Origin: Caryophanales bacterium
Lineage (GTDB): Bacteria; Bacillota_I; Bacilli_A; RFN20; CAG-826
Assembly: GCA_016290145.1 (NCBI GenBank)
Contig: JAEESX010000005.1
Span: 1-41,327 of the forward strand
Length of the DNA: 41,327 nt
Reading direction: 5' to 3'
The notes below the pieces were generated by a model. The model ran no database searches, had not been told where the DNA came from, and saw nothing but the letters and a program-made list of their open reading frames with translations. Both the position numbers and the translations under genes were made by a program. Numbering within the stretch: the stretch's first letter is position 1; every line of letters starts with the position of its first letter. Below, in pieces: positions 1-41,327 of the stretch.

Positions 1-1455
1 ACCCACATTTTCATCATAGAAGTAAATGGCTTCCTGATTATTTAACATTTGATATAAGAGTTCACGTTCCGCAAGTTCGAGTCTTCTAAGGACTTTTCTT
101 TCTGGATGGAAGTCACGAATGACTACACTTGGATCCTTAGATGATTGCTTGGCTTCGAGCCTTGCTTTTTTAAGCAACTCACGGATGGCTTGGACTTCAA
201 ATCCTGTGACGCCCGCTAACTTAATAAGATATGAATCTAGTTCTAATTGACTCTTAATATCTAAAAGGATTGGAATGAATTGTTTAATAAGAGCTTTCTT
301 AGAATCTAACGTAGTTAATGGATTTGTGTTTTTGAAGTAATTGAGTGCGAAGTCAATACGGTTAACCAAGTTATTCACATACTTCTTGAGTGCTTCTGGA
401 CCATCTTGATTCAAAATCTCATCAGGGTCTTTTGGACTGTTCTGGTTATCAACGATGCGAACATTGATTCCTGCTTTGGCTAATGCCTTTGCGGCTTCCA
501 TCATGGCTTTTTGGCCTGGTAAATCGCCATCAAGACATAGTCTTACTTCAGCATTCAAACTTCTTAACATGCCAATGTGTTCTTTTGTTAAGGCAGTGCC
601 CATTAATGCGACTGCGTTATCAATACCAATCTTTCCTAACGCAAAGACATCCATGAAGCCTTCACAGACATAAACGAATCCGTTAAGCTTTGCTTTTTCC
701 TTTGCGATGTGGAAGTTATAAAGGACATTGGACTTATGGAAGAGGTATGTTTCAGGAGAATTTACATATTTGGCTTCTGAACCACTACCTAATCTTCTCG
801 CACTATAGCCGATAACGTTGCCATCCGCATCGCAGATTGGGAAGATAACTCTACCCGCACTCTTATCGACATAGTTGCCATTATTTAACACAGCAATTCC
901 GATATCATCGATGGTCTTGAGTGAGTGACCTTTACTTTGTAAAAAGTCGCATGTTGCCTTGCCATCTTTGAATGAATAGCCAAGTCTATATTTTGTTCTA
1001 CACGCAGCATCGAGGTTGCGGCTTTCGAAATAATCTAAACCTTCTTTGCCTTCCTCTGTGTTGAGTGCGTATTGGTAATAAATAGTTAAATCGTTTAAGG
1101 CTTTAAAGAGAGGAACTTTCTTCTCATCGACTGGTTTTTGTCTAACAAAACCTTCGAGTCTTTCATCAGTGTAACCATTTATTTCCGCTACTTTCTTAAG
1201 CGCTTCAAAGTAAGTGATTTTTTCATAACGTTGAACGAAATTAATTTCGGTACCACCAAAACCACAGACCCAACACTTCCAAATTCTCTTTTCTGGGTTC
1301 ACTGAAAGGGATGGATTTGAGTCATCATGGAATGGACATGGAGCCCAGTAGTTTCTACCTTTCTTGGTGAGATGGATGTATGAGGAAATAACCCCAACCA
1401 TATCCGAATGGGCTAACACATCTCTGGTTAATTCTTCTAACTTTGAATCAATCAT
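1..1455 (-). CDS. dnaG: DNA primase DnaG, C-terminal end cut by window edge
   Basis: Primase lays down RNA primers for the replication fork together with the DnaB-type helicase. 485 codons are visible and the frame is open to the window edge, so the helicase-interacting C-terminus lies outside. The N-terminal CHC2 zinc ribbon is seen at C40/H43 and C61/C64. The polymerase core follows with a GYSARRLGSGS stretch. The TOPRIM fold shows the catalytic Glu in CEGFMD (about E265) and DGD at about residues 309-311. The gene follows glyQS, as in the Bacilli replication/translation cluster where rpoD usually comes next. The ATG at 1455 is the first Met before the zinc ribbon. No good Shine-Dalgarno precedes it; a TATAAC box lies 8 nt upstream instead, so a leaderless transcript is possible. 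Confidence 0.96.
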   Translation of the reverse strand, partial: MIDSKLEELTRDVLAHSDMVGVISSYIHLTKKGRNYWAPCPFHDDSNPSLSVNPEKRIWKCWVCGFGGTEINFVQRYEKITYFEALKKVAEINGYTDERLEGFVRQKPVDEKKVPLFKALNDLTIYYQYALNTEEGKEGLDYFESRNLDAACRTKYRLGYSFKDGKATCDFLQSKGHSLKTIDDIGIAVLNNGNYVDKSAGRVIFPICDADGNVIGYSARRLGSGSEAKYVNSPETYLFHKSNVLYNFHIAKEKAKLNGFVYVCEGFMDVFALGKIGIDNAVALMGTALTKEHIGMLRSLNAEVRLCLDGDLPGQKAMMEAAKALAKAGINVRIVDNQNSPKDPDEILNQDGPEALKKYVNNLVNRIDFALNYFKNTNPLTTLDSKKALIKQFIPILLDIKSQLELDSYLIKLAGVTGFEVQAIRELLKKARLEAKQSSKDPSVVIRDFHPERKVLRRLELAERELLYQMLNNQEAIYFYDENVG

Positions 1456-1463
1456 ATAACTTT

Positions 1464-1493
1464 GTTATACACCTACTAATAAAATACTAACAA
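1464..1493 (-). promoter_or_regulatory. candidate dnaG promoter, near-leaderless
   Basis: On the minus strand TTGTTA (1488-1493) and TATAAC (1464-1469) are 18 bp apart, and only 8 nt separate the -10 box from the dnaG ATG. The short palindrome ATAAC-TTT-GTTAT (1456-1468) overlaps the -10. The boxes were found by eye, so support is moderate. Confidence 0.4.
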
Positions 1494-1497
1494 ACTA

Positions 1498-2871
1498 CTA
1501 GTAGAAAATCTTAACGGATAAGTATTTTCCGAGTTCGCTAATTGGTAATCTGACTTGTTGCATGGAGTCACGATCACGGATTGTAACGGCATTATCTTCA
1601 AGTGTATCGAAGTCCACTGTTACACAGAATGGAGTTCCGATAGCATCTTGTCTGCGGTATCTCTTACCGATGCTGCCTGTGTCGTCATAAACGACTGACA
1701 TATATTTGCAGAGAATATTTTGGATTTCTCTAGCCTTTTCTTCGAGCTTTTTACTTAATGGTAAAACTGCGGCCTTATATGGCGCCACTGCTGGAGCTAA
1801 ATGCATAACGATACGTGTATCATTATCGCCAACAGCTTCTTCGTCGTATGCATCGCATAATGTCATTAAAACTAAACGGTCTAAACCGACTGATGGTTCA
1901 ATGCAGTATGGGACATACTTTTCATTGGTTTCTGGATCTAAGTATTCTAAGGATTCGCCGCTATAAGACATATGTCTTTTTAAGTCATAGTCGGTTCTAT
2001 CAGCGATGCCCCAAACTTCACCCCAACCGAATGGGAATAAGTATTCAATATCAGTTGTGGCTTTGGAATAGAATGCTAATTCAGCTTGTTCGTGGTCACG
2101 GTAACGTAAGTTTTCTTGTTTAATACCTAAGTCAGCGACAAAGTTTAAACAATGTTTCTTCCAATATTCAAACCATTTGAGGTCTTCACCTGGTTTGCAG
2201 AAGAATTCCATTTCCATTTGGTCGAATTCACGTGTACGGAAGGTCATTTGACCTGGAGTAATTTCGTTTCTAAATGCACGACCAACATTACAAATACCTA
2301 AAGGTAATTTTCTTCTTGTTGTTCTAACGACGTTCTTGAAGTTAACAAACATACCTTGAGCGGTTTCTGGTCTTAAATAGACAACAGCTTTGCTATCTTC
2401 GGTAACACCGATGTGTGTTTTGAACATCATGTTAAATTGACGGATGTCTGTGAAGTTTTCACTACCACAGTTTGGACATGCAACATGGTTAGCATGGATG
2501 AAATCCATCATTTGTTCATTATTCATACCATTGACGTCTGCTTCTGGGAATTGAGCTTCGATTAATTGGTCTGCTCTAAATCTTTGTTTACATTTCTTAC
2601 AGTCAATAAGTGGATCATTGAATGTGGAGACGTGTCCTGTGGCTTCCCAAACTTTTGGATTCATCAAGATGGCGGCGTCGATACCGACGTTCATTGGACA
2701 TTCTTGAACGAATTTCTTCCACCACATTTTACGGATATTCATTTTAATTTCGCTACCTAATGGGCCGTAATCCCAGGTATTGGATAAACCACCATAAATC
2801 TCACTACCTTGGTAATAGTAGCCAGAGACGATTAAATGGTTACATACTTTATCAAATTCAAATTTACTCAT
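1498..2871 (-). CDS. glyQS: glycyl-tRNA synthetase (single-chain, alpha2 type)
   Basis: Class II synthetase that charges tRNA-Gly in the cytosol. The 457 residues match the one-chain bacterial/eukaryotic-like form, not the alpha/beta glyQ+glyS form. Visible are a zinc-binding insertion (C91/C94 and C132/C135), class II motif 2 (RNEI about 201 and FRTREF about 211), the ETAQG segment at 169-173, and motif 3 (PSVGLDRL), followed by the C-terminal anticodon-binding domain. The start at 2871 is fixed by GGAGG seven nt upstream. It lies between recO and dnaG, as in Bacillus relatives. The gene ends in tandem TAG codons. The leader contains a hairpin described separately, and no T-box motif is present. 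Confidence 0.97.
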
Positions 2872-2884
2872 ATAGTAACCTCCA

Positions 2885-2923
2885 AAAAAGCGTGCTCAAA
2901 TAGTATGCTTGTTAAAAAGCACG
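2885..2923 (-). promoter_or_regulatory. hairpin with U-run in the glyQS leader (terminator or attenuator)
   Basis: On the minus strand CGTGCT (2918-2923) pairs with AGCACG (2891-2896), followed by C and six T, then directly by the glyQS Shine-Dalgarno. The 21-nt loop contains AAGCA (2906-2910), which could instead pair with the TGCTT of the first arm. Two mutually exclusive folds are therefore possible. It may simply terminate recO transcription or may attenuate glyQS; the sequence alone cannot decide. Confidence 0.45.
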
Positions 2924-2957
2924 TTGTCAACACATTATGAGTGTATTTTTGTATTAT

Positions 2958-3668
2958 TTATTTGTTAATAAGTGCCGCACCTTTAAGGCTGACACCGTAA
3001 GAATCTTTTATAAATTCAAAGAATTTATTTAGAACCACTAAAGCATCATCTTTAGATACTTCAAATGTGGCTCTAGCCATATCTGGAACGAGGAATGAAG
3101 AACGAATGATGAGCATTTGTTCTTTTGTTAAATCTCTTTCCATATCTGGTTCTAAGCAGTTTTGGCAGATGAATCCACCATCATTAAATGAGAAAGTAAC
3201 AATGCTTTGTTTTGATCCGCAGAAAACACAATGATTTACTTCAAATTCATAGCCGGTTTCTTTGAAGACTTTTGCAAAATAAGCTAGCAAAATTGGCCAT
3301 GGACTTTCCGCAGTCTTCATACAGATAACTGCGCTCATTAAAGAATTAAAAATTCTTTCTTTCTCATCATCTTGCACTAATGATTTGGTGATTTCCGCCA
3401 TGAGCATTAGGCTGCAAAGATAATAATAGTCATTCGTGACTTTCATCGGATTTTCAATAATTGAAGCCGACTTTAAAACAGGATATTTGTAGTTTCCTTC
3501 ATTTAATTCGATATCTGCGACCACTAATAGGTTGTTTAACGCGGAATTTTTGTTTTTTGGATCAAGGATACCTTTCGCTAGAAAAGTCATCTCTCCTTGT
3601 TCGTTTACGGCATCAATAATCGCATCTTTTTCTTTATAGGGTGTTATTGATAAAACAACGACTTTCAT
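2958..3668 (-). CDS. recO: DNA repair protein RecO
   Basis: RecO works with RecR in the RecFOR pathway, loading RecA onto SSB-coated single-stranded DNA. The 236-residue length is usual for the family. The N-terminal half is the OB fold and the C-terminal half is helical with a four-cysteine zinc site (CVFC near residue 148 and CQNC near 168). It starts 5 nt after the era stop and lacks a clear Shine-Dalgarno, so it is probably translated by coupling to era. The order era-recO-glyQS-dnaG is conserved in low-GC Gram-positives. Confidence 0.93.
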   Translation of the reverse strand: MKVVVLSITPYKEKDAIIDAVNEQGEMTFLAKGILDPKNKNSALNNLLVVADIELNEGNYKYPVLKSASIIENPMKVTNDYYYLCSLMLMAEITKSLVQDDEKERIFNSLMSAVICMKTAESPWPILLAYFAKVFKETGYEFEVNHCVFCGSKQSIVTFSFNDGGFICQNCLEPDMERDLTKEQMLIIRSSFLVPDMARATFEVSKDDALVVLNKFFEFIKDSYGVSLKGAALINK

Positions 3669-3673
3669 GTTTG

Positions 3674-4558
3674 TTATTTTTTGTATTTATATCCGTATGT
3701 TTCAAGAGACTTTTCGTCATCTCTCCATCCTTCTTGAACCTTCACAAAGAGTTCTAAGAAGACATGTTTATGTAATAAAATTTCGATATCTTTTCTCGCT
3801 TGGCTACCAATAGCTTTAATTCTTTTGCCACCTGCACCGATGACAATACCCTTTTGGCCTTCCTTCTCCACGATGATGCTTGCGCGAATATGAATTGGGT
3901 TTTCTTCCCATTCGATATTGTCCATATAAATCGCTGTAGCGTGTGGTACTTCATCACGTAAGTTTCTTAAAACTTTTTCACGGATGATTTCTTTGATTTG
4001 GAAGATTGCGTCTTTATCAGTGACTTCTTCTACTGAGTAGTAGGCGGGTCCTTCTGGCATCAATTCAATAAGTTTATTTAATAAAGTGTCGATATTAAAT
4101 CTCTCTGTTGCCACTGTATCTAAAACAATCGCATCAGGTACTTTTTCAGCATAGATTTTCTTTAATTCGATAACTTTATCTAATCTCGCTTCATCAATCT
4201 TGTTAAAAACAAGAATGAGAGGAGCGTTTTTAATATCTAAATGTGAAAGAATGTATTCGTCGCCTGGGCCAAATGGAAGAGAAGCGTCAACCACTAAAAT
4301 GTTTGCATCAACATCGTGTGCAGCGCCATAGGCCATATTGTTCATTTCTTGGCCAAGTCTTTCTTTTGGCTTATGAATCCCTGGAGTGTCGGTGAAAATA
4401 ATCTGCACTCCATCCGCATTATAAATGCCTTTAATGGCGTTTCTTGTGGTTTGGGATTTATCAGTAACGATACTAACTTTCTTATTTAAAATGCCGTTTA
4501 ACAAAGTTGACTTGCCAACATTAGGACGGCCGAGGATAGCAACAAAACCGGACTTCAT
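3674..4558 (-). CDS. era: GTPase Era
   Basis: Essential GTPase that binds the 3' end of 16S rRNA and checks small-subunit assembly. The G1 loop GRPNVGKS is at residues 10-17, DTPG at 57-60, NKID near 120, and the C-terminal KH RNA-binding domain shows GAGGKRIKAIG near 242-252. The 294-residue length is typical. Its ATG overlaps the cdd stop by one base (TAATG), and AAAGGA lies about 8 nt upstream inside cdd, so the pair is translationally coupled. Confidence 0.97.
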   Translation of the reverse strand: MKSGFVAILGRPNVGKSTLLNGILNKKVSIVTDKSQTTRNAIKGIYNADGVQIIFTDTPGIHKPKERLGQEMNNMAYGAAHDVDANILVVDASLPFGPGDEYILSHLDIKNAPLILVFNKIDEARLDKVIELKKIYAEKVPDAIVLDTVATERFNIDTLLNKLIELMPEGPAYYSVEEVTDKDAIFQIKEIIREKVLRNLRDEVPHATAIYMDNIEWEENPIHIRASIIVEKEGQKGIVIGAGGKRIKAIGSQARKDIEILLHKHVFLELFVKVQEGWRDDEKSLETYGYKYKK

Positions 4559-4962
4559 TATTTATTTAGATCCTTTGGTGAGAAAGCAAATGGTAAAAGT
4601 TCCACTGCATTGGTTTCTTTAACTGCGCCTTTGAGGTTACTCATATAGATAGGTGCATCAGGTAACATGAGTTCGCTGATGACTTGTCTACAGGCACCAC
4701 ATGGGGAACATGGTTCTTCTGTATCAGCACAAAGTGCTAAAGCAGCGATATCTTCTTTCTTGTAGCCATTCATATATGCATGGTATAAGGCGTTTCTTTC
4801 AGCGCACATACACATTGAATAAGCGGAGTTTTCGATGTTGGCTCCAAGGAAAACTTTTCCATCTTTAGTTAATACAGCCGCACCAACTTTGAAGTTGGAA
4901 TATGGTGAATAAGATAATTCACGAGCGTCTTTTGCTTTTTGGATTAATTGTTCTTTTGTCAT
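4558..4962 (-). CDS. cdd: cytidine deaminase
   Basis: Deaminates cytidine and deoxycytidine to uridine and deoxyuridine in pyrimidine salvage. With the start at 4962 the protein has 134 residues, as in Bacillus. The catalytic CAE (C53, E55) and the second zinc pair in PCGACRQ (C88, C91) are intact. A longer frame reaches an ATG at 4992, but AGGAG seven nt before 4962 and the family length favour 4962. It begins one nt after the ybeY stop and overlaps era by one base. Together with pdp at 35.9-37.2 kb it points to active nucleoside salvage. Confidence 0.96.
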   Translation of the reverse strand: MTKEQLIQKAKDARELSYSPYSNFKVGAAVLTKDGKVFLGANIENSAYSMCMCAERNALYHAYMNGYKKEDIAALALCADTEEPCSPCGACRQVISELMLPDAPIYMSNLKGAVKETNAVELLPFAFSPKDLNK

Positions 4963-4963
4963 T

Positions 4964-5419
4964 TTAGTTCTCCTTTGGAGGCAAGATTTCATCTTGTAAT
5001 TTGAACATTACTGCCTCATCTTCTTTTGTCATGTGGTCATAGCCTAATAAGTGCAATAACCCATGAACGAACAAGAAAGATAATTCTCTTTCTAATGGAT
5101 GTCCGTATTCCTCTGCTTGCGCTTTCGCTTTTTCGACACTGATATAAATGTCGCCAAGAGGAACGGGACCATGACCATGGAGCTTTTCATCCCTTTGTTC
5201 ATCTCCATCTAAGAACGCGAAGGAGATAACATCTGTTGGACGATCAACATTGCGATATTCTCTGTTCAATTGGTGAATAAATGTATTATCCACTAAAGTG
5301 ACACTCAAAATGGCTTCGCAACTTAATCCTAAGTGATTAAAAGTCTTTTCGAGTAAGCCGAGATAAATATCTTCGTATTTCTCGTATCCAGAAACTTGTG
5401 AATCGAAATCTAATTCCAT
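4964..5419 (-). CDS. ybeY: endoribonuclease YbeY, rRNA maturation factor
   Basis: Single-strand endoribonuclease needed for 16S rRNA 3'-end maturation and ribosome quality control. The zinc motif HGLLHLLGYDH supplies H119, H123 and H129 of the 151-residue chain. The N-terminus aligns with the family from MELDF onward, so the ATG at 5419 is sound although no Shine-Dalgarno precedes it. TATAAT lies 5 nt upstream, suggesting a leaderless mRNA that opens the ybeY-cdd-era-recO unit. The phoH gene that usually precedes ybeY is absent here. Confidence 0.95.
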   Translation of the reverse strand: MELDFDSQVSGYEKYEDIYLGLLEKTFNHLGLSCEAILSVTLVDNTFIHQLNREYRNVDRPTDVISFAFLDGDEQRDEKLHGHGPVPLGDIYISVEKAKAQAEEYGHPLERELSFLFVHGLLHLLGYDHMTKEDEAVMFKLQDEILPPKEN

Positions 5420-5424
5420 GGGCT

Positions 5425-5436
5425 ATTATAATAGCA
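5425..5436 (-). promoter_or_regulatory. ybeY promoter, -10 directly before the start codon
   Basis: TATAAT (5425-5430) is separated from the ybeY ATG by only 5 nt. The overlapping reading TGC-TATTAT is an extended -10. Normal spacing would place the transcription start at the ATG itself. No convincing -35 is seen. Confidence 0.5.
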
Positions 5437-5453
5437 CACTAAATTATTTATTA

Positions 5454-6665
5454 CTAATCATTTTCATCACTCTTTTTGTGGGAATTGATAGAATTAGCGA
5501 TTTTCACTTTAACAATGTTAAATTCTTCAATTTTCTCATTGAAAGAGAATAGATCTTGTAAGGTTCTTAGAATTGCCACAGAAATACAGCTATAGAAGAT
5601 GATGTATGGGAAGGATGATAAACCACATAATCTCATCGTTAGTAAAGCGGTCAAAACAAGCAATCCAGCATAAAGATAAGAACATGTCATTTTGATGTAA
5701 CTATAACTATATGCTTTACTATGTAAAATCCTCGCTTTATTCTGTAGTTCTTCACCATTTTCTGCGCTATCTAAATCCTCTTCTAATTCATTCACTTCTT
5801 CCGCTTTCGCTTTGAGAATTGGAGAGACCACTAACCACTCAAAAACGGAGATGGCAATTGGTATCAAAACGAGCATAATGTTTCTAATGTCATTAAGTAA
5901 CACCACTGCGCTGAGTCCGATAAGAATCACGAATAAGAGAATGAGATTAATTGGCGAAGATAACGCTAGGCGTTTGTAGTTCTCAAATCTCGTTAAATAC
6001 TCACGATACCCTTTTAAAGGAAGATTGTTCTCTGAGAAGAAGAATTGGTCTAACTTCTTCATCACGTTAAAGCATAATGCTTTCATAAGTAATTCTAGGA
6101 CAATAGCAACGGATAAGAATATCGCTGGAACGTATATCGGCGTTCCATCTTTGACAAAGTAAACACCTACTGCTGCGCACACCGCGACAAGAACTTGGAC
6201 AAATCCGAGAAGAACGCTTGTGCTAGTCTTCAAAGGATTAACTTGCTTAACCGGACAGTTTCTCTTCTCAAAAGATTCCACCATTAAGCCAGTTCCATCC
6301 CATATATCGATGAACTTCTTCACGGACATAGAACAGTTTCCTCTTCTTGGATCAAGGTAATATACCTTCTTCCATCTTACTTTAGTCACTACCACTGCGT
6401 GTTTAGCCCCATTTTTAAGCTCAATGGAAAGAATTAATGGAAAAGATGAGCAATTGCTTAATTCTTCCTTATTAGGAACCTCAAAAGCCGTGAAATTAAT
6501 TCCATGCTCATATCCTTTTTCCACTAAATCGCTATACGAGTAATATCCATGTGCCTCATCCTGCGGCAAGAATAGATAGTTTTTATCTTTGTTGATTTTA
6601 GCGAGAACCATCTTAAGACAAGCAAATCCGCAGTCGTCTTTTTGAATCTGTGGGATATAAAACAT
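5454..6665 (-). CDS. C39-peptidase-like protein with six-helix membrane domain, no ATPase domain
   Basis: Residues 1-130 resemble the C39 cysteine peptidase that cuts double-glycine leaders at the N-terminus of ComA/LagD-type exporters. The active-site region QKDDCGFAC (Gln8, Cys12), His89 (KHAVVV) and Asp105 (YYLDPRRG) give a complete catalytic set. About six membrane helices follow (near 151-171, 178-198, 238-258, 262-282, 328-345, 350-370), like an ABC-exporter membrane half. The chain ends at residue 403 with no nucleotide-binding domain and no ATPase gene next door. A longer frame opens at 6746, but AGGAGG (6673-6678) fixes the ATG at 6665. It lies between dnaJ and ybeY, where Bacillus has prmA, rsmE and phoH. 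Its leader matches that of comEA. It could mature peptides or pilin-like proteins, or be a degenerate exporter. Confidence 0.75.
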   Translation of the reverse strand: MFYIPQIQKDDCGFACLKMVLAKINKDKNYLFLPQDEAHGYYSYSDLVEKGYEHGINFTAFEVPNKEELSNCSSFPLILSIELKNGAKHAVVVTKVRWKKVYYLDPRRGNCSMSVKKFIDIWDGTGLMVESFEKRNCPVKQVNPLKTSTSVLLGFVQVLVAVCAAVGVYFVKDGTPIYVPAIFLSVAIVLELLMKALCFNVMKKLDQFFFSENNLPLKGYREYLTRFENYKRLALSSPINLILLFVILIGLSAVVLLNDIRNIMLVLIPIAISVFEWLVVSPILKAKAEEVNELEEDLDSAENGEELQNKARILHSKAYSYSYIKMTCSYLYAGLLVLTALLTMRLCGLSSFPYIIFYSCISVAILRTLQDLFSFNEKIEEFNIVKVKIANSINSHKKSDEND

Positions 6666-6718
6666 AAATGTACCTCCTACTAAACACATAGGGGGTACAC
6701 TCTTACTATTTTTGCAAA
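6666..6718 (-). promoter_or_regulatory. shared leader element, copy 1 (before the C39-peptidase gene)
   Basis: Reading on the minus strand: TTTGCA (6713-6718), 17 nt, then CCCCC (6691-6695). A hairpin pairs GTACCCCCTA (6689-6698) with TAGGAGGTAC (6670-6679) around a 9-nt loop (6680-6688) with a single C-A mismatch, and the second arm contains the Shine-Dalgarno AGGAGG. The comEA leader aligns with it without gaps. It may act as an RNA switch hiding the ribosome site, a palindromic operator, or an alternative-sigma promoter. Confidence 0.7.
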
Positions 6719-6730
6719 ATATTTTCGATA

Positions 6731-6757
6731 AAAGAAAAAGACTCATTAAAGAGTCTT
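6731..6757 (-). terminator. intrinsic terminator of dnaJ, stop codon in the stem
   Basis: AAGACTC (6751-6757) and GAGTCTT (6738-6744) form a 7-bp stem with a 6-nt loop, followed by a T-rich tract. The last two bases of the dnaJ TAA are part of the first arm. It ends the heat-shock operon. Confidence 0.85.
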
Positions 6758-7889
6758 ATTTTTTGAACATTTTCTTGAACTTCGAGAACAAGCCATCGTC
6801 TTTCTTGGCTTCCTTGAATTTCTTTAATGCTTCTTTTTGGTCTTTACTTAAGGAAGTTGGAACCTTGATATCTAATTTCACATATTGATCGCCAGGTTTA
6901 CCACTTCTTAAGTCTTTAACACCGCATCCCTTCATACGGAGGACTTGACCTGGTTGGCTGCCTTCAGGAATTGTTAATGTCACATCGCCATAGACGGTTG
7001 GAACATCAACCTTAGTTCCTAAGCAAGCATCGACAAAGTCGAGTGGGATTGTTAAGGCAATATCATTACCTTCACGTTTGAAGTATGAATGTTCCTTAAC
7101 AAGGATTTCAATATATAAGTCTCCATTAGGACCACCGTTAATGCCTCTTTCACCATTACCACGGGAAATGATTTGCTGTCCGGATTTGATACCTGCTGGA
7201 ATGTGAATCTTAATAGTTTTTCTCTTGTGGTTATAGCCTTTACCACCACATTCTTTACATTTATTTTTGATCGTTTTACCAGAACCATTACATGATGGAC
7301 ATGTTTCTTGGCTTTGCACTGTTCCGAATAATGATTGTCTTCTGACACTCACATATCCAGCACCTTTACAGTTGCTACATACAGAGATGTCGCTTTGACT
7401 TGCGGCACCTGTACCACCACAAGCGACACATAACTCATCGACTTCGATGGTCATTTCTTTATCAGAACCATTAATCGCATCCATGAAGTCAATCTTGATA
7501 CGATTAACGACATCATTACCTCTACGAGGTCCGGTAGGATTTCCTCTTTGTCTAGCGCCTCCACCAAAGAATTGGGAGAAGATATCACCTAAATCGGAGA
7601 ATCCTCCAAATCCACCGCCACCGAATCCACCTTGGAATGGGTTGGCACCTGGATTTCCACCTGCTTGTTCAAAGGCAGCATGACCAAATTGGTCATAAGC
7701 GCTTCTCTTTTGATCATCATAAAGGATATCATAGGCTTCTTGTACTTCTTTAAATTTGGCTTCGTCACCAGTTTCTTTATTATCTGGGTGATATGTTTTA
7801 GCTAATTTACGATAAGCACTTTTAATTTCGTCTTTAGTGGCGTTCTTTTTCACACCTAAGACTTCATAAAAATCTCTTTTTTCAGCCAT
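6756..7889 (-). CDS. dnaJ: chaperone DnaJ
   Basis: Hsp40 co-chaperone that delivers unfolded proteins to DnaK and stimulates its ATPase. The J domain carries HPD at residues 34-36. A Gly/Phe-rich linker follows (about 75-115), then four CxxCxGxG-type zinc repeats (CVACGGTG, CSNCKGAG, CPSCNGSG, CKECGGKG) and the C-terminal substrate domains. The 377-residue length is standard. GGAG about 8 nt upstream of the ATG supports the start. It is the last gene of hrcA-grpE-dnaK-dnaJ. Confidence 0.98.
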   Translation of the reverse strand: MAEKRDFYEVLGVKKNATKDEIKSAYRKLAKTYHPDNKETGDEAKFKEVQEAYDILYDDQKRSAYDQFGHAAFEQAGGNPGANPFQGGFGGGGFGGFSDLGDIFSQFFGGGARQRGNPTGPRRGNDVVNRIKIDFMDAINGSDKEMTIEVDELCVACGGTGAASQSDISVCSNCKGAGYVSVRRQSLFGTVQSQETCPSCNGSGKTIKNKCKECGGKGYNHKRKTIKIHIPAGIKSGQQIISRGNGERGINGGPNGDLYIEILVKEHSYFKREGNDIALTIPLDFVDACLGTKVDVPTVYGDVTLTIPEGSQPGQVLRMKGCGVKDLRSGKPGDQYVKLDIKVPTSLSKDQKEALKKFKEAKKDDGLFSKFKKMFKK

Positions 7890-7915
7890 ATAATATTCTC
7901 CTTTCCTTATATTTA

Positions 7916-7963
7916 CCGAAAGGGCCCGAAGGCCCTAACGGATTAGTTTTAGATTTTATCTAA
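7916..7963 (-). other. two tandem hairpins between dnaK and dnaJ
   Basis: Directly after the dnaK stop, TTAGAT/ATCTAA (7949-7963) forms a small stem. It is followed by AGGGCC-TTCG-GGCCCT (7921-7936) extended by CCG/CGG across AA/AA positions (7916-7941). The UUCG-type loop makes it very stable, but no U-run follows, so it is not a standard terminator. It is a likely RNA-processing or stability element setting different DnaK and DnaJ levels. Confidence 0.6.
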
Positions 7964-9799
7964 TTAAGCGTTGTTGTCGCCTTTTTTGGTGAAGTCGGCA
8001 TCGACGACATCATCTGGGTTGCTACCGGCAGGTTGATCGCCGCTATTATTTGCTGCGGCACCTTGGTTAGCTTGTTGTTGTTGCATATAAGCAGCGGCTT
8101 GTTCTAATTCACCGATACGTTTCTTGAGTGTTTCCATATCGTTGTTATCTAAAGCAGTCTTTAACTCATCTCTTAATTTTTGAGTTTGTTCTTTTTGTGC
8201 TGGATCCATAGAATCGCCTTTTTCTCTCATAGCAGCGTCGATATCATTAATAAATGATTCGGCTTTATTCTTGAGTTCGGTTTCTTCTTTTCTCTTATTA
8301 TCGGCTTCAGCGTTTTCTTCTGCTTCACGGACCATTCTGTCGATGTCTTCTTTGCTTAAACCATTAGAACCAGAAATTGTGATATTTTGTTCTTTTTGTG
8401 TGTCTAAGTCTTTAGCGGAGACTTTAACGATACCGTTAACGTCGATAGAGAATGTAACTTCAATTCTTGGTTCACCTCTACGTGCTGGTTTAATACCAGT
8501 TAATTGGAAGTGACCTAATAATTTGTTATCGTGGGCCATTGGACGTTCGCCTTGATAGACCATAATGTCAACGGCTGGTTGATTATCCGCAGCGGTAGAG
8601 AAGATTTGACTCTTTGTGGTTGGAATTGTGGTATTACGTGGAATAAGTGGAGTCATAACTTCACCTAATGTTTCGATACCTAAGGTTAATGGGGTAACGT
8701 CTAGTAAGACGACATCCTTAACATCACCACTGACAACACCACCTTGGTAGGCAGCACCGATAGAGACAGCTTCATCTGGGTTAACGGATAAGTTTGGTGT
8801 CTTACCAGTTAATTGTTTGACGAGTTCTTGGACAGCTGGCATACGGATGGAACCACCGATTAAGAGAACTTGGTTGAGTTCGTTTGCACCCATATGAGCA
8901 TCGGCTAATGCTCTTCTAACTGGTTCTTCACATCTCTTTAAGAGATGACGTGTTAAGTCTTGGAATTTAGCTCTTGTTAATGTGGTCTCAAAGTTAACTG
9001 GGCCCGCACTTGTCATAGAGATAAATGGTAAGGAGATAACTGTTTCTGTTAAAGCGGATAATTCAATCTTGGCTTTTTCAGCAGCTTCTCTAATTCTTTG
9101 TAATGAAGCTTTGTCGGTAATATCGACATTTGTTTCAATCTTGATTTGGGCTTTAATCCAATCAGCGACGACTTGATCCCAGTCATCACCACCGAGTTTG
9201 TTATCACCAGCGGTAGAAATAACTTCGAATGTACCATCACCGATATCGAGGATGGAGACGTCGAATGTACCACCACCTAAGTCAAAGACTAAGATTTTCT
9301 CGGATTTTTCATTTTCTAAGCCATACGCTAAAGCGGCGGCTGTTGGTTCGTTAATAATACGGACAACTTCTAAGCCAGCGATTTGGCCAGCATCTTTAGT
9401 TGCTTGACGTTGTGCGTCGTTGAAGTATGCAGGAACGGTAATAACGGCTTTTTGGATTTTTTGACCGATATTCTTTTCGGCATAGTTCTTCATATATGCG
9501 AGAACCTTCGCAGAGATTTCTTGTGGAGTGAAATCCTTATTGATGCAGTTGATATGGACCTTTTCAGCAGTACCCATTTTTCTCTTAATGGAACTGACTG
9601 TGTCTGGATTCATAACTGCTTGTCTTTTGGCAGCGTTACCAACGATTTCTTCACCACTTGCTTTGAAAGCAACGACGGATGGAGTTGTTGGGGTTCCTTC
9701 TGGGTTTGGGATGACCTTAACGGTGCCATCGGCTTGTAAATAACTCACGACGGAGTTTGTTGTACCTAAATCGATACCTAAGATAATTTCTTTTGCCAT
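7964..9799 (-). CDS. dnaK: chaperone DnaK (Hsp70)
   Basis: ATP-driven chaperone that folds and refolds proteins with DnaJ and GrpE. The 611-residue length and architecture are typical. The actin-like ATPase domain opens with [11 protein letters not shown], has the VPAYF and [10 protein letters not shown] phosphate-binding segments, and ends in the LIGGS region. The linker [16 protein letters not shown] leads to the substrate-binding domain, and a Gln/Asn-rich tail ends in [13 protein letters not shown] 8 nt upstream fixes the start. It is regulated with the operon through the CIRCE sites upstream of hrcA. Confidence 0.99.
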
Positions 9800-9816
9800 A
9801 ATTATTTCCTCCTTAT

Positions 9817-10392
9817 TTATGCATCGGTTTTTTCTTCTTTGTTTTCTTTGTGTTTGACGCTAACAGTAACATTAGCAGGTCTAATTAAGCGATCATGGAG
9901 CTTATATCCTTTAACGTGGACATCAACGATAACGTTTTCTTCTCCTTCGCTTTCCACTGTTTCCACAACTTGCATTGTGTCGGCGGAGAACTTATCTCCC
10001 ACCTTTGGTGATATTTCTGTTACACCTTCGTTTTCTAACGCAGCCACTAAGTTGCGGTAGATATATTGGAATCCAATTAGATAATTCTTCAAGTTTGGAT
10101 CTGTTGGTTCATTCTTTAGAACTGCGAAGAAGCTATCTAGCACTGGAAGTAATTCATCAACGAATCCTTCAGCGCGGTATTTCATCGCGGACATGTGGTC
10201 CTTTTCTAATTGTTTTCTTAAGTTTTGCGTATCAGCGTAGGCACGGAAGTATTCATTTTTCCAGTGCTCAGCATCCGCTTTCGCTTTTTCCTTCTCTTCT
10301 TCTAATTTATGAAGTTTCTTTTGGAAGGATTTACGGGGATTCTCTTTTTCTAGAACTTCTTGTTCTAATTCTTCTTCATTAGGCATCCTCAT
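9817..10392 (-). CDS. grpE: nucleotide exchange factor GrpE
   Basis: Releases ADP from DnaK. An N-terminal acidic/basic coiled coil (to about residue 75) precedes the conserved [13 protein letters not shown] and [13 protein letters not shown] segments of the C-terminal beta domain. Length (about 191) is normal. In-frame ATGs occur at 10395, 10392 and 10386. AAAGGAGG lies 2, 5 and 11 nt before them, which favours 10392. The start lies inside the end of hrcA (about 14 nt overlap), so translation is coupled. Confidence 0.94.
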
Positions 10393-11404
10393 CATTTCCT
10401 CCTTTACTTAAATCATCGAAATATTTATTTAACTCTTCTGCGATGTACTCTAAGGCAGAGAGGGCTTTGTCATAATCCATTCTTGTTGGACCAAGTAATG
10501 TAATGGAGCTTTCATCACCATCACCAATCTTGATCTTTGTGGTCACCATTGAGACATCAGGATTTGTTTCACCAATGTTGATTTCCACTTTTTGGTCTTT
10601 TTTGCCGGCTTCTTTGAAGACTGACTTATCATTTAATAACTTGAAGACTTCTTGAAGTTTCTCGGCGTCGTTTTTGAACTCTGGTTGATTGAATAATTCT
10701 TCTCTTCCATATAAGCTCAAGCGGTCACCAGCGAATCTAATGAATGTTTCAAGCAAAGCTTGGTAAACGATATCATGAGAGACAACGTAATCGCTGAGGA
10801 CTGGTTTCAAGGCTTCCATCTTAGGAACTAAATCGCTAACTGGTGTGCCTTTTAATCTATCGTTTAAGATCTTCACACAATCAACAACTTCATTAGCTTT
10901 AATTGTGTTAGGAACGATGAATGTTTTGTTTTCAACATATCCTTTATCGGTAACGAACACCGCTGTTAAGGTGTTATCACTGATTTGGATAAGTTGGACG
11001 TTTGCGAGTCTTTCAACATTACCGCTATTTCCGGTGACGACAGACACTAAGTTAGTCATATGAGATAAAATCTCACAACTCTCTTTAATGACTTCTTCAA
11101 CGGATTGAATCTTTTGTTCTAGAACCACTTGTAACGAATTCTTTAATGATTCATCGATGCTTCTATCACGTAGGTGTTCGCAGTAATATCTATAACCTTT
11201 AGAAGAAGGAACGCGGCCGGAACTGCTATGGGTCTTTTCGATGAATCCCATTTTTTCAAGGGCAAACATCTCATTTCTGATTGTCGCGGATGAATATGGA
11301 AGGTGATATTCTTCGATAAGGGTATGACTACCAATTGGTTGAGCATTCTTGATGAAGTATTCAACAATGTATTTAAGAATCAAATCACTTCTTGTTAAAC
11401 CCAT
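10379..11404 (-). CDS. hrcA: heat-inducible transcription repressor HrcA
   Basis: Repressor of class I heat-shock genes, acting at CIRCE operators and depending on GroE for folding in relatives. The N-terminal winged helix (SSATIRNEMFALEKMGFIEKTHSSSGR) and the GAF-like and inserted dimerisation domains are recognisable; 341 residues is the family length. AAGGAGG seven nt upstream supports the start. Two CIRCE-like sites flank its promoter, so it is autoregulated together with grpE, dnaK and dnaJ. Confidence 0.97.
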   Translation of the reverse strand: MGLTRSDLILKYIVEYFIKNAQPIGSHTLIEEYHLPYSSATIRNEMFALEKMGFIEKTHSSSGRVPSSKGYRYYCEHLRDRSIDESLKNSLQVVLEQKIQSVEEVIKESCEILSHMTNLVSVVTGNSGNVERLANVQLIQISDNTLTAVFVTDKGYVENKTFIVPNTIKANEVVDCVKILNDRLKGTPVSDLVPKMEALKPVLSDYVVSHDIVYQALLETFIRFAGDRLSLYGREELFNQPEFKNDAEKLQEVFKLLNDKSVFKEAGKKDQKVEINIGETNPDVSMVTTKIKIGDGDESSITLLGPTRMDYDKALSALEYIAEELNKYFDDLSKGGNDEDA

Positions 11405-11420
11405 ATGTTTTCCTCCTTAT

Positions 11421-11447
11421 TTAGCACTCTTTTCTTCTAACTGCTAA
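11421..11447 (-). promoter_or_regulatory. CIRCE operator 1
   Basis: On the plus strand TTAGCACTC, nine nt, AACTGCTAA. This matches the HrcA site TTAGCACTC-N9-GAGTGCTAA fully in one half and at 7 of 9 positions in the other. It lies downstream of the -10, between the transcription start and the hrcA ribosome site. Confidence 0.85.
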
Positions 11448-11451
11448 CTAT

Positions 11452-11479
11452 ATTTTAGCGAAATGATTAGCACTGTCAA
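11452..11479 (-). promoter_or_regulatory. sigma-A promoter of the hrcA-grpE-dnaK-dnaJ operon
   Basis: A perfect TTGACA (11474-11479) and TAAAAT (11452-11457) stand 16 bp apart on the minus strand. The -35 lies within CIRCE 2 and the start region abuts CIRCE 1, so HrcA would block polymerase from both sides. Confidence 0.85.
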
Positions 11480-11493
11480 TAATAAACTGCTAA
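11467..11493 (-). promoter_or_regulatory. CIRCE operator 2
   Basis: TTAGCACTG, nine nt, AACTGCTAA: the correct CIRCE geometry with degenerate inner bases. It overlaps the -35 box of the hrcA promoter. Confidence 0.8.
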
Positions 11494-11516
11494 AAAAGTG
11501 CAATATTTCATGCACT
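11492..11516 (-). terminator. intrinsic terminator after the RDD gene
   Basis: On the minus strand AGTGCA (11511-11516), an 8-nt loop and TGCACT (11497-11502) are followed by six T. It separates the lepA-side genes from the heat-shock operon. Confidence 0.85.
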
Positions 11517-11554
11517 CTTTCAAAACTATATAAATATAAATATAAATAAGGATT

Positions 11555-11962
11555 TTAAATACGTGTATCGATAGCAAACGAGTCGCTTAATCTATCAATA
11601 ACACCACGTTCTGTACGGTTCTTAAGGAAGTAAATGAGGTCGAAAAACACAAATATAAGTGTGGATTCACTACCTGATCTCACCAGTGCTTGCTTAAACG
11701 ATAATTTCTTACCATCGCTTGCGACATATCTTACACCCATAATCGCGGAACCCACTGTGTATCCACGAGTAAGCACCAAGATGAATAAATCGTTAATAAA
11801 GGAAAAGACAAAAGCGATTCCTAAAGAAATAAGAATATAAGCGTAAACTGGCCAACTTAACAAAGTTAAAAATGGAATACTACAAGCAAAACCTGTAGCA
11901 AGATAGAAGAATAAGTTAATGATATAAGCCCACACTCTTTTGGCTAATCTTGCGGTTTCCAT
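11555..11962 (-). CDS. RDD-family small membrane protein
   Basis: 135 residues with membrane helices near 10-28, 32-52 and 98-112. The signature Arg-Asp positions of the RDD family are partly visible at the ends (LAKRVWAYIINLF near the start and RGVIDRLSDS near the C-terminus). RDD proteins are membrane proteins mostly of unknown role; some have been proposed as ion antiporters. The ATG overlaps the hemW stop by one base (TAATG), so it is coupled to hemW. It is followed by a clear terminator. Confidence 0.75.
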   Translation of the reverse strand: METARLAKRVWAYIINLFFYLATGFACSIPFLTLLSWPVYAYILISLGIAFVFSFINDLFILVLTRGYTVGSAIMGVRYVASDGKKLSFKQALVRSGSESTLIFVFFDLIYFLKNRTERGVIDRLSDSFAIDTRI

Positions 11963-13080
11963 TATTCACTTAACTCCATAATTATCTGGTCTAGTACCAT
12001 CATACCATCATAAGTCGGATAAACGCGATCTTCAGTTAACACTAATAATTTCTCATTTACTAACCTACTAATCGCGTCTCTATGGTCTGTTAAAAAGTCT
12101 CTTTTGAAACGGAAAATATAATCTTTGAACTCGATCCCACGATTTGTTCTGAGATTAAGCATCAAATAATAGAGTAAGTCATCCTGGTATGTGACATGTT
12201 CTTCTTCATCGCGGTATTCACCAGCATTATATTTGCTAATACTTTTAGTATTTACGTATCTAATATCTTCAATATATCCCGCCGCTCCCATACCGAATCC
12301 ATAATAATGTTCGTCTTTCCAGTATGTGAGATTGTGTTTGCTTTCTTTGTCTGGTTTTGCCCAATTAGAGATTTCATAATGAACAAATCCATTTTCCTTA
12401 AGGAATTCTTCTGCATAGTCATATAATTCACGAGACAATTCTTCTTTCGGTTCTTTAATTCCCCTAATGAAGAACATCGTATTTGGATGAACTGTCAGAC
12501 TATAGCAGGAGATATGATCCACTCCGAGACCGACAACATTTGTTAAATCTTCCTTGAATTGTTCTTTTTGAACGCCAGGAAGGCCGATAATCAAATCGAC
12601 GTTTAAGTTATCAAAACCAACTTTACGGGCTAAGGACACGGCTGTTTTAGCATCTTCAAAAGTATGCTTTCTACCGATCTTTTGTAAAATCTCATCATTT
12701 GTGGTTTGAACACCAAGAGAGATTCTATTCACACCATACTCTTTCATGAGTTCTAACTTTTCTTTAGAAAGAGATTCAGGGTTAGCTTCAAAAGTATATT
12801 CTTCGACTTGGTTTGTATATGGTTTGATTATTTTTAATAATTCCAAGAACAAATCATCATCTAACGCTGTGGGAGTTCCACCTCCGACATAGATGGTCTT
12901 AATTGTGTCTTGGATATTGTAAGATTCCATCTCCTTCTTTAAAGAAGATAGATATTTTTCTCCGAATAAACGAAAATACTGCAACTTTGGAAAGTCACAG
13001 TAATCGCATATATGCTGACAAAATGGAATATGTATGTAAATGGCTGTTACCGGCCTATTTTTCTTCCTTTGTGTTAGCAT
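11962..13080 (-). CDS. hemW: HemW, radical SAM heme chaperone-like protein
   Basis: Radical SAM protein of the HemN/HemW family. The cluster motif CxxxCxxC is C21-QHI-C25-DY-C28, followed by GGGTPTAL near residue 62 and a C-terminal HemN domain. The single-cysteine context and the lepA-hemW-hrcA order mark HemW, which binds heme and inserts it into respiratory proteins, rather than the oxidase HemN. ATGs also occur at 13110 and 13104. I favour 13080 because family members begin just before IYIHIPFC. The start then overlaps the upstream small gene by 26 nt. No heme enzyme is visible in this window. Confidence 0.88.
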   Translation of the reverse strand: MLTQRKKNRPVTAIYIHIPFCQHICDYCDFPKLQYFRLFGEKYLSSLKKEMESYNIQDTIKTIYVGGGTPTALDDDLFLELLKIIKPYTNQVEEYTFEANPESLSKEKLELMKEYGVNRISLGVQTTNDEILQKIGRKHTFEDAKTAVSLARKVGFDNLNVDLIIGLPGVQKEQFKEDLTNVVGLGVDHISCYSLTVHPNTMFFIRGIKEPKEELSRELYDYAEEFLKENGFVHYEISNWAKPDKESKHNLTYWKDEHYYGFGMGAAGYIEDIRYVNTKSISKYNAGEYRDEEEHVTYQDDLLYYLMLNLRTNRGIEFKDYIFRFKRDFLTDHRDAISRLVNEKLLVLTEDRVYPTYDGMMVLDQIIMELSE

Positions 13081-13348
13081 TTTCTTCCACTTCGTCGGTT
13101 TCATCGTCATTTTGACGATAACCGGAAATTTCTTTTGCTACTTCTTCGTCTTCCACAGGTTGGAGGATACGGTCTAATTCTTCTTTAGCGTAGTCTTGTT
13201 CGGTTTTTTGTTCTTTGTTCTCATCTTTTAATCTTGGTCTGAGCAATCTATAAATGATGAATGCTAAGATTGCGATGACTGCGAATGCGCCGACAACGAT
13301 TAATAAAATGATAAATGGTTGGTCAATTCCGCCGTTTGCTAATACCAT
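13055..13348 (-). CDS. small single-pass membrane protein, unknown function
   Basis: 97 residues: a short outside N-terminus (MVLANGGIDQP), one strong membrane helix (about 12-34), a basic stop-transfer stretch (RLLRPRLK), then a highly charged Glu/Lys-rich cytoplasmic tail. I do not recognise a family. AGGAGG (13357-13362) gives a good ribosome site and overlaps the stop codon of the upstream Fic-like gene, so the two are translated as a pair. The 3' end overlaps hemW. A membrane tether or partner for the Fic-like protein is a reasonable guess from the coupling only. Confidence 0.7.
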   Translation of the reverse strand: MVLANGGIDQPFIILLIVVGAFAVIAILAFIIYRLLRPRLKDENKEQKTEQDYAKEELDRILQPVEDEEVAKEISGYRQNDDETDEVEENANTKEEK

Positions 13349-13360
13349 AATTCATTCCTC

Positions 13361-14878
13361 CTATTTTCTTGGGATTGGTGTGTAGATGAATTTCTTATTA
13401 CTGCTATCTTTACGATAGTAACCGAGTTCCACGAGATGATCCATCGCGGTTCTGGCTGTTTCATAAACACAACCTATCATACGCTTATATTGCGCGATTG
13501 TATAACTTTTTCCGAGTGTGCAGTGTCTGGCATAGAAGCGTGCTTCATGCTTTCTAAGAGATGGGTCAAGTTCTAGTAAGTGTTGTTCTAAACGGAGAGC
13601 TTGTTTCTCATCGATTGCTGGTGGGATGTAAGCCACAGCGATTTGTTCTTGTTGACTAACTGGTTCTTCTTGAGGAACTGGTTGCACGACTGGTTTAACT
13701 TCTTCAACCTTTGGTTGTTCAACGACTACTTGTGGTTGAGGAGCTGGTTGAACTGGTGCTGGAGCAGGTTGCACAGGTGTTGGTTGAACAGGTGTGACAT
13801 ATACTGGAGCAGGCGCTGGTTCTGGTTCGTTAATAACATCAAACAAGGATTGTTGAACACTTTGTGTTGGTGCTGATTTATCTTCTCTATAGAAATCTTG
13901 TTTCATTGTGGTGGCTTTCATTTCAGCGATGAAATTGAATAAGTCATCACATTTGCCTTCCATTTGCTTTAAGGCAAAGTTCACGAAATATGTGGTATCG
14001 CAGGTCTTTTGAACTTCAACGAATAAACGTGTGATTTCTTCTTGTTGTTCAACGAGTAAGGATTCGAGTGGTAATAAAACACCGAGTTCACTGAGACCAT
14101 CGTGAGCAAGAATTGCTTTAGCAATGAGTAATGCGACTTCGTCAGAGAATGTTGAAAATGGTCTGATGTAGTTAATGTAATAGTAAGCGATAGAGGCTTT
14201 TGTGGCAGCGCTTAATGTGGAAGTTGAGATAAATGTGAATAAGCTATCCATCATGCCTTCGATTAAGTACACTGGTGCGCTTGTATAAATGCGATCGATA
14301 AGAACTCTGTTTTCGCGGTTCGCATCTTCAGTTGTTCTATAGAAAGATGTTAATTCGCTTGTGCCTAATAAACGGGAATAGATTTCCGCTAAGAAGTCGA
14401 CATCAATTGTATTAACGTGATATCTTTTAACATAGTTAAGTGCATCGAGATATCTGCTTAAGATTCTCACATCTGGAGAAACTTCTTTGATATCACCATG
14501 GATCAATGAACGAATGTAGTTATCACTGGCTTCACATTGGTGTTCAGCAGCAACTTGTTTTAAACATCTAATTAAGCATTCATCTTCGAATCTATTGACT
14601 TCACCATTGGTGACACTTAAACGAGATTGTTCTTTCATTAAACGGATGAGTTTCATATCCGCGGAGTTAACTAAAGCGTTAATTGATGGACAGAAGCACA
14701 CCACTAATTGGTTCTTCTCGATACTCTTGATTGATAAGTATCTGTTGTAGCTAGCACGATAATTAAGGATGTTGCTCCAAATGTTATCGAACATAGACAT
14801 CTTAAGTTCTTTACCGACTTCGGACTTGGTTGCATATTTTCCTTCGGTAAAACGAATCGCTAATTCATTACTTGGCAT
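13361..14878 (-). CDS. Fic-like protein with degenerate active site, Pro-rich linker and winged helix
   Basis: 505 residues. The first 340 follow the Fic-protein layout: a helical N-terminal region, then YYINYIRPFSTFSDEVALL where an active enzyme has HPFxxGNGRxxR. The catalytic His is Arg and the GNGR loop is lost, so AMP transfer is not expected. A linker at about 370-430 is rich in PxP, VQPAP and EEV. The last 80 residues look like the winged helix often found at the end of Fic proteins (YTIAQYKRMIGCVYETARTAMDHLVELGYY). The longer frame to 14935 runs into the lepA terminator; GAGAGG 8 nt before 14878 supports this start. It lies between lepA and hemW and is coupled to the small membrane protein. 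DNA-binding regulation is inferred. Confidence 0.65.
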   Translation of the reverse strand: MPSNELAIRFTEGKYATKSEVGKELKMSMFDNIWSNILNYRASYNRYLSIKSIEKNQLVVCFCPSINALVNSADMKLIRLMKEQSRLSVTNGEVNRFEDECLIRCLKQVAAEHQCEASDNYIRSLIHGDIKEVSPDVRILSRYLDALNYVKRYHVNTIDVDFLAEIYSRLLGTSELTSFYRTTEDANRENRVLIDRIYTSAPVYLIEGMMDSLFTFISTSTLSAATKASIAYYYINYIRPFSTFSDEVALLIAKAILAHDGLSELGVLLPLESLLVEQQEEITRLFVEVQKTCDTTYFVNFALKQMEGKCDDLFNFIAEMKATTMKQDFYREDKSAPTQSVQQSLFDVINEPEPAPAPVYVTPVQPTPVQPAPAPVQPAPQPQVVVEQPKVEEVKPVVQPVPQEEPVSQQEQIAVAYIPPAIDEKQALRLEQHLLELDPSLRKHEARFYARHCTLGKSYTIAQYKRMIGCVYETARTAMDHLVELGYYRKDSSNKKFIYTPIPRK

Positions 14879-14899
14879 AAAACGTACCTCTCTACGTGC

Positions 14900-14929
14900 A
14901 TTATAAAATAAAAAGCACCATAGGTGCAA
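14900..14929 (-). promoter_or_regulatory. promoter of the Fic-like gene, nested in the lepA terminator
   Basis: TATAAT (14900-14905) with a weak TTGCAC (14924-14929) 18 bp upstream. The predicted transcript has a leader of about 15-20 nt carrying the Shine-Dalgarno. The upstream half coincides with the lepA terminator hairpin and U-run. Confidence 0.5.
14905..14927 (-). terminator. second hairpin after lepA
   Basis: GCACC-TAT-GGTGC (14915-14927) is followed on the minus strand by a run of five T and further T-rich sequence. The stem is short but well placed after lepA. Confidence 0.65.
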
Positions 14930-14947
14930 CAACAAAACTAAAAATGT

Positions 14948-14972
14948 ACTAATTTTTCACCAAAAAACTAGT
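14948..14972 (-). terminator. AT-rich hairpin touching the lepA stop codon
   Basis: ACTAGTTTTT (14963-14972) pairs with AAAAATTAGT (14948-14957) around a 5-nt loop, with one G-U pair. The first base of the stem is the last base of the lepA TAA. It has no strong U-run of its own and may protect the 3' end. Confidence 0.5.
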
Positions 14973-16786
14973 TAATCATCTTCTTCGTCAATCGATAAGA
15001 TTGACATGAACGCTTCTTGTGGGACTTCGACAGAGCCGATTTTCTTCATTCTCTTCTTGCCCTCTTTTTGTTTCTCTAAAAGCTTCTTTTTACGGGTGAT
15101 GTCACCACCATAACACTTCGCTAAAACGTCTTTTCTGACTGCTTTAACGTCGCATCTAGCAATGACCTTACCACCGATTGCGGCTTGGATTGGAATTTCA
15201 AATTGATGACGTGGAATAACTTCTTTTATTCTCCGAATAATGCCTAGTCCTCTATGATATGCACCAGGTCTATAAACGATGCTGCTTAAAGCATCCACGA
15301 CTGTGCCGTTGAGTAAAACATCAAGCTTAGCGAGATCGCCTTGCTTGTAATCTGAGAACTCATAGTCGAATGATGCATATCCTTTTGTATAGCTCTTTAG
15401 CTTATCAAAGAAATTGTAAACAATTTCAGATAATGGAAGCTCATAGGTAAGAATCATTCTTGTATCATCGAAATATTCTAAGTTGGTATAAATACCACGT
15501 CTCTCTTGGCAGAGTTCCATGATTGGACCAACGTATTCTTTTGGTGTCATAATGCTAGCTTTAACATATGGTTCTTCAATAGAAGAAATCTTGCTACCAT
15601 CAGGCATTTTAGCAGGGTTATCCAAATGTAAAACTGTACCATCTGTGAGGTTCACGTGATAAATAACGCTAGGTGCAGTTAAGATGAGGTCGAGATTATA
15701 TTCTCTTTCAAGTCTCTCTTGGACGATATCCATATGTAATAAACCTAAGAAACCACATCTAAAGCCAAAGCCTAAGGCTTGGCTTGTTTCAGCAACATAA
15801 TGTAAGGAAGCATCATTTAATGATAACTTCTCTAAGGCATCTTTTAAGGCCTGATAATCCCTACTATCAACTGGATATAAGCCACAGTAAACCATTGGGT
15901 TGATAACACGATAACCAGGTAAGGCTTCTGGGGTTGGATTATCAAATGATGTTACTGTATCACCAGGATGGACATCTTTGATGTCTTTAATTTGTCCGCA
16001 TAAATAACCGACCTGTCCAGCAGTTAATGTCTTAGTCTTAATTTCGTTTGGTGTTCTGATACCAACTTCGGTAACGACATAATCCTTGCCCGCTTGCATG
16101 AGTTTAATGTGATCACCCACGGAAACAGAACCATCTTTAATTCTAATAAGAATTACAACGCCTCTATATGGGTCATAATAACTATCAAAGATAAGCGCTT
16201 TTAATGGAGCGTTTTCATCGCCTGTTGGTGCAGGCACATTATGCACGATATATTCGAGCAATTCGTGAATATGGAAACCAGTCTTTGCAGAAACCTCAAC
16301 AGCGTTAGAACAATCGACGCCAATTCTTTGTTCGATTTCTTTTTTCGCCCATTCAGGCTGTGCGCTTGGTAAATCAACTTTGTTGATAACTGGTAAAATT
16401 TCTAAGTTATTGTCCACTGCTAAGTAGACATTCGCGAGTGTTTGCGCTTCTACGCCTTGTGTAGCGTCCACGACTAAAACCGCACCTTCGCATGCGGCTA
16501 AAGAACGTGATACTTCATAAGTGAAGTCAACATGCCCCGGAGTGTCGATGAGATTGAAGATATATTCTTCACCATCATCAGCTTTGTAACTTAGAGTTAC
16601 AGCGTTTAATTTAATGGTAATTCCTCTTTCTCTTTCTAAGTCCATAGAGTCGAGAATTTGGTCTTTCATTTCACGCGCTTCAATCGCGCCTGTGGATTCC
16701 AAAATACGATCCGCAAGTGTTGATTTGCCGTGATCGATGTGAGCAATGATAGAAAAGTTTCTAATTTTCTTTTGTTGGAAATCCAT
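14972..16786 (-). CDS. lepA: elongation factor 4 (LepA), ribosome-associated GTPase
   Basis: Translational GTPase that acts on stalled or assembling ribosomes. G1 is AHIDHGKST (15-23), G3 DTPGH, G4 NKVD. Domains II and III follow, then the LepA-specific C-terminal domain ending in [19 protein letters not shown]. The 604-residue length is typical. No Shine-Dalgarno precedes the ATG; TATAAT lies 9 nt upstream, predicting an almost leaderless message. lepA upstream of hemW and hrcA is the usual Firmicutes order. Confidence 0.98.
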
Positions 16787-16795
16787 AATGTCTAA

Positions 16796-16823
16796 ATTAT
16801 ATCAATAATTTTTACTTATCAAA
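16796..16823 (-). promoter_or_regulatory. lepA promoter, near-leaderless
   Basis: TATAAT (16796-16801), TTTGAT (16818-16823) 16 bp upstream, and only 9 nt from the -10 to the ATG. The -35 overlaps the last codons of the helicase gene. Confidence 0.55.
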
Positions 16824-19151
16824 GAATTTTGAGAGATTTTCTTCAACTTCTTCAGGGGATAACACCACTTCATAATTCTTCCATTCAGCGCGGTATAACT
16901 CCTGATATTGTCTAGACATATATCTCTCATCGATGAGTAAAACCGCTCCGCGGTCTTTCTCACTTCTAATGACTCTTCCGACAGCTTGCATAACTTTATT
17001 CATGCCTGGATATAAGTACGCATAGTCTCTGCCTGGGAGGTCTTGATTATCATAATATTCACTAATTTGGTCGCTCTCAAAGTTAATTCTAGGCATACCG
17101 ATGCCGATAATCACCGCACCGATTAAACGGTCACTGACAAGGTCAATTCCTTCGGAAAATGCACCACCAATGACTAAGAAACCTAAGGTTGTTCTACCTG
17201 GATTTGGTTGGAAGTTAAGTAAGAACTCTCTTCTTTCTTCTTCAGTCATCTCTTTTGTTTGTACAAAATAGTCATAGTCAGATAAGTCTAAATGTAGCAA
17301 AAGATTTTCCATATATTCATAGCTTGGCGAATAGATGAAATAATTACCGACTTTGTTATCAACAAACTTCTTAATATATTCCGCTACTTCGTGATAGGTC
17401 TTTTCTCTATTTCTCCATTTCACTGACACCTTTGGTGCGACTAATAATCTTAAGTTATCAATTGGGAATGGAGAAGGAAGAATTAAGCGAGGATCACTGC
17501 TTTTCTCTCCACCTAAGGTATCAATGTAATACTCAATAGGTTGTAATGTCGCAGAGAAGAATACTGCGCCTTTGATACCTCTAAGAGTTCTACTTAAGAA
17601 CGAAGAAGCATCTAAGCACAACATACGGATGTTCATCGTGTCTGCGAGTATATCTAAATACAATAAGTATTTATCACAATAGAATTCACTGATTTTCACG
17701 AACTCATTGACCTCTAAATAGAAGTCTAATAATTCATCAGTCATCTCTTCGCGTTCATTCTTATTGATGTCTTGGCAGGTCTCTACAAAGTAGACGAGTG
17801 GATTCTCAATTTCCGCTGGATAATGATCAAGGATGTATTGCCCAGGTTCTTTACCTTCCATGAGTTCCTTGAACATCTTATTTAACTTCGTTAAAGCGCG
17901 TTTGAGTTTAAGATGTTTACTATGTCTTACGGACTTTCTTGCGGTTAAGAAAGATTCGTATAATACGAAGCTAGAATACATATCTCTAGAACGGTCCACT
18001 AAGTTGTGGGCTTCATCCACTAATGCTAAGTGATGTGTGGCATCTTCATCGAAGTACCTTTTCATGTATGAAATAGGGTCGAATAAATAGTTATAGTCGC
18101 AGATGATTATATCGCAGTATAAAGACAAATCGAGTTCTAACTCAAATGGACAAATCACATTCTCACGAGCAATGTCCATAATTGTGTCTGGATCAAATGT
18201 CGTATAGTTGGTCAAAGCGTAGTTAAGAACGGCTTGTATCTTGTCGTAATACTTGCGCGCAAATGGACAGTCATCTGGGTTACAGGCTTTGCCTTTGCAG
18301 AAACAAACCTTATCCTTTGCGGTAATAACTATGTCATTAATCACAAGTCCTTTTTCTTTTAATATCTCAACAGCTTGATAAGCCGCTTCTTTTCCTGGTG
18401 TCTTCGCGGTGAGATAGAAAATTTTAGATTGAGTATCTTCCGGTAAAACTTTGATGAATGGGAAGAGCGTAGACATCGTTTTTCCGATACCTGTTGGTGC
18501 TTCACAGTAGAAGCGTCCACCATTCTTACCGACAGCATAGCAGTATTTGGCTAATTCGCGCTGTCCTCTGCGGTATTTGGTGAATGGGAATGATAATGTC
18601 TCAATCGAAGCGTTTTTGTTCTCAGTGTGTCTAAAAAGAATATTGTAGAAGTCGAGATATTCTTCGATTAATCCATAGACATATTGTTCTAGTTCTGCAG
18701 CATAGCAAAAATGTTCTTCGATTCTTTTGTCTTTCTCTTTTCCTTGTCTAATATACGTTAGACGTATAGAGATTGTTTCTAAGTGTTGTTCTAAAGCAAA
18801 TAAGTAGGCATAGCATTTAGCTTGTCCCATATGCCAGGCGAAGTTATCATCGCGGAACTTTTGCAGTTCTTCAACACTGGATTTGATTTCATCAATGATA
18901 TATTCACCATTCTTCTTTTTGATGATTCCGTCAGCGCGTCCATGGAGTGTGACTTCAACATCAGAAACAACAAATGTATTCCTTAAAGGATACTCACTCA
19001 TATAATTGCTATCTTGTTGAGATTGATACGCACTATGAATGCGAGAGCCTTCACTCATCGAACTACGATTAAAAACACGGTTGTCGATATCACCCGTTCT
19101 AAGTAAAAAATCCACTAGTTGATGGACCGATAATTCGAGAGTTTTTTCCAT
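16812..19151 (-). CDS. XPD/DinG-like helicase fused to an N-terminal PD-(D/E)XK nuclease
   Basis: 779 residues. Residues 1-170 carry the RecB/Cas4-type nuclease motifs in order: H39, D74 in GRADGI, E88-x-K90 in DEIK, and Q110xxxY114. The rest is an iron-sulfur superfamily 2 helicase: Walker A EAPTGIGKT (about 214-222), four cysteines (VCFC, KAC, DDCPFA, ICPFE) that can hold a 4Fe-4S cluster, DEAH, and a C-terminal motif VI (QAVGRVIRSEKD). Such an enzyme would unwind 5'-3' and cut DNA, probably in repair. The nuclease differs from the DnaQ-type exonuclease fused to some Firmicutes DinG proteins. It starts 27 nt after fmt with no Shine-Dalgarno; TAAATA lies 4 nt before the ATG. Confidence 0.88.
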   Translation of the reverse strand: MEKTLELSVHQLVDFLLRTGDIDNRVFNRSSMSEGSRIHSAYQSQQDSNYMSEYPLRNTFVVSDVEVTLHGRADGIIKKKNGEYIIDEIKSSVEELQKFRDDNFAWHMGQAKCYAYLFALEQHLETISIRLTYIRQGKEKDKRIEEHFCYAAELEQYVYGLIEEYLDFYNILFRHTENKNASIETLSFPFTKYRRGQRELAKYCYAVGKNGGRFYCEAPTGIGKTMSTLFPFIKVLPEDTQSKIFYLTAKTPGKEAAYQAVEILKEKGLVINDIVITAKDKVCFCKGKACNPDDCPFARKYYDKIQAVLNYALTNYTTFDPDTIMDIARENVICPFELELDLSLYCDIIICDYNYLFDPISYMKRYFDEDATHHLALVDEAHNLVDRSRDMYSSFVLYESFLTARKSVRHSKHLKLKRALTKLNKMFKELMEGKEPGQYILDHYPAEIENPLVYFVETCQDINKNEREEMTDELLDFYLEVNEFVKISEFYCDKYLLYLDILADTMNIRMLCLDASSFLSRTLRGIKGAVFFSATLQPIEYYIDTLGGEKSSDPRLILPSPFPIDNLRLLVAPKVSVKWRNREKTYHEVAEYIKKFVDNKVGNYFIYSPSYEYMENLLLHLDLSDYDYFVQTKEMTEEERREFLLNFQPNPGRTTLGFLVIGGAFSEGIDLVSDRLIGAVIIGIGMPRINFESDQISEYYDNQDLPGRDYAYLYPGMNKVMQAVGRVIRSEKDRGAVLLIDERYMSRQYQELYRAEWKNYEVVLSPEEVEENLSKFFDK

Positions 19152-19160
19152 ACAATATTT

Positions 19161-19184
19161 AAGAAAAGACTAGATAAACTAGTC
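19161..19184 (-). terminator. intrinsic terminator of fmt, stop codon in the stem
   Basis: GACTAG (19179-19184), TTTAT loop, CTAGTC (19168-19173), then TTTTCTT. The fmt stop codon TAG (19179-19181) forms half of the first arm. Confidence 0.75.
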
Positions 19185-20117
19185 TAATTTCTTTCCTAAC
19201 AATCCTTGATTGCCGTTTAAGAAGGATTTATAGTCCATTCTATTTTTGCCTTCTTTTTGGACTTCAAGTAACGCTAATTGGCCGCCATTACATTGCACGA
19301 CAAATCCGCGTTTGTCTGCTTGCACGATGGTGCCGACTTCTGCGGTCATCTCATCATTCAAGACTTGTGATTTATAAACTTTTAGTTTCTTACCATCTAA
19401 ATAGAAGTAGGCTCCTGGATGATCGGATAAACCTCTAACCCATCCGTGAAGTTCTTTCACATTTAGATTTAAATCTAATTTCTCTTGTTCTGGTTTAATT
19501 GTTGGGCAGAATGATACTTGGCTTTCATCTTGTTCTTCACCTGGAAGGGTGCCCATCGCATAACTATTAATGTTTTCAAGAGTTAAGTCGATTGCGGCTT
19601 GCGCCATCTTCTTAAATAAGGATGTGGCGTTATCATCATCTTCAATGGCAACTTCTTTTTTGGCATACATTCTACCAGCGTCCATCGCTGCCACCATTTC
19701 CATAAGTGTCATACCGGTAACCTTTTCACCATTTATGAGCGCGTATTGGATAGGCGCTGCGCCACGATATTTAGGAAGTAATGAACCATGTAAATTCACA
19801 CATCCCACTGTTGGGATATCAAGTAGTCCTTGTGGCACGATTTGGCCATAGGCCAATGTGATAATGACATCCGGCGCTAAGTCTTTAACGAATTCGTATT
19901 CTTTACGGATTTTTACAGGTTGAAACACGGGGATGCCATATTTCTCCGCCACTACTTTTGTCGGAACTTTTTCTAACTCACCTTTTCTACCAACTGGGCG
20001 ATCTGGTTGAGCAATTAAGCCAACAAAGTATAATCCCTTATTAATAAGCGCTTCAAAGACTGTCGCACTTATTTCTGGGGTTCCCATAAAAACAAAACGT
20101 ATTCTTTTCTTGTCCAT
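19179..20117 (-). CDS. fmt: methionyl-tRNA formyltransferase
   Basis: Transfers a formyl group from 10-formyl-tetrahydrofolate to Met-tRNA-fMet, so this organism initiates with formyl-methionine. The N-terminal domain opens with VFMGTPEIS and contains the signature SLLPKYRGAAPI near 109-120. The C-terminal OB-like domain is present. 312 residues is the usual length. No Shine-Dalgarno; TATAAT with TTGAAC 16 bp upstream lies 9 nt before the ATG. The def gene that often accompanies fmt is not in this window. Confidence 0.97.
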   Translation of the reverse strand: MDKKRIRFVFMGTPEISATVFEALINKGLYFVGLIAQPDRPVGRKGELEKVPTKVVAEKYGIPVFQPVKIRKEYEFVKDLAPDVIITLAYGQIVPQGLLDIPTVGCVNLHGSLLPKYRGAAPIQYALINGEKVTGMTLMEMVAAMDAGRMYAKKEVAIEDDDNATSLFKKMAQAAIDLTLENINSYAMGTLPGEEQDESQVSFCPTIKPEQEKLDLNLNVKELHGWVRGLSDHPGAYFYLDGKKLKVYKSQVLNDEMTAEVGTIVQADKRGFVVQCNGGQLALLEVQKEGKNRMDYKSFLNGNQGLLGKKLD

Positions 20118-20126
20118 TGCTATTTA

Positions 20127-20154
20127 ATTATATGTTGTTTTTCTCTTAGTTCAA
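20127..20154 (-). promoter_or_regulatory. fmt promoter, near-leaderless, divergent
   Basis: TTGAAC (20149-20154), 16 bp, TATAAT (20127-20132), then 9 nt to the ATG. It is packed back to back with the promoter of the divergent phosphodiesterase gene in a 55-bp intergenic space. Confidence 0.65.
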
Positions 20155-20160
20155 ATAATA

Positions 20161-20166
20161 TATTAT
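20161..20166 (+). promoter_or_regulatory. -10 box of the phosphodiesterase gene, near-leaderless
   Basis: TATTAT ends 6 nt before the ATG at 20173, and there is no Shine-Dalgarno. A -35 cannot be assigned firmly; TTGTTT at 20135-20140 is the best candidate and would overlap the fmt promoter. Confidence 0.45.
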
Positions 20167-20172
20167 TTAGAT

Positions 20173-20628
20173 ATGAAAATTCTTTTAGTAAGTGATTCTC
20201 ATGGCAATAACGAAGCGCTTAATATGCTTCTCAAACAATATCCAAATATGGATTTATACATCCACTGCGGAGATTCAGAAAGCGATGAGTTTTCACTTTA
20301 TCCATACCGTTCAGTAATGGGTAACTGCGACCTCGCATATGACTTCCCAGAGTATTTGGTCATACCAACTCCTTATGGGAATATGTTTGTGCAGCATAGA
20401 CCCAATCCAAAAGCGGATTTATTACGTAGTAATGATATAAAAATATTTGCATATGGACATACACATGTTAGAAAATATAGCGAGGAATTAGGAATAATTT
20501 GTATTAATCCTGGTTCAATATCATTCGCACGAGATAAGTACGATGGATCCTATGCAATTTTAAAAATTAATGAGAAGAAAGTAGAAGTCGAATTCCATAC
20601 ATTAGAGGAAACGATTTCTAAAATATAA
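20173..20628 (+). CDS. YfcE/MJ0936-type metallophosphodiesterase
   Basis: 151 residues of the calcineurin-like fold. Metal ligands are seen in order: DSHGN (D8, H10), CGD (D34), GNCD (N51), QHRP where many members have HG, and GHTH. Family members hydrolyse phosphodiesters with Mn or similar metals; the natural substrate is unclear. It opens the plus-strand group and is followed after 39 nt by the adenylating enzyme. In Bacillus-type genomes such a gene often sits by rdgB/rph, so this context is different. Confidence 0.88.
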   Translation: MKILLVSDSHGNNEALNMLLKQYPNMDLYIHCGDSESDEFSLYPYRSVMGNCDLAYDFPEYLVIPTPYGNMFVQHRPNPKADLLRSNDIKIFAYGHTHVRKYSEELGIICINPGSISFARDKYDGSYAILKINEKKVEVEFHTLEETISKI

Positions 20629-20667
20629 ATATTTTTGCTAAAATTAAAATTTGAAAGGTAAACAATT

Positions 20668-22722
20668 ATGGCAACAAAATTCGAAAAAGTGACAGAATAC
20701 ATCGCTGTCGCAGCTCAATTATTGAGCACATCCCAAAGAATGGAAGATATATTCCATTCCACGATGAAGAGAAACGAAAAGAAGATCGCCGTTGAATACG
20801 TCAATCACAAAGGTAAGATTAAACACTACCGCTACAGCAAACTTCGTTCACACGCATATGAATTAGCGAGTGTTTTATCTCAATACTTAATTCAACAACC
20901 AAAGAATGTCCCAATCATTTTAAAGTGTGCGAACTCTCCACACTGGTGTGAAATCTTCTGGGCAATTTTAATGTGTGGTTATAAACCACTCCTCATCGAC
21001 GCTAGAACTTCTAAAGAAGGTGCTATCCACGTCGCAGAAATGAGCAAGGCCTTAGCAATTATTACAGATGATAATAATCAATATCCAATCACTAAGATTT
21101 CCTTATCTGATTTATTAGAAGAAAAACATCACTATTCATTCTCACCAAACTGGGAAAACGAAGTTATCTTCTCCTCCAGTGGTACAACAGGTGATGTCAA
21201 ATTAATGGTCTTTAACGGTGCTAACTTAGTGGCACAAATTTGCTCCGCTTTAGAAATGGGCAAAGAGACAATGGATATTATGTATCCAGACTCCATGGGC
21301 AAATTAAAAATCTTGGCTATGATTCCATTCCACCACATCTTTGGTTTCGTCGCCGTCTTCTTATGGTTCTCGTTCTATGGTAAGACAATCGTCTTCCCAG
21401 CCAGCACCACACCAAGTGATATCCAATATATCTGTCAAAAATGCGGTGTCACCCACGTCTTTAGTGTTCCACTATTCTGGGATTCTTTAGCCTTAGGCAT
21501 TTCCCGTAAAGCGGAAATGGAAGGACCACAAAAAGCTGCCTTATTAGATAAAATGATCGGCTATAACACCGGTAAAATTACAAAAGAAGAAGCAGGCATT
21601 GCCGCAAGCAAAGTTGCTCGTGATACAGTCCAAAAGAAATTACTCGGTAACAAAGTTAAATATTGTATTTCCGGTGGCGGTTTCTTATCTAGAGAAACTC
21701 TTACCGCAATCAATGGCTTAGGTTACAACTTATACAATGGTTATGGTATGACCGAAATCGGTGTCTCCTCTGTTGAATTATCACCAGAAGTCGAAACAAG
21801 ATTAAAAGGTCGTATTGGTAAACCATTGCATGGTGTTGAATACAAGATTGAAGGTAATGCACAAAAGGGTGAATTATTAGTTAGATCTAACGCCATCCAT
21901 ATTAGAGAAATCATTAACGGCGTTGAACAACCAGCTACATTAACTCCAGAAGGCTTCTTCCGCACTGGCGATATCGCTGAAGCCGACCCAACCGGTGGCT
22001 ACTACCTCAAAGGTCGTATCAAAGATATCATTATTAACGCTGATGGTGAAAACATCTTCCCAGATGAACTTGAAATTTATTTCAAGGATTTACCACTTGT
22101 CCAACATTTATGTGTTTTAGGTTACTCCCCAGAGCACAATAACGTGGAAAAGATTGGCTTAGTCTTAGAACTCGACAACAAGGCTAACGATGAAGACATC
22201 GCTAAGATCAAAGCACAAATCGAAGAAATCCAACCAAAATTACCACATAAAGTGAAACTTGATGGCATCTTCCTCTCAAGAGGAAAACTCCCACTAGCGA
22301 ACAATATGAAGGTCAAACGCTTCCTCATCAAGAAGGGTTTAGAAGAAAACAGCAACGAATATGTTTCTATCGATAACAAGAAAGAAGCAAGAACATTCGA
22401 AGGCTTCAATCCAGAAGACATCGAAAGCATCTTAAAACCAATGAGACATATTTTCAGTGAAGTTCTTATCCTACCTGAGTTCAAAATTGATGATGATGCA
22501 CACTGGATTAATGATTTAGGCGGCGACTCCATGAGTTATGTCGAATTAATCCGTGACGTTCAAGACCAATTTGACATTGAATTCCCAGAGTCACTACTCA
22601 CCGGTTCTATGGCCACAATAAACGATTTCGTTTACGAGATCGCAAAACTCAAATATGGTGAACCTAAAAAAGCGAAAAAGGCCGCTAAACCTGTAAAGAA
22701 GGAAAAAAATGCAAAGAAATAA
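20668..22722 (+). CDS. acyl-adenylating enzyme fused to an acyl carrier protein domain
   Basis: 684 residues. The adenylate-forming domain has the P-loop FSSSGTTGDVK (about 167-177), NGYGMTEIG (about 357) and the hinge region GRIKDIIINADGENIFPDELE (about 450). Residues about 585-665 form a carrier domain with the phosphopantetheine site GGDS (Ser621). A Lys-rich tail (KKAKKAAKPVKKEKNAKK) ends the protein and could bind membranes or nucleic acid. The enzyme would activate a carboxylic acid, perhaps a fatty acid, and load it on its own carrier arm. No thioesterase, condensation or reductase domain is present. AAAGG nine nt upstream is the ribosome site. Codon choice rich in C-ending codons suggests strong expression. 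Substrate unknown. Confidence 0.82.
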   Translation: MATKFEKVTEYIAVAAQLLSTSQRMEDIFHSTMKRNEKKIAVEYVNHKGKIKHYRYSKLRSHAYELASVLSQYLIQQPKNVPIILKCANSPHWCEIFWAILMCGYKPLLIDARTSKEGAIHVAEMSKALAIITDDNNQYPITKISLSDLLEEKHHYSFSPNWENEVIFSSSGTTGDVKLMVFNGANLVAQICSALEMGKETMDIMYPDSMGKLKILAMIPFHHIFGFVAVFLWFSFYGKTIVFPASTTPSDIQYICQKCGVTHVFSVPLFWDSLALGISRKAEMEGPQKAALLDKMIGYNTGKITKEEAGIAASKVARDTVQKKLLGNKVKYCISGGGFLSRETLTAINGLGYNLYNGYGMTEIGVSSVELSPEVETRLKGRIGKPLHGVEYKIEGNAQKGELLVRSNAIHIREIINGVEQPATLTPEGFFRTGDIAEADPTGGYYLKGRIKDIIINADGENIFPDELEIYFKDLPLVQHLCVLGYSPEHNNVEKIGLVLELDNKANDEDIAKIKAQIEEIQPKLPHKVKLDGIFLSRGKLPLANNMKVKRFLIKKGLEENSNEYVSIDNKKEARTFEGFNPEDIESILKPMRHIFSEVLILPEFKIDDDAHWINDLGGDSMSYVELIRDVQDQFDIEFPESLLTGSMATINDFVYEIAKLKYGEPKKAKKAAKPVKKEKNAKK

Positions 22723-22723
22723 A

Positions 22724-22752
22724 TTGATTTATTTATCTTCTTTTGCTAACAT
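22724..22752 (+). promoter_or_regulatory. rpsT promoter
   Basis: TTGATT (22724-22729), 17 bp, TAACAT (22747-22752) preceded by TGC as an extended -10. It gives rpsT its own transcript with a leader of about 25 nt containing GAGAGG. Confidence 0.65.
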
Positions 22753-22783
22753 AATCAACGACATTCAAAAAGAGAGGTAACTT

Positions 22784-23047
22784 ATGGCTAACATAAAATC
22801 CCAAATTAAACGTAATCGCACAAACGAAAAAGCACGTCAAAGAAACGTGTCCGCTAAGAGCGCAGTCCGCACTGCTGCTAAAAAAGTTAGATTAGCAGTT
22901 GAAGCTAAAGATTTAGCTAAAGCTGAAGAAGCATTAAATGCAGCATTCCGTCTCATCGACAAAACAGTCAGCGATGGAATCCAACACGAAAACACAGCTG
23001 CCAGACAAAAAGGCGAATTACAACGTTTAGTCAATTCTATTAAATAA
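22784..23047 (+). CDS. rpsT: 30S ribosomal protein S20
   Basis: Basic helical protein of 87 residues that binds 16S rRNA early in 30S assembly. The start MANIKSQIKRNRTNEKARQRN, the Ala/Lys-rich middle and the C-terminal HENTAARQKGEL are diagnostic. GAGAGG six nt upstream supports the start. It converges on holA with 12 nt between the stops, matching the holA-rpsT neighbourhood of Bacillus relatives. Confidence 0.98.
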   Translation: MANIKSQIKRNRTNEKARQRNVSAKSAVRTAAKKVRLAVEAKDLAKAEEALNAAFRLIDKTVSDGIQHENTAARQKGELQRLVNSIK

Positions 23048-23054
23048 TAGAATT
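23033..23054. terminator. perfect inverted repeat between convergent rpsT and holA
   Basis: AATTCTATTA (23033-23042) and TAATAGAATT (23045-23054) are exact complements around AA. The rpsT TAA (23045-23047) is inside the second arm. Neither side has a long U-run, so it may be a weak two-way terminator or an end-protecting hairpin. Confidence 0.55.
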
Positions 23055-23059
23055 TGAAA

Positions 23060-24043
23060 TTAATCTCTTTTGAAGTTTATTAAGAACAATTCAAAAGCAT
23101 AGAAGCGGTCGACAAGGCCGCTTTTAATTTGCAAGTCGAGATTAAATAAATCATCGAGTGTTCTATGAATTGCTTTTTCAGACATATTAAAGGTTTTCTT
23201 CTTAAGAATTTGCACACGAATAGGTTTGATCTTGAGTTCGTTTGCGATATCATCATTAGTCATACTTTGTTTAGATAAGAAAACCACTTGGTTTAATAAA
23301 CGGAATTGATTACCTAGCATACTGATTAAAGTCACCGGTTCAACGTTAGATACTTGTAAGTCTCTAAATAAACCGATGGCTTTTTCATTTTCACCATCTA
23401 ATAAATAGTTAAATAATTGGAAGGTGTTATCTTCAAGTGGTCTAGTCACTAATAAAAGAACATCTTCATATCTAATATGTTTGGTATATAAGAATAGTTT
23501 TTGAATACTATTCTTTAATAAAGGAATATCACCAGCAGTACGGTCCACTAATTCCATAACGGCATCACTGTCCATCTTACTGCCTGGATTCTTCGTTATT
23601 GAGTCATTAACAACCTTACGAACATATTCGTTCCATTCCTTAATTGTGGGGTCACCCATAAATGTGACTTTTGCGTTAGCTTCAATTAATTTGAAGAGTT
23701 CACTATTCTTATCCACTTCTGCGGTAGGAACAGTTAAAACTAAATCACAATCAGGATTTGGATTTTTAATATATTGAATAAGGGCTTTATAATCTTGATC
23801 TGCTTCAATCTTGTTTCTTGGTTTTGGTTTCATTAAGAAATAGCAATTATCGACCGCGACAACCTTTTTGTCATATCCTAATGGAACATAGTTCGCATCA
23901 TCGATAATTTCTTGAATTAAAGTGTTATTTCCGTCATAACGCACAAAATTCATATCATCGCGTTCTGGCAATGACTGTTTAGCGATGGCTTTCACCACTT
24001 TTTTAATTTCAGAACTCTGATTGCTATATACAAGATGAATCAT
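23060..24043 (-). CDS. holA: DNA polymerase III subunit delta
   Basis: Opens the beta clamp within the clamp-loader complex. The 327 residues show the HolA pattern without P-loop motifs: an N-terminal AAA+-like domain (MIHLVYSNQSSEIKK), DRTAGDIPLLKNSIQKL in the middle, and a helical C-terminal collar domain (LISMLGNQFRLLNQV and IHRTLDDLFNLDLQIKSG). No Shine-Dalgarno precedes the ATG; TATAAT ends 6 nt before it, just beyond the comEC terminator, so holA appears to be its own leaderless unit. Confidence 0.92.
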   Translation of the reverse strand: MIHLVYSNQSSEIKKVVKAIAKQSLPERDDMNFVRYDGNNTLIQEIIDDANYVPLGYDKKVVAVDNCYFLMKPKPRNKIEADQDYKALIQYIKNPNPDCDLVLTVPTAEVDKNSELFKLIEANAKVTFMGDPTIKEWNEYVRKVVNDSITKNPGSKMDSDAVMELVDRTAGDIPLLKNSIQKLFLYTKHIRYEDVLLLVTRPLEDNTFQLFNYLLDGENEKAIGLFRDLQVSNVEPVTLISMLGNQFRLLNQVVFLSKQSMTNDDIANELKIKPIRVQILKKKTFNMSEKAIHRTLDDLFNLDLQIKSGLVDRFYAFELFLINFKRD

Positions 24044-24049
24044 AGAAAC

Positions 24050-24055
24050 ATTATA
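24050..24055 (-). promoter_or_regulatory. holA -10 box, leaderless
   Basis: TATAAT, 6 nt, ATG. No clear -35 is seen in the short stretch after the comEC terminator. Confidence 0.5.
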
Positions 24056-24065
24056 TAATAACTTT

Positions 24066-24090
24066 CCAAAAACTACATAAAAATGTAGTT
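24066..24090 (-). terminator. intrinsic terminator of comEC, stop codon in the stem
   Basis: AACTACAT (24083-24090), TTTT loop, ATGTAGTT (24071-24078), then further T. The comEC stop codon TAG (24073-24075) is within the second arm and the last codons form the rest of the hairpin. Confidence 0.75.
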
Positions 24091-26088
24091 AGAATATGTA
24101 ATTGTTCCCTCTAAATCCGTTCTTCTAATCTTCATGCCTTCTTCCTCAAGAATCTTAAGAACCGAGTTATGAGGATGGCCGTATTTATTATTCTTCCCCA
24201 CTGAAATAATTGCAGTATCTGGTGTTACATGCTTAATAAATTCTTTACAAGTGGATGTGTTGGATCCGTGATGGCCCACTTTTAAGATGTCACAATTAAG
24301 ATTTGGATATTCTTCAATCATCTTACGTTCCACCATGATCGGTGCATCACCCATCACTAAAAAATACTTGTGCATTAGTTCAAAACCGATGACTAAAGAC
24401 TTATCATTTTCACCACTATATTCAGTGATATGAGTGTTGTAATTTGTGAATGATAAACCACCCACTGAAACAGGAAAATTATCGGTGTTTGTTCTCACCT
24501 GTTTTGCATAGAAATTCTCTTTTAGAGAATCGAGTGCGCCTGAGTGGTCAAAATCATCATGTGTAGTAATGACTAAATCAAGGTTATAGATTCTCTTCTT
24601 TTTGAGAAAAGGAATGAGTGTTTCTTTGGCTAAATCTGTATAAGTTAATCCACCCGTATCAATAAGAACTGAGGTCGTTCCTCTTCTCACTAGACAAGAG
24701 TCACCTTGTCCAACATTAATGAAGCAAACCTCTTCGCTTATGAAGTTATTGATGGGGATATGATAAAGAACTAGTGAAATGAGGAAAAAGGCCGCTATCG
24801 CTCTATAAATAGGAATAAATCCGATGCTTCGGTAGTAACAATAAGCGAGGAAGATAAAACCGAATATTAAAATCATCCATCCCGCTAACGGAGGACCATT
24901 TATCTGGAATGATATCTTAGCGAGCCAGCCTAATAGGTTTCCGAGACATTTCGTAGAAAAGTTCACAGCTCCATATATCGGAACTCCATAGAAACAAAGT
25001 AAGGAAATGACCGCTTCAAATATGAATAAAGGCGATAAAGCGAAGTTCGCTATCAAAGATAGAGGACTGGTTCCGTTATAAAATTTGAGTTCAAAAGGAA
25101 TAAAGAAAATATAGATAAGTAGTAATTCATAGGGTTTCTTAAATCTTCTTGGAATAAATGCTTCTGCCTCTCTAATACATTTGATGAAAAACGGCATCGT
25201 AAAGCCAATGATGAAACTCATTTGATATCCCAAATGATAGTCAATTAAAAGGAACATCGTTCCCACTATGGCGACTATATCTAGACCAGAAAACTTCTTC
25301 ATTAAGAATATCTCATTAATATAGCGGAAAATCTCTAGCACAATAATCCTAATAATTGTGAATCTTGGGAAAGTAAAAATGAGATATGGAAGTAGCATCA
25401 CAATTGGCAAAAACTTCCACCTTTTATCTTTGATAAAGTAAGAAAGAATAAAAGTGAAAAGACGTAGGTAAGCATAGATAAAAATGCCTGATGCATTTAT
25501 AAGCCTTCCGATATGTAATTCCTTCGCATCATCCAAGATCTCATCATCAACGTTTTCAGAGAACAATAACGCACCGATTAGGTTTCTGCTTTTCTCATCA
25601 AAATGTGAAAGGAATTTCTCTCTTCTATTTCTGATGCGAATTGGATTAGAAAACTTCACCTCAATCTTCTTAATAGATAAGGAATAATAAACACCTTTCT
25701 TATTGAGATAATCTTTGAAGTCAAACTGTGATTCTAAAGTAGTAAAAGATAAGTCTTCTTTCTTGCCTGTTATCTTTAGATAATCTCCTATCTCATACTC
25801 ATTATTTTTGTTATAGGAATATAATCTTTCGCCTCCTGAGAGTAAAAGAAAATAATTCGGGTGGGAATCGATGACTATACCACTATAGCTCTCTTTCTTT
25901 ACATCGATTTTGATATAGCTAATTCCCACACCGATTATGGTTAATCCAATAGCTAGCAAACCAAGTCTTTTCTTATACCGATAGAAGATAAGAAAAATGA
26001 TTAACACTGAAACAATGGAAAAGATGATGATTTGGTAGCGAAAGGATATGCCAATCCAAAAACAAATAAATAATAAAAAGATTATCAC
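24073..26088 (-). CDS. comEC: competence protein ComEC/Rec2, DNA uptake channel
   Basis: Membrane channel that carries single-stranded DNA into the cell during transformation. The 671 residues contain N-terminal helices and an OB-like domain, the multi-helix competence domain (about 180-430), and a C-terminal metallo-beta-lactamase domain with GQGDSCLV, the metal motif THDDFDHSGAL and GHHGSNTST, so the nuclease-type domain looks intact. It begins with GTG at 26088 and overlaps the comEA stop by four bases (GTGA). The comEA-comEC order suggests functional DNA uptake, although no pilus or ComFA genes are in this window. Confidence 0.94.
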   Translation of the reverse strand: MIIFLLFICFWIGISFRYQIIIFSIVSVLIIFLIFYRYKKRLGLLAIGLTIIGVGISYIKIDVKKESYSGIVIDSHPNYFLLLSGGERLYSYNKNNEYEIGDYLKITGKKEDLSFTTLESQFDFKDYLNKKGVYYSLSIKKIEVKFSNPIRIRNRREKFLSHFDEKSRNLIGALLFSENVDDEILDDAKELHIGRLINASGIFIYAYLRLFTFILSYFIKDKRWKFLPIVMLLPYLIFTFPRFTIIRIIVLEIFRYINEIFLMKKFSGLDIVAIVGTMFLLIDYHLGYQMSFIIGFTMPFFIKCIREAEAFIPRRFKKPYELLLIYIFFIPFELKFYNGTSPLSLIANFALSPLFIFEAVISLLCFYGVPIYGAVNFSTKCLGNLLGWLAKISFQINGPPLAGWMILIFGFIFLAYCYYRSIGFIPIYRAIAAFFLISLVLYHIPINNFISEEVCFINVGQGDSCLVRRGTTSVLIDTGGLTYTDLAKETLIPFLKKKRIYNLDLVITTHDDFDHSGALDSLKENFYAKQVRTNTDNFPVSVGGLSFTNYNTHITEYSGENDKSLVIGFELMHKYFLVMGDAPIMVERKMIEEYPNLNCDILKVGHHGSNTSTCKEFIKHVTPDTAIISVGKNNKYGHPHNSVLKILEEEGMKIRRTDLEGTITYSNYIFM

Positions 26089-26618
26089 GCGTGTAAGGTT
26101 ACGAAGTTTCTTACTTTACGATATGTTGCGTTACCAATGCCATACACTTCCATGAGTTGTTCAACGGTTTGAAAGACACCATTACTTGTGCGGTAACTGA
26201 CGATGGAACTCGCAATAGAAGTTGTGATTCCATTAACATTTGTTAATGTATCAGCGGTATCAGAGTTAATGTTGACCTTAGCAATAGGTTCATTATTGCA
26301 GATGTCAGTAGCGTCATATTTACTCGCGATATAGTAAGTATTTCCCGCTTTTAAAGATGCTTGCTCAAAGAACGCTAAATCGTCTGCGTTATTTGTGAGT
26401 CCGCCACCTGCTCTAATAAGATCTCCCATTGTGATTCCATCACTTAAAACATAGGTGCCAGGTTTATTGACCTCACCCTCAATTGTGTAGGCGCTCCCAC
26501 TATCTACTGTTTGCTGAGTGTTTGTGGTTTGGTTGTTATTCACTTTTGGATCAATCATCATAAATCCGATGATTAAAACTGCCGCGGCAATAACAACACC
26601 AATAATGACTTTATACAT
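26085..26618 (-). CDS. comEA: competence protein ComEA, DNA receptor
   Basis: Membrane-anchored receptor that binds double-stranded DNA outside the cell. The 177 residues comprise an N-terminal membrane helix (about 4-24), a flexible Thr/Gln/Asn stretch, an SLBB domain (YTIEGEVNKPGTYVLSDG and on, about 48-102), and a helix-hairpin-helix pair (about 115-177: INSDTADTLTNVNGITTSIA, MEVYGIGNATYRKV). AGGAGG seven nt before the ATG fixes the start. It is coupled to comEC. Its leader is a near-copy of that of the C39-peptidase gene. Confidence 0.95.
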   Translation of the reverse strand: MYKVIIGVVIAAAVLIIGFMMIDPKVNNNQTTNTQQTVDSGSAYTIEGEVNKPGTYVLSDGITMGDLIRAGGGLTNNADDLAFFEQASLKAGNTYYIASKYDATDICNNEPIAKVNINSDTADTLTNVNGITTSIASSIVSYRTSNGVFQTVEQLMEVYGIGNATYRKVRNFVTLHA

Positions 26619-26671
26619 AAAAAGACCTCCTACTTAATACATAGGGGGTCTATTTATTATTCTTTTGCAAA
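26619..26671 (-). promoter_or_regulatory. shared leader element, copy 2 (before comEA)
   Basis: TTTGCA (26666-26671), 17 nt, CCCCC (26644-26648). A hairpin pairs AGACCCCCTA (26642-26651) with TAGGAGGTCT (26623-26632) around a 9-nt loop (26633-26641). Compared with copy 1, two outer pairs differ on both arms and still pair (T-A to G-C, G-C to A-T), and the C-A mismatch is kept. The Shine-Dalgarno lies in the second arm. It starts 5 nt after the greA stop. Confidence 0.7.
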
Positions 26672-26676
26672 TTATT

Positions 26677-27150
26677 TTATTTTTTGCTGCCGATGCTGAT
26701 GATTTGCACTTTATAAGGCTTAATAGCCTTAACTTCGACGATGTCACCAACGACTTTACCTAAGATGGCTTCGCCTAATGCACATGAACTGGAGATTTTT
26801 CCTTCGAATGGATTGCTTTCGATAGAACCAACAATCATGTATTCAGCTTCTTTGTTCATTTCGATGAACTTGACTGTGACTGTGGAACCTAAGCCAACTT
26901 TATTGCTCTTGCTGTTTTCTTCGATGATTTCAGCGTTGTTTAATGTGGCTTCGATTTCTTTAATACGAGCTTCGACTTCTGCTTGTTTTCCACGAGCGGC
27001 ATCATAGTCGGCGTTTTCAGATAAGTCACCTTGTGCACGAGCTTCTGCTAATTCACGTTTGACTTCATCACGAGCGACGTCGATGAGATAACGAAGTTCT
27101 TCTTCTAATTTTTTATATCCAGCTTTAGTTAATTTTGTTTTTTCTGCCAT
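26677..27150 (-). CDS. greA: transcription elongation factor GreA
   Basis: Rescues backtracked RNA polymerase by stimulating transcript cleavage. The 157 residues show the N-terminal coiled coil with the acidic tip (DLSENADYDAARGKQAEVEARI) and the C-terminal FKBP-like domain (GEAILGKVVGD). A frame extends to GTG at 27159, but GAGG eight nt before 27150 and the family start MAEK favour 27150. An extended -10 promoter lies upstream. No terminator follows, so some read-through into comEA is possible. Confidence 0.97.
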   Translation of the reverse strand: MAEKTKLTKAGYKKLEEELRYLIDVARDEVKRELAEARAQGDLSENADYDAARGKQAEVEARIKEIEATLNNAEIIEENSKSNKVGLGSTVTVKFIEMNKEAEYMIVGSIESNPFEGKISSSCALGEAILGKVVGDIVEVKAIKPYKVQIISIGSKK

Positions 27151-27180
27151 GATATGCACCTCTTTTATTTAGCGAACGTT

Positions 27181-27189
27181 ATTATATCA
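27181..27189 (-). promoter_or_regulatory. greA promoter, extended -10
   Basis: TGA-TATAAT (27181-27189) matches the TGn extended -10. The predicted leader is about 25 nt with GAGG before the ATG. The -35 is weak, as is common with extended -10 promoters. Confidence 0.6.
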
Positions 27190-27219
27190 AATAACGAATT
27201 AAAAATTAAACAATTATGT

Positions 27220-27237
27220 GCGAAATTATTATTTCGC
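27220..27237 (-). terminator. hairpin containing the stop of the DUF1292 gene
   Basis: GCGAAAT (27231-27237) and ATTTCGC (27220-27226) with loop AATA. The tandem TAATAA stop lies in the arm and loop. No U-run follows, so end-processing or protection is as likely as termination. Confidence 0.5.
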
Positions 27238-27501
27238 CTTGATTTCTTGAATCTTTGGGTCGTCTTCGTAAGCATTGAATACTTCTTCGACTTCCGCATA
27301 TTCATCTGGGTCTTCGATTTCTTCGAGTTCCCCATTATCCTTGTAACGCATTGCGAAAACTTCATCAGGATTTTCTTCGCTATAGAAGAATACATAGGAA
27401 GTTTTTCTCTCTTCGTTATCATAGGTAAATAACACTTGCATTAAGTGTTCATTTCCTTGTTCATCTACGATGGTGATTTGTTTTTCGTTCTCTAACATCA
27501 T
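27229..27501 (-). CDS. DUF1292 (YrzB-like) protein
   Basis: 90-residue acidic protein beginning with a QITIVDEQGNEHLMQVLFTY-like strand set and ending in an Asp/Glu-rich helix, as in YrzB of Bacillus. The function is unknown. Its place after ruvX and before greA is the conserved Firmicutes neighbourhood alaS-ruvX-yrzB. Two adjacent ATGs are possible (27501 and 27498). AAGGAG lies 5 and 8 nt before them, and the first overlaps the ruvX stop as ATGA. Confidence 0.85.
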   Translation of the reverse strand: MMLENEKQITIVDEQGNEHLMQVLFTYDNEERKTSYVFFYSEENPDEVFAMRYKDNGELEEIEDPDEYAEVEEVFNAYEDDPKIQEIKAK

Positions 27502-27926
27502 CTATTCTCCTTCATTCTTACGTATGTATCGAGGATAATGCAGGCCGCAATGCGATCCACACTTTCTTTTCTCTTTTTATGATTTAATCCTTGCTCAGAA
27601 ATTGATCTATTCGCGGTGACAGAAGTTAATCTTTCATCCACTGTGTTAATGACGAGTTTTGGATTTTCTTTTAATAAATCTTCACGGAAACGCATGACAT
27701 TATTGGCCATTTCACTCATTTCACCCGATAGGTGTAATGGAAGACCGATTGCGATTTCGTTAATACCCATCTTTTCACATAATTCTAAGACGTGTTTTCT
27801 AGCAACGATATATTGGTTACGATCAAATCTAAATGTTTCAATGCCGTGGACAAAACCGAAGGAATCGCTATAAGCGATACCACATGTTGTTGTGCCTAAA
27901 TCTAATCCGATAACTTTGTCTAACAT
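27498..27926 (-). CDS. ruvX: RuvX/YqgF, pre-16S rRNA nuclease and RNase H-fold protein
   Basis: 142-residue RNase H-fold protein, reported to process the 5' end of 16S rRNA and earlier proposed as a Holliday-junction resolvase. GLDLGTTTCGIAYSD (near 8-22) carries the first catalytic Asp. VDERLTS and KKRKESVDRIAACIILDTY carry the other acidic residues. The ATG overlaps the alaS stop by one base (TAATG). Confidence 0.94.
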   Translation of the reverse strand: MLDKVIGLDLGTTTCGIAYSDSFGFVHGIETFRFDRNQYIVARKHVLELCEKMGINEIAIGLPLHLSGEMSEMANNVMRFREDLLKENPKLVINTVDERLTSVTANRSISEQGLNHKKRKESVDRIAACIILDTYVRMKENR

Positions 27927-30529
27927 TATTTTACTAAACCTTTCACGAGTTCGATTGCGGCATCGACTCTAGATGCATCTTTACCGGCACCACTTGCCAT
28001 ATCTGGACGTCCGCCTCCGCTACCACCTAAGCATTGTGCGACTTGTCTAATCACATTACCGGCTAATAAGCCTTTTTCTTGTGCGGCTTTTGAAGAAGAA
28101 ACAACGATTGGTAAATTGCCGTTTTCTTCACCGATTAAAACGATTAAATAGTCAGGATGTTGTGTCTTTAAGTTATCAACTAAAGATAACAATGCATCTC
28201 TCTTATTACCTTTTAGGTAAGAAACTAATAAATGGACACCATTACCTTCAATAAATGCATCTTTTAAGGATTGGCTGGAGAGATATGCTAACTTGTCACT
28301 TAAGGATTCGTTAACTTTCTTCATTTCTTCCTTCTCTTTGAGCATTGTGCTGATTCTATTTGGAACATCGCCATAAGAAGCAACACCCACTAAGTCTCTG
28401 CTTCTTGCTAAGAGAGTTTCTCTTCTCTTCACTAATTCATAAGCACCGATTGAGGTTCTGGCTTGAATTCTTCTAATACCTGCGGCAACGCTTTCTTCAT
28501 ATTCGATAACGAATAATCCGATATCAGAGGAATTATTAACGTGTGTACCACCACAGAATTCTTTACTGATTTCATCAAAGCAAACAACTCTTACGACATC
28601 GCCATATTTATCATCAAATAAGGCTTTCGCACCCATATTCTTGGCTTCTTCAATTGGAAGAACTTTTGTTTCACATGGAATGCCTTCGGCAATCCATTCA
28701 TTAACTTTTCTTTCTACTTCAGTGAGTTGTTCTGGTGTCACTTTTTGGAAGTGATTGAAGTCGAAATGGCTGTATTCATCATTCACATAACTACCGTGTT
28801 GTGCGATGTGATCACCTAAGACATCTGTTAAGGCTTTTTGTAATAAGTGGACGGAAGAGTGATTTCTCATAATCTTCATTCTTCTTTGTTCATCCACTTT
28901 TAAGGTCATAACGTCGCCAACTTTCACTTCACCATATAAAACTTCAACATGGTGTAAATGTTGCTTATTTGGGGCTTTAATGACGTTTAAAACCTTTAAT
29001 GCGGTCTCACTTGATTCGATACTTCCGGTATCAGCGACTTGGCCACCACTTTCTGCGTAGAATGTGGTTTTATCAAAGATAATGTCACCGGAATCACTTA
29101 AGGAATCGACTTTAACACCGTCTTTAAATAAGGCGATAACTTTTGCTTCTAATGGTTTAACGCCATAGGTGAATTCACTCTTGAGTGTGCAATCCATTAA
29201 ATCTTTAGATTGCTTGTTCATACTTTGTTGATCACCACGTGCGGCTCTCGCTCTTTCTTTTTGCTCTTTCATGAGTTCTTCAAAGCCTTTTAAGTCGACT
29301 TTCACGTTCTTTTCTTCACAGATTTCCATAGTTAATTCTTTTGGGAATCCATAGGTATCGTAAAGTAAGAACATATCTTTACCGGATAATTCATCTTTTC
29401 CGGAAATGGATTTTAATAATAACGCTTCACCATTTTCTAAGGTCTTTAAGAATTTTTCTTCTTCCGCTTTAACCATTTTAGCGATGAATTCTTGTTTACC
29501 CAATAAGTATGGGTAATAGACTTGCATTGTGTCAGCGACAACCGCGACGAGTTCATGTAAGAACGGTTTATTAATACCTAAAACACGGCCAAAACGTTCC
29601 GCTCTTCTGAGTAATCTACGTAAAACGTAGCCTCTACCTTCATTGGAGAACATTTCGCCATCTGCTAAAGCAAATGTAATGGTTCTAATATGGTCAGCAA
29701 TAACTCTAAATGCACGTTTGTTTTCCGTGTATTTCTTACCGCATAAGGATTCGCTCTTTTCAATGGTTGGCCAGAATAAGTCTGTTTCATAAACTGTATC
29801 GGTTTCTTGAATGACAACTGTGAATCTTTCTAAGCCAGCGCCTGTATCAATATTCTTATTAGGAAGTTCTTTATATTCACTTCTTGGTTTGCCAATTTCA
29901 CTGTTGAATTGAGAGAAAACAATGTTCCAGATTTCTACGAAACGGGAATTTGGTAAATCATCAATTAATAATTTAAGACCCACACCTTCTGGATCGTATT
30001 TTTCACCTCTATCAAAGTGAACTTCTGTATCAGGACCACATGGGCCTTCACCGATTTCCCAGAAGTTATCTTCTTTGGTAATTAAATGGCTTTCTTCAAT
30101 ACCAGCATCCATCCAGCATTTCTTGGTTTCTAAATCATCTGGATGATATGTCATATATAATCTTTCCTTTGGAAAGTTAAACCATTTTTCACTTGTTAAG
30201 AGTTCCACTGCCCATGGGATAACTTCTTTTCTAAAGTAATCACCAATGGAGAAGTTACCTAACATTTCAAAGAAAGTTAAGTGTGTGGCATCACCAACGT
30301 TTTCAATATCATTTGTTCTAATGGATTTTTGTGCGTTAGTAATTCTTCTAGATGGAGGTATTTCCGTTCCATCAAAGTATTTCTTTAAAGCGGCAACCCC
30401 TGCGTTGATCCATAACAAAGTTGGGTCGTTCTTTGGAATTAAAGAACTACCTGGTTCAACATGGTGACCTTTGCTTTTAAAGAAGTCTAACCACATTTGT
30501 CTAATTTCACTTGATGTCATTTTTTTCAT
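27926..30529 (-). CDS. alaS: alanyl-tRNA synthetase
   Basis: Charges tRNA-Ala and edits mischarged Ser and Gly. The 867 residues show the class II core (SSEIRQMWLDFFKSKGH and the TFFEMLGNFSIGDYFRKE motif 2 region), the editing domain with HSSVHLL and CGGTH zinc ligands, and the C-terminal Gly-rich GGSGGGRPDMASGAGKD segment. The start at 30529 has GGAGG six nt upstream. It is controlled by an upstream T-box leader and heads the alaS-ruvX-DUF1292 operon. Confidence 0.98.
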   Translation of the reverse strand: MKKMTSSEIRQMWLDFFKSKGHHVEPGSSLIPKNDPTLLWINAGVAALKKYFDGTEIPPSRRITNAQKSIRTNDIENVGDATHLTFFEMLGNFSIGDYFRKEVIPWAVELLTSEKWFNFPKERLYMTYHPDDLETKKCWMDAGIEESHLITKEDNFWEIGEGPCGPDTEVHFDRGEKYDPEGVGLKLLIDDLPNSRFVEIWNIVFSQFNSEIGKPRSEYKELPNKNIDTGAGLERFTVVIQETDTVYETDLFWPTIEKSESLCGKKYTENKRAFRVIADHIRTITFALADGEMFSNEGRGYVLRRLLRRAERFGRVLGINKPFLHELVAVVADTMQVYYPYLLGKQEFIAKMVKAEEEKFLKTLENGEALLLKSISGKDELSGKDMFLLYDTYGFPKELTMEICEEKNVKVDLKGFEELMKEQKERARAARGDQQSMNKQSKDLMDCTLKSEFTYGVKPLEAKVIALFKDGVKVDSLSDSGDIIFDKTTFYAESGGQVADTGSIESSETALKVLNVIKAPNKQHLHHVEVLYGEVKVGDVMTLKVDEQRRMKIMRNHSSVHLLQKALTDVLGDHIAQHGSYVNDEYSHFDFNHFQKVTPEQLTEVERKVNEWIAEGIPCETKVLPIEEAKNMGAKALFDDKYGDVVRVVCFDEISKEFCGGTHVNNSSDIGLFVIEYEESVAAGIRRIQARTSIGAYELVKRRETLLARSRDLVGVASYGDVPNRISTMLKEKEEMKKVNESLSDKLAYLSSQSLKDAFIEGNGVHLLVSYLKGNKRDALLSLVDNLKTQHPDYLIVLIGEENGNLPIVVSSSKAAQEKGLLAGNVIRQVAQCLGGSGGGRPDMASGAGKDASRVDAAIELVKGLVK

Positions 30530-30549
30530 AAAAATTCCTCCAAATATAA

Positions 30550-30757
30550 GAAAACGTTCCTTTTAAGGAACGATAATTTACCGCGGTACCATCCTTTTTC
30601 ACCCGCTATTGCGGATGCACTTATTTATAACTTTGCGCAGTTAACGATGGGGATTAGCCATATTCTTCAGAAGTGGCCCACCTATTTATCCCTTGCGTCC
30701 TTCACACCATCCGACGCTCGCTTTAAGTCTTCAATAGGCTTCTCTTCTTGCTTACGG
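30550..30757 (-). ncRNA. T-box riboswitch of alaS
   Basis: Leader of about 208 nt. The T-box core GGTACCGCGG (30581-30590) is followed by terminator arms CGTTCC (30567-30572) and GGAACG (30555-30560) and a U-run. Upstream, stem I is recognisable: a base AGAAG pairing with CTTCT, a GAGC/GGATGGTG apical region, and the likely specifier codon GCC (30675-30677, Ala) followed by A. Uncharged tRNA-Ala would pair at both sites and favour the antiterminator, raising alaS expression. Confidence 0.93.
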
Positions 30758-30763
30758 AGTATA
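30758..30763 (-). promoter_or_regulatory. -10 box of the alaS T-box transcript
   Basis: TATACT just upstream of the recognised T-box leader predicts a start near 30751. The -35 region overlaps the end of the upstream membrane-protein gene and is T-rich without a clear match. Confidence 0.45.
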
Positions 30764-30788
30764 AAATATCACATATTTTAGATAAAAA

Positions 30789-31577
30789 CTATTGTTTATT
30801 TGTTTTAGCTCTTTTTCTTTCGTTTAAAGAAACTATCCAATAAATAAAGATTGCGAATAGAAAAACGATATAGAGCATTCCACCTATAGCAAAACAATTT
30901 GAAAAAGCTAAACCAACATAGAAAGGAGCTTGAATAGCTGAAATAGGACCACAAATGACAAATAGGAAAAAGAAGAATAAGAATGCATCAAATGATATTC
31001 CGGAGAAGCAATAAAGAAGAAGGTCTGTAAATAAAATGTTAAACCATGTTATCCAAAACGATAGACAATTAATTAGAACTCTTAATATGTTTGGCTTTTC
31101 TTTATCGAAACCAGTAGCATACATAAGACCATAAAAAGCAGTTAATAAAGTAAAAACTGCTAAAGCAATAATGAAAAATAAGATATATTCTGTGTTTCCA
31201 ACTCGGGTGCAAATAATAGCTATCAAATGAATGAACATACCGAATGAAAAAAAGAAACGGAAATCGCCTTTTCTATCAAAACCATTAATAAATAAATTTA
31301 GGAACGATAATACGAATAGAATTGAAATGATAATCGAAAACTCAAAATTTACAAAACTAGGAACTAATGTCCAGCCTTCAGTGGCATTTTCTATTGAACC
31401 AAAACCTAAAAAAGTAGCAGTTATAGGATAGCCATAGTTTTCTTGTAAATTAGTGCTCCCATATACTTTAAAACCAACAAAGTAAGAAACGAGTGAAACA
31501 CCTATTAACACGGCTAATAAAGACGTGACAATTATCTTAACTAATTTACTATTAAGAGTATCGTATATCTTTTTCAT
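30789..31577 (-). CDS. integral membrane protein, unknown function
   Basis: 262 residues with about six to seven membrane helices, rich in Phe, Ile and Leu, and a basic tail (NERKRAKTNKQ). I recognise no family or catalytic motif. The frame can be extended to TTG at 31592, but the ATG at 31577 gives a standard start (MKKIYD) before the first helix. No Shine-Dalgarno is seen; a TATAAT lies about 35 nt upstream. By eye the gene is more AT-rich than its neighbours, which may mean recent acquisition or weak selection. It is a single-gene unit between two terminated operons. Confidence 0.75.
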   Translation of the reverse strand: MKKIYDTLNSKLVKIIVTSLLAVLIGVSLVSYFVGFKVYGSTNLQENYGYPITATFLGFGSIENATEGWTLVPSFVNFEFSIIISILFVLSFLNLFINGFDRKGDFRFFFSFGMFIHLIAIICTRVGNTEYILFFIIALAVFTLLTAFYGLMYATGFDKEKPNILRVLINCLSFWITWFNILFTDLLLYCFSGISFDAFLFFFFLFVICGPISAIQAPFYVGLAFSNCFAIGGMLYIVFLFAIFIYWIVSLNERKRAKTNKQ

Positions 31578-31612
31578 AATTGTTCGATGCAATCAATATT
31601 ATTTGTGCGTCC

Positions 31613-31642
31613 ATTATAGGCACATACGCAAAATAAAAGCAA
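31613..31642 (-). promoter_or_regulatory. promoter of the 262-residue membrane protein
   Basis: TTGCTT (31637-31642), 18 bp, TATAAT (31613-31618), just downstream of the terminator of the preceding gene. Confidence 0.55.
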
Positions 31643-31643
31643 T

Positions 31644-31671
31644 AAAAAACTCCTAAGCACTGCCTAGGAGT
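31644..31671 (-). terminator. intrinsic terminator of the zinc-ribbon membrane protein gene
   Basis: ACTCCTA (31665-31671), 9-nt loop, TAGGAGT (31649-31655), then six T on the minus strand. Confidence 0.9.
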
Positions 31672-31691
31672 ATTTCATCATTTATAAAGCT

Positions 31692-32885
31692 TTATTTTTT
31701 GGCGTTTGGTTCAACGTTAATAAAGAATGGATAAGCCGCTAAGACCATTGAGAATATCAATGGGAATACAGCGAATACTGTGCCTTCTCTATAGAATAAT
31801 AAGTCGCAACCATTATTACATAATGCAACAATACAAATCACAAAGAACCAACCATATGTGACTGCATTAGCAATCTTAAACACTAAACCGGCAGGCTTGA
31901 TACCTAAGATGAATGTTGCAATACACATTGGTATACCAAGGAGACTGAGAACAAAGATGGCAATAATTGTGCCATTAGGTCTAAAGTCGATTTCGCCACC
32001 ATATGCTTCATTGATTAATGCAATGTAAATGAATATGACAATGATGTATAAGACTTCAGCAATGTACAAACCTAATAAGAATAAAGAATTTAATTTTACA
32101 ATGCCTTCTGGCTTTTTCATCTTCACTAAAGCAATAATTGCTAAAGCAACACAAACTAATGAAATAAATAAATATGGGAAGAAAATATTGATATCATCAA
32201 GAATAAAAGTGAACTTGAAGTTTTCGCCAGCAATATCAACATAGTCAACAATATTTTCAATGCCTCTAATGACATTAACAACTTCGCCGATGAAAAATAA
32301 AAGACCCATAAAGGCAAAACACACTAATGGGATGAGCCATTTTAAGAATTTAGGGAAAAACTCTTTTTTACCTGTCTGTTCATTAGATTCTGCTTTAACA
32401 GGTTGTTCTTCTTTAACAGGTTCACTAACAAAAGGTGTTTCCTCTTTTTCAGCAACTGGTTTAACTTCTTCCGCTTTTGCTTCAGGTCTTTGAGCACCAC
32501 AGGAAGAACAGAATTTGCCTTCATTGTGTGCGCCACAATTTGGACATTCCCATCCACCATCTTGTTGTTTTGGCGCTTCTGCTTTTGGCCCTTCAGCTTT
32601 CTTTTCCTCAACTTGTTGAGGTTGTCCGCCATCCGCCATCTTTCTTTCACTCCATTTCTTTTCGAGAACGAACTCAACAATGGCCACAACACAGGCTGGA
32701 ATTAAAAAACTCAAAGAAATGAAATATAATCCCCATCCAGCTGGATTTTCCATACAAATGATCAGTGCAGGAATGAGTGAGAGGGCGCCAAAGACCATAA
32801 GGACCGCGGCAACAATTCTCAAAATTTTGCAATAAACAGGTAATTCTTTAAAGGTAAACTTTGGTTTTTTTGCTTTTTCTGCCAT
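31692..32885 (-). CDS. membrane protein with internal zinc ribbon, unknown function
   Basis: 397 residues. Two N-terminal membrane helices (about 22-44 and 53-75) are followed by a charged linker holding a zinc ribbon CPNCGAH...CSSCG (C114, C117, C126, C129). A Lys/Glu/Pro-rich stretch follows, then five or six further helices (from about 187 to the end). The ribbon type is common in small membrane proteins of Firmicutes and suggests protein or nucleic-acid contacts in the cytoplasm; no enzyme motif is visible. AAGGAG (32892-32897) supports the start. It is a one-gene unit between terminators. Function not known. Confidence 0.75.
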   Translation of the reverse strand: MAEKAKKPKFTFKELPVYCKILRIVAAVLMVFGALSLIPALIICMENPAGWGLYFISLSFLIPACVVAIVEFVLEKKWSERKMADGGQPQQVEEKKAEGPKAEAPKQQDGGWECPNCGAHNEGKFCSSCGAQRPEAKAEEVKPVAEKEETPFVSEPVKEEQPVKAESNEQTGKKEFFPKFLKWLIPLVCFAFMGLLFFIGEVVNVIRGIENIVDYVDIAGENFKFTFILDDINIFFPYLFISLVCVALAIIALVKMKKPEGIVKLNSLFLLGLYIAEVLYIIVIFIYIALINEAYGGEIDFRPNGTIIAIFVLSLLGIPMCIATFILGIKPAGLVFKIANAVTYGWFFVICIVALCNNGCDLLFYREGTVFAVFPLIFSMVLAAYPFFINVEPNAKK

Positions 32886-32927
32886 AAAAATCTCCTTAAG
32901 TAGATATTATTCTCTTTTATTTTAATA

Positions 32928-32950
32928 AAAAATCCTCGATTGATACGAGG
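32928..32950 (-). terminator. intrinsic terminator of the rarA-dtd-mnmA operon
   Basis: CCTCG (32946-32950), 7-nt loop, CGAGG (32934-32938), then ATTTTTT on the minus strand. Confidence 0.85.
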
Positions 32951-32981
32951 AAATTTTATATAAATGTCAAATTATTGAATT

Positions 32982-34112
32982 TTAGTCAGTTTGCTTACCT
33001 TTGAAGTAAGTGTGGTCAATTAGACCACCACCGAGACAAATATCACCATCGTATAACACGGCTGCTTGTCCAGGTGTGACCGCTTTGTAAGGTTCATCAA
33101 AGATGAGTTCGATTTCATCTTCACCTTTGAAGTGAATGGTTACACCATTATCTTGTTGTCTATATCTAAACTTCGCGTTGATGTGTTGTCCTTCTTTTGG
33201 AACATCAGTTATGAAATTCAATAACTTCACTGTGCATCTATCACTAAGTAAGTATTCGCTTTCTTCTCCGCTTGCGGCGTAAAGGATGTTTTTCTTTACA
33301 TCTTTCTTAACAATGAACCAACCTTTTGCGACTTCACCGTGGATACCGCCAATGCCTAAGCCTTTTCTTTGACCGATTGTGTAATACATTGCGCCATCAT
33401 GACGGCCGATAACTCTACCAGTTTCGATATCAACAATATCGCCCTTTTGTGCAGGTATGTAATTCTTTAAGAATTCACGGAAGTTTCTTTCACCGATAAA
33501 ACAGATACCTGTACTATCTTTCTTATCCATAACGGATTGAAGATTGAGTTCATGAGCGATTCTTCTCACTTCTGGTTTATCGATATCACCTAATGGGAAT
33601 AAGCAGAAAGAGACTTGCTCCTGGTTAATTTGACTTAAGAAGTATGTTTGATCCTTATTCTTATCAAATGACTTGCAGAGATAGGCTTTGCCATCTTTAT
33701 CAATACGCTTTGCATAATGACCCATAGCGATCGCGTCAAAACCTTTTTCTTTAGCAAACTTTAAGAATGCATCAAATTTAATGTATTTATTGCAGAAAAT
33801 GTCTGGATTTGGAGTTCTACCAGCTTCATATTCTCTAATTAAATACGAGAAGACATCGTCCCAGTATTCTTTAACGAAATCGATTCTTAACAATGGAATA
33901 TCGAGCATTTTGGCCACTAAGACGGCATCATCATAGTCTTTTTCTTGTGGACATTGATTGTTATTGATTGTGGGGTTGCCTAAATAGTCGCCATTAGCTA
34001 AAGCATCCCAGTTACGCATAAAACAGCCAGAAACATCATGTCCTTGTTTCTTTAAAAGATAGGCTGCAACTGCGCTATCAACACCACCAGAAAGACCTAA
34101 TAGTACCTTCAT
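32982..34112 (-). CDS. mnmA: tRNA-specific 2-thiouridylase MnmA
   Basis: Adds sulfur to U34 of tRNA-Glu, -Gln and -Lys. The PP-loop SGGVDS (residues 8-13), the first catalytic Cys in the NPDIFCNKYIKF region, the second in GICFIG, and the C-terminal beta domain are present; 376 residues is usual. AAGGAG about 8 nt upstream and TAATG overlap with dtd support the start. The sulfur donor (IscS-type desulfurase) is not in the window. Confidence 0.97.
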   Translation of the reverse strand: MKVLLGLSGGVDSAVAAYLLKKQGHDVSGCFMRNWDALANGDYLGNPTINNNQCPQEKDYDDAVLVAKMLDIPLLRIDFVKEYWDDVFSYLIREYEAGRTPNPDIFCNKYIKFDAFLKFAKEKGFDAIAMGHYAKRIDKDGKAYLCKSFDKNKDQTYFLSQINQEQVSFCLFPLGDIDKPEVRRIAHELNLQSVMDKKDSTGICFIGERNFREFLKNYIPAQKGDIVDIETGRVIGRHDGAMYYTIGQRKGLGIGGIHGEVAKGWFIVKKDVKKNILYAASGEESEYLLSDRCTVKLLNFITDVPKEGQHINAKFRYRQQDNGVTIHFKGEDEIELIFDEPYKAVTPGQAAVLYDGDICLGGGLIDHTYFKGKQTD

Positions 34113-34561
34113 TAGAACATCTCCTTGCTATCAAGTAGTAGGGTAAACGGGCCATCGTTAATTGAACTGACTTGCATATCCGCTCCGAACACACCTGTGG
34201 AGACCTTGCCGTGCTTTAGTTCTAACTGTTGATTGAAGTAGTCATAAAGTGGTTCAGCTTCACCTGGACGTAACGCATCCACGAATGATGGACGTCTGCC
34301 TTTCGCGGTGTTCGCATATAAAGTAAATTGGCTCACCGAAAGAATGGATCCATTCACGTCTTGAAGGGAAATATTGATATTTCCGTGTTCATCTGGGAAC
34401 GCTCTTAAAGAGAGAATTTTATCAATCATCTTATCGACGGTTTCTTTATTGTCGCCATCAGTAAAACCAACGAGTAAAAGATAGCCACGGCTAATTGCAC
34501 CGACGACTTTCTTATTGATCTCTACTTTAGCTTCTAAAACAGTTGTTAAAACGACTCTCAT
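34112..34561 (-). CDS. dtd: D-aminoacyl-tRNA deacylase
   Basis: Removes D-amino acids wrongly attached to tRNA. The 149 residues show the SVSQFTLYA motif (about 76-84) and the Gly-Pro motif in NDGPFTLLLD (about 134-143), which excludes L-substrates. The ATG overlaps the rarA stop by one base and the 3' end overlaps mnmA by one base, so all three are coupled. In many Firmicutes dtd sits next to relA; that is not the case here. Confidence 0.95.
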   Translation of the reverse strand: MRVVLTTVLEAKVEINKKVVGAISRGYLLLVGFTDGDNKETVDKMIDKILSLRAFPDEHGNINISLQDVNGSILSVSQFTLYANTAKGRRPSFVDALRPGEAEPLYDYFNQQLELKHGKVSTGVFGADMQVSSINDGPFTLLLDSKEMF

Positions 34562-35796
34562 TATTTCTTAACCTTGTCCCAATATTCTTTGAGTGTTTGT
34601 TCGAATTTATTATCTTGGTAAATATAATATTTACTATCTTTAATATCATCTGGTAAGTATTGTTGTTTAACCCAGTGATGTGAATAGTTATGAGGATACT
34701 TATAGTTTTGTCCTTTGACCTTAGCATCTTCACCATCATAATGGGTATTTTGTAATGTTCTAGGAACGTTAATTCCCTTGCCTTGATGGATATCACTAAT
34801 CGCTGTATCAATGGCGATAACACCAGAATTACTCTTTGGTGCGGTCGCAATTAAAATTGCGGCATTCGCTAAAGGAAGTCTTGCTTCAGGCATACCTAAT
34901 TGAAGCGCACTATCTACGCACGCTTTGACAATTGGAATGATACTTGGATAAGCCATACCAACATCTTCGCTTGCGGAGCAAAGAAGTCTACGGCAGGCAG
35001 CGATTAAATCTCCGGCTTCTAACATCTTTGCTAAATAGAAGACTGCAGCATCTGGATCACTGCCTCTTAATGACTTCATTAAAGCGGATAAGTTATCGAA
35101 GTGTTTATCTTCACTTCTATCATAGGAAATATTGGCTTTATCAATGAATGATTCCACCATCTTTTTGGTAATCTTATTGTTCTTTGTTAAAGAGTTAGCG
35201 AGGAACTCTAAATTATTGAGTCCTTTTCTCATATCTCCATTCGTGGATAACGCTAATAAGGAAAGTGCTTCTTTTTCTAAAGAAACATCTAACTTCTTCG
35301 CGGCTCTAGTAAGTCCTTTTTCAATCTCAGATTTCTCAATCGCTTTGAACTCAAAAACAGTGCAACGAGAAAGAAGTGCTGGATAGATATAAAAATATGG
35401 ATTTTCGGTTGTGGATGCAATAAGTGTAATATCACCATTTTCCACGAATTCTAATAATGATTGTTGTTGTTTCTTATTAAGATATTGGATTTCATCCAAA
35501 TATAACAAAATACCATTTGTATTAAATAAGCCATTCACTTCACCAATGATCTTTTTAATATCATCAGTGTTTGCTGTGGTTCCATTTAACTTATAGAGAC
35601 TCATATTCGCTTTTTTAGCGATGATATTTGCCATTGTGGTTTTGCCAATTCCTGGAGGACCGTAAAAGATCATGTTAGAAATATGACCGGAGTCGATCAC
35701 CTTTCTAAATGTGCTACCTTTGGCTAATAAATGGGATTGTCCCACCATATCATCTAAGGTTTCTGGTCTAAGGATGTCTGCTAATGGTTTTTGCAT
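34561..35796 (-). CDS. rarA: replication-associated recombination protein RarA (MgsA)
   Basis: AAA+ ATPase related to clamp loaders that acts at stalled replication forks. Walker A is YGPPGIGKTT (about 44-53), Walker B LYLDEIQ, the sensor region ASTTENPYF, and the C-terminal tetramerisation domain contains the IAIDTAISDI and YKYPHNY segments typical of the family. 411 residues is normal. No Shine-Dalgarno; TTGATT-N17-TATTAT places the transcription start at the ATG itself. It heads rarA-dtd-mnmA. Confidence 0.95.
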   Translation of the reverse strand: MQKPLADILRPETLDDMVGQSHLLAKGSTFRKVIDSGHISNMIFYGPPGIGKTTMANIIAKKANMSLYKLNGTTANTDDIKKIIGEVNGLFNTNGILLYLDEIQYLNKKQQQSLLEFVENGDITLIASTTENPYFYIYPALLSRCTVFEFKAIEKSEIEKGLTRAAKKLDVSLEKEALSLLALSTNGDMRKGLNNLEFLANSLTKNNKITKKMVESFIDKANISYDRSEDKHFDNLSALMKSLRGSDPDAAVFYLAKMLEAGDLIAACRRLLCSASEDVGMAYPSIIPIVKACVDSALQLGMPEARLPLANAAILIATAPKSNSGVIAIDTAISDIHQGKGINVPRTLQNTHYDGEDAKVKGQNYKYPHNYSHHWVKQQYLPDDIKDSKYYIYQDNKFEQTLKEYWDKVKK

Positions 35797-35802
35797 AGCA
35801 TA

Positions 35803-35831
35803 ATAATATCTATATTTGCATCTTTAATCAA
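35803..35831 (-). promoter_or_regulatory. rarA promoter, leaderless
   Basis: TTGATT (35826-35831), 17 bp, TATTAT (35803-35808), 6 nt to the ATG. This is the clearest leaderless arrangement in the window because both boxes are well spaced. Confidence 0.65.
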
Positions 35832-35861
35832 GATTAAGGCCCTATATATTATTTGCATTAC

Positions 35862-35889
35862 AAAAGAAAAGACCTCACGAGGAGGCCTT
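35862..35889 (-). terminator. intrinsic terminator of pdp
   Basis: AAGGCCTC (35882-35889), 5-nt loop, GAGGTCTT (35869-35876) with one G-U pair, then TTCTTTT. Confidence 0.85.
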
Positions 35890-35903
35890 CACTTTATATG
35901 CAA

Positions 35904-37214
35904 TTATTTTTCGATGATTTCTCTAATAACTGGACGTGCTTCAACTTTTTCTTTAACGATGACGTAAGCTTTCTTCACATCTTCGATAATTGGAGCATAT
36001 TCTTTTTCGCTCTTATTGGTGTGTAATGTGCAGAGGAGTTCACCTTTCTTCACATAATCACCAATCTTCTTATTGAGCATGATACCTGCGGACATGTCGA
36101 TAACGTCTTCAAGTGTTTCTCTACCACCGCCGAGTTGCATACTAGCAATACCGATATCAAGGGCATCTAAACTCTTCACATAACCCTCTTGTTCGGAGCG
36201 GATTTCAATGAGGTTTTTCGCCACGACGAACTTCTCAGGATGTAGGATATAAGAAATATCTCCACCTTGCGCTTCGATCATCTTGACGAATTTCTCAAAT
36301 GCCGCGCCTGATTCGATGGCTTCATGGAGTTTCTTTCTACCATCTTCTAAGTCTTTTGCGCAGTTCGCTTGAACGAGCATAATTGAACCTGCGGTATAGC
36401 ATAATTCCATTAAATCTTCTGGACCTTTGCCATGTAATGCAGCGATTGCTTCTTTAACTTCGAGTGCGTTACCAACGGCTAAGCCTAAAGGTTCACTCAT
36501 ATCTGATAATACAGCTTTGGTATTTCTTCCTAATCTATTGCCGATGTCGACCATGATGTGTGCTAACGTTCTAGCATCATCCATGTTCTTCATGAAGGCA
36601 CCTTCACCTACGGTGACATCTAATAAAATCGCATCGGATCCACTAGCGAGTTTCTTAGACATAACGCTCGCTGCAATAAGTGGGATGGATTCAACTGTTC
36701 CGGTAACATCTCTTAAGGCATACATCTTCTTGTCAGCAGGAACTAAGGAACCTGTTTGACCAACGATTGCGCAGCCAATAGAGTTAACTTGTTTGGCAAA
36801 TCTATCACCTTCAATAGCAATTGTGACACCTGGGATAGATTCGAGCTTATCAAGTGTACCACCTGTGTGGCCTAAACCACGACCACTCATTTTGGCTAAT
36901 GTTGCGCCACAAGCAGCAACCATTGGTCCAAGGACCAAGGATGTCTTGTCACCAACGCCACCTGTAGAGTGTTTATCAACCTTAACACCTTTTAAATGGG
37001 ATAAGTCTAAGACTTCACCAGAATGTTCCATTCTATCGGTTAATGTTGCGATTTCACGGTTATTCATACCTCTAAATAAAATCGCCATTTGCATTGCGCT
37101 AGATTGGTAATCTGGAATTTCACCTTTTACATAGCCATCAATCCAAAATGTAATTTCTTCATCACTTAATTCATGACCATCACGTTTTTTGATTATAAGA
37201 TCTACCATTCTCAT
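35904..37214 (-). CDS. pdp: pyrimidine-nucleoside phosphorylase
   Basis: Splits uridine, deoxyuridine and thymidine with phosphate to base and (deoxy)ribose-1-phosphate. The signature [15 protein letters not shown] lies near 116-130, [17 protein letters not shown] near 81-97, and the C-terminal biotinyl-like domain is present. 436 residues and the [13 protein letters not shown] start match Firmicutes Pdp. GAGG is 9 nt upstream. It is a single-gene unit with a perfect 14-bp palindrome between promoter and ribosome site. With cdd it forms a salvage route; no deoC or nucleoside transporter is adjacent. Confidence 0.96.
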
Positions 37215-37227
37215 ATAAAAATACCTC

Positions 37228-37249
37228 GCTAATATATTAGCACATTATA
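37228..37249 (-). promoter_or_regulatory. pdp promoter with palindromic candidate operator
   Basis: TATAAT (37244-37249) is followed by the perfect palindrome GCTAATATATTAGC (37228-37241), which covers the predicted transcription start just before the Shine-Dalgarno. TGC-TAATAT inside it could also be an extended -10. A repressor binding here would block pdp. Confidence 0.5.
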
Positions 37250-37286
37250 ATCGGTAATTTGCATACAATTTCTATAAGAAATGTAT

Positions 37287-37295
37287 TAATATACT
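37287..37295 (+). promoter_or_regulatory. -10 box of the rRNA methyltransferase gene, leaderless
   Basis: TAATAT (37287-37292) and the overlapping TATACT (37290-37295) end 6 and 3 nt before the ATG at 37299. There is no Shine-Dalgarno and no clear -35. Confidence 0.4.
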
Positions 37296-37298
37296 TGT

Positions 37299-38567
37299 AT
37301 GGAATTTAGCGAACATCTCAAATCATATTTATCTAATGAAGAAATTGATAAATTAATGACTTCTTTAGAAGATGAATCTCTTCATGCTGTCTTATTAAAT
37401 CCAAAGAAAATGAGCGATGAAGAATTCCTTAAACTATTTCCTGATGTCATTAAGCATCCTATAGTCGCCCACGCGTATATTTATAAAAAGGAATTATATA
37501 ATTTAGGTAAAAGTGTCTATCACACATTAGGCTGTTTCTATCTTCAAGAACCATCCGCGATGGTACCAGCCTATTTATTAAATGCCGAAGAAAATGATTT
37601 AGTCCTCGATATGTGCGCAGCACCTGGAGGCAAATCCATCCAATCTTCATTTTTAATGAAGGACAAAGGTTTAATTATCTCTAACGACTTATCTAAACCA
37701 AGAACATTTTCGATTGTTGAAAACATTGAACGCTTAGGTATCGGTAACGTTGTCGTTACTAATAACGATTTATCGTTAATCTATAATAAACACTTAAATA
37801 CATTCGATAAGATCATTTTAGATGCACCGTGTTCTGGTTCTGGCATGTTTAGAAAAGAAGACAAAATGGAACAAGACTGGTCATATAACAAAGTTCTTAA
37901 ATTTGCTGAAACACAAAAAGAATTAATAATGTATGCCTACTCTATGCTCAAACCTGGTGGCGTGATTTCCTATTCCACATGCTCTTTTTCTCAAGAAGAA
38001 GATGAGGATGTTATTGAATATTTACTCAAAAACACAGATGCAGGGATTATAAAAATAGATGGTAATCCTCTCTTCTATATAAATAAAAAGAAGCCTTTCG
38101 GCATCCATCTTTTACCTTCAATTTTCCCTGGTGAAGGCCACTATATTTGCTTAATTAGAAAACCAGGTAATTCAGTAAAAAAGGAAAATAAAGAAGTAAT
38201 TGAACTAAAAAATAAAAAATTTTCTTTAACAAATATTTACCGTTTTGGAGACTACATTTTTGGTCTCAATTATCCTTATAGTTTTAAATACTTTAATGTC
38301 ATCAGATTAGGTGTCAAAATCGGTGAGGATATCAAAGGTGAAATTAAGTACGATTACCACTACGCACATTATATAGATAATTTTGATAAAACCTATTCAT
38401 TACAAAGTAATGAACTACAAAAATACTTTAATGGGGAGACTTTAAATGTCGCTCTTCCTAAAGGTATCTATCTCCTTACTTTTGATGGTAAAAATGTGGA
38501 CTTGGCTAAGTCTGATGGACGCATTTTGAAGAACCATTTTCCAAAAGGTTTAAGACACAAAATTTAA
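37299..38567 (+). CDS. rsmF: RsmF/NOP2-Sun family rRNA m5C methyltransferase
   Basis: SAM-dependent enzyme that makes 5-methylcytosine in rRNA. The SAM site DMCAAPGGKS is at 104-113. Both catalytic cysteines are present, C178 in DAPCSGSGMF and C228 in STCSF. The C-terminal 130 residues form an RNA-binding extension as in RsmF/YebU; 422 residues is close to the family size. The target base cannot be told from sequence. It is divergent from pdp and stands alone before the lipoprotein gene. Confidence 0.9.
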   Translation: MEFSEHLKSYLSNEEIDKLMTSLEDESLHAVLLNPKKMSDEEFLKLFPDVIKHPIVAHAYIYKKELYNLGKSVYHTLGCFYLQEPSAMVPAYLLNAEENDLVLDMCAAPGGKSIQSSFLMKDKGLIISNDLSKPRTFSIVENIERLGIGNVVVTNNDLSLIYNKHLNTFDKIILDAPCSGSGMFRKEDKMEQDWSYNKVLKFAETQKELIMYAYSMLKPGGVISYSTCSFSQEEDEDVIEYLLKNTDAGIIKIDGNPLFYINKKKPFGIHLLPSIFPGEGHYICLIRKPGNSVKKENKEVIELKNKKFSLTNIYRFGDYIFGLNYPYSFKYFNVIRLGVKIGEDIKGEIKYDYHYAHYIDNFDKTYSLQSNELQKYFNGETLNVALPKGIYLLTFDGKNVDLAKSDGRILKNHFPKGLRHKI

Positions 38568-38610
38568 TTAAATATATATTTATCTCATCTAGAGAAAATG
38601 AAAAAAATGC

Positions 38611-38639
38611 TTGTATTACTTTTAGAATAGTAATAATCT
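38611..38639 (+). promoter_or_regulatory. candidate lipoprotein promoter with inverted repeat
   Basis: TTGTAT (38611-38616), 17 bp, weak TAATCT (38634-38639). Between them ATTACT (38615-38620) and AGTAAT (38629-38634) form an inverted repeat, a possible operator. The 109-nt intergenic region otherwise holds only the ribosome site AAAGGAG. Confidence 0.4.
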
Positions 38640-38676
38640 TTTAGCAAGCTATAAATTTTTTCGAAAGGAGAAAAAT

Positions 38677-40839
38677 ATGAAGAAAAATCTAGTTAAAATT
38701 CTAGCTTTATCGTCAGTCGCATTAGCCGTCGGTGCATGCGACCCAACACCAAAAGAAAAAGAAGAAGAAGTATTAGATTTATCTGTCGCCGAAATGTTCG
38801 AACTTAACAGTGACGGTACATTCGTAAACGAAGGTAAATTAGTTTCTTTAGAATCCATCTGTGTGTATGGTAGTTACGGTAATACATACGTCGTCGGTGT
38901 TCCTTATGTTGAAGGTGCTGACATTCGTAATTTAAAAGGTTTTGAAGTTGAATTACCAGAAAAACCAAATTGGCAAGGCGAAACCAAAGGTAGATACGCA
39001 AATGTTGATGTCAAAGGTAGATTCGTAAATGTCAATGGACGTCCAGTCCTCCAAGAAGCCGCATTAGAAATTAATGCCGAAGCTCAATATGATCCTCAAA
39101 CAGGCGACCGTATCGATGATGACGGTGCCTATTCCGCAGGCTATTGGGGTCCAAAATTATTCGTCCGTGATTACTATGACGAATACATGACACGTAAAAT
39201 GAACGGTACCTTAGTTGAAGGTATCTTCCAAATCGCTTCTAAACCAGGCGAAGTCTCCACTTCTAGCGAAGCATCATTCCAAGTCGTCTTCCCAGGTGAA
39301 AACCTTGATGTCGAAGACCTCGATAACTACTCATTAGTCAATGTCACAATTCCAGCCGGCCTTGATGAAGAAATGGTTACAAAAGCAAACACATTCTTCA
39401 GCGGTGTCAATGCTGGTGACTTCATTGATATGATGGCCATCACAAGATGGGACACATCCAAAGGTGGTATGGGTCTCTTATTTGAAAACTGGTGGGGCAA
39501 ATATGCTAAGAAAGCAGCAGATGCCGATATCCCAGAAATCTACTCCACATGGGCAGAAGTTAAATCCACAATTGAACCATTATACAATGCTCCAGTTGCT
39601 GATTTATCCGGTGCTGATGAAAACGATCCACTTAATGCTCCATTCTCATACTTAATCGATGATTCAATGTATGCAGATAACCCAAGAGATTACTGGACAG
39701 ATGATTACAAAGACGTCTTAGTCGTCGTCTCCAATCCAGAAAAATGTGGTACAGTCAAGATCACAGTTAACTATAAAGTTGCTGATGGTGATGGCTACCT
39801 CAATGCTCTCTTTGAAAAATTAGAAGGTCTCGGATTCGTAAGCAGTACAGTCGAACAAGGCATTTATGTCTTTGCAAGATCTGAATCTGATGTCGTCGTC
39901 GAAGAATTCCTCTTAATGGCATACGAATCTAGTGCACAACTTTACTACACAGCTCCAAGAATTGTTGTTGATGAAGACTTTGCAACAGTTGCATTAGCAA
40001 GTGCTGCATACAATATGAGAGTTTCTGAATTATTACAAAGCTCATTCACAACAGCTTTACCAGCCGCTTCTAGCGAATTAATCGAAAACGTTAACTTCAG
40101 CTGGAAGAACGAAATGTACTACTACAACAAATATCAAGTTGCTGCATTCGAATATCAATTCGAAATCAGTTTCGTTGAAGAAGCTACAGAAGAACAAATC
40201 AACGCTTTAGCAGAAGCATATGCCGCTGCTGTAGGTGCAGGATTTGCTGAAGCATATCAATCCAGCTTCGGAATCCAAGGTTTATGGAACGCCACAACAG
40301 GCGAATTCATTGCTGATTTATCAGTAACAGAAGAAGGTACATTATTCCTTGATGTTATGATTCTCCGTGGCGCAATGGCAAGTGCTGTTTCCTTAAAACC
40401 AACAAGCTCTGCTCAAATGCTCGCTATGATCAATGGCGAATACGCTGGTTGGAATGGCGCAAATGCTACATACTTCCCAACAGCAGCTTCCTCAGTTACA
40501 AGCTTCGATTTAGGCGAATTAGCTCCAGTTTCATTCGGATTCTTAGATAACACATACAATGATTTCGATAAATCTTGGGGTTACACACCATTCTTCGTCG
40601 CAAGCATTAACTACAGCCGCGATTTAACACAAGAAGATGTCGCATTATTCGTTGCTCAATTAACAGCAGCCGGATTCGTTGAAGCAAGCCACGCTGCATT
40701 CGGTGCAGGTTACTGGAACGCAAGCACATACGAATTCATCAAAGTTTCATTTAAAGAAAAGACATTAAATGTTGGCTTCGGTTTAGTCGCTACTGCTATT
40801 GCAGGCAATATGATTACAGTTGCAGGCGCTGGCGAATAA
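38677..40839 (+). CDS. large secreted lipoprotein with repeated modules, unknown function
   Basis: 720 residues. A lipoprotein signal peptide (MKKNLVKILALSSVALAVGAC) has lipobox VGAC with C21, so it is anchored outside the membrane. The N-terminal half (about 35-330) has Gly/Asp/Tyr-rich beta-type segments and may bind a ligand. The C-terminal half holds three related modules of about 90 residues (roughly 345-435, 470-560 and 612-705), each with a beta strand, an acidic helix and a GF/YV... aromatic strand. I recognise no named family. AAAGGAG six nt upstream is a strong ribosome site, codon choice looks like that of a highly expressed gene, and a strong terminator follows, so it is probably an abundant surface protein. 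Confidence 0.85.
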   Translation: MKKNLVKILALSSVALAVGACDPTPKEKEEEVLDLSVAEMFELNSDGTFVNEGKLVSLESICVYGSYGNTYVVGVPYVEGADIRNLKGFEVELPEKPNWQGETKGRYANVDVKGRFVNVNGRPVLQEAALEINAEAQYDPQTGDRIDDDGAYSAGYWGPKLFVRDYYDEYMTRKMNGTLVEGIFQIASKPGEVSTSSEASFQVVFPGENLDVEDLDNYSLVNVTIPAGLDEEMVTKANTFFSGVNAGDFIDMMAITRWDTSKGGMGLLFENWWGKYAKKAADADIPEIYSTWAEVKSTIEPLYNAPVADLSGADENDPLNAPFSYLIDDSMYADNPRDYWTDDYKDVLVVVSNPEKCGTVKITVNYKVADGDGYLNALFEKLEGLGFVSSTVEQGIYVFARSESDVVVEEFLLMAYESSAQLYYTAPRIVVDEDFATVALASAAYNMRVSELLQSSFTTALPAASSELIENVNFSWKNEMYYYNKYQVAAFEYQFEISFVEEATEEQINALAEAYAAAVGAGFAEAYQSSFGIQGLWNATTGEFIADLSVTEEGTLFLDVMILRGAMASAVSLKPTSSAQMLAMINGEYAGWNGANATYFPTAASSVTSFDLGELAPVSFGFLDNTYNDFDKSWGYTPFFVASINYSRDLTQEDVALFVAQLTAAGFVEASHAAFGAGYWNASTYEFIKVSFKEKTLNVGFGLVATAIAGNMITVAGAGE

Positions 40840-40861
40840 TCGCTAAAACAAAACTAAAAAT

Positions 40862-40889
40862 AAGGTTGGACTTCGGTCCAGCCTTTTTT
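40862..40889 (+). terminator. strong intrinsic terminator of the lipoprotein gene
   Basis: AAGGTTGGAC (40862-40871), TTCG loop, GTCCAGCCTT (40876-40885), then T. Ten base pairs with one G-U. Confidence 0.95.
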
Positions 40890-40897
40890 CATGCAAT

Positions 40898-40924
40898 AAA
40901 AAAGAAAAGATGCTTTTAAGCATC
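40898..40924 (-). terminator. intrinsic terminator of plsC
   Basis: GATGCTT and AAGCATC (40909-40924) around a tight loop, followed on the minus strand by TTTTCTTTTTT. It faces the lipoprotein terminator. Confidence 0.85.
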
Positions 40925-40933
40925 CTTACTTAT

Positions 40934-41327
40934 TTAGAATATTTTGTTGAATCTATAATCTTTAACGATTTTGGCCATCTCTAAGTGATCTTTCTTTCTT
41001 AAATCAAAGGAGATTGCTTGTTCAATTTTTTCTTCGCACAGCTTGGCGATTTCTTGTGTTTTCATATCTTTATATTGTTCTGGATAGATTGGATCTAAGA
41101 ATTTAATAAAGATTGGATATTTCTTTAATGCGGGTTTTCTCTTTAAGACGCGGAATGTACCATATGTGGCAACAGGAATAATTGGAACATTAGCCTTAAC
41201 CGCTGGACGGAATGTACCATGATGGAATTCCTTAACGTTTTTCATTGGGTCGCGGTTTCTAGTACCTTCTGGATAAATAATCCAGTTTTTGTTTCTCTTA
41301 TTCTTTAAGTCATCTTCCACTTTCATC
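40934..41327 (-). CDS. plsC: 1-acyl-glycerol-3-phosphate acyltransferase PlsC, N-terminus cut by window edge
   Basis: The C-terminal 130 residues are visible. They hold the acyltransferase motif YPEGTRNRD (motif III) and VPIIPVATYGTF (motif IV) of the PlsC/LPLAT family, which adds the second acyl chain in phosphatidic acid synthesis at the membrane. The catalytic HxxxxD block lies beyond the edge. The Met at 41326 is internal, not the start. Alternative: another LPLAT-fold acyltransferase. Confidence 0.88.
   Translation of the reverse strand, partial: MKVEDDLKNKRNKNWIIYPEGTRNRDPMKNVKEFHHGTFRPAVKANVPIIPVATYGTFRVLKRKPALKKYPIFIKFLDPIYPEQYKDMKTQEIAKLCEEKIEQAISFDLRKKDHLEMAKIVKDYRFNKIF

Follow-up and report, generated by a model that had tools for sequence, protein, structure and literature searches.

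Probable leaderless starts at unit-opening genes in a genome and family of uncultured gut Bacilli

The analyzed stretch of DNA, here called the window, is a contig of 41,327 nucleotides from an 850 kb MAG that is 75% complete. The rarA gene (34561-35796, minus strand) is preceded by a pyrimidine-nucleoside phosphorylase gene, whose probable intrinsic terminator (35862..35887, minus strand) was read from the sequence as GGCCTC-CTCGT-GAGGTC followed by TTTTCTTTT. The rarA promoter lies downstream of this terminator. This promoter has a -35 box TTGATT (35826..35831, minus strand) and a -10 box TATTAT (35803..35808, minus strand) separated by a 17-nt spacer, and the -10 box stands 6 nt before the ATG (35796) with no Shine-Dalgarno (SD) site, an arrangement that we compared with that of orthologues in the family. 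All site coordinates in the window were verified base by base.

The original prediction had named nine genes of the window, rarA included, with a TATAAT-like box next to the ATG. The coordinates were correct for all nine, and six of the sites are good. Besides rarA, these are holA (TATAAT, 24050..24055, minus strand, 6 nt before the ATG at 24043), lepA (TATAAT, 16796..16801, minus strand, 9 nt before the ATG at 16786), ybeY (TATAAT, 5425..5430, minus strand, 5 nt before the ATG at 5419), fmt (TATAAT, 20127..20132, minus strand, 9 nt before the ATG at 20117) and the gene of a YfcE-family phosphodiesterase (TATTAT, 20161..20166, plus strand, 6 nt before the ATG at 20173), all of them without an SD site. 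The -35 boxes claimed for rarA and fmt are both present, the latter being TTGAAC (20149..20154, minus strand) with a 16-nt spacer. The phosphodiesterase gene is divergent from fmt, and the two ATGs are 55 nt apart. Upstream of holA, an intrinsic terminator consisting of AACTACA..TGTAGTT and a T-run (24068..24090, minus strand) has its hairpin end about 27 nt before the ATG, and similar hairpins were seen in several holA orthologues.

The remaining three sites are weak. The dnaG candidate TATAAC (1464..1469, minus strand, 8 nt before the ATG at 1455) misses the final T, and the rsmF candidate (37287..37295, plus strand) can be read either as TAATAT with two mismatches at 6 nt or as TATACT at 3 nt before the ATG at 37299. 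In the case of the helicase, TAAATA is no acceptable -10 box; a leaderless start is still plausible there, and a terminator hairpin (GACTAG..CTAGTC with a T-run, 19164..19184, minus strand) ends about 15 nt before the ATG (19151). Searches against NCBIfam bear out the names holA, lepA, fmt, ybeY and YfcE-family phosphodiesterase; for rarA, rsmF and the helicase they bear out the broader family only, as no best match reached the curated cut-off of a specific model. Rfam gave no match on the window. Separately, a hairpin CCCCCT..AGGAGG lies directly before an ATG at 26618-26660 (minus strand), with an SD site inside its 3' arm and a T-run behind it, and a second gene with the same layout was found on stretch L013. 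The hairpin at 26618-26660 is possibly a switch that masks the SD site or a terminator-like regulator.

Considering that the genome is 64% A+T and that the window sites had been picked by eye, the boxes could in principle be chance TATAAT-like words in A+T-rich spacers. Following the check proposed in the original prediction, we tallied the distance of the -10 box in first and internal genes over 587 kb, about 69% of the MAG. Genes were called with our own 3-periodic Markov model and a 5'-most ATG rule, so that starts came from the coding signal and upstream motifs were never used. A codon-only gene finder was dropped, as it made starts too short and blurred the leaderless signal. Divergent genes, whose neighbor is on the other strand, were taken as the set that must own a promoter (n = 102), and a box was counted if it read TAnnnT, differed from TATAAT at no more than one base and had its end 5-10 nt upstream of the ATG. 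An SD site was present at 34/102 divergent genes and absent from 68/102. Among the latter, 28/68 had a box, compared with 6.7 +/- 2.4 in dinucleotide shuffles, and none of 300 shuffles reached 28. The distances peaked sharply at 6 nt, with 11 genes against a background of about one per position. The tally was thus positive and bears out the proposal that many unit-opening genes are of a leaderless type.

The peak was absent from the shuffles and from tight operon genes, in which 5/82 had a box for 3.8 expected (p = 7e-8 for unit-start against tight operon genes). Genes inside operons had been said to carry mostly SD sites, and this held, with an SD site at 132 of the 213 genes that follow gaps of <30 nt; over all genes called, 52% have one. 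Nor did eight further families of Bacilli, most of them similar in composition, show any enrichment: samples of 60-100 kb each yielded 13 boxes for about 21 expected, and boxed divergent genes amounted to 4/142, against 28/102 in the present genome (Fisher p = 2e-8). Furthermore, TATAAT is kept in G+C-richer upstream contexts, such as those of lepA in genomes G045 and G052. The tally refutes chance words as an overall explanation, which we regard as extremely improbable, although the single weak sites of dnaG, rsmF and the helicase could be such words.

To describe the boxes with motif and position together, we used a mixture model with TATAAT as the starting motif, refitted on the divergent genes. 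The model placed the -10 box at 5-10 nt in about 34% of the divergent genes of this genome and at 11-14 nt in 2%, most of the others having it further upstream. The nearly empty zone of 11-14 nt is expected if a gene must have either no leader or one with enough space for an SD site. At 5-10 nt, the model found boxes in 8% of co-directional genes that follow a gap of >=30 nt, 1% in the control Bacilli of the eight families, 0% of tight operon genes and 0% of SD-led genes, the last value being partly built in because box and SD site compete for the same bases. Start prediction in MAGs is imperfect and the starts came from our own gene finder, so the promoters might be real and the starts set too far upstream, with the true start downstream behind an SD leader. 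An in-frame downstream start with an SD site was found about equally often in leaderless candidates (6.6%) and in SD genes (4.4%), N-termini are kept at the same ATG across relatives, and genes with real leaders would show no promoter peak at 6 nt. As such, misplaced starts are a very unlikely explanation.

The refitted motif stayed TATAAT, with A2 in 96% and T6 in 98%. At a spacing of exactly 17 nt, a TTG preceded 6/45 boxes of this genome, with at most two at any other spacer, and 13/49 boxes in named relatives, with at most four at other spacers. With this genome taken by itself, a looser -35 test did not reach significance (24% vs 15%, p = 0.14). In the 6-nt group of this genome and the named relatives (38 genes), base -1 was C or T in 94%, and TTGA was favored at -35 to -32 relative to the ATG. 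Among candidates with a distance of 5-7 nt, A at -1 was found in 5%, compared with 26% of SD genes. In these features, the boxes resemble genuine promoters of the sigma-A type. Sigma region 1.2 was searched for and not found in this MAG, a negative that is uninformative because the genome is incomplete. In Mesoplasma florum, the distance between the -10 box and the transcription start site is 6-7 nt, with a preference for A (PMC7745072); by analogy, transcription would here start on the ATG.

The A/T-rich word might instead act in translation, as the A-rich sites of Bacteroidota do, on leadered RNAs whose transcription starts further upstream; non-SD initiation on leadered RNAs is known in other phyla (PMC6847099). 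However, the learned motif is that of a -10 element with TTG 17 nt upstream, and a leader would have little space next to the terminators and within the short divergent gaps, which makes a translation element highly improbable. Divergent ATG-to-ATG gaps have a median of 127 nt, against 206 nt in control Bacilli, and their lowest decile is 45 nt, against 105 nt. Among co-directional genes, a box was present in 10/57 with a terminator just upstream and in 10/321 without one (p = 1.6e-4). At several boxes the T-run of the terminator leads straight into the -10 box, for instance ...GGGGATCTTTTTTTGTATAATAAAAGT-ATG, and several boxes follow the terminator too closely for a leader to fit. On stretches L001, L005, L011, L012 and L066, the terminator touches or overlaps the -35/-10 region that belongs to the following gene, so that the boundary between units spans about 20-40 nt. 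Stretches L005 and L011 carry a nearly identical terminator and leaderless promoter (GGGGATCTTTTTTTGTATAATAAAAG), and because this combination occurs on two contigs, the copies probably represent a repeated gene or element.

The box is also conserved in the family. When orthologues of rarA, lepA, holA and fmt in the family were taken together, a box and no SD site were found at 56/81 starts, with G+C-richer relatives included. The box is kept in 23/30 holA orthologues, and a box without an SD site was seen in 10/14 lepA orthologues of the family, compared with 0/14 in non-family Bacilli. In the case of fmt, the least clear of the four genes, 17/29 orthologues were boxed for 6.0 expected. At the rarA locus of named relatives, 23/42 divergent genes without an SD site were boxed for 4.3 expected, a stronger enrichment than in the genome itself, to be read with the limit that these loci are orthologous and so not mutually independent. 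Outside the family, samples were again 60-100 kb each: Oscillospirales gave 10 boxes for about 12 expected, no enrichment, and a UGA-reading family with genomes of 0.7 Mb (f22) gave 9 boxes for about 2.4 expected. On 100 kb each, the signal was weak or negative in two families of the same order (f3 and f5), though in three f3 genomes the rarA start is of the leaderless type.

Among named genomes, the nearest matches to this rarA come from MAGs of rumen and gut; one of them is Candidatus Fiminaster equi, which its authors assign to the GTDB order RFN20, family CAG-826 (PMC8957277). Placement of the window in CAG-826 was made from one gene, rarA, and is provisional, as this gene may have moved between lineages. 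The rarA of the window is 55-62% identical to that of Oscillospirales and 35-43% identical to that of many genera of its own family, and it is also nearer to that of f3 than to that of many own-family genera. This pattern suggests horizontal transfer of the gene. The genes of this genome read well with code 11, and its LepA has no internal stops, unlike that of families f11 and f22.

Full-length ribosomal protein S1 is apparently missing from the family, since only weak, domain-level matches were found in 15/15 of its genomes. It is apparently missing in several other Bacilli families too. Both leaderless-rich families, the present one and f22, are without S1, and S1-less f25 and f20, represented by one stretch-sampled genome each, showed no leaderless signal. 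Because S1-less families without the leaderless signal exist, S1 loss was rejected as a sufficient cause. S1 loss may permit the leaderless trait, without by itself causing it.

Taken all together, the position and motif of the box, the -35 register, the absence of an SD site, the link to unit starts and terminators, the conservation in relatives and the absence from other Bacilli, all observed directly, point to leaderless unit starts. We consider it very probable that about one-third of the promoter-owning genes have an RNA that starts on, or a few nucleotides before, the start codon without an SD leader. This layout would make up about one-third of promoter-owning genes and roughly one-tenth of all genes in this genome, and it is common to a family of uncultured gut Bacilli, probably CAG-826 of order RFN20. 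Promoters of the ordinary housekeeping-sigma type, in which 5-10 nt separate the -10 box from the start codon, would direct RNA polymerase to begin either with the A of the start codon or at most about 4 nt ahead of it, and the resulting mRNA would be leaderless or nearly so, with no room for an SD site. Boxes at 8-10 nt could give leaders of 2-4 nt, so that these RNAs would not be strictly leaderless. RNA 5' ends at the ATG and ribosomes starting on a 5'-terminal AUG are the two steps that we infer from sequence; the AUG would be bound directly, by analogy by an intact 70S ribosome with initiator tRNA, and downstream genes of the same unit would be started via SD sites.

A broader proposal, which we put forward tentatively and hold to be somewhat unlikely, is that leaderless starts are the family-wide default for promoter-owning CAG-826 genes, share their origin with those of Mycoplasmatales and arose with S1 loss and compaction, terminator, promoter and start codon being fused into about 25-55 nt. 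Start prediction and operon models that assume SD sites will misjudge genomes of this family. If the CAG-826 placement holds, the family is a mycoplasma relative with the standard code that is predicted to lack wall and spores, and it could help to decide whether the mycoplasma lineage already had leaderless genes before its extreme reduction. The leaderless genes of this family are also predicted to tolerate blockers of leadered initiation such as kasugamycin.

Leaderless genes are an already known type, described in Mycoplasma, some Lactobacillales, Actinobacteria and Deinococcus-Thermus (PMC3160421), and 21.6% of bacterial species are predicted by GeneMarkS-2 to use them (PMC9581028). The order RFN20/CAG-826 lineage appears to be new among their bearers, and our literature search found no relevant paper on leaderless genes in order RFN20, RF39 or metagenome genomes. 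The original prediction had called frequent leaderless starts known in actinobacteria but not the rule in Bacilli; the latter part agrees with the eight other families, whereas mycoplasmas and some Lactobacillales are nearer comparisons than actinobacteria. Like the TA-led genes of Actinobacteria and Deinococcus-Thermus, those described here have TAnnnT about 10 bp before the start codon, in genomes that mix SD and leaderless genes (PMC3160421), and they share with the TA-led class a -10 box at a fixed short distance, no SD site, a -35 box in register and a position first in the unit. In contrast, the present lineage is distant and low in G+C, with a full TATAAT motif and short divergent gaps. 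Bacteroidota with A-rich non-SD leaders differ more, as this genome has SD sites in 52% of genes and its signal has -10/-35 structure. The Lactobacillales (Lactococcus-Streptococcus and Oenococcus-Leuconostoc clades) are likewise Bacilli with TATAAT near the ATG (PMC3160421), but leaderless-bearing Firmicutes average 4.2% (PMC3160421), compared with about 10% of genes estimated here.

Firmicutes with leaderless genes comprised Lactobacillales and five Mycoplasma genomes, the latter averaging 18.3% (Zheng et al. 2011, PMC3160421). In M. pneumoniae, 16% of transcripts are leaderless-like with normal translation efficiency, SD sites are few and mostly operon-internal, and S1 is absent (PMC10568206). 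For CAG-826, peptidoglycan and spores are predicted to be absent, and the order to which it belongs is closely related to Mycoplasmatales (PMC10868615). Unlike Mycoplasmatales, this genome uses the standard code and not UGA=Trp, and unlike M. pneumoniae, in which 8.1% of genes have an SD site, it has one at about half of its genes. The two nevertheless have in common that SD sites are found mostly inside operons, and mycoplasmas share with this genome a -10 box adjoining the ATG, first genes without an SD site (PMC3160421, PMC10568206) and small genomes without full-length S1 in related orders of Bacilli (PMC10868615).
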